Shown here: positions 1 to 64,000 of the stretch, one piece after another | Numbering within the stretch: the first letter of the stretch is position 1 | Layout: the number at the start of each line of letters is the position of its first letter | Assembly: GCF_026151205.1 (NCBI RefSeq) | Contig: NC_087077.1 | Span: forward strand, 11,258,983-11,322,982 | DNA: 64,000 nucleotides | Reading direction: 5' to 3' | From: Bolinopsis microptera | Lineage: Eukaryota; Ctenophora; Tentaculata; Lobata; Bolinopsidae | Translations under genes and position numbers: made by a program | The notes under the pieces: generated by a model | Seen by the model: only the letters and a program-made list of their open reading frames with translations | Told to the model about the DNA's origin: nothing | The model's database searches: none

Positions 1-106
1 CTGTACTCTTAAAAGTTATGTTGTGAAGTGTGAACAAGTAAAAGTTATAATTTGGTAAAAACTAAGACAGACACCTTAATCTAAGTATCTAATTATTTTG
101 TTTCAG

Positions 107-723
107 TTCACCAGGACACAGTTTAACGTTGTACACAGAGAGCACAACTGATGTGACATTATGTTGTGATAACACAGCAACCCAACAGACTCTACCTGAG
201 GATCTAGCTCTAACCACCACTCACCATTTATTGGGTTAGCTTGAATATTTTATAATATAAAGCCCAATATAAATTTCGTTATGAAAGAGTATAATAATGG
301 TTAAAAACAAGGAAGAAACTTACAATACCAGGGTCATCTTGGAAATAATAACGAGTATTGAGGGAAAACTTAGTATAATTATTGAGAATACAGCCTTAGG
401 TTAAAATTACTGTCTTTCAAAAACACAATTAAATTACAGATGCAGTGCACGCGGGAGGCTGTGTGGACAGCTCACACCAGTATCTTGTTCTCCTCTACAT
501 GGCACTGACTCAACACCACGTGTCCTCTGTTCGGCTAGGACCCTTAACTCCTTACACCATCTCATTTCTCCGTAACCTTAAACTCTTTTTTGGCATTGTT
601 TTTAAGATTAAAGTTGAGAAAATAAATGTGGATGAGCCTGGTAATAAAAAAGGTTTGGGCTCTACTTTGGTTATGTCTTGTTTGGGTATTGGATTTGAAA
701 ACATGAACAGATCGATGACTTAG
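107..723 (+). CDS. RCL1: RNA 3'-terminal phosphate cyclase-like protein (RCL1), last two coding exons
   Basis: RCL1 is a nucleolar protein of the small-subunit processome, needed for early pre-rRNA cleavage and 18S rRNA maturation; it is related to RNA cyclases but not itself catalytic. Two exons are visible. Exon 107-234 follows a TTTCAG acceptor and exon 440-723 follows ATTACAG; a split codon (G|AT, Asp) joins them. The join reads through the family-typical LPEDL segment into GGCVDSSHQ, then LGPLTPYTISFLRNLK and a C-terminal CLGIGFENMN block. These match the RCL1 C-terminus (GGCVDS, LGPLSPYTIEFLR, CVGIGF) rather than true cyclase RTCA. The stop is TAG at 721-723. The N-terminal part of the gene lies upstream of the window. 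No canonical AATAAA is obvious just after the stop. Confidence 0.9.
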
Positions 724-1595
724 GACCTTTGTTATGTATCTGGTGTAAGCTGTAATATTTTTCTGCCGACCTGATTTTAATCTATTTTTAATTGTTTTTG
801 AGAGTTTTCTCTTCTGGGGCATTTATTCGTAACTTATTTACTGACAGAAATTGTGAATTTTGCTGATGAAGTTTTAACAGTTTTAACACAACACACTTTC
901 ATTATTGTGGTATTTGAAATTAGAATTATTCTCGACAAAAGCCACGTCTTCACCAAGAGTTTAACATTTTAGAAGCGAAAAACAAAATAATTTACCTAAC
1001 AATTTGATTATTAGCGCGATTTTGCCTGATATGAGACAAATTTGTCGCTACAAACTTTCTAAACGTATTATAATATGCAGTGAGTGGGACTGGGGAACTG
1101 TGCAATCTTGCATTAATAATCTTGTTTTATTATTCTGTTGAACTGGTATTGTTCTAGTATTCCGGTATTGGGAAGGCTGCACGTGTTGCAGCGTGTCAGT
1201 CAGTGTCTATTCTCTTAGGGGTCCCGATTTCGGAGTCCCCACCTCACCCTCGCGGGGAGACTGCCTTTCAATGTACGTATCGAGAATAACTCGGGCCGAA
1301 AAGTCAAACATTTTAAAAGTTTTCCTGGAAACTACATACATTTCTCCACATAACAGTTCATGTCACCCTGATCATTATTAGCCGAAAATATTTTTCAGGA
1401 CCTAGCCCTCGAAAATTTTTCCTGGAAATTAATAAAATTTCTGATTGATATCCGGCCGATCACCTTCTAACTTTCTAAACTACTTAATATAGTCGGATAT
1501 CCGATCAATTTTTAAATTGTATCACTGCCAGAGTGAAAACTGAAATTGAGTGGAATTTGAATTAAAATATTGTCAAATTGTTACTATTCTAGAGG
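724..1595. other. Intergenic, no gene recognised
   Basis: Mostly AT-rich sequence downstream of RCL1. A more GC-rich patch at about 1180-1300 stands out but shows no protein, tRNA or rRNA signature that I recognise. Confidence 0.5.
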
Positions 1596-1599
1596 GTAA

Positions 1600-1655
1600 A
1601 AAAGAAAATTTTGATTACGTAATCAACGACCAAAACCCCCCCCCACTCAACTGCT
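1600..1655. repeat. Fragment of the ATTACGTAATCA / poly-C MITE family
   Basis: The stretch TTTTGATTACGTAATCAACG followed by ACCAAAACCCCCCCCC recurs with small changes at 2934-2975 inside the full element at 2657-3043. This is a detached fragment of that family. Confidence 0.6.
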
Positions 1656-2090
1656 CATTTAATCACTTACGGCTTTACGGAATATTAAAAATAGTAAAAT
1701 TGGGCCGAGTTTATAAATTATAAACCTCGGCGCCTTTAAAACATGATCTTAGTGAACTTTTAGTTACTAGTATTAAAGTCTTAAATCGTGCACAATAAAA
1801 AGTATTGCTCTCATAAATATTATAACGTGGTAGGCAACAGAGTTATTCTAATAAATGACAAGACGTAATTTGCGTCAGAAAAACTGAACACTTCCGTGTC
1901 CGATCATCTCTTGTGATTCGTATGAGCTTTGAAAATTGGCTAAAATCTAATTAACAAGATATCGCGCAGAATAAGCGTCTGGAATAGCTGGTAGAAAATT
2001 AATATGAAAATTATCTGGGAACTGATCTTCTATATGCTTTTCTGTGCAGGAAAGTTGTAGCATATTAATCGACGACACATTCCTTTCCTA

Positions 2091-2124
2091 TAAAATGCAA
2101 AAAATTATCATTTTTTGCATTTTA
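2091..2124. repeat. Perfect 15-bp hairpin
   Basis: TAAAATGCAAAAAAT and its exact reverse complement are separated by the 4-nt loop TATC. It sits at the edge of the composite repeat region and may be a fold-back element terminus. Confidence 0.7.
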
Positions 2125-2295
2125 GGGGGTTCCAAAAAGGGGGGTTTCGGGGGGTCGGCGAATGTATCCAATGGTTCTCAGGAATAGTTCTGAAAAATCT
2201 GAAATTTCCAAAATGAAAACGACAGACTGTACATCTCAAGATGGATCTAGAAAGGTCAATTACTATAGTAATCGGGGCATGAGTAATCGGGGCAT

Positions 2296-2324
2296 CAGTG
2301 GCGTAACGTTGCCTGTTGGCCCCC
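2296..2324. mobile_element. Solo hAT-type terminal fragment
   Basis: CAGTGGCGTAACGTTGCCTG followed by TTGGCCCCC matches the inner side of the right end of the hAT MITE at 8837-9146, read in reverse complement (CAGTGGCGTAACTTTGCCTG, then TTGGCGCC). No partner end is visible nearby. Confidence 0.6.
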
Positions 2325-2656
2325 ATGAATACAAGCAATGAAAAGGTTCGACTGTGTTAAAAAGGACTTTCTAAGAAGTACCCACTTGATATGCTTTGTT
2401 GATATTTTATCTTTATCACTCCGCATCTGTTTTTGCAAAACCAAAAAGCATTTAGTGTTATCACTTTCCTCATACGTGTAGTGCAAACAAATTTAAAATT
2501 AGCCATAAGTCAACGAGCTAAAGCAGTTAATATTACTAGTAGCTAAAAGTTGACTAAGATCATGCGAAAAAAACCGCCGAGGTTTAGGATTTATAAACGG
2601 GACTCAATTTTACTACGTATGTGATTTATTGGGTCAGGAATATCGAAGAGAATATA

Positions 2657-3043
2657 GGGGTCGTTCACATATTACGTAATCAATATTTTGGCAATTTTAC
2701 CCCCCCCCCCCTCCGTAATCAACCGTAATCAAGACCGAACCCCCCCTATATAACGTAATCAAGGTTTGACCCCCCCTCCCGTAATCAAGACCCAGCTATC
2801 ACAACGGATTAATGAATGAAATAATCGCAAAGCACTTACTAAACGAAAATTGGTTTAAAAAACGAAAATTTTGATTACATAATTAACGAAAATTGTCCAA
2901 TTGGTATTTTGAAAATCGGTAAAAAATTAAACTTTTGATTACATAATCAACGACCAAAACCCCCCCCCCCCCCTAGGCCCCCGTAATCAACCGTAAGCAT
3001 TTGAAACCCCCCTCGGCTGATTACGTCATATGTGAACGACCCC
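2657..3043. mobile_element. 387-bp non-autonomous DNA element (MITE) with ~25-bp terminal inverted repeats
   Basis: The left end GGGGTCGTTCACATATTACG (2657 onward) is mirrored by the right end reading CGTCATATGTGAACGACCCC to 3043. The inverted match is about 25 bp with one or two differences. The interior contains repeated ATTACGTAATCA-type palindromes and several C-tracts, and has no coding capacity. Related pieces occur at about 1600-1655, 14831-14892 and 52804-52875, so it is a family. No clear target-site duplication is visible, and the transposase superfamily cannot be assigned from this. Confidence 0.8.
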
Positions 3044-3934
3044 ATTTTAATCGACGACACAATCCTTTCCTATATTTCCTTCAGTTTTCCTGATCCATTG
3101 ATCCAATAGACCAGTGATCTAAAATCACATACAGGAATGTAGGCAAGAAGGCTTTCCTGTTTCCGCTTATTGCAGCAAGCGACGCGACCATCGACCTTAG
3201 CAGACTCGAGATCAGACACAGGATGACAGGAATTTTAATGTTCTCTTCGATATTCCTTACCCAATAAATCACATACGTAGTAAAATTGGGTCGAGTTTAT
3301 GAATCCTAAACCTCGGCGGCGTTTTTTGCATGATCTTAGTCAACTTTTAGCTACTAGTACTATTATTCTATTAACTACTTTAGCTCGGAAGCCAGCGACC
3401 GTCGACCTTAGCAGACTTATGATCAGACACAGGAATTTAAATGTTCTCTTCGATATTCCTGACCCAATAAATCACATACGTAGTAAAATTGGGTCGAGTT
3501 TATGAATCCTAAACCTCGGCGGCGTTTTTTGCATGATCTTAGTCAACTTTCAGCTACTAGACTTACTATTAACTACTTAAGCTCGTTGACTTATGGCTAT
3601 TTAAATTTTTTGCACTACACGTATGAGGAAAGTGATAACACTAAATGCTTTTGTTTTTGCAAAAACAGATGTGGAGTGATAAGAAGGGTATTTCTTAGAA
3701 AGTCATTTTTCAGAGAAACTAGAAAGTGCTTAAGACCCTGGTCATTAGAAACACCCCTAAAAGACCATTTTTGAAAACGGATGCCGTTTATCTAAAAGTA
3801 AAACATGGTGACATTTCGGAAACTGAAAATGGTTGCATTGTTTTCTACGTCTAAAACTGGCCTAGTGACAGTAATTTGGTGATCGTGCGCGTGGGTCTTT
3901 TGGCCTGAAAAAAAAAACAAATTATTGCAGGGGG

Positions 3935-4375
3935 ATCGGAATTTTGTCCCGGCCGGGACCGGGATGAAACTGAAATCCCGGCCGGGACTGGGATCAGCTT
4001 AATCCCGGCCGGAACCGGGATCGGGACCGAGATTTTCACGATATTTCTAGTATTAATTTGCCACCTGCTAGAGACCTAAGAGAAGCAGAGGATGACAACA
4101 TTGATATCAACATCGTTATATCTTCGGATTTAGATGAGCCTGAAATCTAATCAATCCTTCGAGTTTCGATTTTCATTTCGATTAGTTCGATTCTTAACAG
4201 TCGTTTCATTTGTCTAAGTCAAAGTAATAGAATATGAATTTGAAGCTAAATTGGATTAAAAAGATCGAAATTCTGTTTTGAAAATCCCGGCTAATATCCC
4301 GGCCAGAACGGTAATCCCGGTCGGGACCGGGACCGGGAAAAAATGCCAAATCCCGGCCGGTATCCCGGTCGAGCG
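3935..4375. mobile_element. Element with CCCGGCCGGGA subterminal repeats and a remnant ORF tail (hAT-like suspected)
   Basis: Two clusters of short repeats built on ATCCCGGCCGGGACCGGGAT flank a central region: 3945-4030 and 4284-4372. Between them, 4040-4150 (+) is an open frame of 36 codons ending in TAA, with acidic text RDLREAEDDNIDINIVISSD. It could be the C-terminal tail of a transposase. Clusters of short subterminal repeats around a decayed transposase are a known property of hAT elements; the assignment here is inference. No termini or target duplication were found. Confidence 0.45.
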
Positions 4376-4419
4376 AAGCACTTTTGTGAAAACGAGCACG
4401 TTTTCTCACGAAAGTGCTT
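4376..4419. repeat. Imperfect hairpin at the edge of the CCCGG element
   Basis: AAGCACTTTTGTGAAAACG and ACGTTTTCTCACGAAAGTGC are near-perfect inverted arms around a 3-nt loop. It directly follows the right CCCGG cluster and may be its terminal structure. Confidence 0.55.
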
Positions 4420-5329
4420 AAAAGCCATTATACTTTCAATTAAATGTTGATTCTGTCGACTGAAGCTTATAATCGATACTTACAAAGCTAAATTTTCACG
4501 ACGGATCGATTGGCAATGATCACAAACTTCAGAAACGCTACCTTCCCCGTCAAAATTGCCGATTTGTCAATGGAGGAGAACTTTTTAAGGAGGCATACAC
4601 CAAAACAGGGGTTTGTGTCGGCCAACCTAAATCTCTAAATGACCTCAGGAACTTCAGTGACCATCTAGCGCACCGTCTCCGCACGAAACAAATTTTGTTT
4701 GAGAACCCCCATTTCTTTAATCGAGCATTTCCTGGTTAAAGTACATCTTTCGGAAAAAATAATTGTTTTGGTTGAGATGCTATAATTAAATTATTTTTTG
4801 TGATATCGAGCCAACATTTTTAGCTAAATTGTTCTTTTCTACAGGCATGTCATATTTTTTTAAATCGCATCTTAAAAGGATGTGTTGTTACAACCTTTTT
4901 AAGTCAACAAGAAATGCGGCCGCTTTTCTTTTGTGGATGGCCGCTCAATTTCCCGATCCGTGATCATGATGGCGTATTTATCATATTCCATACAACCTGG
5001 GGACCCCAGGCTTTACTGATTATACTTTATAAGCATGCAGATATGGCGGAATGATAAGCCGAGCGCCGCCCAGTTAATTCCATAATAAATTTGAAAATCG
5101 TATATATTTCTATGTAACACTAACCATATGTTTATTGTTTATGCACCTGATATGACACGGATCTGTGCAAAATGGTAATACTATAATACTAACTCGAAAT
5201 AACATGCTATCAATTAGTGCCTAGCTAGTTGGATAATGGTACGTACATGGTGAAATTAACGATTTACTTGATCGGTTCAGCGTTGCGCGCCAATACCAAT
5301 TTAATTCAGATTTCAGAATATTGCGCAAA
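4420..5329. other. Intergenic, no gene recognised
   Basis: AT-rich sequence in which I see no coding exon, RNA gene or assignable repeat. Confidence 0.5.
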
Positions 5330-5364
5330 ATAACTTTGCGGAGTGACAAACTCCGCAAAGTTAT
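5330..5364. repeat. Perfect 14-bp hairpin
   Basis: ATAACTTTGCGGAG and CTCCGCAAAGTTAT flank a 7-nt loop (TGACAAA). It is isolated, with no adjacent U-run or gene to suggest a regulatory role. Confidence 0.6.
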
Positions 5365-6075
5365 AACTTATAGGGCACGTACGCTCGCAGGCACGCACGC
5401 ACGGTCGCAAAGCTACCATATACAAAAAGAATCCTCGTTCGCTAACCCTTGTCCTTGACTCTTTTGTGCCTTCAGCACTTTGAGTCATGGATCGGGAAAA
5501 AATCTGAAATTGTCCATTTCAGACTTATTTTGACAAAAAAGTCTGTCAGGAAACATCGGATTGTTTTCATATTTCACATTAAATTGTTCTCAGAACTCTG
5601 GCGCAGTTTTTGGTGCCCTCAAAAATGTGTTCAGTCAACTGGAAAGTTGATGTTTTGGACCCCAAAAGTTACAAAAAATTATCATATTTTTCAAAATTCA
5701 AACTATAATTTGTGATTTTGAGGCACTTTCCGAGAAGTTAGGATGAGGAAACCTTTCATAAGTCTCAAAAGTCGACAAAGTACCTTAGAAACATAGTGGG
5801 TGCAGTTTAAATTTGACAGCAGCTATGAGCTAGCCCAGAGCAATAACAGAATTGAAATCTTTAAAATAAATTTGCACAAAATGAACCTTGGTGTACTTAA
5901 GCACTTTTTTCAGTAAACAGCAGAGATTTACTTACATCTTTTCTGCCGGAATGCATTGATGGCACACTTTGGCACAGAGCACATGTTTGTTCGATAACTA
6001 TCGCCTCAACCTGTATGGAATACTGAGCGCCGCGGCCATATCTGGAAATAATATTATTTACACACGTACGTATTA

Positions 6076-6082
<7 letters not shown>

Positions 6083-6108
<26 letters not shown>
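6083..6108. repeat. (AT)n microsatellite
   Basis: Pure AT dinucleotide repeat. It is the first of several that bound the tRNA-like, hammerhead and Penelope segments in this zone. Confidence 0.9.
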
Positions 6109-6239
6109 GCTCGCCTAGTTTACTAAGCTTGAGCACTCTAGGGAATGAATAGATCTACCGTTCAGCTTAAATGCAAAGCTCCTAACTTGTAATGAGTTTG
6201 TAGAGCACTCTGGTACCTATGTAATTCATTCATTATTAA

Positions 6240-6305
6240 GGCCTTGGTGGCCCAGTGGCGCGGCGTAGAGCCAGTAATCGCAAGGTTGCTGGATCGATAC
6301 CCGCC
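6240..6305 (+). repeat. tRNA-like module with RNA polymerase III A and B boxes
   Basis: TGGCCCAGTGG (6248-6258) fits the A-box consensus TRGYNNANNNGG, and GGATCGATACC (6291-6301) fits a B box (GGTTCGANNCC) with one change. They are about 32 bp apart, as in a tRNA. The D-arm-like GGCCCAGTGGCGCGGCG resembles Ser/Leu-type tRNAs, and a 4-of-5-bp T-stem can be drawn around the B box. The anticodon arm does not fold cleanly, so this is tRNA-derived sequence rather than a working tRNA gene. It lies about 30 bp upstream of the hammerhead motif. Confidence 0.65.
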
Positions 6306-6334
6306 ATCGGCAAAACCAACCTTGATGATTTGAG

Positions 6335-6375
6335 CCATACTGATGAGTCCTAATAGGACGAAACACTGTGTCTAT

Positions 6376-6377
<2 letters not shown>
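6335..6377 (+). ncRNA. Complete type I hammerhead ribozyme motif
   Basis: All conserved core elements of a self-cleaving hammerhead are present. CTGATGA (6340-6346) is followed by stem II GTCCT/AGGAC (6347-6351 with 6355-6359), GAA (6360-6362), and a short stem III ACA/TGT (6363-6365 with 6369-6371) with loop CTG. The cleavable C is at 6372. Stem I TATGG (6373-6377) pairs exactly with CCATA (6335-6339), leaving stem I open (type I). Predicted cleavage is between 6372 and 6373. Very short stem III loops are typical of the hammerheads carried by Penelope-like elements and schistosome-type satellite retroelements. Truncated Penelope sequence begins just downstream, after a (TA)n run. Confidence 0.92.
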
Positions 6378-6412
<35 letters not shown>

Positions 6413-7758
6413 AGACACTAACTTCTTAGAGCAGAGAGAGGTCTATACACGTTACCTTCTAGCCCGAGGTTATCATTCCAGTATTATAGAAGATGCCTTT
6501 AACAAATTTAGTGATATAGCTAATAGGAAAAACTTGTATACCCTTAAAGACAAGGATGAGTCGACTGCCTGTTTAATACCCATGGTGATGGATCAAAATC
6601 CAGCACTTCCCAACATGGGGGGCATTATCCATAAGTATAAGCACCTTCTCAACCTTGATCCGGCCCTGAAGAAGCTGGTACGTGCGGACAGTGTATTCGT
6701 GAGTCATCGAAAGAATCAAACTATCGGTGGCATGCTTGTACACAATAAGTACCGTGCCAGTGGAACTTTAAACTGTGATAATGAGAGAGAAACAACTGCA
6801 AGCCAGATCCAGGAACCAGACTCCGAAAGTCTAAGGGCGGTTCCCGGGGCTGTCGACCCAGGGTGCCATGCTTGTGGTAAATGTTATGTTTGTAAGCAAA
6901 ATTTCCTGTCCCCCTGTTCCAATTTTAGTAGTCACCATTCTAAACAAGTTTTCCCTATAACTAAGTATATATCTTGTCAGAGTTATAACCTCATTTATTT
7001 AATGGAGTGTAAGACTTGTAAACAGTCGTATGTCGGTTATACTACCTCAAATCTCCCTAAGAGATTCTCTAACCATAAGAGTCACATAAAGAAAGGTATA
7101 AGAAGTTGTAAATTAGTTAACCATTTTTTAGATATTGATCATGATTTAGATTTTAGTACCATAGCCTGCTATAATTCCTCACTTAGTAAGCACCTTTCTG
7201 TCATTATAGTAGACGCTTTAGTATTTGAGCCTAATATTAGTAAAGCAGACAAAGAAAAGGCTATGGAAGCTAGAGAGGGGTTCTACCAGACCCAATTGAA
7301 AACCCTTGAACGGTTTGGGGGTATGAACACCCTTGATAGTAACCATCTACTTTTTAAATCTGCCGGAGCTTAGTTTTAGTTTTAGTATATTTTGTAGATT
7401 TTATTTAGTTATACCATTATTCCAGAGACGTGCATATTACATTTTTTACTTAAGTATAAATTTTACAGGTTTTCGTTGTGATTTTAAGTGATTTTCCGAG
7501 AATCAGTTATCAGTATTTAGATAAGAGATAAGATAAGAGTACATTTTTAACGGCTTTCAGTTTCTTTTTTAAATTTCAGTTCATCAGATTTTCCCACTGC
7601 TTTTAGTTTGTATTTATTCTCAATTGTATATGATTCGTATTTGTTGTAGTTACTTTAATGATATAATTTCTCAGAATTGATGTAAATAAACGATGCAAAG
7701 ACTTTCGAAGATCTAATCACAACCGCTTTCTTTTATTGTGTAGAAGTCCAGCCATGAA
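6378..7758 (+). mobile_element. Penelope-like element copy 1, 5'-truncated (RT thumb plus GIY-YIG endonuclease)
   Basis: After the (TA)n at 6379-6408 an open frame runs without a stop through 6411-7373; no ATG is needed, since this is a truncated ORF. It starts with the RT thumb-like YLLARGYHSS, continues with LIPMVMDQNPALPNMGGI (the Penelope PLV..NP.LPNI segment), then a Cys-rich CHACGKCYVCKQN linker. The GIY-YIG nuclease follows: LIYLMECKTCKQSYVGYTT, a conserved Arg in LPKRFSNHKSHI, and a downstream Glu in AREGFYQTQL. Most of the RT, including the catalytic Asp motifs, is missing. The 3' untranslated tail runs to the next (AT)n at 7759. The element is a dead copy, but the remaining frame is intact. 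Confidence 0.88.
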
Positions 7759-7780
7759 ATATATATATATATATATATAA
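7759..7780. repeat. (AT)n microsatellite between two Penelope copies
   Basis: AT dinucleotide run that separates the 3' tail of copy 1 from the 5' edge of copy 2. Confidence 0.85.
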
Positions 7781-8583
7781 GCTATCTTGTGGCAAGAGGT
7801 TATAGCAATAGCTTAATTAACCAGGCCTTTAATAAAGTGGAAACCAAGAGCAGGCTCTCCTACTATCAACAACAGAGATATAAGGAGGATGACAGTAGCA
7901 AAGGGAGACTCATTCCCCTTGTAACAGATTTCAACCCAGGTCTCCCCAACATAGGACGGATACTTAACTCCCACAAGCACATCCTCCGTCTAGATCTCGA
8001 GCTTTGCAAGGTGATTGACCCTGATGGTATTTTCACCTCTTTTAGAGGGACAAAAACACTTCATGAGATTCTTATTCATAGCAAACTCCCTCCTGTTGAA
8101 GAGCCAGCTGTAGAAGATCCAGGCCACGCCTCTCCAGACACAGCTGAGGATTCTGATTCTGGAGGTTGCTTCCCTTGTGCTAAGAAATGTGATCTCTGCA
8201 AAAACTTCCTGAAACCATCAACCACAATCGGCAGTTTCCACACCAACCAAGTATTCAGTATCAAAGGACGATTGGACTGTGATACCAAAAATGTTGTGTA
8301 CATAGTTAATGATAATATTTGTAAGTTAAGTTATATAGGATGTACTTCAGACTCTTTAAAGGTTAGATTTAGGAACCATAAATCCCACATTAAAACTCAA
8401 AGAAGGACCTGTGAACTTTCCTGCCATTTTATAGATAATGAGATTTTGCACAATCTTGACCGTACAACCACTAAGTTGTTTACCAGTACTTTAAGTAAGG
8501 ACATTAATGTTTCTATTATAGAGCAAGTTGACGTTGGGAATTACATTTTACCGACATTTGAAGTCAAGGCGTTGTTTTACTGA
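7781..8583 (+). mobile_element. Penelope-like element copy 2, truncated at both ends
   Basis: The frame opens directly after (AT)n with ISYLVARGYSNSLINQAFNK, homologous to the start of copy 1. It continues through LIPLVTDFNPGLPNIGRIL, the Cys cluster CFPCAKKCDLCK, and GIY-YIG motifs (VVYIVNDNICKLSYIGCT, VRFRNHKSHI). It ends at 8583 before the catalytic-Glu region present in copy 1, so the nuclease is incomplete. The two copies differ clearly in sequence, so they are not a recent duplication of one another. Both begin at nearly the same place in the RT thumb. Confidence 0.87.
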
Positions 8584-8598
8584 TAGTTGTGGCTAACT

Positions 8599-8602
<4 letters not shown>

Positions 8603-8640
<38 letters not shown>
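8603..8640. repeat. (AT)n microsatellite
   Basis: Pure AT run of about 38 bp at the 3' edge of Penelope copy 2. Confidence 0.9.
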
Positions 8641-8643
<3 letters not shown>

Positions 8644-8836
8644 GAGGTCAGGCCGGTGGCGCGCGTGCATCACGACCTTCGGCGTGCGAAAAGTGGCATG
8701 CAACGTATGTCTGATGTCAAGATGTCTGATGTCATCATTACATGTACAATGTAGCTTTTATTTGTTTGATTCGAGAAATTATGTCAGGAGCTTCGAAGCT
8801 CAATTACTTCACAAGACCATGAATCACCTCTACAAT

Positions 8837-9146
8837 CAGTGGCGTAACTTAGGGCCCCGCAGACCCCGCTGTGCGGGGGGGGGGGGGGGGGGGGGGGGGG
8901 GGGCGCAATTTTCCTGAATTTTAGGTCCAATTTAGCGTTCGGTGGACGCGAAAACAATATTTGGGGTACCTTTTTTGCTTCAGGGGGGGGGGGGGGGGGG
9001 GGGGGGGGCGCAAAAAGCTGTAGGGGGGGCGAGAAAAAAGTACCCGACCTTTTTTTTTAATTTTTTAGGGACACAAAAAATTTAGGGGGGGGGGGGCACT
9101 TTTCGTCACTGAGCGGGGGGCGCCAACAGGCAAAGTTACGCCACTG
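8837..9146. mobile_element. hAT-type MITE with 8-bp target-site duplication and long G-tracts
   Basis: Terminal inverted repeats are CAGTGGCGTAACTT (8837-8850) and AAAGTTACGCCACTG (9132-9146). The flanks TCTACAAT (8829-8836) and TCTACAAG (9147-9154) form an 8-bp target duplication with one mismatch, the hallmark of the hAT superfamily. The interior is non-coding and holds several homopolymer G runs (8875-8903, 8985-9008, 9085-9096), a strong G-quadruplex candidate. Related end fragments occur at 2296-2324 and 53497-53508. Confidence 0.88.
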
Positions 9147-9154
9147 TCTACAAG

Positions 9155-10091
9155 TACAATATGACAACAAATCGTTCAAACTTGTCAGTGGCGAGTGACA
9201 CCAACAAGATCATTAAACCAAAATACAAAGTAAAACGACAATTTATGAATTTGGAAATAAATGTAATCTATTAAAACTGCCACTTGGGTGCAGTGTGGTA
9301 AACAGATTATTTCTCGGCGGTATATAATTAAGATGTAGCACTGCCCAGTTGTACACTTCCAGTTGTTAGACAAAAATCAAAGAGATCGAATTCCATCGTG
9401 ACAGGGACACGCATGTCAAGCGGAAAAATCCATAGGGCCCAACTGAAAAGCGAACGAGCTTCGGTTTCCCATGTATAGTGGCTAAAATTGAGATTCACAA
9501 AATTTTTGCCTAAATTCGAAACTGGGCAGTCTAGCAGAACGGGAATAAAATTACATCCAAAGAGCTCTGTTGCGGATTGCAGTTCTTAATACACACAGAC
9601 TAAATTTAAATACGCTGCAACAATACAAAATATATAATAAATTTGCTCAACAAGAAAGCAACGAATACTCTCACACAAATCTTAAATATTTTCGTTCCCA
9701 CTCGAATCGTTACAGAAATTATTGGGTTAATATCTTAATTTAGTTAATGTTTAAAACACAACGTGCGAATGGTTAATAGAAGATTGTTAAAACTCGGGTT
9801 GACATAAAAAGAAAAAAAAATCCACGGAAAATTTGTACAAATTTCGTGACCCACAGGAAGAAAAATAACAATTTATAGGACGGAAAATCAATCAAGAGCA
9901 CCTTCAGTGTGGGACATTTCGACATCACCCAGCAGCTGAGATTCAACTCGCTGATTTTCGGCTACCCCACCCATAAATAAGTTAATAATAAAAACGGAAA
10001 TCGAAATCGAGCGATCGACTCCCATCGGATCAGAACGATTAAAGAAACAGGGGGGCCAATGGAAAATGTCAGTAAGCAAATAATGTCTTGA
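9155..10091. other. Intergenic, includes the likely 3' UTR of the importin-alpha gene
   Basis: No exon or repeat is recognised. The part adjoining 10091 should be transcribed as the 3' UTR of the minus-strand gene. Confidence 0.5.
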
Positions 10092-13000
10092 TCAAAAGTT
10101 GAAGCCACCCTCTGGAGCGAGTTGCTGCTCGGTGGAATTTATCTGGAAATTGAAATTCTCGTCTTCATTCTCGAGGTAGTCTTCGGACGAGAAGAATTTG
10201 TCGATTATGTCGAATGCGAGTTTGTAAATCTGCTTGTTCTGAAATAGGTTGTAAGTTAGGACCTTGCGAAAACACCAATTCGAGGGAATTCATTATCAAA
10301 TTGTTACATTTGTAGGTTTCACATATAATATTTCTGAACGAAGTCTATAATTATGATGAACAGGTTCATTTTAAATGAGACTCACTTGATGTTTCTGTAA
10401 TTCTTCTATCCTGTCAAGGCCTCCGCAATCCTCTATCATTCTGCAGATATCCTCACATTCGTCTTTTGATGTTTCCAGCATGTTGTTCAATCCGTCCAGA
10501 AGCACTTGAACAATCTAAGAATGTGGGAAGTTTTTAGCCGATAGGACGCAATAATAACAATAGCAGAAATTTAGTAATAATTTATGAAACCTAAATGAGA
10601 TAAAATTATTTCGAGTTAATTGTAAAAAATAAATTCGAGTAGAAGAGGATGTCATTGTTTTACACAGCAAATAACTGACCGTGGGATCTCTGACTCCAAG
10701 CAGAGCACACATGCTCCTCACAGCTTGTTGTTCAATGAGGTATTTTATCTGCTCTGGTGTTCCATTAACTGTCATGTTTGAAACCGACCAGGCTGCCTCC
10801 TTCTGCGTGTTGAAGTCGCCCTGGAAGTACAAAACATGTCATCAGAAAATCAGAAGCGAAACTTATGACTGATTCCCAATTTTTTTCTTAAAATCACAGC
10901 TCACAACTCAGGGAAAACCGATTTCTTACTAAAACGTGACAAACCGTTTCTAGAGCGTTGATAACAAGAGGAATAAGACCATGATCGATAACAGCCTGTA
11001 TTTGAGATTTAGTGCCAGCAGTAATGTTGGAGATAGTCCACACTGCCTCCTTCTTTATGCTCTCTTTGTGATGTTGCAGTAAGGCAGGGAAAAAGGACAA
11101 ACAGCCACAATCTAGAGCTGCCTGTGTCTGGTGCTCTGAAAATAGGAAGTGTTTATTGACAGATCGTAATAGTGGGGGGGGTGTAACCCAAAAAAACCCA
11201 ACTCCTACCCAAGAAAAGGTAATACTGGGATTGGGTTTTTTTGGGTTTCTTAAACAAAATTTAAACAAAATTCTAGCCATTTCATTAATTGTATTGAATG
11301 TGAATTATTTCCCACTGAGTCTTACCTACGTGTTGTTCTCATGTCTTAACTTAATAGATAGTTTACATAGTATATAAGTGTGTTTATATTGATAGTATGT
11401 TATCACGATAGCAAACAGGATGTCTCGTTCATCGAGATATAATCCATATGAATGCACAAAGTGGAAGTGTGCCAAACGTGGCAAATGTGTTCTCCTGTCA
11501 TGAAAGGAGGCTATGACGAAGGTCAAGGGCAAGTCAAAGCACATGACTTAAATTACTTGACTTAAGGCGGCTTCAGAGTCCGAGTCTCGATGATGTGTCT
11601 CCAAAGCTTTCTGTCCGCCATAAGCTCCTTAATCTCCCCAGTGTTTTTGAGTCCAGTGTCACTTATTACTTATTAGGTTATCGACGAAGGTGAGCGGTGG
11701 TCTACCCCTCCCTAGGTTGGTGTGCTGCCAGGTCATCATGTCGCTGGATGTGCCCAGCCAACCTCATTCTTCTGGCCTGTATCTTCGAAATAACTCTTGG
11801 GAGTGATCCAAAGACCTCCTTGTTGGTGCGATGTCCTCTCCAGTCCACGTTTAGGGCCATCCGAAGCATTCTACTGTAACATCCGTCTATTCTTTTCTTC
11901 AAAGATTCTGTTATTGTCCACGTTTTCGTTCCATACAGGAAGATTGATTCAACCGTAGCTTGAACAGACGGATCTTTAAATCTCGGCGCAAAATGGACCT
12001 CCATATAGCCTACATTTTGTGGTAGGCAGCCCATGCCTTGGCCTTGCGTAACCTAAAGTCGTGCTCCGTTGTACTAAAATCCTCAACTTCTTCTAAGGCA
12101 TGTCCGTCCTTAGAAATTATTGTGTGTGGCTCCGCTCCTACTAAATTAACTGTAAGATGCTTGGTTTTAGACAAAAAAGATTTCATGCCTCCTCATCAGA
12201 TGAGGCTTCTGTAGGACTGTAGCATGTGATGACAGTGAGCCTGGGCTTTCCATTAAGAGACATGGTGAGGATCCTTGCGCTGTAAGATTTTATAACTTTA
12301 TAAGACTTATAGCCTCATATGCGCTGCTGTCCTCGTCAAGATGATTCATACTCTCCCATTAGAAGCGCCAGCTGCGTTTCTCCACGCAGATGATATCACT
12401 GGATGAATCCCTTTGTTCATCTTTTCTATTCTGGTATTCTCAGCAATCAGCATGCACTACCCGATGTTCAATTCTTGCAGGCCAAGGATGTGCAGCTTGC
12501 TTCGAGAAAATAGTTCTGCAAGTTCGATGCGTTTGTGCTGTTCTCTGGCTGTTCTTATGTTAAATGTGCTAACCTTAGCAGTCCTTTTACATGATACAAT
12601 ACAATTGATGTTCATATTTTTTTGATGTTTTCTTGTTTGACTTTCTGTAGAAATAGGTTGTCGTGATGTGGAGACCGAGTCATCAGCTTCTGTAATAGCA
12701 GCGTAATTACCCCGGCAACCACTTCCACTAGAAAAATAAGGGGCTTTAACCCTTAAGCTGTTGATAAACTTCATCTTGACTTTTCAGTTGGCTCACAATC
12801 TTATTCTTAACTCTTGCGCCACTAAAAGGTTAAGGGCATCCGCTTGAACAATAGCCATCTTTAACTCTCACCATAATATCTTGGGTATCTTGAGCATGTA
12901 ATTGCACGAACATATGCTATACAAGACAAATGTGACACTTCTTTTTTCTACCCAACAGCATCAGTCGTAATCCTTACCCAATCGTCATCTGCTCCAGTGT

Positions 13001-16000
13001 GGGACTTTCCGATTTTATCCCAAAGCATAAGGAGGTTAGAGTGAGAACAGAGCTACACTTTAGCGGGGACTAACCCTTCCCCTGACTACCTCGTTACCCG
13101 GTACCCCGGGCATAGGGAGCCGTATCCTGACTACCAGAGTGTGGTCCAGTCTAGCTGGGTCATAGTAGACTAGGTTGAACAGGGTAACAGCCAACACCTC
13201 TTTAGCTACTGTGCAATCCACAGTAAAGATTTACGAGTCTCAAAGCCTCTTGTAGACCAAGAGTTAAGGAGTCAATAGATCAAATTATTGAACTTCCGGG
13301 GCTCAATGTCTCCCGTCGATCGTCCTGCCTTTAGCCTGGACCCCCTGTCCAGTATCCAGTCTTCAGCACGCGGAGGTAGTGGCTTTCATCATGCTGTCCG
13401 ATCAGTGTCTGGAAGAGGGCACCAGCAGGATACCCCTTTTCAAAGTTCTGGGAGCCTCACATCAGACCAGGGCTTCCACCCAGCTTCTATCCAGCGGTGA
13501 CGCCTTGGGCCACCTAAGCTTCACACAACCATTGAAAGACCACCTGCCTACTTGTAAAAATTTTGACGATGCGATTATTACAGTCGAGGGTCTGATGCTG
13601 TACATTCTCAGTGTAACAGCTGACAACAGTTATCAACACTTTATGCCCTGGCTGTTTACATCCGATGCCTGCGAGCAAACTTTATGCTTTCCTGCGCATA
13701 GGCCTCCATGCAGGCATTAGAACTAATCTGTGTTCTAAGGATATGTTGGTTGGCATGGGCAAATCAAACCGTTCGCGTTCCCTCGAGCTTGATGCACTCG
13801 GCAAAAGTTTGATCCCTGTAACAGTTGCCCACCCTCGCAACAAGCTTGTTATACCGCATCCGAAAGCAGAAACCATTTAGAGGTAAAGATACTTCAATCC
13901 CAAGATTGTTACAAGCTATGAAGAAGGGAGTCTCAAGGGTAGAGAACTCCTTCAAGAACACTATAGCTTTGAAGGAGAGGCTTTCCAACCATCTTCTGAC
14001 GGAGCAGAGAGTGACGAAGCGGAAACAGATGATGAAGAAGAGGAAGTGGAGGATACCGACTCATCAGAGGAATGGGCGAAAATAGTAACTGTGTATTGTG
14101 ATGCTCTGCATCATGATACGGCTGTTGAGGTTTGCCTCAATGGAGGGCGAGATCGAATGCCATCCCAGTCAAGATTTTAGCGACTCCAGGGCCATAAACA
14201 AGCGAAGATATCACTCAATATCACATGTGATCATGCAGCTGATGGTAACTGCAAGATTCTTTCAGTTGGAGATAGAGCATGGTTTCTCGTTAAGCGGATG
14301 ATCAGGAAAACGGAAACAGAGATCGTGAAGGTGAGAAGAAAGGCTTTATTCCTCTCGTACCGGATGCGGTCAGGGTTGGGGTCATCAGTGAGTTGCGTCC
14401 CTACTAACTCAATTTGCCATGGCCATCGAAGTGAGCATTACATATGGCTGATATCATATCTGGATGGCCAACTTCTTCTGAGCACATCAGTGAATAAAAT
14501 ACTGCTTTTGGGTGATATTTAAGCGATTATATCTATTGTGATGTTGTAGTGATGAACCACAACAGTGATGTTGTACTGATAATTGTTTTGCTAGGTGCCT
14601 ACATGATTTTATTTCCTTCAAATGAAAAATTTGTAAAAAACCCAAAAAAACCCAACTCCTACCCTGAAAAAGGTAATACTGGGATTGGGTTTTTTTGGGT
14701 TTTTTTGGGTTACACCCCCCCCAATAGTTTAAAATATGTAGTATTTACATATTATTACTTGATCACTAGTTGGTAAACTTTTAACCCCCCTCCGTTATCA
14801 GTTTTACATATATAACTATTGTGATAAAATTACATTAGCGTAATCATCTAGAAATCCCCCCCCTCAGTGATAACGTTATATGTGAACGACACCTGAACAG
14901 TTAGTACCTCTAGCAGGCCTTTAGATCCAGACCCTTTCCAAACACTAAATACGGTTTCAAATTTTGGTTGATGAAGTTGCGATGCCAACGAAATGATTTG
15001 ATTTTGCTAGAGAAACTCGAAATTAGTTATTTCTCCTTTACCCTTCCTTGACTCTTTCGCTTTAGTGTTATTTCAATCGTCCTGACCTTTAGATCCCAAA
15101 CTAAGAGCTAGCTTATACGCCTTTATTCGACTCAAAACTGAAGAAATGTTGCATATCTTTCTATACAGCTACCTCATTATACACGGTTAGTAGATCTGTT
15201 ATTTAAGTATTTCATAAAAAATCACGGTAATTATTTTTTCTACCAGAAGTTGGATAAAGTGAATAGTTACCCCGGTACCATAAAAACTTCATGATCCCTT
15301 TTCCAAATCCAGGAGCTTACGCCAAAGAAGGGTTCTACCTCCTTGACACAGACGAACAAGTCACCGGATCAGGGGAGGGTTTGTTGATGTATGACGGAGG
15401 TACAGTGTGTGATGACTCATTTGACATGACCACAGGTGACTGGATCTGTAGGTTACTGGGTTACCAGTCTCTTATTAGCCGTCAACATGGTCTTAGATAC
15501 GAGTTCCAGGAGAGATATCCCATCAAGTTGGATGATGTCAACTGTGAAGGGAGGGAGTTACCTAGATGTCAGTACAGGACTTCTCACAACTGTATCCACC
15601 TTGAGGACATCACTTTGAGTTGTAATGTTCGGAAAAAAGGTAGGATGAAAGATTCTGATTTTACTTGAACTTAGGGAACCTTGTTTATTTTGGAGTTAAG
15701 TTGCTCGGCGACGTTTTAATGACAGAACATTACTTCTTAGAACTTTTTAGAACAACACGATGAAAATGTAAACATTTGACATCACTAAGTGATTAGTTAA
15801 TTAACCCTGAAACTAGGCGGTGATTTGGACTCATTCTACCTGGTGGACGAAGTTGGAAAATACACGTACAGTGGAGGACTACTGATGTTTGAAGGAGGCA
15901 CCGTCACTAATAGTACATTTAACGACATCACAGCTGATTGGATGTGCAAACTGATGGGATATGGTTACGCAATGAGGTGGAACAGTGGAAACCGACATGG

Positions 16001-19000
16001 GTTTCAGGACAAACTACAGATAAAGGTTGATAATCTGAGATGTACAAACAGCGTGTTACCATCATGTTACTACCACACTTTCACTTCAGAGAGCAGCCAC
16101 GATCAGGACGTATGGTTGTGGTGTGCTGCCAGATCCACTATCATCTGTCCACCAGGTCACAGAGTTGTGGATGAAGAATGTGAGGAATGCCCTCCCTTGA
16201 CCTACTCTCCTAAACCCAATAAGAACACAACATGTCTGCCCTGTCCTAAGAGATCAACCTCTCCGGCTGGAGCTACTCAGTGTATCTGTCCTGGTGGTAC
16301 CTTCTTCAGTTTTGAGCTGTCGTCTTGTGAGAGTTGTCCAGATGGTACAGTAGGTGATAAGGGCATTAGTTCTGTTAGTCAGTGTGTTGCATGTCCTCCT
16401 ATCAGCTCTCCTTCTGACGACAAAACACATTGTCTGATAAAATCGGAGTCTTTTGAAACGTTTTCAATCGTTAGTATTGGTTTATCCTCTATATGCTTAA
16501 TAGTGATTGTGGTAGTCATGGGAGTCATAATCGTCATCTGGAGCAGAAGAAAGAGCAAGAAGGAAGCATCTGGTTCATCCTCAGTGCAGTTAGAGGAGCT
16601 GCAAAGTTGTGAAGCTGCTGATACAAGAGTCGTGGGAGAGACACCCATCTATGATAATATAGCAATTTGAGCAGATCAGATCCCGTGCATCTTTTCAAAA
16701 ATGAATATTAGAATTATAATTATTGTAAGTAACGCTTATTATATGTAACGCTTATGATGTGGCATTTAGTTACTTTTAAATTAAGAAATTTAAAAGTTGG
16801 TTTTCCACAATTTCACCCCTGCGCTTTATTTCGTTTAAATGCTGTGTTGTTTATGAATACCTAAATATGAATAAAGGATCCTCAAGTGAAATTGCAGCGC
16901 AATAAGAATTACACTTTACAACCAAATCAAATGTTCACATTTAATTCAACTGAATTATTCTAGCCTTCCCATAATCATTTGTAAGTACCTGATCCAGTGA
17001 CGATGTTGCCGACAGCCCTGACAGCAGGAGTGAGAACTCTGACGTCAGTTTGACCGAGGTGTTGGACCAGGTAGGGAGCTACTCCACTGTTCAACACATT
17101 CTGGATCTGATCATCAGCTCCGTCAGTCAGGTAGGACAGTGCCCAGCATGCATCTGTGAGCACCTGAACCATTGTTGTGAAGTACTGAACTAGTTATAGA
17201 TCCCATTCGATCAGACGATCAGTAAAATACAGAATAAAGAAATTTAGAACCTTAGGGACGATATCAAAATGTTCAGAAAATAACAGCAGTACATGAGTAC
17301 AGTCTTACTCAAGGTATACGATGGGTATACGATGTATAATCTGTGTAACAATACCTCGTTGTCGGTGTGCTGTACAAGACTGAACAGAGCTGGGAGTACT
17401 TTCTGTACAACTTCCGAGGATGGTGGAGGGTCTTTGTTTCTACACAAGTTAGCGATGACCCACACTATGTTTCTTAAGAATGTCAGCTGAAGGATTGTGA
17501 CGTCAACAGAGTTGGTAATTGCATAAATCAGCCGTGTTTTAGTTCCAATTTGTATCCTTAACAACAGGAAAAGAAACTACGCTTAAGACAAAGCACTGAA
17601 AGATATGATCTGACTGACAGTTAGCTCAACCTACCGGCGTGGTGTCTTTAACAAATGAGATGACCGGATCAACAACTCCGTGGTGAATAACGAAATCTCT
17701 GCACTCAGGACCGTCCCCTATGATGTTACCAAGTGCCCAAACGCTCTGCTCCCTTACGTGTTCGTGAGGTGAAGCCAGCAGTCTCACAAACTTAGGTACA
17801 GCTCCTGGTAAAAGATTCAGTCAGCAAAATGCAAACAAAGACCGAAACAAACAAACAAAATTTCGCCTAACTTCCGGCGAAAGTTCACGACTTAAATTTC
17901 AAAGCGGTCTAACCTTTTGAAACGACTTCACGGGTTTGGTCAGAGTTTCCAGATGCGATGTTAGTAAGTGCCCATGTAGCTTCAAACTGCAGGGCTGCAT
18001 TCTCGTCATCATCAAGACATTCCACTAGAATTGGGACAATTCCAGCTCTGATCAGTTCATCGATTGGAGGGTTATTTCCCTTAGATAACTCTTTCCTGCA
18101 ATAACATAGTTATTGTTTCTCAACTAGTTACAAAAAACTATTAACATAGAATATGATTAAATACTGATTAAATAGAATATGTTTCACCGGACAAGGATTA
18201 ATACTGCAAACCTAAAATATTTGGTTTCAAAACAGTGAAGCCTCGCATATTCCTACCTGGCTTGTTGAACACAGCTCAGTTTTACATTTGGATCTGTACT
18301 CTGAGCTTCAAGTACTAATGATTGTAAATCTTTGTTATCACTCTGAAACAAAAAGTTGATTATTCTTTCCTCGATCATCTCTTGAAAGGTGCCAATTACC
18401 GCCTCAGGAAATTTATTTAAAAAAACAGAAAACTGCGCGCACTGTACCGCGCATACGGAAACCACTAACAGCGACCACGCGCAACGCAAACATGGCAAAT
18501 TTTGCTAGTCATTTAGCAGCTCGTTCCGTACAATGTAACGTCCAGGTGCACGATTACATCACATCGTACACTCGAATCTTCGGCAGACATTTCTATAAAC
18601 CTGGTAAATAGGTCATCTTATCAACAATAACTTACTGCAGGAACTGTCTCATTGTTGAAGTCCTCCAGTGGAATGTTTCGCCTTTTTAGCATATTTTCAT
18701 TTCGTTTTTCCTGTGGGAGAATTAAGAATTTGATTTTGAGTAGATGAGAACACGTACCATATCATAATGGGAAAGTTACCACGACCAGAAATTAATTCAG
18801 TAAATGGAAGGTTTATCCTTCAATGCAACGATAGAAATAAGAAATTATAATGACACGCAATAATTTCGAATTACGCTATACATCATTCGAACAGCGGCAC
18901 ACACATTTTAATTTAAATAATACGGAATATAAGAGATGATGTAAAACAAGAAATATTCCGAGATTTTCTGATATAAGTGATAAGGGTAACCTTTCTGAGT

Positions 19001-19086
19001 TCGACGGCTCCCTCTTTTCGTCTGCGTCTAGCATCGTCAGCGTCTACCCAGCTTTTGTTTTTAAACGATTTGATCCTGTCACTCAT
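10092..19086 (-). CDS. KPNA: Importin subunit alpha (karyopherin alpha), complete, 11 coding exons
   Basis: Adaptor that binds classical nuclear localisation signals through armadillo repeats and docks on importin beta for nuclear import. Coding exons, 5' to 3' on -: 19086-18991, 18710-18636, 18342-18257, 18095-17914, 17804-17635, 17486-17355, 17163-16989, 11135-10945, 10820-10680, 10514-10386, 10238-10092. All junctions are GT-AG with consistent phase, and the sum is 1524 nt (507 aa), near the usual 520-540. The N-terminus has an IBB domain ([30 protein letters not shown]). Armadillo NLS-binding signatures [43 protein letters not shown] and [10 protein letters not shown] follow in order, and the C-terminus is acidic, ending GGFNF. 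Intron 7 is about 5.85 kb, far longer than the others, and hosts another gene and repeats. The vertebrate paralogue subfamily cannot be decided. Confidence 0.95.
11173..11250. repeat. AAACCC-palindrome fold-back repeat, copy 1
   Basis: The left end GGGGGGTGTAACCC leads into AAAAAAACCCAACTCCTACC, then AAGG TAATACTGGGATTGGG and TTTTTTTGGGTTT. The AAACCCAAAAAAACCCAA arm is the inverse of the TTGGGTTTTTTTGGGTTT arm. A second copy at 14634-14722 keeps the opposite terminus (GGGTTACACCCCCC). It lies in intron 7 of importin alpha. Confidence 0.75.
11545..12774 (-). mobile_element. Decayed RTE-like LINE (endonuclease start and RT end, internally deleted)
   Basis: Read on -, 12774-12460 contains an endonuclease N-terminus ([16 protein letters not shown].. 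then [12 protein letters not shown]). 12290-12180 gives [20 protein letters not shown] (endonuclease core). 12170-11702 gives the RT C-terminal domain ([48 protein letters not shown]). Everything between the endonuclease core and the RT tail, including the RT active site, is deleted, and frames are broken. The 3' end (GCCGCCTTAAGTCAAGTAA in - orientation) resembles that of the fragment at 51345-51990. It is nested in intron 7 of importin alpha. Confidence 0.85.
13285..14420 (+). pseudogene. Unidentified decayed coding sequence, probably mobile-element derived
   Basis: Several overlapping frames carry protein-like text broken by stops and frameshifts: [20 protein letters not shown] at about 13695-13750, [20 protein letters not shown] at about 13915-13975, an acidic stretch [20 protein letters not shown] at about 14020-14080, and CDHAADGNC at about 14225-14255. 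The last resembles the DGNC core of OTU-type cysteine proteases, but the following residues do not continue the motif convincingly. GC content is higher than in the surrounding intron. I do not recognise the family; a degraded transposon or retrogene is most likely. Confidence 0.4.
14634..14722. repeat. AAACCC-palindrome fold-back repeat, copy 2
   Basis: Same core as 11173-11250 (CCCAACTCCTACCCTGAAAA then AGGTAATACTGGGATTGGG), ending GGGTTTTTTTGGGTTACACC and a C run. The intact right terminus is the reverse complement of copy 1's left terminus, so an ancestral element with both ends can be inferred. Confidence 0.75.
14831..14892. repeat. Terminal fragment of the TTCACATATTACGT MITE family
   Basis: A C-tract followed by AACGTTATATGTGAACGACA matches the right end of the element at 2657-3043. 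Confidence 0.65.
15146..16670 (+). CDS. SRCR-domain type I membrane receptor, nested in an importin-alpha intron
   Basis: Coding exons are 15146-15185, 15313-15639 and 15817-16670, with GT-AG junctions and matching phases, giving 406 aa. Exon 1 encodes a short hydrophobic signal peptide ([14 protein letters not shown]). Two SRCR-like domains follow: the first with [23 protein letters not shown] and LDDVNCEG plus a late [13 protein letters not shown]; the second ([23 protein letters not shown]) is more diverged. Then comes a Cys-rich stalk with repeated CPxC-type spacing resembling TNFR/ephrin-receptor-like modules (about residues 230-320). A transmembrane helix ([17 protein letters not shown]), a basic stop-transfer RRKSKK and a short tail ending in YDNIAI complete the protein. 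Ligand and function are unknown. A polyadenylation signal lies at 16870. Confidence 0.88.
16870..16875 (+). promoter_or_regulatory. AATAAA polyadenylation signal for the SRCR gene
   Basis: Canonical hexamer 200 bp after the stop codon on the same strand, and upstream of the nearest importin-alpha exon at 16989. Confidence 0.6.
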
Positions 19087-19375
19087 TCTAGCTAAAACGA
19101 GAATAATAGCGTTTAAAAATTTAAAAGTTTTGTAACAAGCATAAAATTTAGAGTGAGATAACGTCGTTTACATTTCAATGCGATCACTTTTCTTTGACTA
19201 GCAAATGTGACCACTGTAACTAATATTAAATCAAAGCATCAAAATATGACATTATTTATGAACAATAAGTTAATTAGCGAAAAATTTGGGGAGTTAAAAA
19301 GAAATAAATTAATAAAAACAGATTACATGTTTAAAAATGGCAGTCAAAAAATCCATATCAAAAAGATACCAAATC

Positions 19376-21460
19376 CTAATTTCTGTACCACCCATATTTA
19401 TTGGTACTCAACAACATAGTAGCCAAACATTCGTTCTGAGCAGTGCTATTCTTCACAATATTAAACAACGCTTTATCCTTCTTATAGGAAACATAACTCA
19501 CCGCCTCACAGTTATGTGAATTACTTGACATACGACCCGTCCTGCCTATCCTACGAATGTAATCTTCGTAGGTAAAAGGAAACTCGTAATTTATCACTAA
19601 ACCAATCTCTCGAATGTCTAGACCGTAACCAAAGCTGTCAGTTGTAACTATCGGGTAGTCTGTGTTGGGTATTTCGTCTCGCATTAATCGGGTTTTAGTT
19701 TTAGAGTCAGTACTTCCGCCGATGAATAAGTTATTGATGTCATGAGCGATCAGGTGTTTGTGAAGCCAGTACGCAGAATTGGCAAAGTTACAAAAGATCA
19801 GGGGTCTCTGAAGCTCGCTGTTTGAGTTCTGGATATGATTCTGGAGAAGTTCGATAATGTGAAAAGGTTTCTTCCTGTTGTTAACGAAACAAAACCTCTG
19901 CTGTACATGTTGGAGAGGGACATGAGATCTGGGGTTCAGATATCTCTCAATCCCCGGCACCATCTCCGTTACTCTCTTAAAACCAGGCGTGTGCATGATA
20001 GCACCTGCTAGAATTATCTGACATTTCGTCAAGCCGTTCTCCTGATCAACAAACTCCTTCAGGAATGCCTCGTTTTCAGCAATCTTCCGATAGTCCATGA
20101 AATCATCAGCCTCGTCCACCACGAGGTGTTGGAGATCTGAAGTAGAAACATTCCCTGAAGTTATCCAGGAAGTGAGGTTATCGTAGGTTCCGATAAGGAT
20201 GTCGATGGGGTGACCCTTGATTTCTTGAGATTGGTTTTTGCTGGTCAGTTCAGTCAGGCAGACGCTTCGTAGGTCAAATTCTTGTATCAAGTGTTCTGTG
20301 ACCAACCCAATCTGGAGAATGTGACAGTTAAACAGAGGATATAATGCATTAGTTAATAGTTTAAATGCTGGCTGGTTGAACACATGGTGAATTTAAAAGT
20401 TAGAATATGCGACCTTCCCCTGTACACAAAGTTAGAATACGTGACTCACCCTATCTGTACATTCGAATGTATACTAGTTGAGAATTTCTGAACTTATCTA
20501 AGGAGCACCTATGATGCTCAACATTTATTTTTAGTGACTAAATACAGTAATAACTCCAAAACTAGGTAAGGAATGCAACGAGAGTTTTGCGGACGAGCCC
20601 AATTTTCACTAAATTAAATAACGGTTTAAAATTAAGAAATCAGCAGATAAGCTGACATATTTCAAACCTGCAAAGCTAGGAACTTGGTAGGTGCCATGAT
20701 TATGATTCTAGGTGCTCCAGATTTAGTGATATACCCTTCCTTTTTGCTGGCTATCAGATTCTGGACTATTGGCAGAAGGTAGGTGTACGTTTTTCCTGCA
20801 AAGATAATATTAATATTGATTTGTTGTCATGACAAATAATGTGACAGAAACGGATTATGATTTTTAAGCTATCAATATTAAATATCAAATAATTCATTTA
20901 GACTTGTAAAACAAAATCGAATTGATTCTATATTACTGTGCTAACAACAGTCTAGCTATAAAAAGGAGATTATTAAAAAAATCCCACTTCAAACCTGAGC
21001 CGGTAGGACTGATAAAAACGCAGTTTTTATTCTCCAGAAGAACAGGGATAACATCGCACTGGTGGTGAGTTGGATACACAGCCCCCAACTCCGCTATCTC
21101 GCGTGCTAACTCCGGGATTATACCTACATCACTGAACTTCACTCTACTTCCGTCGTTGTAAAAACTCCACTTCTTCTGTTTAGCCCCACGTCCTATGTTG
21201 AGGAAGTTCTTGGGATCATCCCCAAAACCAATGCTAGGTTTTGGTTCATTTCTTTTTGCCTCGATATAGCGATCCCTGAAAGTTGTAGGTTTCTTTCCTT
21301 TATTTTGACCGAACAAGTCCCGGTAAGGGTTGTTGAAACGGTCAGCTCTCTCCCGGTACTTTGGCATGGCTATATCCCTGCTGGGTGGTATAGCTACATT
21401 CCGGAGGTGGGGTCTGGAGCAAGGAATCAGGTTCTTGGTGGTTCTTATACACTGATACAT
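19376..21460 (-). CDS. DEAD-box RNA helicase, DDX28-like, probably mitochondrial
   Basis: Coding exons 21460-20995, 20795-20668 and 20311-19376 (-) join in phase to 509 aa, close to DDX28 (about 540). The basic N-terminus without a folded domain fits a mitochondrial presequence. Helicase motifs in order: Q-like YPTHHQ; Walker A SPTGSGKT, split by the first intron; Ia APTKFLAL; DEAD box VDEADDF; then the C-terminal RecA domain with LIFCNFANSAYWL, TDSFGYGLDI and YIRRIGRTGR. Three motifs deviate: motif III is AGA rather than SAT, motif V has Tyr where RGLD is usual, and motif VI begins RRIGRTGR instead of HRIGRTGR. In vertebrates DDX28 acts in mitochondrial large-ribosome assembly. MRH4-type helicases are the alternative label. 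An upstream in-frame TTG at 21463 is not a likelier start than ATG 21460. Confidence 0.85.
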
Positions 21461-21463
21461 CAA

Positions 21464-22028
21464 ACATGGGGCTGATGGACAAGGGTTGTTAGTGCGATAA
21501 TAAATATCATAGAGAAAGTAGGGAATACTGTATTTGTATTAATTGAATAATTATGCCATCATAGGAAATATTTAGTTTCAGTAAGGTTCATGAATAGAAA
21601 TTTGGAAAATGTCAGGTTTATTGCTCAATTGCTTTAAAAATATTTCGATAAAGTGCAATTTTTGTACTGGAAGTAAAACAGTTGTAACATTATTTTTTAG
21701 GATAATTTTTATAAACTTTATAAATATAAATTACAATACAATCTTAAATGTTCATGTATACATGTATACAATATAGTGATGTGGCTTAACTTACATAATA
21801 TAATTTACTAGATAGATAATGATTTATTACATATTTACATAAACTTCTGTACGTTAAAAATGAATTATATTAAAACTCAAATCAATCTGAACAATCAAAT
21901 TGACGCCTCATGCTTTATCTTCAAATAAAATCTTATAGCAGGCTAAGGAATTCTGGAAAAGAATGATTAATGTAACATCTTCTATCTATTCTGACGTCTA
22001 TAACTAGATAATCCGAAAATCGAAAAAA
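21464..22028. other. Intergenic between two minus-strand genes
   Basis: AT-rich, no exon seen. It should contain the 3' UTR of STK36 and the 5' region of the helicase gene. Confidence 0.5.
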
Positions 22029-24782
22029 TCAGCTGCCTAGTGTTCTAACTGCAGCACTGATGATATCATGAGACGAAGCTTTTTTGGATAGAACTTCTGA
22101 CAATGGTGATAGCATGACAATCTTTGAAGATTTTCGGCCGATACAGCAAACCAGGGTTGAAAACTGCTGTAAAACAGTATCGTTAGCAGACTCACAATAC
22201 TTACTGAGGTCAGGAACTGAGTAAGCTTTGAGCAGAAGATCTAGAACCTCATTTGGTTTGAAGTGACAGAGGTACACAAGCAAGGACATGCATACGTCAG
22301 CAGTATCAGGACTCTTCAGAGAGGCCTTTAAAAAGTTTACATGACCTTGCAACCACGCTAAAACTTCACCGGAATCAGCATCTGATTCTAAACTCAACAT
22401 CAACATTTGGAGAATAGGAGCTGTTTCTTTAACTTTCATCTTTAGTGTAACTGCAGTGTCGACCAGAGTTATCATGACATCAAGACCACACACTTTCTCC
22501 TCCACACTTGCCGTTACACAGAGCATCAGCCGAATTAGCTCGACAAACAATGTTTTGTCACATGATGGCAGAGAATTCTTTACAATCTGGGGAGCACATT
22601 CTACAACTTGTACTGCATAGTCCGACAGAGGATTCTGCCTGAATGTGGTAGTGATAGTTTGAATGATGTCCAAGAAGTGATTCTGGAGAACATTTGTAGC
22701 AGATATAGAGCCTAACACCCATGTCCATATGTCTATCACAGTGTCAGGATCACCATTCTGGAATGTGAGCCAGATCACAGCACCATGAAGAGGAGATTGA
22801 AGTCCTGAAATGTGCTTTATAGAGTCTGGAAACGTCTTCACAGCTCTGATTTGTGAAATGGTTCCTTTTGTTCGCTCTACAAAAGGTATACCACATAAGG
22901 AGAAGAGTACTAGTATCTCTTCACGGCAGTACTGATCCAAATCTAAAGTATCGAGAACAGCGAGCATTTCTGATCTGACAGCTTGGCGGATATCGATAAG
23001 TGTATTAACAGCATGGGGAAGAGGATTTACTGAAAATATGGATATAAGGAGCAATGTTGATTCTGGGAATGAGAAAAGTTCACAACACAAGCCTGAAATG
23101 CTCAAAATTTCAAGTGCAAGAGGAGGGTGAGCAGACGCTGCATATGCCAACAAATTCTTTCCTTCACCAGTTCCAAGAAGTCTCTGCCAAGCATCGTCTG
23201 CTTCAAAAGCTCCTCCTAACCATCTACACAGCCACGAGGTTGCACTTGCCAGGTCGTGTTGAGAAAGCTTCAGTAGAAGGTTGATATGTGACGGTGTTGG
23301 TTTTTCATTCAAACTAACAACAAGTTTCTTCAGACCCTCACAATAGTTTACTTTTAATTTCTTCAGAAGAGAAGAGATACTGTCCTTCTTTGATATCAGC
23401 TGATGTAAGATATTCAATGTTGAATGCAGTATGTCGTCATTGGGTGAAGATAAGAGATCCAGCAGTGATTGAATCTCATTGGTAACAATATCTGTACTCG
23501 ATTTAGCAAATGCACTTACAACCTCCAAAGTAAGCAGGTGCTGCCAAGAAATCAAATATTTTACCAAATCTGTCTCAGGTGACAAATCAAGGCATGCATT
23601 ACACAGATCACTCACTTCAGTGTTTGATGCCTTGGAGAATATCTTATCTATCTTTGCAAGAACTTCATCTCTTTTACCATCATTGTTTTTGAGCTGACTT
23701 GTTAATTCCTTCATGTTGTCACCTGCCTTTTCAATCTTATCTTTATATCTGGCAAAAACATCTTTTTTAGGTTTTGTTGGTGTTTTTGTGATGGTTTTCT
23801 GGGATTTTAACAACTCTGCTTTCTCAGACTCAGCAGAGATCTTGTTGCTAATAAGATTCAAAGAATCTTTTAGATTTGCCAAGGCTAAATCTGAGGCTTG
23901 TAACTTCTGAGTTTTGGTGAGGTTACTGGATGTGAGTGTGGCTCCTTGATCAATATCTTCCTGGATAGGTGGGGAAACAGGGGGCCATACAATGTTCTCC
24001 TCTCTGATAAGATGGTCACTCACAAATGGGTGATTGAGAAGATCAGGCCATGTCAATCTGGTGCTTGGATCTTTGTCAAGTAAGCCACAAAGGAAGTCTT
24101 GGAAGTCAGGTGACATTCCTGTGGGCCACTTGACAGGATTTTTAGTGATGAGATTAACCAGCTGGAATAAGTTGGTGGTATAAAAGGGAGGTTCGCCAGC
24201 AAAAAGTTCAAAAAGAATACAACCCAGAGCCCATAAATCAGCATTGTGATCATAAGGCTGTTCTTGAACAAGCTCAGGTGACATGTAAAGAGGTGTACCT
24301 TTTATAGATGTTACCATGAAAGTGTCGACACTCATTGCCCTGGCGAAACCAAAGTCACACAATTTGACAAGACCACCATTACAGAGGAGGATATTCTGGG
24401 GTTTCATGTCTCTGTGAAGGATCCTATTTGAGTGTAAGTACCATAGAGCAGACACAAGTTGATGCGCAATGTGGTGCACAACATCCTCGGGCAACTTTTG
24501 ATCGTCTTCCAAAATGTGAAACAATTCTCCATCAGCAAAGTCAGTGACAACACAGACCTCATTTTCAGTATCAAATGAATCCAGCAGTGTGATGATATTG
24601 TCATGTTTCAATCCTCTCATAATATCGATTTCCCTGCGTAAGTTCATGAGTTCCTTTTCTGATCTTCCAACCTTTGAGATGAACTTCATGGCCACAATGT
24701 CCAGAGTGTATTTTCTTCTTCCTTTGAATACACGTCCAAAGGATCCCTCTCCAATGCATTCCAAAATGTGGTAGCCCTCCAT
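22029..24782 (-). CDS. STK36: Serine/threonine kinase 36 (Fused homologue), single coding exon
   Basis: Fused/STK36 acts in Hedgehog signalling in flies and in motile-cilium central-pair assembly in vertebrates. ATG 24782 starts [20 protein letters not shown], aligning directly with the family N-terminus; the 15 upstream in-frame codons are interrupted by a good acceptor (ACAG|GTAGTAGA) at 24790, so they are intron and 5' UTR. The kinase is complete: glycine loop GEGSFG at 11-16, Lys33 in [16 protein letters not shown], and [21 protein letters not shown]-type text and HPFV close the lobe near residue 255. The remaining ~660 residues are helical and Leu-rich, consistent with the HEAT/ARM-like C-terminal part. 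The length is 917 aa against about 1300 in vertebrates. The absence of introns across 2.75 kb is unlike the neighbours. Confidence 0.93.
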
Positions 24783-24790
24783 TCTACTAC

Positions 24791-25517
24791 CTGTACATGT
24801 AGGATAGTCAGTGAATTTCAAAATCATCTTGCATAAATCAAAATTAGCAGCTGCTAATAATCATGCTAAAACCATTAAATATAAATAACAGTTTCAGATC
24901 ACATTTAACACTTCATAACATCATTCGATACCAGGGAGATTTTGCAATATTCATTGTATCTATACCATGATAATGTTCTATGACCTTGGAATCACAGGTG
25001 TTATATTTGCAATTTTAATATACAAACAAGAAGATGCAATGTAAAAGTCAATAAATTAAGGCAAACATTAATTAAAACTTACATTAAGTTGCTGTTGTAA
25101 GGGAAATCAAATGATCTAATGTAGACTAAACTCCAGACAAAACTAGGAAACACGTTGAATGACCTCATCTTTAAGTATTTTTTGATAATTTTTAACATTT
25201 AATGCAATATTGTGTCATGATATGTGCCCTCACTTTTGTCACAAAATTCAAACAACACCAACTATAAAACGATCTAGCACAATGCATAAAACACCTTTAT
25301 TATATACAAAATACAAACACACACTTAAATATTTATACCAATATATATATATAACTCCAAAACTCTGGTCACAAGAGCAACTGCCTAAACGTGCATATAA
25401 AATGAGTTATTTTTATTTACCTAAGGATTTATATGGGAAATATTAAGAGAGAAGGGTTCATTTTCTAATTCTCAACTGATCCTAATAGGAGTAATATTGA
25501 TATGTCTCAATTGAAGC
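24791..25517. other. Intergenic, 5' region of STK36 and 3' region of MMADHC
   Basis: AT-rich, with an (AT)n patch near 25341. No coding exon was recognised. An upstream non-coding exon of STK36 is expected here because the start-codon exon begins at a splice acceptor. Confidence 0.5.
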
Positions 25518-26189
25518 TTAAGCATGATTTGTTGACTTGTATGCATCCATCAGAATCTCTGTTGGTGCATCAGTTACCAATAATCCAGCAAAGATGTTGA
25601 AGTCCCAATTGCAGTGTTTTAGAGCACGACAGCATCCTATGTCTTCCAATGAGAGATAGTCATTTAACCTATGAAAATCTTCATCACACTCAGTCAAAGT
25701 TTCATTGGAATAGGAGCCATGATAAGGCATTCCACTTGTAGGGTCAACAAAGTCACACCAGTAACCTGCTTTCTTGATTTTATCAGTTACTGATAGTGAG
25801 AGCTGAGTAAAATGTTTCACCATTTCCTCACGTTCTGAATGAGAATCATAGCTCCACACAGACATGTCATATTCAGTGTGATACAATATCATGAGCTGAT
25901 TCAGATGACCTTTCTGAGGACATTCTCTGAAAAGTGAATTAAGTCTTACAACCATATCATCATCCTTAACATTAGACAGTAAAATCTCTTTGTCATGACT
26001 TTTTGAAATAGCGACTGAAGGTTGATTGTGAGTTACCTTTTCAACTGGATTAATGGACATAGTATCATTAACAACTGAAGAGGCTACTGCAACCGTGATC
26101 ATGGAGTTAGTTGGTTGAGATAAACTGTAGGTCCTCAGCGAAGCTAAGGCATTTAATCCTCTTTGCTTTATACTATTAAGAACAAGCAT
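25518..26189 (-). CDS. MMADHC: Cobalamin trafficking protein CblD (MMADHC)
   Basis: MMADHC partners with MMACHC and directs vitamin B12 to cytosolic methionine synthase or mitochondrial methylmalonyl-CoA mutase. The single coding exon gives 223 aa (human 296). The N-terminus MLVLNSIKQRGLNALASLRT is basic and amphipathic, fitting mitochondrial targeting. The conserved C-terminal domain is clear: LNQLMILYHTEYDMSVWS, then a hydrophobic-rich helix, AGYWCDFVDPTSGMPYHGSY, NETLTECDEDFHRL, and LEDIGCCRALKHCNWDFN. These match the family's MTVWS, GYWADFIDPSSG and DDLGCC blocks. The middle linker is shorter than in vertebrates. A CAG acceptor at 26192 lies 2 nt before the ATG, so the 5' UTR is spliced. 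The stop is TAA at 25518-25520. Confidence 0.93.
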   Translation of the reverse strand: MLVLNSIKQRGLNALASLRTYSLSQPTNSMITVAVASSVVNDTMSINPVEKVTHNQPSVAISKSHDKEILLSNVKDDDMVVRLNSLFRECPQKGHLNQLMILYHTEYDMSVWSYDSHSEREEMVKHFTQLSLSVTDKIKKAGYWCDFVDPTSGMPYHGSYSNETLTECDEDFHRLNDYLSLEDIGCCRALKHCNWDFNIFAGLLVTDAPTEILMDAYKSTNHA

Positions 26190-26192
26190 TGG

Positions 26193-27690
26193 CTGAAATT
26201 GAAGATAGGGGGTAAAATATACCTAATAAATCTATCAGCAACTTTAAAAAAGGCTAATATACAACTGAAAATGCAATTCTTCCGCCTTCTGTGGCAGGTC
26301 TAGCTACCCTCAGTGCAAATTGAAAGGGCACATAGGTCAAGTATTTATTCAACAAATAACATAGTGTGCTAAAGGATTGATAATATTATGAGCTTTAGTT
26401 AAGTTATGTAATGGTCTCCCCAACGGACATTACGGTACAACAATAAGAACTGGCCTGAAACATGCGAATGCTACAGATCGTGTCTAGCTCACTCAATACA
26501 TCATAAAGATAGAGCCATAGAGACAAGGACCGTCAATCAAATACTTATATACTAGAGGAGGTAGCATTGTGATGCTATTGTGTGGCAGGGTAGGTGATTG
26601 CAATGACAAAATATAAGGTTTATCCAATACATCTGAGCGGACATGGTAATATTGGAAAGTACACACTTGAAAATCTTAATAGTTAATACTTAATGTAAAT
26701 ATTAATACAGTTATACACATACAGTCTCGAAGGGATAAACAGCATGAGTTAATCGTGCATTACGAGTTCGGATCGTAAATAGACAAAATGAACAGAGTAG
26801 AGAATATAAGATATATCATTTCCGTCATATTCTAGACCACGCTCGATTTTTGAATGGCTGACGACGTGAGATAACATATTATTTGATATTTGCGCGGCGC
26901 TTACGTGAACAATGTGTGATGTCTTTAGACTGTAATGAAAACAATTATAAATATCAATTTATTTCATAAAACTTAATTTGATAAATAATTAAAGAAATTT
27001 TGCAACACTTTTTATTATAATATCATTAAACATTTATATTCTTGTTATGTTTGATAATAATTCTTGTTAAAGCCACTCTCAAATAACGTCTTCTTTTTGT
27101 TTGCGCCGCGCGTAGTCATTGAAATATGCGATTCGATCTTGGTAAATCAAAATGGCCGACAAACGTCTTGTCATGTCTTAGCCACGTCTGTCCACTTTGG
27201 TTATCTTCACCATTCACGCGACTTCCGATTTTATATTGCAATTGGAATTTGGATCCAAGAGCTGAGTTTATAAACTCATTTTCAAGTATCGAGACCACTT
27301 TTTATTGGAATAGCTTGATTAACTCTGTTAATGTTATTCGGCATGAAGTTTTTAGTCTAGGTTAGATTTGTTGTCTCAGTTCTCACTTACTCATAAGTTG
27401 AAGTTGTGGAGCACTTTGAAAAGAAATGAATCATTGGAAAAAGAGATTATTGAGTGAAATGATAATCTCGCGATCTTCCTAGTATAGAATTCGATACTGA
27501 TGATGTGCTTGACTTTTATTACTTGGAAGAGTTAATTTCATAGTAAAAATATTACAGTAAAAGACCTTGGACATTTTATTGAAAGGATCAGTCACATTCA
27601 TTACCAAGAAATTCAGATATTTGGTATAAGATTAATTTAATTGCACCGATAATGTAGCTGATACTATTACTGCATTATTTATACCCCTAG
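26193..27690. other. Intergenic / promoter region between MMADHC (-) and a possible SUN first exon (+)
   Basis: No protein-coding exon is visible. The two flanking genes are divergent, so their promoters probably lie here. No TATA box or initiator can be assigned with confidence. Confidence 0.45.
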
Positions 27691-27785
27691 TTATGGCATC
27701 AGCACACATCAGAGACGATGCATCCATTTCCTCCTACTCATCTCGAGTTGGTTCTGTTCGCGTCAACACCCCCTTCAAGTCTACT
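27691..27785 (+). CDS. Short coding exon, possible first coding exon of the SUN gene
   Basis: After CCCCTAG an exon begins with TT then ATG at 27693 and runs 31 codons (MASAHIRDDASISSYSSRVG, then SVRVNTPFKST) to a consensus donor ACT|GTAAGT, ending in phase 0. The Ser/Arg-rich, basic composition fits the nucleoplasmic head of a SUN protein. The next acceptor in the same phase that extends a similar composition is 41251 (CTCCTCAG|AGATCGGAA), the body of the first certain SUN exon. The implied intron is about 13.5 kb, much longer than others here. Alternatively it belongs to another transcript, or is chance. Confidence 0.45.
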
Positions 27786-28302
27786 GTAAGTATAAATACC
27801 TTCAATTACTTGTCTGGTTACTTAGGGTAATACTTTGGTTAAATTCAAAAATCAAATATAATGTAATCATCAATGATAATGTCCATATTGAATTTCTGTA
27901 TATTTTGCAAGCCCATCTTTTTCTGTACGGTAACATCGGTGATAACTCTGGTGATTGTGTAGACCTCACTTTTTAATAAGAGTTTATTATGTTCCCAGTT
28001 CTAATGCCCTCAAATCGTACATTTGGCGTGAGTAAATCAGTTGGTGTTACTTTTGTAGCATGTTCTAGATTCGGCATCTTTAGAATGAATATGAAATCAA
28101 CATTTTTGTATAAAACATAAAATATCTGGAGGATAAATCTTTTCTCAAAATCTTTTCTTCGTTATTTACACCCTCAATGATCTATGATCCACTCTAAATT
28201 TGAGTAACCACCATTTATTTACAATAAACTTACGACGTCTAGTACTCTTTAATACCGGTACCCCAAGAAAAATCTTCACCAATGATCATGATCAACATCA
28301 CA

Positions 28303-28812
28303 TCAAACATTTTCTTTAACATCAACTATGATCACATCCGTCTCCGTTTTAATAATTTCACTTTCTAATTCCTTTTCAGTTTCTTCATTAATCAGCCCAA
28401 CATTCATATTCTCCAACACAAGGTCAGCAACTGCTTTGGTCCTTCTCATATAGCAGTGTGTCAGAAAAAATACCACCACCAGTCCTGAACAGGAAATACC
28501 TATAACAAGTACCAACATTTGACCTTGACCTATCTTTCGAGTTTGATCCAAACAAAAGATGTTGTAATAATCACGTTGATCAAGCTCACAGCCGTAAACG
28601 CAGTCTTTTGTTTGAACTATTTTGTTGGCATCCTCAGAGTTGTTATGTGTTGAGGTGCACTGTGGAATTGTCTCGTTGATGTAATCACATGATTTGTTGA
28701 GACAGGGAATTGAGCGGTGGGCGTCTGGTCCCTTACCCCGACATTTGTACAAAGTGCATCGCTCTGAGAGGATCAGGAGGGGGAGGGTGAGGAAAAGGAG
28801 CTCTGTTGACAT
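28303..28812 (-). CDS. Small Cys-rich type I membrane protein, unknown family
   Basis: A single open frame of 169 aa from ATG 28812. Residues 1-18 are a convincing signal peptide (MSTELLFLTLPLLILSERC). An ectodomain of about 80 residues follows with eight cysteines (CTLYKC, PCLNKSC, QC, DCVYGC, FC) and Asn-glycosylation sequons. A transmembrane helix (MLVLVIGISCSGLVVVFFLTH) and an acidic cytoplasmic tail of about 45 residues complete it. The eight-cysteine arrangement recalls small Ly6-like or EGF-like domains, but spacing does not settle the family. A CCCAG just upstream of the ATG could be a 5'-UTR acceptor. It lies opposite to the putative long first SUN intron. Confidence 0.65.
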   Translation of the reverse strand: MSTELLFLTLPLLILSERCTLYKCRGKGPDAHRSIPCLNKSCDYINETIPQCTSTHNNSEDANKIVQTKDCVYGCELDQRDYYNIFCLDQTRKIGQGQMLVLVIGISCSGLVVVFFLTHCYMRRTKAVADLVLENMNVGLINEETEKELESEIIKTETDVIIVDVKENV

Positions 28813-31800
28813 TTGCCTGGGAATATTTGGGAGGTTTAGTAGCAGTGGTTCTTACAGTGTAGACTGTAGACGCTCTAATTGATTATGTAAAGACAACAGG
28901 ATTTGGTTAGATGTGGGTCTGTCATTAGGGTTGGAAAATCAGTGATAACTGAGAAGACTATTCATCGTTTTTCCTCAGAATAAGTACGATTATAGATCTG
29001 ATTACTGGTAGGGTGGTGAACCATATTTTTTGTCACGTTGCAGTGACTCTGAGTTTCTATTGGTCGATGCTGGATGCTGTTTGATAAATTGCTTTCCCTC
29101 TTCAAAAAGATAAGGTTCACTTCCTCATCAGTATCCTTATCTATATTAATATATCACCCTAGTATATCTATTGTACTCTGCAAGACGCGTGGAGTTGCAT
29201 GAAATTTGGTCGACAAAAGGTGGTCTGGTCCGGAGATGCTTGTATAGTTGCATATATTGAAATATTGCACTATATCAGGACTCAGGGGACAGTTAAACTG
29301 AAGCAAAGGCCGAGAAAATAAAATCGTCGAGCAAACGGTCAGAATTAGAAAACCAAAAGTAAATAAATAATAATTGATCTCGACAGCATTAAGCTCAGGT
29401 CTAAAGCTTAAGGTATCTACAATTAATATGTAACTTAAACGCTGCTATTTGCAGAATTATAAATAATCTCAATTGAACACATGGCATCTCTTGGTTCAAA
29501 TAAGTGCCGTTTTAAAAGTAAAATCGATACTTGCTATGTATTAAATGCCGATCGAAGCATTTGATAGTGCAATATTGAGAAAAACTCCCTTGCCATCCAA
29601 TAATTTACTCGACTCAATACCACTGTGCAACTCACTATATCCTTAGCTTTGTAATAAATCGATTTAGCAGGTCAAGTTTCATTATGACTAAACAGCTGGG
29701 AACCAAGCTTGTGACTCGTCAATTCCCTGTGGTGTTTAGACTCTGAACTGACTAACGAGTAATGAAAACTCTTTTTCCCGGGATGTTCGTAACTGAAGAA
29801 GAAAAAAACAGCCGGATAAAACCATTATTACAGCTAAATATTTGACAGCTGAATTGTGAATTATGTTTCTCGGTCAAATAACTGAGTTAGAGAAATATGA
29901 TCACCTGCAACAGTTTTATTCGGTGATTTTCGATTCTGAACATGAAGTCTTGGCAAGTTGGCAACTTGGCGGCTAGACACTGTTTCAAAATAAGTGGTTT
30001 AAGTATAAAATTTATATATTAATCGTAATATTAATATGCTATCGGAAAGAATTACCTACGAACCGAAACCCAAATGTGGGGTTTCTGATTTTGAACACGA
30101 AATATTTATCAGCTAATATTAATTTGCTACATCTCGTCTATACATCGTTTGAGCTAAATGGTTACATTTTATGACATTCGAGAGCATTATATACGTTACC
30201 AAAACCCAAAAGTTTGGTACAGCTGTTGATCGCTTCGCCAATTATGATGAAAACATGAAAATATTCCTAGCGATAATTCACTACTCGTTTGTTTGTTCAA
30301 TTAAAAATAAAATATCAGTATAACAGAGTTACAATAGCACGAAGTAAAGAGTTAACTTGTAGTTCAGATAATTAGTGAATAATATGGCAATCTTCAGAAC
30401 GTGGAGTTTTTAGTTTTTACAGCATACTAAGAGACAATGCTGAGACTAGCCAATGTTCTTGTTTGTGAGCATGGTTTCAGGATTCATTGTTTACCTCAAT
30501 TCATAAGAAACTTTCTCTAAAGTAATGAAACAAATCGTGCATGAGTTTATGGTTGTAGCTACAGAATCATGCACCATATATTTGCTTTTCTAAAGTGGTA
30601 TTCAATTATGAAAGACATCTGCTGCAGGTCGCCATTCCACGCCGTGAACAAAGTGTTGTATTTGCAGATTAAGAGAATAGCAGTATTAGCGAAATAAGAA
30701 TATAAACGAACAACACAATACGATGTGAAAAACATTATGAATTGTGTATAGCAAAGCTTTAAATAAAGTTAAGTACGTTAACATTTCATTATTTTGTGGA
30801 TAATAAAATTCAATTCCGCACACCGGAGAATGATAAATGTAATTATTGGTGACATGGTAACTCATAGTTACTACAGTGGTAACTCATAGTTACCACAGAT
30901 ATCTTACTATGAGATTTAAATAAGAATGCGAGTGAAAGTCGCTAAGCTAACGGCGTTGCAAGGTCTCTAATGATCATCATTTATTGAGGAGTTGAAGGAT
31001 ACCTGAACTTGTAACTTGTAACTGCGAGAAAGTTGTAACTTAACTGCCTTTGCACCTGGTTATCAACCCTCCTCCCATCGCATTATATAAACGACTATAA
31101 AACACTCATGGTTTTGACACGAGATCCAATAATCGGGATCATCGCCACCATCTGCAGTTCCTTCAGACGCTTGACTAACGATCTCTTTTCAAGAAACCCA
31201 GACCGATGTGACGATACCCAGACTATAATCAGTTGGTGGCCGGTGGTTACCAGTAATTCGTGATCGGTAAGATTAATAATACAACTGAAGCTAAGGTACA
31301 GCCTATTGTTAGAGCATTAAGTGATCTGTGTGCTGTGTGTCGTAGCTGATCCAGTCTTTAATATGTAGACTTCATCTGCTTCGTCAGCTGGCTTGATTGA
31401 TAAAACATCAGGTGCGTCTCATTACGAGCTCTAGTTCGAATATTATATAATATGTATTCAATAATACTTGAAAAGCTACAGCTAGTAACATCAAGACAAA
31501 CTCAAGAAATCAATAGTAAAGAAATAAAGTGTGTTGCAAAATGCAGTCTCCACTCTTCATCTGTTGAACACACGGTCAATAACCGTCGACTCACAAAAAT
31601 AACTATTGTCATTTCGTGCCCCAGAGCTACTTTTACAGATCGACAGCCAAATAGTTGTGCATTAAAAGCTTACATATCATAGAACCTTTTACAATAGAAA
31701 GTGAGTATATTATAGGCCCTTAACACAAAAAGACAAAGAGTTTGGTACGAGATACTGGCTATAAATAGAATTTAAGAGTGAAAGGTAAACAGCTTAAACA

Positions 31801-32160
31801 GACAGTCTGATCGAGACTGTAAAACTTTCTACACAAACCCCAGGGAGCATTTAATAACTTAATCATAAAGTAATTATTAGCATTATATGCGAGGGTGTTA
31901 GATTAACGAACAATGGGTAATAAGATGGTGCTATCAAGGTACTAAAGAAGGAAGGACGGTGATATCACCAGCACAGGTGCTGGATATTAATTATGCTGAC
32001 GGGGAGGCCAGGATTAGCAATTTCGTAACTTGATAAACGGGTAGAACATTATTCGGTAGTTACCGTCCGCAAAAACCATAATCGGGTGTCCATCTGGTCT
32101 CTAGTTGTAACTGTATTGATTGTAAGGTGGGGCAGGTTGACGTCAAGTAACTGTACAACA
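28813..32160. other. Long gene-free stretch, no feature recognised
   Basis: AT-rich, with no exon, RNA gene or assignable transposon seen. If the exon at 27.69 kb belongs to SUN, this is intron. A small duplicated TGGTAACTCATAGTTAC motif occurs at 30849-30892. Confidence 0.5.
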
Positions 32161-32162
32161 TA

Positions 32163-32512
32163 GCCTCATAATCAGGGGGTAACCGAGGAGTGAAACATAG
32201 TTCACATAATCACATACATGGCCTCATAATCAGTGAGTAACCGAGGAGTGAAACATAGTTCACATAATCACATACATAGCCTCAGGGGGTAACCGAGGAG
32301 TAAAACATAGTTCACATAGTCACCGAGGAGTGAAACATAGTCCACATAGTCACAGACATGGCCTCATAATCAGGGGGTAACCGAGGAGTGAAACATAGTT
32401 CACATAGTCACATACATGGCCTCATAATCAGTGAGTAACCGAGGAGTGAATCTTAGTGCACATAGTCACAGACATGAGACATGGCCTCATAATCAGGGGG
32501 ACTGTATGTTGG
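32163..32512. repeat. Minisatellite, ~58-bp unit, about six copies
   Basis: The unit starts CCTCATAATCAGGGGGTAAC and continues CGAGGAGTGAAACATAGTTC, then ACATAATCACATACATGG. Copies alternate between CAGGGGG and CAGTGAG variants, and one is internally rearranged (about 32279-32362). No spacer-like unique sequence separates units. Confidence 0.85.
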
Positions 32513-33616
32513 CGAGGCTTGTAACTTGTAATATATGTAGTTTGAATGCTCCCATACAACTGTATTTCAAAGTAAGGTGACTGCAATAAACGATTTACAT
32601 TTTACAAGATCACTGCGGAATCTCAAAGGTCCTGGTGGCAAGTACGTGAATAAAACATTCTCATAAAAGTGACAGAATGACAAAATGTATCCACAAGAAT
32701 CATTAGAGCTCGAGGTGCAACAAGATGATTATATAATTTCTCTGGATCTGCTCTGGCAGTTACAGTGAGAACTGAGAGTGTGTAATGTTCATTTTGTCGA
32801 AATGGACGGTTTTGTTACACCGGTCAGGAGTCAGGAGAACAAAAACTACAATTTGAACTGTCATATTATTGACGCTTCTTACCACAGCTAACATTACCAC
32901 GTAAAAAGGAAGCTAACGAATTGCCTGGTCTAACTACAGGACATTAGAGTCGTTACCTTGTAACAAATAAACACAAGGTAACATTATTGGTGACCAATAT
33001 ATTTTACTCTTTAAACTGGTGAACTGTCAACCTTCATTCCTTGAGGAGAGACAAAAGCTATTTGCTACATTTTAGTTATTTATAACACACATATTATGTA
33101 CATGAGGGAAATAATGACTTTCAATAGTTGTGAGAAGGAAGATGATAGTTAGCAACAAAATGGCACCGGGACCGGATATATAATGCATATTAGAAATACT
33201 TATAATAGTTATCCTTCCTTGAAATGGTAATATTTGTTCAACTAAACAGATTGTAATTTATCTATAACTGCTTTTCATGATACGTAGATAAAAATCAATG
33301 TAGTCATTATAAACTTTTACACGCGCCTGCACAAAATTAGGCAACCATTTCATATACAAAACAAACCTCTAGCCAACACAAACATATCACATAGAATTAC
33401 AGCACGGAGATGGAAAGTAAATTGATCATTAGGTTAATCGGTAAACGTTTCCCACTAATGGCGGATTGCACGTGCTTGAAAAATTGTAGTTCGGCAATAG
33501 AGCACCTGTATAGTCATTACAAAATCACGTGCAGAACTCATATATTATCATTTCCACGCTTAACGTGGCTGTATTGATCGTATTTTCAGCTGTTTTTAGT
33601 CAGACCTTATCTTTAC
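32513..33616. other. Gene-free sequence before the LINE insertion
   Basis: No exon or repeat identified between the minisatellite and the LINE target site. Confidence 0.45.
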
Positions 33617-33630
33617 ACAGCCTACAGCAA

Positions 33631-36600
33631 CTCCAACATTCCTCAACTCACGAGGTCATAATTCCATCATTGACCTCACTATTACCAACCAACTGGGGGC
33701 TGAACTGATCAGTAACTGGCACGTTAGTGATCTTTACTCAAACTCCGATCACAGATATATCATGTTCGACATTACTTCTGGTCCCAAAAAAGAACCAAGA
33801 CAAATACGCCTAGTCAAGAACACTGACTGGGCGAAATTTGACGAGATTCTTTACAACAATAATGATCTCCACAACACCTGCGTTAACACACCACACGACA
33901 TTGATCACAAAGTTAACACCATTAATACTGCTCTCCGAGCGGCCTTCGAGGAGGCATGTCCCATTACTTACATCTCCAGCGCTGTCAGAAAACCACCCTG
34001 GCTAACTCGAGAAGTTGAGGAAGCACAGAGGGGTATAAGACGCAAACTCATCACAGCTCGTCGAATCAAAACTGATGCTTCGTGGCTCGCTCTTAGAGAA
34101 AGCAACAAGCAATACAACAAGATCCTGTCCAACTCCCAGCGCAATGCGTGGCGGAAATTCTGCGCAGACACAGAATCGGTTAAGGAATCTGGAAGGATGA
34201 ACAAGATTCTGAAAACCTGTACTGACACCAATAACAAACTTGAAGCCGTTTATAAACCAAATGGCGAACTCACCAAAAACGCAGAGGAGACACTGGAGGT
34301 CATGACACAAACCCACTTCAAGGAGAGTGTTACTGATCCGCCAGCTCCGCCTCTCTGCCCCTTACCCATCTCCACAGACTTACTAGACAAAATCTACAGC
34401 CCTGAAAGAATCGAAAAGGCTCTCCTATCCTTCGATCCCTTGAAGGCTGCAGGACCTGACACTCTAAAACCTATCATATTCCAGAAAGCCTGGGCTCATA
34501 TCAAAGACATAACAAAAAACATTATGACAAAAAACCATGAAACGCAACACATCCCAACTTTGTGGAGGGACTCTCTTGGAATCTTTCTCCCTAAGCCTGG
34601 AAAAACCGACTACAACAAAGCTAAGTCATTTCGAACGATCACTCTTTCGCCTGTGATGTTAAAGTTGCAGGAGAAAGTGATCTTATGGCATATGCAACAT
34701 GACCTCAACATAGCTAATGATATCAACAAACGACAATTCGGCTTTAAAAAGGGCTGCTCCACAGAAGCGGCACTTCATAAAGTTACTCACACCATTGAGC
34801 GCAGAATAGCCAAGAAAGGATATGTCCTAGGTGTCTTTCTAGATATAGAGGGCGCCTTCGATAATGTCTCGTTCAAGGCTATCTCTGAAGCAGTCAAGGC
34901 TACGAAAGTGGACTTGGCTACAGCACAGTGGATCATCAACATGGTAACCAATCGATTCATCACACTAAATCATAAGGATAAGTCGAGAAGGGTACGGATC
35001 AGGCGAGGTTGCCCCCAAGGAGGCATTCTCTCTCCTTTTCTCTGGAACCTGGTAGTCGACGATCTCCTTTCCTTTACCGCAAAAGACATCCCGGGTTACC
35101 TGCAAGCCTTTGCGGATGATCTGTTGTCTCTAGCGGAAGGGGATGATTTAGACATCATCTGGGACCGAACATGCAAAACTATTAAAACGATAGAAAATTG
35201 GTGCAGAACCAAAGAGCTATCTATTAGCGCCCTTAAAACTCAGATAGTCATGTTTACCTGGAATAGTAAGTGGACTCTAAGACCTATAACAGTTGGCAAC
35301 AACATTATAGGTCTTTCCAAGTCTGCTAAATTTCTAGGAGTGACCTTGGACAGCAAACTCAACTTCAATGAACATATCATCAACACCACCAAAAAAGCCA
35401 CGGCATCCCTCATGCAATGTCGAAGAGCTGTCGGCCCCACATGGGGTATGAGCCCCAAAACATGCAAATGGATGTACACGGCTGTCATCCGTCCAATCCT
35501 ATCCTACTGCTGTAGTATATGGATCAGGGCCACTCAAACGGACTATAACGCGAAGAAACTCAAACGTGTTCAGGCATTGGCACTCAGAATGATGTCTGGT
35601 GCCATGCCAAGCACACCTTTTATCGCATTGAATCACCTCACCGACACTTCTGACATCATACTGTTCCTGCAAGGCGAAGCAGCAAAGGGTGCGGCCAGGC
35701 TACAAGCTTATGGCAGCCTCACTCTTGAAACTATCGCTTTCAGGAAGGGAACTATCAAAAATCATACCACTATCAACAAACAATTCATGGCAGACCTCAT
35801 TATCCCACCTAGAGCAACGAGAGACCTAACAACACCAACCATGATGCTGGGACGGCACTTCACCGTCACAACTCCTGGAGCCGATACCACTGAATATAGA
35901 AATTCACTTCAAAACACCATCGACAACATTACCAGTGAAACGATCACCTGCTACACTGACGGGTCACTCACAGACTCAGGATGCGGGGCTGGCTATATCA
36001 TCACAACTGACAACAATAACACCACCCTTGAAGAAAGATCATTCAAGCTCCCTGATTATTGCACTGTTTACCAAACAGAGCTCACCGCCATCATTGAAGC
36101 TTGCAAATATCTCTCTACCTATACCAACACACATATCATCATATGGTCTGACAGTCTCTCATCTATACAAGCTATCTCTGCGCTTTCAACGCGAAGTAGA
36201 ACTACAAGAGACTGTTACGACTCTCTTAATGCACTCGGATCCAACAACACGCTAGAGATACGATGGCTTGCAGCACACATCGGATTGTGGGGGAACGAAA
36301 AAGCAGATGAGCTGGCCAAGCTTGGTACAACCAGTGAATCCACTTTGAAGTGTCCAATTCCACAATCCTACATCAAGCGTCAAATCGACAACAAAGTCAA
36401 CAGACTGAATCAGGAAACTTGGTTAACTGACGGTCCCAGACACACCAAACTGACACTCGGCCACAAGCATGCCAAAATCATCAAAAACCTCAACACTACA
36501 CTCAGCAAAAACAGACAAGATTACAGAACTGCAGTTCACCTCATCACGGGTCACTGCGGCTTAAACAAACACCTTCACACCATTTGCAAATCAAACACCA

Positions 36601-37046
36601 GTGCTTGTCCTATGTGCGGCGACGGAGAGGAAACTGTCTCACACTTCCTTGGACAGTGTCCAGCTATTGCCCAAATTAGAGGTCAATATTTCCAGGACTA
36701 CTACCTCTCTGTCAATGACATATTCGACAACCAACACATCACCACAATTGTCAATTTCGCAAACCGCACCAAACGCTTAATTGTGCCGGAAGAGCTGGAT
36801 CAGACCGGGGTGACTTAAAGTATTAGCTCATATGCTGTCTCGTCTCGTTTTACTTTTCCAAACCCAGCTGGCATTTAAGCGTATCATTTTGACTCATATA
36901 TCATCTTACACCATCCTCCACCAATCACTCTGATTTCACCGGCAACCTTCCCCAAGGTTGCCACACCCCAGAGGTAGGCAGAGCATCTCAATGCTATCCT
37001 CTCGTGGGCTATCTTGGCCCAGCCTCTCTTAAAAAAAAAAAAAAAA
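33631..37046 (+). mobile_element. Young non-LTR retrotransposon (LINE) with RNase H, 5'-truncated, perfect 14-bp TSD
   Basis: The open frame runs from the insertion edge (codons from 33633) to TAA/TGA at 36818 without interruption, over 1060 codons. It begins in the C-terminal end of an APE-like endonuclease (NSRGHNSIIDLTITN, SDLYSNSDHRYI). RT motifs follow: A (FLDIEGAFDN), B (RGCPQGGILSPFL), and active-site FADD near 35115. RNase H has TDGS at about 35955, then TE, SDS and AAHIGLWGNEKADELA. A C-terminal knuckle CPMCGDGEETVSHFLGQC lies near 36610. A 3' UTR and a 17-A tail end at 37046. ACAGCCTACAGCAA at 33617-33630 and 37047-37060 is the target duplication. The layout fits the I/R1/Jockey-group LINEs that carry RNase H. 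Confidence 0.95.
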
Positions 37047-37060
37047 ACAGCCTACAGCAA

Positions 37061-40000
37061 TTGAACTAAAGTAGTGAGATTATCGCAGTGTGATGGGCCT
37101 TACTTGAAGACTTGCTGGTTGCTTTGTCATCCAGGGACCAGGCATCCAAATTTATAATATAGAGATGATAGAAGCAAAGGAATACAGTGGGTACAGTTTG
37201 TTAAAATGTGGTTAGATATTTAAATTAATAAATTATAACCTTACCTCATTTAAACTATTAATTATATTATATGCATTAACTAGATAATTAAGAACTGATG
37301 AACCAATGAAAAAGTGAACCGGCTGAGGTTCCTTTTAAAATGAAGGAGTAATTATTCATCATTATCTCTCCAAAGTAGTCAAGTAGTAAAGTAGAGCTCA
37401 TCCCTTCCTGATCGAATTAGCAAGTTGGTGCGAGGGAACCAGTTATCATTAACCGGCCCAGATAAAGAGGTACTTAACTTTTGGAAACTACTTCATGGTC
37501 AGGTGACAAGTTCAGGTGGCGACTAGTTACGTAGTTAGTCTCCTAATACTCCTTCTCACTTAGCCATCTGTTTAACAGGGTATGGAGTACTGGAACTTAT
37601 GAAATGTATTGGGAAGAAGATGAGAACTAATGTTAGTTTAAAGTCTTGAAAGTATAGAATTCTCTAGTTGACACTAATTGTTATGTGATCGGTGATCCGA
37701 GAAATCAAGCTGTGTGTGATAAGAATCGGTGCTGGTAAGTTGTACATCAATTCGTTGGCGAGCACTCCCAGACTCCCCTTGTATAAAATTAATAAAGTTG
37801 GTACCCGATTGAACCAAATTTGATGAAGCAAATTTGGTTACGTATATTATGACGTCATGAACTGCCATTATTAGTGGTCTTGAACGAATCAAGTGTGGGT
37901 TTTACAGAAAGAAAGCCGCATGGCCGTGCTAATATTGTAACCAATCGGACGTGATGCCCACCATCTGAGGAATCTCATTTGTCAGCCACTGACTGCAATT
38001 ATCCGGTCATAATTCGAATTATCCAGAATTTAATTAGTTTACAGTTTATTGGCCAGCAGGTGATCCCCAAGATCCCCACGTCCCTAACTGCAGTGTGCCA
38101 CCACTCCAAACTTCAATCCCACAAACCACCTTCTCCACAAATGAAATAAAATATACACCGTTACCATGGTTACCGTGTATATTCTCTCTCGGTTGGGGGT
38201 GACACTTCAGTCGAGTGTTCTAGTCGTAACGTTGGCCTTCTCGCTCTCTTTCTCTCGCTCTCTCTCTGTTCACTGCACTGACTGTGTAATTACTTTTTTA
38301 TTGTCTCAGACATTTTAAAGTGGACATTGGGTATTAAATATAGTCCGGAGTGTTGTAATTATTACCTGGCACTATCTTTTGTGGGTTAAGTGCTTCACTG
38401 GAGTGGTGTCGCTCTAAGGTTTAATTTTAATTATATTCTTTTACAAGTGAAACAGTCAGCTAAACTTGTTTATGTTATATTTGGTATCAATTATTATCAG
38501 TGTTAAATTAACAAAGCTTGTTAGAATTCCACCAATGAACACTGCAAGACCCTTTTTATTGTCTTTTATTCGCTAGTTCACCGCGAGTTACAGTTTGAAT
38601 AGAGCCTTGTTTGGGAACACATCTGATCGTCCTTTTATGCATTTTTTGATTTTTCGAATTCTAAACTGATGCCACATATCAAATAACATAAAAATAGTAA
38701 GAAAAAGCCGATAGAATCGGATCTTAGTAAATATTATATCATAATTAGATCTTGGTGCAGAATTATAGATTTTAGTTCAGAGTTATATTTCTTGCACAGT
38801 AAATTGCGAATTGTTATATAGTAAAGGATGAGTGGTTTGAAGGGTAATATTAGCCTCATTACATGGAGTTGCAGGAGTCGGTAGCTGAAGATCTAACAGT
38901 GAGGTTGTTAGTGTCTTAGTGTTGAACTCTCCTCTTTCCCTTTGTGGGTTCAATTTCCTAATCATCTGCAACTTGATCTAGCTGTTGTGACCGAGCAGTT
39001 AACTCGTGTTTTTAATCGTGCATCTGTTACGGAATGTTGCTGAAATTTTTATTAAAGTGGTTAATTTTATAATTTATGATTCGCCTGAATTCACCCCGTT
39101 GACCCAATGTAAAATAGAGAACGACCTAGGACAAAAACTGTTATTTCTCCATTTTCCATCGTATCATTGGCAATAATTGATGTATTTATCTTACAATGAT
39201 CAATATTGTCGAGCTATCAGCTACTTTTGTGCTATTAATGATCAAGATGGGACGGGACTTATAACTAGTCTCAAGTTATAATTATCTATTTCTATAATAT
39301 TTTAAATGAAAACCTGAATGTACCCTCCTATCTGCAACCCCATTCGCCATAAATCGCACATTTTCACAAGACATTTTAATTTTAACACAAACTCAAAATA
39401 ATAGTTTGCCGTTATTATATTATCTATAGTACCGTTTGAATATAACACTTAGCTGCTGATTGGGCCGTAATCACATGATTAGTTGTAGCTCCCCAGTGAC
39501 CAGGGATCAAACTGTGAGTTAATTATACCTTATTTGGTATTGATAATATGTCTGACAATGAGCACTTACTGCAGTATAATATACCCCCCTGCACTGCAGC
39601 TATTTGTTTTGTTCGACAACGAATAATCGCTTGTTTTTGTCATGATTTGTAATCTGAGCGATGCACCGTTTGGACATGTTATAGACTGTGAGACTGAATT
39701 CAAATGCGCGCATTGTTTGATGACGTAACATATTAAAGCTGTGAAAAATTAGCTCTCGCAGAATTTTATATAAATAAGCGATCCAGGGGTTGCTGATCTA
39801 CATTAGATGGTTACCTGATCTGTTCAAAATGGCAAAATCTATCCACAGTTGAACCTGTTAAAATCTTATGTATTCAGTATTAACTACCCCACACCTGAAG
39901 ATATACCAGGTGTAGCCAGTCCACACCCTGGCTTCATGAAATGAAGGAATTGTTTTAATCCTAAATGAAAAGCTCGAATACCCTTATTTTTCATGTACAA

Positions 40001-41238
40001 GCCTTCAGAAACGTATCACTACCCTCACGAGAAGACTACAAAGCTTTATAAACTGTAGGGTTATTCTACACTGTAGTACCATAACCTGAATTCAGTGCAC
40101 TGAATATTGAAAACTAGTTATTTTGGCTTTGCTGATTTTATTAGCTTCAATATTGGAGCCAGTCGACTAAGCTGTGGTCCTCTAAAATGACATTTTATTG
40201 TGAATTAAACGTTAATTAATGATGGAGCAGACATTACATAAAATCCGGCATTACGTGTTTTGTCATACAATGAGAACTTTATTCGTATTTTTAGAAATGG
40301 CACCCAAAACTTTGATAATTTCATAAATTCTATACATTTCTTTAATAACCACGACAACATCTGACGTTTGAAGTGGGAAAGGGAGAAGATTAAGCCTAAA
40401 AAGGCTTAAAGGGTTATATCATCCCTTATTCGGAAACAGAAAATCATTTTCTAGGTTGAGCTTTTCATTATTCAATACCTATTACTATGTTGCGAATATC
40501 CGAATATCTCGCAGGTAGCTTTCGATTGAGCAGTTTTAATTGATTTTTGTCACAATTTTGTCACGTGCTACATCATACTTTTTTGTCTTTGCATCTCTGC
40601 TCATAATCTCTTTGTGCCTCTGTGAAGTGTGCGTGCAATTGATGTACTACATTTGTGTTCATCTTAGATATGATTCATTTTAAATTTCATCCACCAAGAA
40701 TTCAAATTGGTCTATGATAATAGTCAAAATAACTAAACCGATGTTATTCCCATTTCTGTTGAGAATTCACAGTTGAATTTTAGGAGAAGGTCACCTAGCG
40801 ATCATCCTGACAATGTCTGGTATTGTCCTGTAGTTCTTCCAAGTAGGTGACATGTGCTGTCTGCTGATAAACATTTTTATAAATATCTTTAAATATTTTA
40901 TATTTGTTTGATGCCCAGTAACAAGCAGGATTTGTTGAGACTTTAGATATTTTCGCTATGGCTGATGAAAAACGCGTTGTTCTGCTGTTTATTTTCAGTG
41001 AAACCGATTTTTTTTGTGGCATGTTTAAAGCATGAAAATTCGAACTTTAGCATAAGTTTTAACTAAATTATTTTAATTAATTAATTAAACTTGATTAATG
41101 TTAAAACATTGATCTACATTCTTTCAATAGCATAAATGCAATATACTTGTTCTGTATGATTCAAATTTCAATATCTAGACTAAGTTATCAAATTTTAATA
41201 AAATTTGAACTTGATAATGTCTCGACAATGTCTTGATA
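37061..41238. other. Gene-free sequence upstream of the certain SUN exons
   Basis: AT-rich, with a (CT)n tract at about 38240-38270. No coding exon was recognised. The true 5' UTR or promoter of the SUN gene may be here if the 27.69-kb exon is not used. Confidence 0.45.
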
Positions 41239-44200
41239 ATGTCTCCTCAGAGATCGGAATCCGGTGCTAGAAAGGATCCTACACCCACCCGCAGAGAACC
41301 CTCTGCCAGAAAGGAAGACTCCCTCAGAAGAGAAATATCTACTAGAAAAGTACCATCTGCTGTATCTCACACTAAATACTATCCTCAGTTTGTTACTCCG
41401 TCACCTCCCTGGTAATTCCCAGTTATCAGTAATTACCAGACCATTAACTAATTAGTTAACTAAATATACCTTTATTACAATTCATTTTAATCTTTATATA
41501 TAAGTCTGATCTCCAAGCTAAAGAGCCATGGCAGGGCCAGCAGGCAAAGCCGGACTATAGGTTACTTAAGTTCTAGATGAAGGGTTAGAGTACCCCTCCT
41601 TCTGGACACCCTCGGAGGGGTTAGAGGACCCCTCCTTGTGGACGCCCTCGGAGGGGTTAGAGGACCCCTCCTTGTGGACACCCTCTGAGGGGTTAGAAGA
41701 CCCCTCCTTGTGGACACCCTCGGAGGGGTTAGAGGACCCCTCCGTGTGGGCACCCTTGGAAGATAGTTCTAGAAATAGAAATGCCGTTCAGGGAAAGTGT
41801 GATAGTTTTGTTGGAGACCATGTAAAAGATCCAATTTGAGATGGTCGGGGGATATTAGAGTTCTTTAGATTTCTCTTGATGGCTTGGAAGGTGATGTTAT
41901 CGAAGGCTTCTTTGGTGTCCAGGAAAAGGCTGTGAGAGAGAGAGTTCTATCTTGCTCGTGATTTTGTAAAAAGCGGAGTAGTTCCTTTTGAATATGTGTT
42001 GGTTGTCCGTGGTGAGACCAACATCCGATTCAAAGAACCAAATGATAAGTGTCTCTAGAAGCTTCTGAAGAGTGGAGGTAAGACTGATAATAAGATAGGC
42101 TCTGAGTCTCCGACGTTAGTGTAATCTTCCTTATGGGGTTTAGCGGTAATGACTCCCGTCGCTTGGTGACAATCCATTAATATGTACTTATTTATAAATC
42201 TAAATGTAAGGATAATAGTTAGCAATTTTCATTCTATTATACTATTACCTTGTTACTATTCAATTTTTAACAATTTATAACAGCGAGTCAACCATTTGCA
42301 TTCATACATGATTTAGTGTTAGAGAATCGTCAATACTGCCAGCCGATCGTAATCTCGAATTCAGCAGTTTTGTTTCGGTAGCCTAATCACCGCCACTAAC
42401 GAGCAACGATTTGCTAAATTCAAGGACTGTACCTAGAAGATCCTCGCACAGCACAGTCTTGATTGAGCATTGGCTGATAACCATCACATGACCAGCACAC
42501 TGCCTCCTTATTGGCGGGTTGCCAGAGGTCTTTATGTCACCGGCCAGGGAGACCTGTTGGAAACAGTTGACTTTCGGCAGTTTTATCTTGCTTGTATGAC
42601 AATGCAGTACACACCTGGAAAGAAGGTGTTCAAACGGGACACCTCTCGGAATGTCCTTTATTCGCAGTCCTCCTCGCTGAGTCATCCCCCCACTAAAGGA
42701 GGCTCCCCTTTGATAGTCGAACAAAATATGACCACCTCCCCACCCAAAAAACCTGCTCTTAACCGGCGAAAGAGCAGCACCACTTTCAACGTGGCTATGA
42801 TTGCAAGCAATATGATTAGGGCTCTACGCCCGCCTAGTCTTTCGCTATTAGGGTAAAATAACGCACTGTTCATGTCATACGTGCTAAATGGAAATGTTTA
42901 CAATGCGCATGCTAAATCGATATGTTTACAATGCACGTGCTAAATTGGTGTTTACAATGCCCATTGCACGTGCACACTGCCCGCGCAATCAGTTTAAATG
43001 TGTTTATAACCACGTGATTTTAGTCTTTTGTGACTATGTGATCTTTTCTTGAAACTTCCCTTAATTTCAGTGAGAAACTAACAACACCCGGCCCGAGTAC
43101 AACTAAAACTGCGTCGAGTGATGCTAAATCAGTGAGTAATTTCTCTCTCGAACAATGTATTGAATACCGCAGAATATTGATCATCTTAAAATCTGTTTTC
43201 AATCTGCTGTGTTTACCACTGCTTGATAAAATACCCACAACAAATAATCGATGAAACTGTTTAAATAATTAACTAATTAGCAAATTAACTAATCAACAAA
43301 TTAACCAATCAAATAATTAACTAATTAGCTAATTAGCTAATTAAAATATCAGGAGAAGACGATGAAGTGCCGCTACACAAAGACACTGCTCCTGTTCCTG
43401 GTATTGGGAACGTGTGGTGTGGTGGGTCTCTCTGTCAGGGGTCATGGGAGGGTTTTACAACACGCGGGCGTCATGTCTGCTCTCAGCTATATGGTGAACT
43501 TTTAATTACTTAAATTGTTACTTTTAATAACTTATATTTTTATATTATGATATTGTAAGAAGGTACGTTGTTTAGTCGAATTTTAGTAGACATTCCTTGG
43601 ATACTGGATAGTGCGGGAGAGCCGCGCTGGTTGTTCACCTTATACTTAAATAACACATATCCAATACTTTAATACTATTTAACTAATATCACAGTGTGAC
43701 TTGTTTCACATTATAGGGAGTGGTGGCAGACCCGGAATTACAAGCCAAGATCAGCGACCTCTCCAAACAGATAGAAGATCTCCAGAAGATGGTAACGATG
43801 CTGATACCACAGCAGCAGGAGAAGATAGATCTACTGGAACAGAAACAGGATGAGCAGCGACAGGTTTAAACTTTTGTGCGCGGCTCACCAGACACAGTAG
43901 TCCTGATGTATCTTTATATCAGTCACTAGAAAGGTGTAGATACCATTAGCTCTTGGTTTGGACTTCAGTCTCCGAAAACATATTATGCCACGACGCTGCA
44001 ACTTTATTTTAAAACGTTGTTGTTTACTATTTGTGAATATAATATATTTCGATAATTCGTCATGCCGAATACTGACATTTCCAATTAAGTTATTGCTTCA
44101 GAAGCAGCTTGAACAAGAACAAAGAGATAACGAGCAGCAAGAAGCAGAGAAGAGACGAAAAGAGGAAGAAGTGAGAAGGCTCGAGGAAGAAAAGAAGAGA

Positions 44201-47200
44201 GAAGAAGAGATACAGAGGGCGCTAGAATTGGAGAAGATACAACAGTTGGAAATGCAAAAGAAGCAGCTAGAGCTGGAGATAAAAATCAAGCAGGTATGAT
44301 TAATTATTTTATTGTACTAGTACTGCACACATCATAGTAAACAACTTTTTAAAGATGTTATTCTGATATGACACAAAAATACAGGTTCCATAATGTCATT
44401 AAAATGTATTTAAATATATAATATAACAATTCGGCTGGAATCTCTCTCAAAAGCTCAAAGCTCTAATAATCTGAGCGATCGGTATCGTAATTATTTTCAT
44501 AGTTCATAGAATAATCGACACTAATTCATGTTCCGATCATAAACATATTTATATTACAAAATATTCTAGAACATCTAACATCACATCAACCTATTATCGA
44601 TGTTGGATTCTGTCCACGGTAACCCGTAACCTGGCAGACTATCATTGCCTAGTTTTTGTATGACTAGCATAGCAGTTAAAAAATTGACTAAAGCAAATGT
44701 ACATCAGAAAACCAATTCCATTACTACTTTAAACCAGTTTGACCTTTATAAGTCTATTCATGGCTTTGTATGGGTGGCCAATGATTAATTATTCCCTCTG
44801 ATTATGTAATAATAATAAAAGCTTGAGTCAGATATCTAAGTATAAAAAGTTGTCCAAACACTTTAAATCTATAATCACACAAAAGTCTGCTCGATATACG
44901 TACTGATGATGGCTCTATTCTCAGGAGGAAGAAAAGCGAAAGCAGTGGCGGGAAGAAGTGAAGCGGAGAGAAGAAGAGAAGACTAAACGGGATGAAGAAG
45001 AAGCACGAATGAATGCAGAAGAAGAGGAGAGGAAGAAAGAAGAAAAAGAAGCAGCAGAGATAGAAACAGCTGAACAAGCAGCACCAGAGACGGAGTCGGG
45101 GAATGTTTGTAGTGTTGAAAATGATGACGTATGTCAGGCTGAGACACTGAGTTCTGTTATTGAGGACACTGTGGAAGATTCCATCGCTGTAGCTAAGGCT
45201 AAGGTCAGGATTTTCGAATTTTGAAATAATGAAAAGCATTTTTTACCCGTGTTATTATTGGTAGAGGCATTTTGAATGCTCTGTAAAATTCTGCGATATT
45301 TCACACGATATTTCACACGGTTACAGTTTTTGGGACGATACAGGAACGAAAGCTTCGAATAGCTAGTGTAGTAACTAAGTTAAAATTTTACTTTCGCCAT
45401 TGTCAAAAGTTATTTCCAGGAAGAGTGGGATGAGTTGATCCGGGAATTGGAGGAGGAAAAAGTCAGACTTAAAGCTGAAATAAATAGTTGGGAAGATTAC
45501 AGGGAGAATGAGGTTAAACTTTCCCAGCAACGGAGTAGCGAGGTTCTGCAACGTCTGGTAAGTAGTAGCTATGTTACTCTGAACGCCTGTAAATATCTGA
45601 AAATATCACAGCCAGAAATAGTAACTTTTTCTGGCTATCCTATTTTCAAGTATTTTCAGTAATCTGGCTCAAACAGAGATCAGATCTTGTCATTCAATCA
45701 TCGACAATTTATTGACGTTGTGATCCACGGAATTCAAATGATTAACTTATAACGTTGTGTATTAAGTAAGAATGTATAAATTAATTTTATATATATAAAC
45801 TAAATTTATATTTCAGTAAAATCTTAATTTACCGCGCCTGTTTGCTTCCACCAAAGTCCTCAGTGAATCGGGGTTTTACTGTGCTAGGGACAACAGTGTT
45901 AAGAAAACTTCCTGTGATGCCAACAGTTTTCAACTTTAAGAACAATAGCTTTCCATAATTGGAAGATAGTTGCTGTAGATTTCTTGATACATTTTTTCGA
46001 TATTGCTCCTTTATTTTTTATATGACGAGTGCAGAGTAAGACATCGTTTTCTCGAAAAATTCAAGGCAGACTCTTTTATTTGAAATTTGAAAGTCACTAA
46101 GAATACGATTTAAAACCTTCTAATCGCTTACATTACGCAGATCTTGACAAAACCGCCAAGTTCATCTCTAATAATACCTTATATCATCTGTCCGAGGCTT
46201 GAAGTTGAATCGGTCACAGTTTGTATTCAGTACAAGACATGTCCATACTGTGAACTTCATATTATATGATTGGTACTGTCCTCTGTTTTTATTTGAACTG
46301 TATTGTGTTCCCAATCTTTACACAGGGAATGTGTTATGTGTTACAACAGTTACATAATACCAGTTGTATCTCAGCCGTCTGCTATACATCTGAATGTTTT
46401 GTAGCCGTGGGGAGTGGGCCTTTGTACATATCAATATATCTGATCCATTCTACCTTCTACAACTTGTGTCATTGTTTACCCCTCATTTACTTTTAACACA
46501 TACTTCTTACCATATGTTATATCATCGGTAGATCAATTATTGAGCGGTAGAGTGATGGAACTTTTCAGTAACCTTTCCGATCCATATTTCCATATTTCAA
46601 CCGGTTTAAATTTAATGGTTATACTTCTCCGGTGGTAATGAGTTGTCCATTATTAATTAGTTCTTCGTGATCTGGCAGCCGAAAATTAGAGCACGTAATC
46701 AATGCTCTTAATTAGCCAGTTTTTAATTGTTACTCATTTTGAATAATAATTGCTCTTATCTTTATATTGTGATTATCCGTTTTAATAAACGGAGTTTATC
46801 ACGAGGTGGAGGTTGTGCAATTTTTTTCCTACTCTTGCCGAAGGCAAAGTACGTGGAATTGATTAACCAATCAGATTGCAGCACCGACCAATGCAATCCC
46901 AGTAACGCTTTCCGGTGTCAAATTTTGGCATTGTAAAAACTAACTTTTGACACTTCCCCGCTATAATTATTAATTACATATGCTAATTTATCGGCAAGTT
47001 GGTTTAAATGAAACTCAATCTCTCCATCACAATTGCAGCTAAAAACTGTAACTCAAACTGTTGCAAATTTCTGAATTCGATCTTTGTGATACGGTTAGGA
47101 ATTGTAGAGATCTGAAATAGTGGTCTAAGCCTAATGAGGCCACCTGTTATTGTCTGGTGGTATATACATTATACATCTTAACTCATTACCCGCCCTACCA

Positions 47201-50200
47201 TATTCGGTCAAAATTACTTAATTACCGAGTGGTTGGTGTAATTAGGCTCATTTCCATGACAATGTCCCTCCCTCTCCAAGCAGGCGAGGTTGCTGAGTAG
47301 GAAACCCTTTGTACTAACCTCCCTCTGTACAATGTCTTATAATTTGTATAATGTATCCAGTTCACGTCACACATTTTACTGCTCGAACACGGTCACTTGA
47401 ATTGATTACACCCTCCTCCCCGGCAGCTGTGCTATGTTGTTAACTTTGTGAGTCGCTTTTAACGATGAAACTTTACTTGTTGTTCGGTGTTGGTTGCTGT
47501 GTGTTGTTCGGAGTTGCTCCCGTGGAAGAATCTGCTGGTGACGAGACAGCTGATGATGTGAAAGGAGAGAATGAAGTTCCGCCAGCTCAAAAATGGGAAA
47601 GCTTCAAAGCTTTGGAGACAGAAAATCCTGAGCTGGCATGGGAGAAATTAAAACTGTGGTTTAAAAACAACGGAAACATCCAGCACGTCGAACAGCCATG
47701 GAAGGACTTTAAAATTTTCAAAGACTCGCTTATTCTAGAACAACTAAAATCGACTGAGGACACAGCAGGGCAGGACACGTCTGAACAGAAGATAGAGGAA
47801 GCGTGGCAAGAGTTTGAGAAAGTGGGAGAGGAGGTGGGAGGGTTGTCGGAAGAGGAAAAGGTGGACGTGGTTCTGGAAAAGTTTAGAGAGTTTTACACTC
47901 AGGTGAAGGAGGATGGGACGCAGGAAAGTGGTCAGGATGAGGTGCAGATTGTTGAGGAGAGCGAGGACCACGTGGCAGAGGTTAAGGACGAGGCGGGTGG
48001 AGCAGAGGGTGGAGCAGAAGAAATTGAACTGGAAGAAGAACCAGTTGCTGAGGGCGAAGAAGGACCAGTCGCTGAGGATGAAGAAGAACCGGAAAATGTT
48101 GATGATGGAGAAGATGTAGCTGTTAGCAGGCCAGATGGGAACGGGGAAGATATGTTAGACAATGTCGCAGAAGATGCAACACACATTCAGTCGTTTCTAA
48201 AGCAAGAACAAGAAATGTTTCAGAAAACTAAAGATAATGTAAGAGCTTTATATCGTGTGAAATCATAGCTGCAGTAGTCTGTGTATATTTGTATTACTAT
48301 TGTGTCAGAACTGTTAATAAGGATTAAAATATATTGATTATTGATTAATTGGTTCTTTTATATATCTGAGGCTGCAATTTAGGTACCAGTGAGCCAGTAT
48401 TATAAATGTTGTGCCTATTGTAATCGATTCATTTTTTCAGGATCTAGCCAGCGAAATTGAGCAAAAAGCTGCCGCAGAGTAAGTTATATTAATACAGTTT
48501 CAGAGCTCTGTGCCTCATGTGTGCTTGATTTTTTGTGTTTCCCCACGTTATTGCTTGTGATCTTGTGTGAGAAATTATCAGATTTGAAACTTTCAACGCA
48601 CACATTTTGTCAGTATTTCCAAACTACCGAGGTTTTGTCAAGGAATTAGTTGAAACCCTACTAGATAATAATCCCACTGTTTTCAGGTCCGAACTAGTGA
48701 AAGCTCTTTCGGAGGAAATGTTAGCAAAGTTTTCAGAGTTAAAGGAGGAAAACAGTGCATTAAAGGAAAGAATATCCTCACTAGAAACTGGTCTAACAGA
48801 TAAACTAGATACTATCACCTCTGAACTAGCAGAGCTCAAGAAACAGGTTAGTTCGGTGTTATATCGCTTATTAATATTATTATATATCGGACTTCATTTG
48901 AAATTTAACTTCAGACCTTTAAATCATGATACCGTTGGGAAGGAGTCGTGAAAGGGCGATACAGTTTGTAGGACACTGCCCTGTCTTTATAGGATTGTTA
49001 TTTTATACCAGGCCGCCATTCATGTGGAATTCTCGCAGTTACAAGAAATCTCACGTATCATTATAGGTCTTTACTTGCAGGTAGAAGAAGAACCCGAAAC
49101 GGACGGGACTACTTCAGGGACTAACCTGCAGGAAGTACAGGACCTTATCAGCAAATCTCTCAAGTTGTATGCCGCTGACGAGGTCGGCATGCCAGACTTT
49201 GCTCTGGAAAGTTCAGGTTAGAATCGTAATATTGCTCGCAGATGCTTTTAGCTAAGAGCTAATAAATTTGTGAACCTTTCCCAGCGAAGCCGATTAAGCT
49301 AGCCTATGAAGTATGAATGCATACACAATTTCGCCAAACATCCATGTGGAAAATTATTTGGTTATATTTAGGTGCTGTAGTGTTCACTATTGGAGAAACT
49401 GAGCCCTACACCCGAGATACACCATGGATGGGTGTGTTCGGGATATCTATTTGGAGAAGTTGCAAAACTCCCCGACTAGCAATCCAGGTTTGAATTTCCA
49501 CACATGCAGATTTTAGGATTTTAAGATTTGAATTTCAGATCTTAATCTGTAAATACTGTCGCCCAATCAACTTCTCATATTAGATTGCAATAACTTGCAA
49601 GATCTATTCGTTGAAATTAAGTCTGGAATTTAAATTATCTTCAGAAAGATAACAGTCCAGGAAACTGCTGGAGTTTTACTGGAGACAAGGGTTCTCTGAC
49701 CATTCAACTATCAGCCCAGGTTTATATTTTTATTTGCATTTATTTCGTTTAATTTGTACACTAAGTTCTATTTCATTCGCGCTGACGACATAAACATAAA
49801 GTTAATTAAAATTATCCGAAATACGGCTAATCCTTAAAACACCCAGGTGTTTCCAGAACACTTCACGGTAGACCACATACCGTTAGAATTGGCGCCAAAT
49901 GGTAATGCCTCGAGTGCCCCATACTATTTCAGAGTTTTGGGACTCGACTATGGAAACGCCCCCAAAGGTATCTGAGTTTCTTTATCCTTTTTTCTCGATC
50001 CCGCGCGTGACCGCTGTACATTAGAATTGCTCACTTGATTATCTTTCTTTTAATCGAATTTTAAAGGAGATGAATAGGGGGGGGGGGGGGGGGGCAACGT
50101 TTTGTAGATTAAGGTAGATTAAAGTAGAATTTCATCCATTTTTTTGCGAATTCTACTCTACTTTATTCTACTTTATTCTACTTTATTCTATGTTGGCCCC

Positions 50201-50548
50201 CAACGTTTTGTAGATTAAGGTAGATAAAAGTAGAATGTCATCCATTTTTTTTGCGAATTCTACTCTACTTTATTCTACGTTGGCCCCCCCCCCCCCCCCC
50301 CCCCCCCCTGAATACATTAAAGTTCTGTAGTTTTAAAACATTCTCAATTTTCAGGTCACGTTTTAGGAAACTATGAATTCACCGAATTCCCCATCCAAAC
50401 TTTTGCAGTCCAGCAAAACCCGTACGAAAAGTACTTTCGTTTTGTTAAAGTAGAAATTCTAAGTAATCACGGCAACAAAGACTATACATGTTTGTACAGA
50501 TTCAGGGTACATGGTAGACCTCACGATACGGATACCTATAACGGATGA
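41239..50548 (+). CDS. SUN-domain nuclear-envelope protein (SUN1/2-like)
   Basis: SUN proteins span the inner nuclear membrane and bind KASH proteins in the perinuclear space, forming LINC bridges to the cytoskeleton. Exons: 41239-41411, 42496-42852, 43071-43131, 43353-43493, 43717-43863, 44102-44293, 44925-45203, 45420-45557, 48441-48478, 48687-48846, 49081-49216, 49372-49487, 49645-49719, 49847-49967, 50355-50548. Phases agree throughout, giving 775 aa (human SUN1 about 810, SUN2 about 717). The N-terminus is basic and Ser/Arg-rich (nucleoplasmic). Exon 4 has the transmembrane helix TLLLFLVLGTCGVVGLSV. Exons 5-10 are Glu/Lys/Arg-rich coiled coil. The last six carry the SUN domain: PDFALESSGGAVV, PGNCWSFTGDKG, FPEHFTVDHIPLELAP, and a final DYTCLYRFRVHGRP. 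The exon-2 acceptor (ATGACCAG) is weak. The start may instead be an upstream exon joined at 41251. Confidence 0.9.
41583..41762. repeat. 36-bp minisatellite, five units
   Basis: The unit GGTTAGAGGACCCCTCCTTG then TGGACACCCTCGGAGG is repeated five times with few substitutions. It is in SUN intron 1. 36 bp is a multiple of 3, so both strands are open in it, which produces spurious ORFs. Confidence 0.92.
41870..42170 (-). mobile_element. LINE reverse-transcriptase relic
   Basis: On - (right to left) the text AKPHKEDYTNVGDSEPILLS is followed, after decay, by SLFLDTKEAFDNITFQAIK. These correspond to the PGKEDYTN..RPISL block and RT motif A (FLD..GAFDN) of LINEs such as the one at 33631-37046. Frames are broken. 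It lies in SUN intron 1, antisense. Confidence 0.75.
42880..42965. repeat. Short tandem repeat (TGCTAAATNGNTATGTTTACAA), ~3 units
   Basis: Three imperfect units of about 29 bp sharing TGCTAAAT and GTTTACAATGC, in SUN intron 2. Confidence 0.6.
45558..47464. other. SUN intron 8 and possible internal promoter
   Basis: No recognised exon. At 2.9 kb in total (45558-48440) it is among the longest SUN introns, and it contains the signal-peptide ORF starting at 47465. A promoter for that ORF would have to lie in the last few hundred bases before it, but no clear element is visible. Confidence 0.4.
47465..48268 (+). CDS. Secreted/ER acidic ORF inside a SUN intron: alternative first exon or separate gene
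   Basis: ATG 47465 opens 267 codons to TAG 48268. MKLYLLFGVGCCVLFGVAPV is a strong signal peptide. A soluble region with Trp-rich helical segments (WESFKALE, WEKLKLWF, PWKDFKIF, WQEFEKV) follows, then a Glu/Asp-rich low-complexity stretch at about residues 160-220. A good splice donor AAT|GTAAGA sits at 48237/48238 in phase 0, and the next SUN exon (48441, GATCTAGCC) also starts in phase 0. Splicing would therefore fuse signal peptide + acidic domain + SUN coiled coil and SUN domain. If unspliced, it stops at 48268, with ATTAAA at about 48323 as a possible polyadenylation signal. No acceptor upstream gives an open frame, so it is not an internal exon. Composition clearly supports coding. Confidence 0.7.
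   Translation: MKLYLLFGVGCCVLFGVAPVEESAGDETADDVKGENEVPPAQKWESFKALETENPELAWEKLKLWFKNNGNIQHVEQPWKDFKIFKDSLILEQLKSTEDTAGQDTSEQKIEEAWQEFEKVGEEVGGLSEEEKVDVVLEKFREFYTQVKEDGTQESGQDEVQIVEESEDHVAEVKDEAGGAEGGAEEIELEEEPVAEGEEGPVAEDEEEPENVDDGEDVAVSRPDGNGEDMLDNVAEDATHIQSFLKQEQEMFQKTKDNVRALYRVKS
50077..50308. repeat. Intronic fold-back repeat bounded by poly-G and poly-C
   Basis: Two tandem palindromic units lie between a G-run (50077-50094) and a C-run (50284-50308). Each unit begins CAACGTTTTGTAGATTAAGG and ends with repeated TTCTACTTTA then a GTTGGCCCC-type junction, and contains inverted GTAGAAT/ATTCTAC motifs. The whole block is nearly self-complementary. It lies in the last SUN intron. Confidence 0.8.
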
Positions 50549-50693
50549 CACCAGCCTCATACTAATGCCTAAAATGTATGGTTGATAATTGTATAATGTA
50601 TATTGTATAAATAATATGTGCTATTTATGTATTTTATCATTGTAAAATAGTCATGTCGGTGATTATGGTTACTGAATCTTACACTGACCTTCA

Positions 50694-50699
50694 AATAAA
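50694..50699 (+). promoter_or_regulatory. AATAAA polyadenylation signal for the SUN gene
   Basis: Canonical hexamer about 145 bp after the SUN stop codon. Confidence 0.65.
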
Positions 50700-51340
50700 A
50701 AACTTATAATATGGTAGGACGGGCGTCGGAAATTATAGTATGATTGAAAGTTCGTTCAGAATTCAGATCATAGTTGCACTACACTCAGCTTGTTTTTATA
50801 AAGACGCCTTTAAAATGGTAAAAATTAAAGACGCTGAAGCCTTGGCCAAAGTTAACCCTCTTAATATAACGAACTGAGTGTATTTGGAACTGTGAATCGT
50901 ATTTGGTCGTTGAACCAAAAGGAGTGAATTATGTATAACATGAACAGCATCTTTACTTATTATCAAGGGGATATTGTTAGCTGTTGAAAATTGAATTTCA
51001 TAGGTTTATTTCAAGTTGTTTTTATTAAGACTGTTCTATACAGTCAATTGGGTAATATTCATGTCATTGAAATTATAGAATTTGAATTAATTTATGAATA
51101 TGTTATTAGCAAATTGAATAGTTTTCCTTCTCTCCCCGACTTTGAAAAACTTCATTACAACTGCATTCCACTAGTTAACACTGAAATTTTAACTTGTGCA
51201 GTCGAGGACAGTTGTAAATCAGCTCATAGAAATAGTCGGAATACTAATTAATATTAAAGATGGTGGGTTGATTTCAAGTAAATGAACTACTATCCATAGC
51301 GGGCTATAAGTTATTTAATGAAAGCAGTTTCTACTGATAC
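50700..51340. other. Intergenic, no gene recognised
   Basis: AT-rich sequence after the SUN 3' end; no supported feature. Confidence 0.45.
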
Positions 51341-51344
51341 ATAC

Positions 51345-51990
51345 AGGAATCAACATAAGATATGATCATAACCCGACTCTGGTTGCTGGGAGTGGGAAGA
51401 AGATTGAGAAATTCGATGACTTTGTATATTTGGGTAGTAGAATGAAGAGTTCGGAGAAGGACTTCGAAGTGAGGAAAGCTAAGGTATGGGGAGCGTGTCA
51501 ACAGATGAAGCTTGTATGGAAGTCGGATATGCGTAAAGATCTCAAGTTACGACTGTTCCTGGCTACAGTCGAGTCCATCCTTCTATATGGCTCTGAAACA
51601 TGGACTGTCAGCCAGACCCTCGCAAAACGTATTGATGGATGTTATACGAGAATGCTGAGGATGGCACTTAACATTGACTGGAAAGAGCGGCAGACTAACG
51701 CCAAGGTGTATGGACACCTCATCAGAGCATCTGATAAGATAACTGCACGGAGGATGAGACTCGTAGGTCATTTAGCCAGACATGAAGAACTTCTGAGTCA
51801 TCAACTTCTCTTCTAGGAACCCCTTCAAGGACATCGTCGAAGGGGAAGACCACACCTCACATATATTGACATCCTTCGGAAGGACACAGGGCTTGACGAC
51901 AGCAAGGAGATTAACAAACTCATGCTGGATAGACAGATTTGGAAAAAAAAACTATCTCTGTTAGGACGTTGAAGGCGCCCTAAGTCGAGT
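51345..51990 (+). mobile_element. RTE-like LINE 3' fragment, RT C-terminal domain with one internal stop
   Basis: An open frame from about 51375 encodes [75 protein letters not shown] at 51814-51816 interrupts it. The same frame continues EPLQGHRRRGRPHLTYIDIL to TGA 51970-51972. The 3' end GAAGGCGCCCTAAGTCGAGT resembles the decayed copy at 11545-12774. The RT active site and endonuclease are absent. Confidence 0.88.
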
Positions 51991-52046
51991 AAGTCGAGTC
52001 TACTGATACTCTGATTGAGGGGGGTTCACCCTGATTATTTTGTGGA

Positions 52047-52210
52047 ATTTGATTTCGAGATAGCAATTGACCAACAAACTAGGGCCTGTGACCGAACTCT
52101 TGAGGGGGTTGCGGACTCCGGGTGCCCACCGGTGCCCGGAACCCCCTCAAACGTTTGGTCACAGGACACAGGCCCTAGTTTGTTGGTCAATTGCTATCTC
52201 GAAATCAAAT
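52047..52210. mobile_element. 164-bp fold-back (MITE-like) element with ~50-bp arms
   Basis: Left arm ATTTGATTTCGAGATAGCAA.. and right arm ..TTGCTATCTCGAAATCAAAT are perfect inverted copies through GGGCCTGTG (about 45 bp) and continue imperfectly into GAGGGGGTT/AACCCCCTC. The centre is GC-rich (CCGGGTGCCCACCGGTGCCCGG). No coding capacity. Confidence 0.85.
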
Positions 52211-52803
52211 TTTTGTCGAAACTCAACTCCTCAGTCGATCATGTAATATGTTGAGACTTGAGAGAAAATACTTTCTGCCACCCGAAGTACGAATTGGATT
52301 TGAAGGAAGGCGCGGGAAGCTGATTTTGGATTCCACGCGTCTGCGCAATATTACAATATACCACGCTGCTATTATATACCCTAGCTTCCGTCCCATCACC
52401 TGAGCAGTGTAAAAGAAGTCATTTAAATTTGCCCTCTAGAGACTTCTACAGTCCTTTGAATTTTGTTCTAAACGAAAACAGACTTCGTGGGCTGATTTTA
52501 AGCTCTTTGTGCTTGCATCCACGCACAACGATCCAATGAAGCGCGCGCAAATTTCTGTCACAGAAGCTGTCCCGAAGCACACTTTTACCATAAAAAAGTT
52601 GCTCGGATTTAGCGCGCAAGAATACCGTGAGTGCTTCTAAACTGTCATCAAGCTACAGGCTATCTTGGTTTACGTGTTACTTAAGCGACAGTATTGGGAC
52701 TCCCAGTAACGAGGAGAGGAGGTTTAAGAAAACTAAATTGTACGCAATTTGCAAATGTTGGCTACAAGTTAGTGTCAGCAAATAGCCCATTTTAAATTGG
52801 TAT

Positions 52804-53210
52804 GGGAACGTTCACATATTACGTTAGCGAGTTTTTGGCAATTTTTACCCCCTCCCCCACTCCGTCAGCAATTGTCAGCATGGCATTAAGCTTCTACATA
52901 GGTGAAATATAGAAATAATAACAACAAAATTCCACACAATATCTTGTTGGGACACGTGCAGACTGTAGCCAAGAAGTAAAAATGAAGCTGATCTAACAAT
53001 GGAGACGGAATGCTCGATTGTATCGGTTTGTTTAATTCCAAATAAGGGAACAATATTGTATGGTAGGTTGAAACTTATCTGTGAGTAGATAGTTGCCCGT
53101 ATCACATCAATACGAAACTCGGAATACAGTCACCTGAAGCTAACATGTTTACTGCGAGCTTACAGATTAATATAAACCCCCCCGCCCCCCCCCCCCCCCC
53201 CCGCGTCAGC
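52804..53210. repeat. MITE-family fragment(s) with C-tracts
   Basis: GGAACGTTCACATATTACGT followed by TTTTTGGCAATTTTTACCCC matches the left end of the 2657-3043 element, with GTCAGC in place of GTAATC. A second C-tract with GCGTCAGCAG at 53177-53210 may be the other side. A hAT terminus GTTACGCCACTG lies at 53497-53508. Confidence 0.6.
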
Positions 53211-54374
53211 AGTTTTAACTTCGTTTTTACGCTATTCTTTTTGTTAGTAAACGCACTATTTTTGTGAACAAACAATTTTTATTATGATCAGCTTTACTTT
53301 TGATAGATATAATCCAACAAAATGTTTAAGTAAGAAATTTCTAAAAGTAGGATTTTGTTTCATCAATGACTTGCAAAAGGCCGACTTATAACCAGCTGTT
53401 GAAATTATAGCCTATCCGAGAAAACATGGTACTTTGGAAAAACTTAACTACAGTACTAGCAACTGCGCGTTTTGCTCTAGAAACACAGGCAATTACGTTA
53501 CGCCACTGACTGTATCCATAAACAAATCAGATCTGTTAGATTAACAGAGTATCTGATTGATTCCATTTCAGGTCACTCTCATCGTTATGAAACTAGGATT
53601 TCCATATGAATATTATCCAAAAAAAGGTTATCTATTTAAGATACCTGACGCTTATGTAATCATTGCCCGTTCTCTGGCAAGGGTAAAATAAAAAATATCA
53701 TTTATTTCCGTTTAGTCCCAAATTCGATCTAGTTCCGTTGTGATTCGATTCCTTTATACGGTCAAGATTGTTTTTTGTTGAAATCAAAATTAACTTACAA
53801 TGTGTCTTACGTAATGTCTTAAACTGAGTTTTCTGAAAATTCAAGATTTACAAACCTATATATAGAATTATCCTCATAGAAGGTTTTACAATTGGATGGG
53901 CAGGATGGCTGGGGCTAGTTGAGCTGGTGATGAGCCAAATTGAAGTAGAGTATTCAATATTATAACTTGATAACTTTACAATATAAGATTCAAATTTCCA
54001 ACACATTGTGTATATAACGTGACTAAAATAAAGTGACTTAATTTCAATCTGTTGTCAAAGGATTCAGGATTACGGATCCAGCTTGATAAGTTGTTCATTT
54101 GCCAAGATTCGCCCTCATTTGTTTTTTTATCAAAATATATCGATAGTATGAAAAGTCGATGCAACTTGCTAGTTGCTATCTGATAATAGTAATAATGAAC
54201 TTTCTGTACATGTTTTTCCTGATTTATTTTTCCATCCGATGGGTTAATGTTACGTCATAAAAAACGTGTGGCCATATTTATGATTATTATCTCATTTTAC
54301 AGAGCGATACCAAGTTAAAGTTGAAGTACACAAATCTGATAGGACAAATAACGGCCGATGGTGCAAAAAAAGGA
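53211..54374. other. Intergenic, no gene recognised
   Basis: AT-rich. Apart from the solo hAT terminus at 53497-53508 I see nothing assignable. Confidence 0.45.
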
Positions 54375-54920
54375 TTGGGCGACCCCTGTCCGACTCCGAA
54401 AATAGGTTTTTCGGACAATAGTTTATGTCAGATCCTACCATATGATTTTCTTGAAACTTTCCATAAAGTATGATGGTTATAGGACGCCGGACGGATGATC
54501 TGTGTAAGTTTGGGCGAATTTCTATGGGCAAAATTTGAGATATCACCTTAAACACAAAAAATATCTTGGGCGACCCCTGTCCGACTCCGAAAATAGGTTT
54601 TTCGGACAATAGTTTATGTCAGATCCTACCATATGATTTTCTTGAAACTTTCCATAAAGTATGATGGTTATAGGACGCCGGACGGATGATCTGTGTAAGT
54701 TTGGGCGAATTTCTATGGGCAAAATTTGAGATATCACCTTAAACACAAAAAATATCTTCAATTCGGTGGTTTGCAGTGGTTCCAAGGCATATATCTGGAG
54801 ATCCAACGCTAAGATTTTCTTGAACCTTTCCAGATAGTAAGATAGCTTTAAGACGAATAATCTGTGCAAGTTTGGGTGAATTTCTATGTGTCAATTTTGA
54901 GATATCACTTCAAACACAAG
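54375..54920. repeat. 191-bp tandem duplication plus a third diverged unit
   Basis: TTGGGCGACCCCTGTCCGAC starts units at 54375 and 54566; the two appear identical over the full 191 bp. A third, diverged unit (about 54757-54920) keeps TGATTTTCTTGAA-like, GTAAGTTTGGGCGAATTTCT-like and GAGATATCACNTNAAACACA blocks. Antisense ORFs across the units are repeats of one another and not independent genes. Confidence 0.9.
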
Positions 54921-57300
54921 TAAATAGTGCTATCGGACAGGAGTCGATGTCAGGAGTTGTGTTACCCAAAAAAAGTGCGGTGATAGGGCAATAGTGTGAC
55001 TTTGCAGTCCGCACCCACCGCAATCATATATCACCTCTGATGGTTTGTATACAATCTAGACTATGTGTACATGCAATGGTAGGTGCCTTAGTGACTATCG
55101 AAGTTCCATTTAACATTTTTATTTAAATCTATCTTAGATTGAGATAATGGGAAGAGCACGTCAAACTGAAAAAGAAATGTTCATCTGGTTACGAATCGAA
55201 AACAGATTACAGAATAAAAATGTTTGCCTCAAAATAAAATCTGAAATACCTACAATTACTGCTTTAAATCACATTAGGTTCTTGTGATCATGTCATGTGT
55301 GGTACTGGAGATCTAATCCGCATTCCGATAGGCACATCATTACTCAATTACTCATGGGATGATTTTAATTCATTTACTCGCCTCAAATCACGAGCTTATA
55401 TGCTTAATTCCGTTTTAAGTCTATCCTGGCCGTGATAGTTCGGGATTAAGTCCGTTAGCGTTTCAGTCTGTTTGCCGTTAAAATAAAATTGTATGATTAA
55501 AGACATGGGACCACTATCTCATTTCATATTTTCGACAAAGGATTATGAGTCGATGATAAGTGATAACTTACTCGAACTCAGGGTCGTAATTCCGAATTTG
55601 AACTTGGGGGAATCTGATTTGGCAATTGGAGGCAGGGGTCTGGGGCTGAGCCCTGTCAGAAAATTTGTAACTTTGTAAGTTAAAATTATGAATTTTTAGC
55701 AATTAGAAATCATCTTTCTCTTATGTATAGAAAGATAGAAGCACTTCTAGAATTATTGGACGGCTCACGGCACCTTACAGATCAGACATCAAAGATCTCT
55801 ACAGTAAGCAGGATTTCCCAATGCAATGATCATAATTATAGTTTGTAAGTTATTATTTGTAGTAAACCACAAAGAAAATTTAAATTTTTGGCCAAAAATC
55901 TTGATCATCCCCCCTCCCATCCCCCGGGAATTGCAGCCCTGCTAAAACTTGAATTAAAGATGCTCACAAATTACGATATAACATTAACGTAATTTCTAAT
56001 ATAAATATCATAAAAGTTCATTGCATAATATCTGGCACGACTTCAAGGAACGAAATCAGTCGCTTCCTGTAAGCGACTGTAATCCCAATATTGAGGTAAA
56101 AATTCAAGAGTTACAAGTTAATAATATTAAAAGTAAGCTATTATATTGAATTATGCTGTATATTATTATATACGCATATTCATTATTCTGAACGTTCTAA
56201 GAAAGAGCGTACACGTTAGACTAAGACATATTGAATTTCTAAAATCTGTTAGCACCTTTTATTAGTGCAAGGCGAACCTTGTAACGACATCTCTTTAAAT
56301 GTACTTTTGCTTTTGTGTCTCGTGTCCTTGGATGACGAATGAAAATTGAAAACTTAAACTCGATCGTCATTGATTGAAGTTCATTTCTCCCAAGACCAAG
56401 GTCGTTCTTCCGCAGTAACTGAATTATTTTCAGGCGTTGTTTTGCGTCTCAGCAAAATGTCTAGTAGTAGTCAGTGGGTTTCCTTCGGTGCGCTTGGGGA
56501 AAAATCTTCACTGAGTACAATGTATTAACTCTAAATTAGCGTAATTAAGTCTGAATTATTTCGTCTCACCGTACATCATGTTCAAACTATCTTGCTTTTT
56601 TCGGTATTTCTTTTTTCGATTTTCCACGCTGTGTATGCTTTCAAACTGAACACCTACAGCAATTATAAGCTAGCACCGCTAGTGCTTCTATTGCATTAGA
56701 GCAGTAGGTAATTCTCAACAAAGAAATCGAATCATTTTAGTGCAAAATCGTAAAATATAGTAGAACACGTGTTTACTTCTTTGATAAGCAACCAATATGA
56801 ATACTGATCAGAATGTTTTAAACTTTCAAACCTCATTGTTGGAGTCATGCCACAGAAAGGCAAAAGCGATTCTCTTGTTTTGGGATATTTATTGCAACCT
56901 TATCAGATCACTCTCTATATTATGTTCAGGAGAACATCTCTGAATCCTTGCACATTTTCAAGGTTAGGAAATCAGTTGGCTGGGAGGTGACATAGGTTTC
57001 ATTGGACACGTGATAGTGATCAGCCAATCAGCTTTTAGTTTAATTAAGGATCAATCAAATTCACTTAAATCACTATCATGTTGTTTTATTCAATGCTTGC
57101 TGCTCCTGCTACTTGTGTAAAATTAAAATGCAAATTGTATAAACCTTTCAATGTGAAACAGATCTGAGCAACTAGGCTGCGTGCGATTATGCTATATAAA
57201 TCATTTGTTGCGTAATTATTTGTCTTTGTACATATTTTTTATAGTTATTTAGAATATATATTCGCATTTATCCACACTATATTTACATTACACGTACAAC
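54921..57300. other. Intergenic, no gene recognised
   Basis: AT-rich sequence with no convincing exon, RNA gene or transposon. Confidence 0.45.
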
Positions 57301-57302
57301 GT

Positions 57303-57625
57303 GATATCGTTGGTAGAGCAAGAGACGCGAAATCTCGAGGTTCTGGGATCATTCCCCAGTTGTCCCTAGTTTTTCAGAGTTAATCATCACATATAGACAG
57401 CATGAGAGTAGGCCTGGCCAATGGCCATCTCGAAGTGATAATATTTTTTATACCTTGTATACTATTCAAATGAAACAAGCTGTGTTTGTGAAACAGCCTC
57501 TGTATCATTTCAGTTGACAGTATTTGCTAGGTCAGTCTTTTACTACTAGTAAACAACAGTCCCGGAGTACAGTACCGATTTGCTAATATGTAAATATTAT
57601 TATTATGATTATTATTATTTGGAAT
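57303..57625 (+). repeat. Candidate tRNA-derived SINE
   Basis: TATCGTTGGTAGAGCA (57305-57320) resembles a tRNA D-arm/A box. GAGA-CGCGAAA-TCTC is an anticodon-like stem with a 7-nt loop. CTGGG-ATCATTC-CCCAG (57343-57359) is a T-arm with a B-box-like GGGATCATTCC. An ATT-rich simple tail occurs at about 57590-57620, as in many SINEs. Pairing of the acceptor stem is absent, so it is not a working tRNA gene. Confidence 0.5.
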
Positions 57626-58025
57626 TCAAAACGAAATAAACAAGAGCTAAGTGGAGAGATGACATAGTTGATTAGATTTTTTACCATAATTGTTTGATAT
57701 TGTCGAATTACAATATGTTATGATAAATGTTTCTAATATCATATCGAGGCACATGCATGCCACCCCATACTACTACTAAATAGGTTGAAATATTAGTTGT
57801 TGTTGGAAATAATTTAATACAAAGCATTTTCAACAATTATTTTTGACAAAATGATATATATTTGAGTGTACCTATACTACCGGTCGCGGTTATTGGTATA
57901 TTTCTAGTACAAGATATCAATATCCCTTATCAATATCATTATCCCTCTCGTGATTAGATACGGAAACCAACAATAAGCATTTGGGAAACCTCGAATCTCC
58001 CTTTACACAATCTTTCACTTTTCAG
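57626..58025. other. Upstream region of the SLC1 transporter gene
   Basis: Presumed promoter and 5' UTR; no specific element could be assigned. Confidence 0.4.
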
Positions 58026-58035
58026 TCTCAGGATC

Positions 58036-61000
58036 ATGAATATTACGTTCAAAAGTATCTGCGACAAAACATGGAAAGTTATCCTGAAGGATAAGCTCTT
58101 CGTGTTTACTGTAGTTGCCGTTATCCTCGGGTTGATTTTGGGTAGGTCTGACTGATTTTAATGTTGGGTAGAGCTTCATTCTCCGCACTGATTGCCAAAC
58201 CATGGTGTATACAATACTATAATACATACACACCATACCATTTTGCAATCAGCCGAGAATTAATCTTAGTAATAATAGTATAATACAGTATTACTATTAA
58301 TTGTATGTACTGTACATAAGTTTATAAGGTAATGTCCAGTAATGACTTTGTGAAATGGTTGTAAAACGTAATATGCTGGAATGTAGAATTATAGAAGGTA
58401 ATATGCCGGAATTTAACACAAACCCCGCAGGTGTGATCATACAGCAGGATCATACTCCTTACTCAACTGACTTACTTGTGGTACTTCTCAAGTTCCCGGG
58501 CGAAATTCTCCTCCGCATGTTAAAATGTATAATACTCCCTCTGGTTGTTGCCAGTGTCATAACGGGACTAGGAGATATAAATGCTAAATCTTGTGGTAAG
58601 CTATTCTTGTGGAAAGATCTTCCGACGTGCATGTATTCCTTCGGTAATCGTCATATTATACGATATATTATATTGCATAATATCATATGCAATATGCATA
58701 TGCAATATGCATATTATGTAATATAATATTATTGATATATTGTGTCATCTTATTGTGGAATCGAATGTTCATTCAGGAAAGATCGGCGGTGTTGCTGTGG
58801 CCTACTACATCTCCACTACAGTAATCGCTGCAATCCTAGGACTCTGCTTGGTTTCCATAATAAGGCCAGGATCAGGAGATCAGAGCGACTTCATCAGCAA
58901 AGACGGAGGTTAGCTCGATGGGCGGGGAGGGGTTCAGACACCAAGAATGATAAATATGACTGGATAGTGTATGATAGATGTAACTGAAACGATAGATATA
59001 GTAAGAACTAAGAATCGAATGACTGGATCTCACACGCTCCAGAAACGTTTTTGTAACATATAATCCAGTACACAAAAGCTAAGTTTCGCTGAACCTTGGT
59101 CCTTGAACCAGCTCTTCATAAGATCCTCTTACTTTTCAGTGACAATAAACGAGAACACTAACACACTCGACACAATCATGGACTTGCTGCGAGCTGCTTT
59201 TCCAGATAACATAGTTGAGGCTACATTCGGTAAGGACGCGACTGAACTCACTGAGATAACCAGGGACGATGGATCAAAATATCTAAAGCGAAACTTACAG
59301 GTCCGTCTTTTTTAACAACAGCACAAGTCATTCGATTTTAAGGGGGCCGGGGGGGGGGGGGTCTTCATCAAAATTCTCTCGAAATCGACTTTATAGTTCT
59401 TTCTGATAGAGGGGAGTGATATCTACCAGCTGCTTTTGGTCCCATAGAAAAATATTGTTCCTAGCCGAAATTATCGCTGGTCAAAGGTCAGCGCTTATGT
59501 GTAATTGTATTGCGCGAGCGATTTTCAATCGCGCGTTCTGAAAATCGAGTCTAAAAATCTATCTTCTCCTACATTTTTTGAGCAATCACCCTCAAACTTT
59601 CAGGATATGTTCTTAGGATCAGTTAGAAGAGAACTCTAGAGCCAGAATTTTGAGATAGGCCTTTAAAGATTTTTAATTTGATTTTGAAATTCTTGGACCT
59701 TGATTTTTAGAGGTCAAAAATTTTCAAAATCGAATTAAAAATCTTTAAAGGCCTATCTCAAAATTCTGGCTCTAGAGTTCTCTTCTAACTGATCCTAAGA
59801 ACATATCCTGAAAGTTTGAGGGTGATTGCTCAAAAAATGTAGGAGAAGATAGATTTTTAGACTCGATTTTCAGAACGCGCGATTGAAAATCGCTCGCGCA
59901 ATACAATTACACATAAGCGCTGACCTTTGACCAGCGATAATTTCGGCTAGGAACAATATTTTTCTATGGGACCAAAAGCAGCTGGTAGATATCACTCCCC
60001 TCTATCAGAAACAACTATAAAGTCGATTTCGAGAGAATTTTGATGAAGACCCCCCCCCCCCCCCCCCGGCCCCCTTAATAATACAATATTATAATAGTTA
60101 GTGATCTTAGTAAAATTTTAGTTGTGGTCTGTTTTCTGCCAAAATCCCGAATTTACTATTCAAATAGAATCCTATTTCGATTACTCTTTGAATAGTAAAT
60201 CATCTTAAGAACGAGATGATCTTTCTACTTTTCTAACAGCAATTTGTTTGCACACAGTTCAAATCCGGAATAAACATGATAGGAGTGATAGTGTTCGCAA
60301 TTGTAGTCGGGGTGATTATGTCTCTGTACCCCGAGGAATCTGCCCCGCTTATGAAGGTTAGTTGTTAGGCACGTGGCGGGCATTTCATAATTCCTGGGTA
60401 TGTTTTGAAGATATAACTTGTTGCAATACAAATTTAACGGTTCATTATTGTTTTAAACATTAGTTTAATTCTGGGGTTATTGACCTTATTTATAAGGTTA
60501 ACCACCCCAGTATTGAACCATTTTTATTCTTTAAATGCAAAAAGTGATTAATTACCAACTAATTGCCCAGGTGGTCCAGGCAGTTAATGACGTGACAATG
60601 AGACTAGTCACTCTTATACTGTGGTATTCTCCCATTGGTATATTCTTTCTTATCGCTGGACAGTTTGCTGGGGTAAGTACTTTAAAGATATCTCTGAATG
60701 GTAAACATTTGCCCATCATTCAACTTTATTACAGTGAACAGTATGGTTAGTTTTGAGTCAATCTTTCTACGATGGGGTCGTGAATCCAGACTAATTTTAA
60801 TCAAATTTAGGTTGAAAACTTTGGAGAGATGGTTGCACAATTGGGATTGTATGTTGTGACAGTGCTCGTTGGAATCGCTATTCACTTCTTCATTATTCTT
60901 CCTAGTATTTTCTTCGCTTTTACCCGCAGCAATCCGATCCCATATTACTACAACATGTTACCAGGTTAGTTTTTATACCGCAGTTTAATATTTTCAAATT

Positions 61001-62220
61001 TTTTTCAAATTTTCTGGGGTCATGAAAAGTGCAAACTTTTGTGAAAGAGCACAAACAGTTCAGTTGAAACCCCCATGCCATTTCGTATCATCGATAAATA
61101 TTATCTTTCCAGGGTTGGTGTAGCGCCCCAACAATTCTTTAACTAATTTATGACGTGTACAAATCCATGTCAACAACTTGACAGAGTTCTTTTCATTTTT
61201 CAAGTCAATTATAATTCGCTTTAATAACATTGCCAATAAACTGAATTATTGGTAATTGGGAAGAAAGTTTATTTCATTTGAATTTTTAAAGCTTTTAACC
61301 GAAACTGATAAGTTTTCTCATACTTTAAAAATATTATCGTGCATTCGCACCGTGTTCCAGTTTTGTGTTTTGAAATAAACCCCACTCGCAGCGTTAGCAA
61401 CAGCATTCGGAACAGCTTCCAGCAGCGCCACAATGCCAGTTACTCTAAAGTGTGTGGAGGAGAAAAATGGAATTTCTTGGAGAATTTCTCGGTTCGTCAT
61501 CCCAGTCGGAGCAACCATCAACATGGACGGTACTGCGCTCTATGAAGCGGTGGGTGTCAGCTTAGTTCAGCTGCTTTCGTAATATTAATATTCAACACTG
61601 GTTTTCATAGCTTACCTGCTTTGTTCTTGAACAAAATATCGTCTTGACATAGTACGACGACCTGTAATTGCTATGATTTAATTGGATCCATCAAAAACTA
61701 AGAACACTCTTTATTGAATCCCTTATACATATTTGAATTTATGTAAAAGTTTCTTGAACTCCATGTGTTTATCTACCAGGTTGCCTGCCTTTTCATCGCT
61801 CAAGTAAAAGGCATATCCCTGAACTTTGGTCAAGTTATCGTGACTGGACTAACAGCGACTCTAGCTGCTGTTGGAGCTGCTGGTATTCCCTCTGCTGGTC
61901 TCGTTACCATGGTGATGGTGCTCAACGCTGTCGGACTACCTGTTGATATGTTGGCTGTGATCTTAACTGTTGATTGGTAAGTTTGTACATCCGATGTTAT
62001 AACCTTTTTATGGTCAATTAACAGCGTAAACACAGTAAAAACGCTAAATGTTCAGTTTCACATAAAAGCTCCATTTTCCAGGTTTTTGGACAGATTCCGT
62101 ACCATGACGAACGTTATGGGAGATGCGCTGGGTTGTGCTGTCGTACAGTCAATGTGCTCAAAAGAGCTCGCCGAGATGGATCAGGATACTGAACTGCAGA
62201 TGGTGGGAGAGAAGAGTTAA
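58036..62220 (+). CDS. Excitatory amino acid (glutamate/aspartate) transporter, SLC1 family, complete
   Basis: Na+-coupled uptake of acidic amino acids across the plasma membrane. Coding exons: 58036-58141, 58431-58595, 58777-58908, 59140-59300, 60258-60356, 60571-60672, 60811-60964, 61392-61549, 61780-61976, 62082-62220. All are GT-AG and in phase, totalling 1413 nt (470 aa; family about 500-570). Signatures in order: TM1 [34 protein letters not shown]1 [17 protein letters not shown]7 [14 protein letters not shown] with the NMDGT cation site; HP2 [24 protein letters not shown]8 [16 protein letters not shown]. The Arg in DRFRT is the residue that gives acidic substrate selectivity in EAATs, where neutral ASCTs differ. 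The large extracellular loop between TM3 and TM4 is short. Start ATG 58036 is the first in-frame ATG before TM1; a CAG at 58025 suggests a spliced 5' UTR. Confidence 0.96.
58640..58740. repeat. AT-rich palindromic cluster
   Basis: Overlapping copies of ATATGCAATATGCATA-type palindromes in intron 2 of the transporter gene; low complexity and self-complementary. Confidence 0.55.
59342..60074. mobile_element. ~733-bp near-perfect hairpin element flanked by TTAA
   Basis: Two arms of about 355 bp are inverted copies of each other with very few differences, joined by a loop of roughly 10 nt (around TGATTTTTAG, 59702-59711). Outer ends are GGGGGCCGGGG and CCCCGGCCCCC, each with a long G or C run. 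TTAA occurs exactly at both borders (59338-59341 and 60075-60078), which fits TTAA-targeting transposons such as piggyBac or Kolobok types. No coding sequence. It sits in the intron between exons 4 and 5 of the glutamate transporter. Confidence 0.88.
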
Positions 62221-62389
62221 GCTGATGACGTCACTAAATGTTTAGGGGACATACACCAGAACCTTTTTTTGTTGGACCCTCGATTTGACTTTTTATTTTG
62301 AAAATATAGATAAAAACAATATGATTTGACGTAACTGTAACGTCGCGACTAGCGATACTTCTTAGTGACTGATTATGTAAGAAAATGTA

Positions 62390-62395
62390 AATAAA
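62390..62395 (+). promoter_or_regulatory. AATAAA polyadenylation signal for the transporter gene
   Basis: Canonical hexamer 170 bp after the stop codon of the SLC1 gene. Confidence 0.65.
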
Positions 62396-62399
62396 CATC

Positions 62400-63660
62400 A
62401 AAAAAGAGAAAGGTCCTTTAAAAAAATGATACGGATAGTCTTGATTCTTAAAACTATTCTTCACTCTTTCTTGTTTCTTTGAAAAATATATCTGCTCAGA
62501 AAAGCGAACAAAGATTAACAAAAAACGGTCTAAAGAACGATAAATAATAAATACTGATAATTTAGAATATACTGCCGTATTAGTATTACAACACATGACT
62601 TTTTGTAAGAGTTGGATACTTTTATTTGTTTGATTTGTTTACTTTTTTACCATGAATAATTATGAGGGAGGACATGTTTTCCTTTGTGATACCTGACACG
62701 ACCTACTTATAAAGCTTTTTTTACTCAAACATTCGAATGTAAGCGCACGTATGATCTTTGTGAAATGTGAAATCATGTTGTAGAATGTAGGGTGTCCAAT
62801 CCTCGTTTGGACATTATAATGTAAATGTCGTTTGCTTTAAGTTTAAGCTTGTGTTAATTCTTTATCAAGCCTTTCAAGCCTTTAATTAACGTGTGTTTTT
62901 TCTTCTTATTTTCGCTACAATTTCCGAGAAAGTTGCTATTGAGTATTTATATTGATGATATGGATAAGTTTTTTCGGATACAATATGTGTACATTATGTA
63001 TGTTACATTTTGAACAGCAGAATACACATTGCACAAAATATGGTAATATAACCCGCACAGTGCAAGTAGCATAATCTGAAACCTTGTAGGAGGGCATGTA
63101 CCGAGCTCTGCAGTAACCTTTCTCAGTACAGAAGTAGTATAAACGCAAATTATCAGTAGCACTCAATACTGAATACTGATTCCGTACTTTGTAAATTTAT
63201 TGTATTTGCAATACGCTATCTCTATTTTTAGAATCCCCGAATAGTTGCAACAACTGTGCGTACCTTGACTATAAATATTTCATTACAGCACGCATAGTTT
63301 TGACATGAAGTTGACCAGTCTGACGGTATAATTAGACTCCCTTATCAGTTATCGGTCTTTATCACAAAATGTATGGTTATGTTATTATAATTATTTCACA
63401 GCTGTTCTAAGAGCCTAAAATAAATGACAGCCGTTTTGCCAGCCAAACGGAGTTGCTTTGCAAACGACTCAATATTTCCATGCTGACGTTGTTATCCATA
63501 TATAATGCTCGCTATGCACATTATGCTCATTTCTCTGTTGTTCGTTTTTAGTTTGAGTCTCCTCAAAAGGCTGCTAATGTTTGTTCCACATCGCATTGTG
63601 CGTACCTGCTAAATGCTCATAAAGTGTGGCACCGCACATATTGCTATACAAGTTAGTGAA
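62400..63660. other. Intergenic, no gene recognised
   Basis: AT-rich; no supported exon or repeat. Confidence 0.45.
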
Positions 63661-63667
63661 GTCAATC

Positions 63668-63772
63668 CCAACATCGGGATTCCCGAATCCCGGAATTTTC
63701 CGACGATTTTCAGTCAAAAATTCCCGACCAATATCGGAAATTTTGTCAATTCCCGGTTTTCGGGAATTTTAA
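63668..63772. repeat. Cluster of GGGAATTTTCCC-like imperfect palindromes
   Basis: Repeated short motifs ATTCCCG, CCGGAATTTTCC, AATATCGG and TTCCCGGTTTTCGGGAATTT alternate over about 100 bp. The style resembles the CCCGG clusters at 3945-4372, so it may be another subterminal repeat block of a DNA transposon. Confidence 0.5.
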
Positions 63773-64000
63773 ATATTTGTGTTATAGTTGCAAATTTTCG
63801 ATGAATTGACTGTTCAATATAATTTAATTACACGGTAGTGTTAATCGGGTTTTCGGACGTTGATGACTAGACTGTTAGCATGACGTATCGTCAAAGTTGA
63901 GATTTAACGCCGCACGTGCACGTGCTGCTTGATCATGCTCAGTGCTAATTGCGCGCACAACCAGTTTTATTGATTGCGCTGGTTGTATGTATGTTTCGTG

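Follow-up and report, generated by a model that had tools for sequence, protein, structure and literature searches.

The window, a 64,000-nucleotide (64-kb) stretch of the Bolinopsis microptera genome, contains a small non-coding multicopy retroelement that carries a complete hammerhead ribozyme and pol III-like boxes and is probably mobilised in trans by a neighbouring Penelope family. The element belongs to the metazoan (non-LTR) retrozymes, a known class, and its family is a real, recently mobile one. The reading that we favour, with a probability of about 0.72, is that of a non-autonomous non-LTR retrozyme family that would be transcribed by pol III, processed by its hammerhead and mobilised by a Penelope element at (TA)n tracts. 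The first-pass annotation of this DNA had suggested a small retroelement that may be mobilised in trans, and the multicopy units, the TA targets and a fixed 3' junction like that of the Penelope family support this. It had also suggested an undescribed SINE-like family; the family does appear to be undescribed, as no published report of it was found in the open-licence literature, but its class is known. The kind of element is thus not new, and what is new is the mechanistic evidence.

The features of the locus are as follows.

6083-6108, no strand: (TA)n tract flanking the insertion at 5' (target), read directly.
6109-6378, plus strand: complete retrozyme unit of 270 bp, with at least 77 matches in its own genome.
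6248-6258, plus strand: A box TGGCCCAGTGG of a predicted type 2 pol III promoter, 0 mismatches to TRGCNNAGYGG.
6291-6301, plus strand: predicted B-like box GGATCGATACC, 1 mismatch to GGTTCRANNCC.
6333-6379, plus strand: type I hammerhead ribozyme (Rfam RF00163 Hammerhead_1, 35.9 bits).
6335-6339/6373-6377, plus strand: hammerhead stem I.
6347-6351/6355-6359, plus strand: hammerhead stem II.
6363-6365/6369-6371, plus strand: hammerhead stem III, 3 bp.
6372/6373, plus strand: predicted self-cleavage site, after GTC, from the hammerhead alignment.
6378/6379, plus strand: 3' end of the insertion, some 6 nt downstream of the cut site, and inferred start of reverse transcription (51 of 56 ends lie at unit position 267-275).
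6379-6407, no strand: (TA)n tract between the retrozyme and Penelope copy 1, read directly.
6408-7759, plus strand: Penelope-like element 1, 5'-truncated, with part of an ORF containing a Cys-rich motif and a GIY-YIG domain (Pfam, E 4e-7) up to 7373, and the 3' junction CATGAAA at 7759.
7760-7779, no strand: (TA)n tract, read directly.
7780-8602, plus strand: Penelope-like element 2, 5'-truncated (tblastn, about 38% amino acid identity to copy 1).

The ribozyme and the pol III-type boxes

The A box, the B box and the hammerhead core that had been read from the letters in the first-pass annotation are all present in the sequence. In the Rfam search of the 64-kb window, the hammerhead exceeded the Hammerhead_1 cut-off of 34 bits (E 2.6e-5) and was the sole ribozyme among eight matches up to E 1, in agreement with the earlier description of a complete type I hammerhead, although its stem III has just 3 bp. 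The stretch 6313-6377, which covers the hammerhead and a part upstream of it, also gave 22.9 bits to the RAGATH-1 hammerhead, whose cut-off is 56.3 bits. The hammerhead fold was not favoured by nearest-neighbour folding of one strand (-6.8 kcal/mol vs -9.8 kcal/mol for the lowest other fold), and in two-strand folding the double hammerhead (-25.3) was likewise exceeded by another fold (-28.0), in a method that leaves the non-canonical contacts of the hammerhead core unscored. The RNA of the whole unit is strongly self-paired, with a circular fold of -84.6 kcal/mol and a z score of -3.5 against 100 shuffles.

Genome-wide, at least 69 Hammerhead_1 matches were found with Rfam, 67 of them over the cut-off, among the best 74 of 35,380 candidates scored. 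All 69 coincide with copies of the retrozyme family, 55 by place and 14 in further stretches that were fetched. No match was obtained among the best-scored candidates of 14 control genomes, a search in which divergent hammerheads may be missed. Within the family, 42 of 2,923 hammerhead cells were variant, compared with 194 of 3,676 in the preceding stretch (64 units). With one unit per locus (35 loci), the values were 26 of 1,601 (1.6%) and 119 of 2,004 (5.9%), respectively; the p values of these comparisons are indicative only, since neither columns nor copies are independent. A chance hammerhead was rejected on the basis of the Rfam score, the copies and the low variability. Self-cleavage of the retrozyme hammerhead is predicted to occur after GTC, at 6372/6373.

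Type 2 pol III promoters have the A-box consensus TRGCNNAGYGG and the B-box consensus GGTTCRANNCC. The unit matches 11 of 11 and 10 of 11 of these positions, respectively, with both boxes upstream of the hammerhead and in the order and spacing of a pol III-driven tRNA-type SINE. An A box with 0 mismatches followed at 25-70 bp by a B box with at most 1 occurred in 1 of 20,000 dinucleotide shuffles of the unit, both strands included, by a criterion fixed after the sequence had been seen. The A box has 0 mismatches in 43 of 55 copies, and the B box has at most 1 mismatch in 64 of 73 (0 in eight, exactly 1 in 56). Much of the variation falls on degenerate consensus positions (R and N), but the third base of the B box is A in most copies. 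Over 74 units, the conservation of the two boxes (0.934 and 0.932) was no higher than that of the rest of the unit outside the hammerhead (0.948), and the idea that they are the most conserved part of the unit was rejected. The conservation of the boxes among copies, which had been proposed as a check, therefore holds insofar as most copies retain them, but not above the level of the other non-ribozyme sequence. Because the boxes are kept but are no better conserved than the remainder, we regard a working pol III promoter as likely.

The promoter had been called tRNA-like. The retention of the A and B boxes in most copies is consistent with this, but no full tRNA was recognised: ARAGORN found none, and Rfam had no tRNA hit in 6225-6380 up to E 10. 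A search with just the tRNA-like part (6235-6328) returned at least 40 matches (the best 40 of 69 candidates), all in known places of the retrozyme family, and no hammerhead-free SINE with the same head was seen among them. The pol III stop signal TTTT is present in 5 of 40 complete units, and therefore read-through of arrays is possible in most.

Genome copies and insertion junctions

The search with 6109-6378 proposed in the first-pass annotation returned at least 77 matches in the 264.65-Mb genome (40 of 76 candidates scored), many of them in tandem, and the element is not single-copy. Copies lie on all 13 large contigs. The period of the arrays is 277-278 bp, and their units are joined by a TAAATAT linker. 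Among the 56 insertions or arrays examined, in which the interrupted array L056 makes up two entries, 19 have 2-7 tandem units and 37 have one. According to a simple flank test, L034/L035 and L106/L107 are apparent duplicates of one insertion each, and L031 (two entries), L047 (two), L050 (two), L036/L048 and L112/L113 also appeared related by eye; because several entries look like duplicates or relatives, the independent events are fewer than 56. As regards the multi-unit entries, 17 of 19 start with a partial unit and 16 of 19 stop at a fixed 3' point, the exceptions being L033, L051, both halves of L056 and L057.

The mean identity of complete units was 95.4% within a locus (43 pairs) vs 91.5% between loci (737 pairs). 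It amounted to 99.6-100% in four of the seven arrays with at least two complete units (L025, L056, L057 and L058), to 94-98% in L059 and to 76-88% in L033. Since near-identity also extends between L056, L057 and L058 (99.3-99.6%), these three may share one young source, and identity within an array is weak evidence for a single circle as the template. The five complete units of L055 comprise three types, arranged 5' to 3' as A1 A1 B B A2, a mixture most readily accounted for if the enzyme jumped between templates or copied a multimer that was itself mixed. The L056 array (G000:C1:12165834-12169738) is split by another element, roughly 3 kb long and bearing inverted ends, which was apparently inserted at a TA. 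At L054 (3439-3873), a retrozyme copy is apparently inserted in the TA tail of an earlier, truncated copy.

The ribozyme cut site corresponds to unit position 264/265. The match reaches position 270 in 47 of the 56 entries, 269 in three and 267 in one; the query of this tally stops at 270, so that longer copies would also show 270. Past this position, the continuation of the unit (TAAATAT...) is shared for no more than 3 nt by 46 of these 47 copies, which is what TA-rich target DNA gives anyway, and for 5 nt by L105. Because the copies share few bases past 270, the 3' end is given as the range 267-275, in which 51 of the 56 insertions or arrays end; its exact base is ambiguous, as TA follows in unit and target alike. 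The remaining five end at 119, 177, 179, 261 and 266; the copy that stops at 261 is interrupted by the insertion of a different element. The copies L115 and L045, which end at 267 and 266 beside the cut site, might come from cleaved linear RNA, but two cases are too few to argue from. The 5' ends are scattered over 38 positions (BLAST starts, 56 entries); seven are assigned to position 1, but five of them (L037, both L038, L054 and L056) actually start from a few to about 25 bases upstream.

The insertions lie in TA-rich DNA. TATA or ATAT occurs in the first 14 nt of 50 of the 51 fixed-point 3' flanks, vs 12% of the 14-mers of the window, and at least 90% A+T over 20 nt was found in 28 of 56 5' flanks and 38 of 51 3' flanks, vs 1.9% of its 20-mers. 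The target-duplication score was at least 12 in 12 of 37 flank pairs and lower in the other 25, compared with at least 12 in 7.3% of 1,332 mismatched pairs (Mann-Whitney p 0.005), in a setting where TA-rich flanks mimic duplications. This test was based on 37 of 43 entries, six being left out for an unusual 3' end, a short flank or the L056 continuation.

As 51 of the 56 insertions end at unit position 267-275, the copied RNA was continuous across the ribozyme cut site in nearly all copies. A continuous template, together with a fixed 3' end and scattered 5' ends, means that reverse transcription began internally. It also means that the template was a circle or an uncut multimer, and it argues against a cleaved linear monomer. 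The starting point seems to be the AUAAAUAU patch right after stem I. The other A/T runs of at least 6 in the unit are TTAAAT and ATTATTAA, and the 51 do not end there.

The candidate driver, the proposed mechanism and its alternatives

The first-pass annotation had noted (TA)n bounds and adjoining Penelope remnants, and this was borne out: (TA)n lies on both sides of the retrozyme unit, which is followed by two 5'-truncated Penelope-like copies in the same orientation, each bounded by (TA)n. For element 2, Pfam alone gave no match. The Penelope family neighbouring the retrozyme is young: at least 126 matches were found in the same genome (125 of 831 candidates scored), at least 29 of them 99-100% identical across 311 or more of the 318 aa, with a further subfamily at about 86%. 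Among three long copies, L061 carries a pair of identical 266-bp pseudo-LTRs and an open frame of 1,043 aa, and L062 a pair, likewise identical, of 400 bp and an open frame of 1,004 aa; Pfam recognises GIY-YIG in both. L060 has an open frame of 1,013 aa without a pseudo-LTR pair. The RT-type motifs AMG and RDDI were recognised in the ORF by eye; neither Pfam nor a search of PDB sequences gave an RT match, and the latter gave no match at all. Between these motifs and GIY-YIG lies the Cys-rich CHACGKCYVC. A Cys-rich domain between RT and endonuclease is described as a mark of Neptune-like elements (PMC3846280), with which the candidate driver shares GIY-YIG, the putative RT-type motifs, the Cys-rich motif and the pseudo-LTRs. 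It differs from other Penelope elements, in which hammerheads are reported, as none was found by Rfam up to E 5 in the three copies L060-L062, a search that minimal variants may escape.

The 3' junction CATGAAA followed by a TA tract was present in 19 of 20 sampled near-complete Penelope copies, and the twentieth stretch does not include the end. A TA-rich tract was seen by eye at or near the start in 16 of the 20 5' stretches; in L087, L089 and L096, Penelope sequence continues upstream with no junction in the stretch, and L102 could not be placed. In L061 and L062, AAATATATATA stands at the junction of pseudo-LTR and body, where copies end. The retrozyme and the Penelope element have no detectable sequence in common, and the alignment of the pseudo-LTR/body junction to the unit gave no similarity that stands out; common to both are an A/U patch at the start of reverse transcription and the target. 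Both elements have also hit the same host repeats. In raw counts that take no account of the genome-wide frequency of the repeats, one cluster holds 9 retrozyme and 3 Penelope loci; a larger single-linkage cluster (28 and 7 loci) is heterogeneous, with end pieces of Penelope element 2 among its members, and such pieces adjoin several retrozymes. The order seen in the window, with the retrozyme first, then a TA tract and then a Penelope piece truncated at its 5' end, recurs at L031, L044 and L042, by shared target or by chance. A long 99% palindrome adjoins the full-length Penelope copy at L061 (5188-6047 in reverse-complement coordinates).

In the mechanism that we propose, pol III would transcribe genomic copies from the internal A and B boxes, the hammerheads would cut the multimeric RNA into 277-nt units, and a host ligase may close these into circles. 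To judge from the copies, the GIY-YIG endonuclease/RT of the co-resident Penelope-like element would nick a (TA)n tract and use the resulting TA end as the primer, with reverse transcription starting at the AUAAAUAU patch immediately beyond the cut site. The enzyme would then proceed upstream, in many cases past a full turn or unit, and stop at variable points, leaving a truncated first unit followed by complete ones. A broader generalisation, to which we would give somewhat less than even odds, is that metazoan retrozymes spread by target-primed rolling-circle reverse transcription, in which a Penelope enzyme would copy a pol III-made, ribozyme-processed circle, over a single turn or several, from an AU patch beside the religated cut site, with nicked (TA)n as the primer. 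The driver itself could be free of hammerheads, and the same process of turning and truncating would account for the pseudo-LTRs of Penelope elements. The purified Penelope protein of the anole starts reverse transcription inside its template and cuts and prefers AT-rich DNA (PMC11167929), but its starting point is not homologous to the cut DNA, unlike in the retrozyme model proposed here.

The alternative that survives best retains the element and its Penelope driver but replaces the circle by a linear uncut multimeric transcript, on which several units derived from a source array would be copied after internal initiation, the hammerhead acting elsewhere in the life cycle. We consider it a serious possibility, yet clearly below even odds. 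In vitro, unprocessed RNA was the main substrate of anole Penelope, and hammerhead mutants left insertion unchanged (PMC11167929). Moreover, a mixed transcript could have been the template of the mixed array L055, and a single source array could have given rise to the near-identical arrays at three loci. On the other side, most invertebrate retrozyme hammerheads are described as cutting efficiently, with circles accumulating in coral, mussel and axolotl (PMC7229834).

It is unlikely that the unit is an ordinary tRNA-derived SINE whose mobilisation depends on a genomic LINE, for instance that at 33600-36815. LINE-driven SINEs usually carry tRNA-type boxes, as does this unit. The 15-bp duplications of Nematostella retrozymes have been compared with LINEs (PMC4918200). 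However, the window copy of this LINE terminates in poly(A), and its flank is not TA. All 39 further copies scored (40 of 824 candidates) end within that poly(A) stretch as well, at query position 440-451. The retrozyme lacks poly(A), and its end, like that of the Penelope element, adjoins TA-rich DNA. On account of its poly(A) end, the window LINE, as the one LINE family examined, was rejected as the driver.

Still less probable is an origin of the unit from a hammerhead-encoding Penelope-like element, either as a fragment or as a solo pseudo-LTR. Minimal type I hammerheads are known from Penelope pseudo-LTRs, as reported in a 2020 review (PMC7761336), and Penelope copies adjoin the unit in the window, at L031 and at L044. 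This origin was nevertheless rejected, as the pseudo-LTRs of L061 and L062 have no match to the unit, L060 has none, the three copies gave no Rfam hammerhead, and the scored hammerhead matches all fall on retrozyme-family copies. Finally, the tandem 277-bp units would be explained if this were an ordinary satellite DNA that unequal crossing-over has spread and whose hammerhead is a relic or arose by chance. This reading is the least credible of all and was rejected, because the fixed 3' and scattered 5' ends are the opposite of arrays with a random phase at either end, a single unit makes up 37 of 56 entries, copies occur on all 13 large contigs and the hammerhead is less variable than its flank.

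Relation to known elements and other features of the window

The family resembles the metazoan non-LTR retrozymes of coral, mussel and axolotl, as these are described in PMC7229834 and PMC7761336, in its type I hammerhead, its repeat length (150-450 bp in those animals), its single and tandem copies, the lack of any LTR seen and the strongly self-paired RNA. The retrozymes of the same three animals are reported to form circles (PMC7229834). Target duplications of more than 4 bp are given for the known elements (PMC7229834, PMC7761336), and here such duplications may be present, in sites whose TA-rich sequence can mimic them. Coral and mussel genomes are described as having thousands of copies, and our figure of at least 77 is a lower bound, so that the numbers are not comparable. 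Plant LTR retrozymes likewise have a hammerhead, are non-autonomous and are modelled with a circular RNA, but in the account of PMC4918200 they have type III hammerheads, LTRs and 4-bp duplications, in contrast to the type I hammerhead and the absence of a visible LTR in the present family.

Penelope has been regarded as a strong candidate driver of retrozymes owing to shared hammerheads, tandem copies and co-existence (PMC7229834), and the 2020 review names Penelope elements as likely candidates (PMC7761336). That review leaves the driver of animal retrozymes open, finds no motif that would reveal it and describes retrozymes as seemingly without promoters. The family presented here bears on this question: it has A and B boxes, and its TA targets and fixed junction point to Penelope. 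It offers a candidate promoter together with a signature, namely a 3' junction that is internal, fixed and close to the cut site, and TA-tract targets in common with a young Penelope family. A single protein, a single RNA and a single DNA target would therefore suffice for a direct test of both the driver and the circular-template model.

A pol III promoter was reportedly described for the Schistosoma Sm-alpha repeat by Ferbeyre in 1998. Judging from descriptions, Sm-alpha combines a tRNA-type part and a type I hammerhead in a short repeat, as does the present unit; it is characterised as SINE-like with a type I hammerhead (PMC8490949, PMC6155905). The schistosome repeats are stated to contain a tRNA, and those of Nematostella to have 15-bp duplications (PMC4918200), whereas no intact tRNA was recognised in the unit here. 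In the open-licence literature, no paper was found that treats ctenophores and the hammerhead ribozyme jointly. If the rolling-circle reading is true, the ctenophore host would put retrozymes in a lineage that may have been the first to branch off among the animals.

Several further features were recorded in the window. The LINE at 33600-36815 and 37031-37048, with RT, RNase H and a poly(A) end, represents a second young retroelement, the 39 other scored copies (of 824 candidates) being 99-100% identical over its end. A near-perfect palindrome of 258 bp at 59577-59834 forms a MITE-like hairpin. On both strands it gave Rfam matches below the cut-offs, to MIR7533, MIR2606 and others, and it is hardly a microRNA. 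At 8878-9090, several long poly-G tracts lie within a short stretch.
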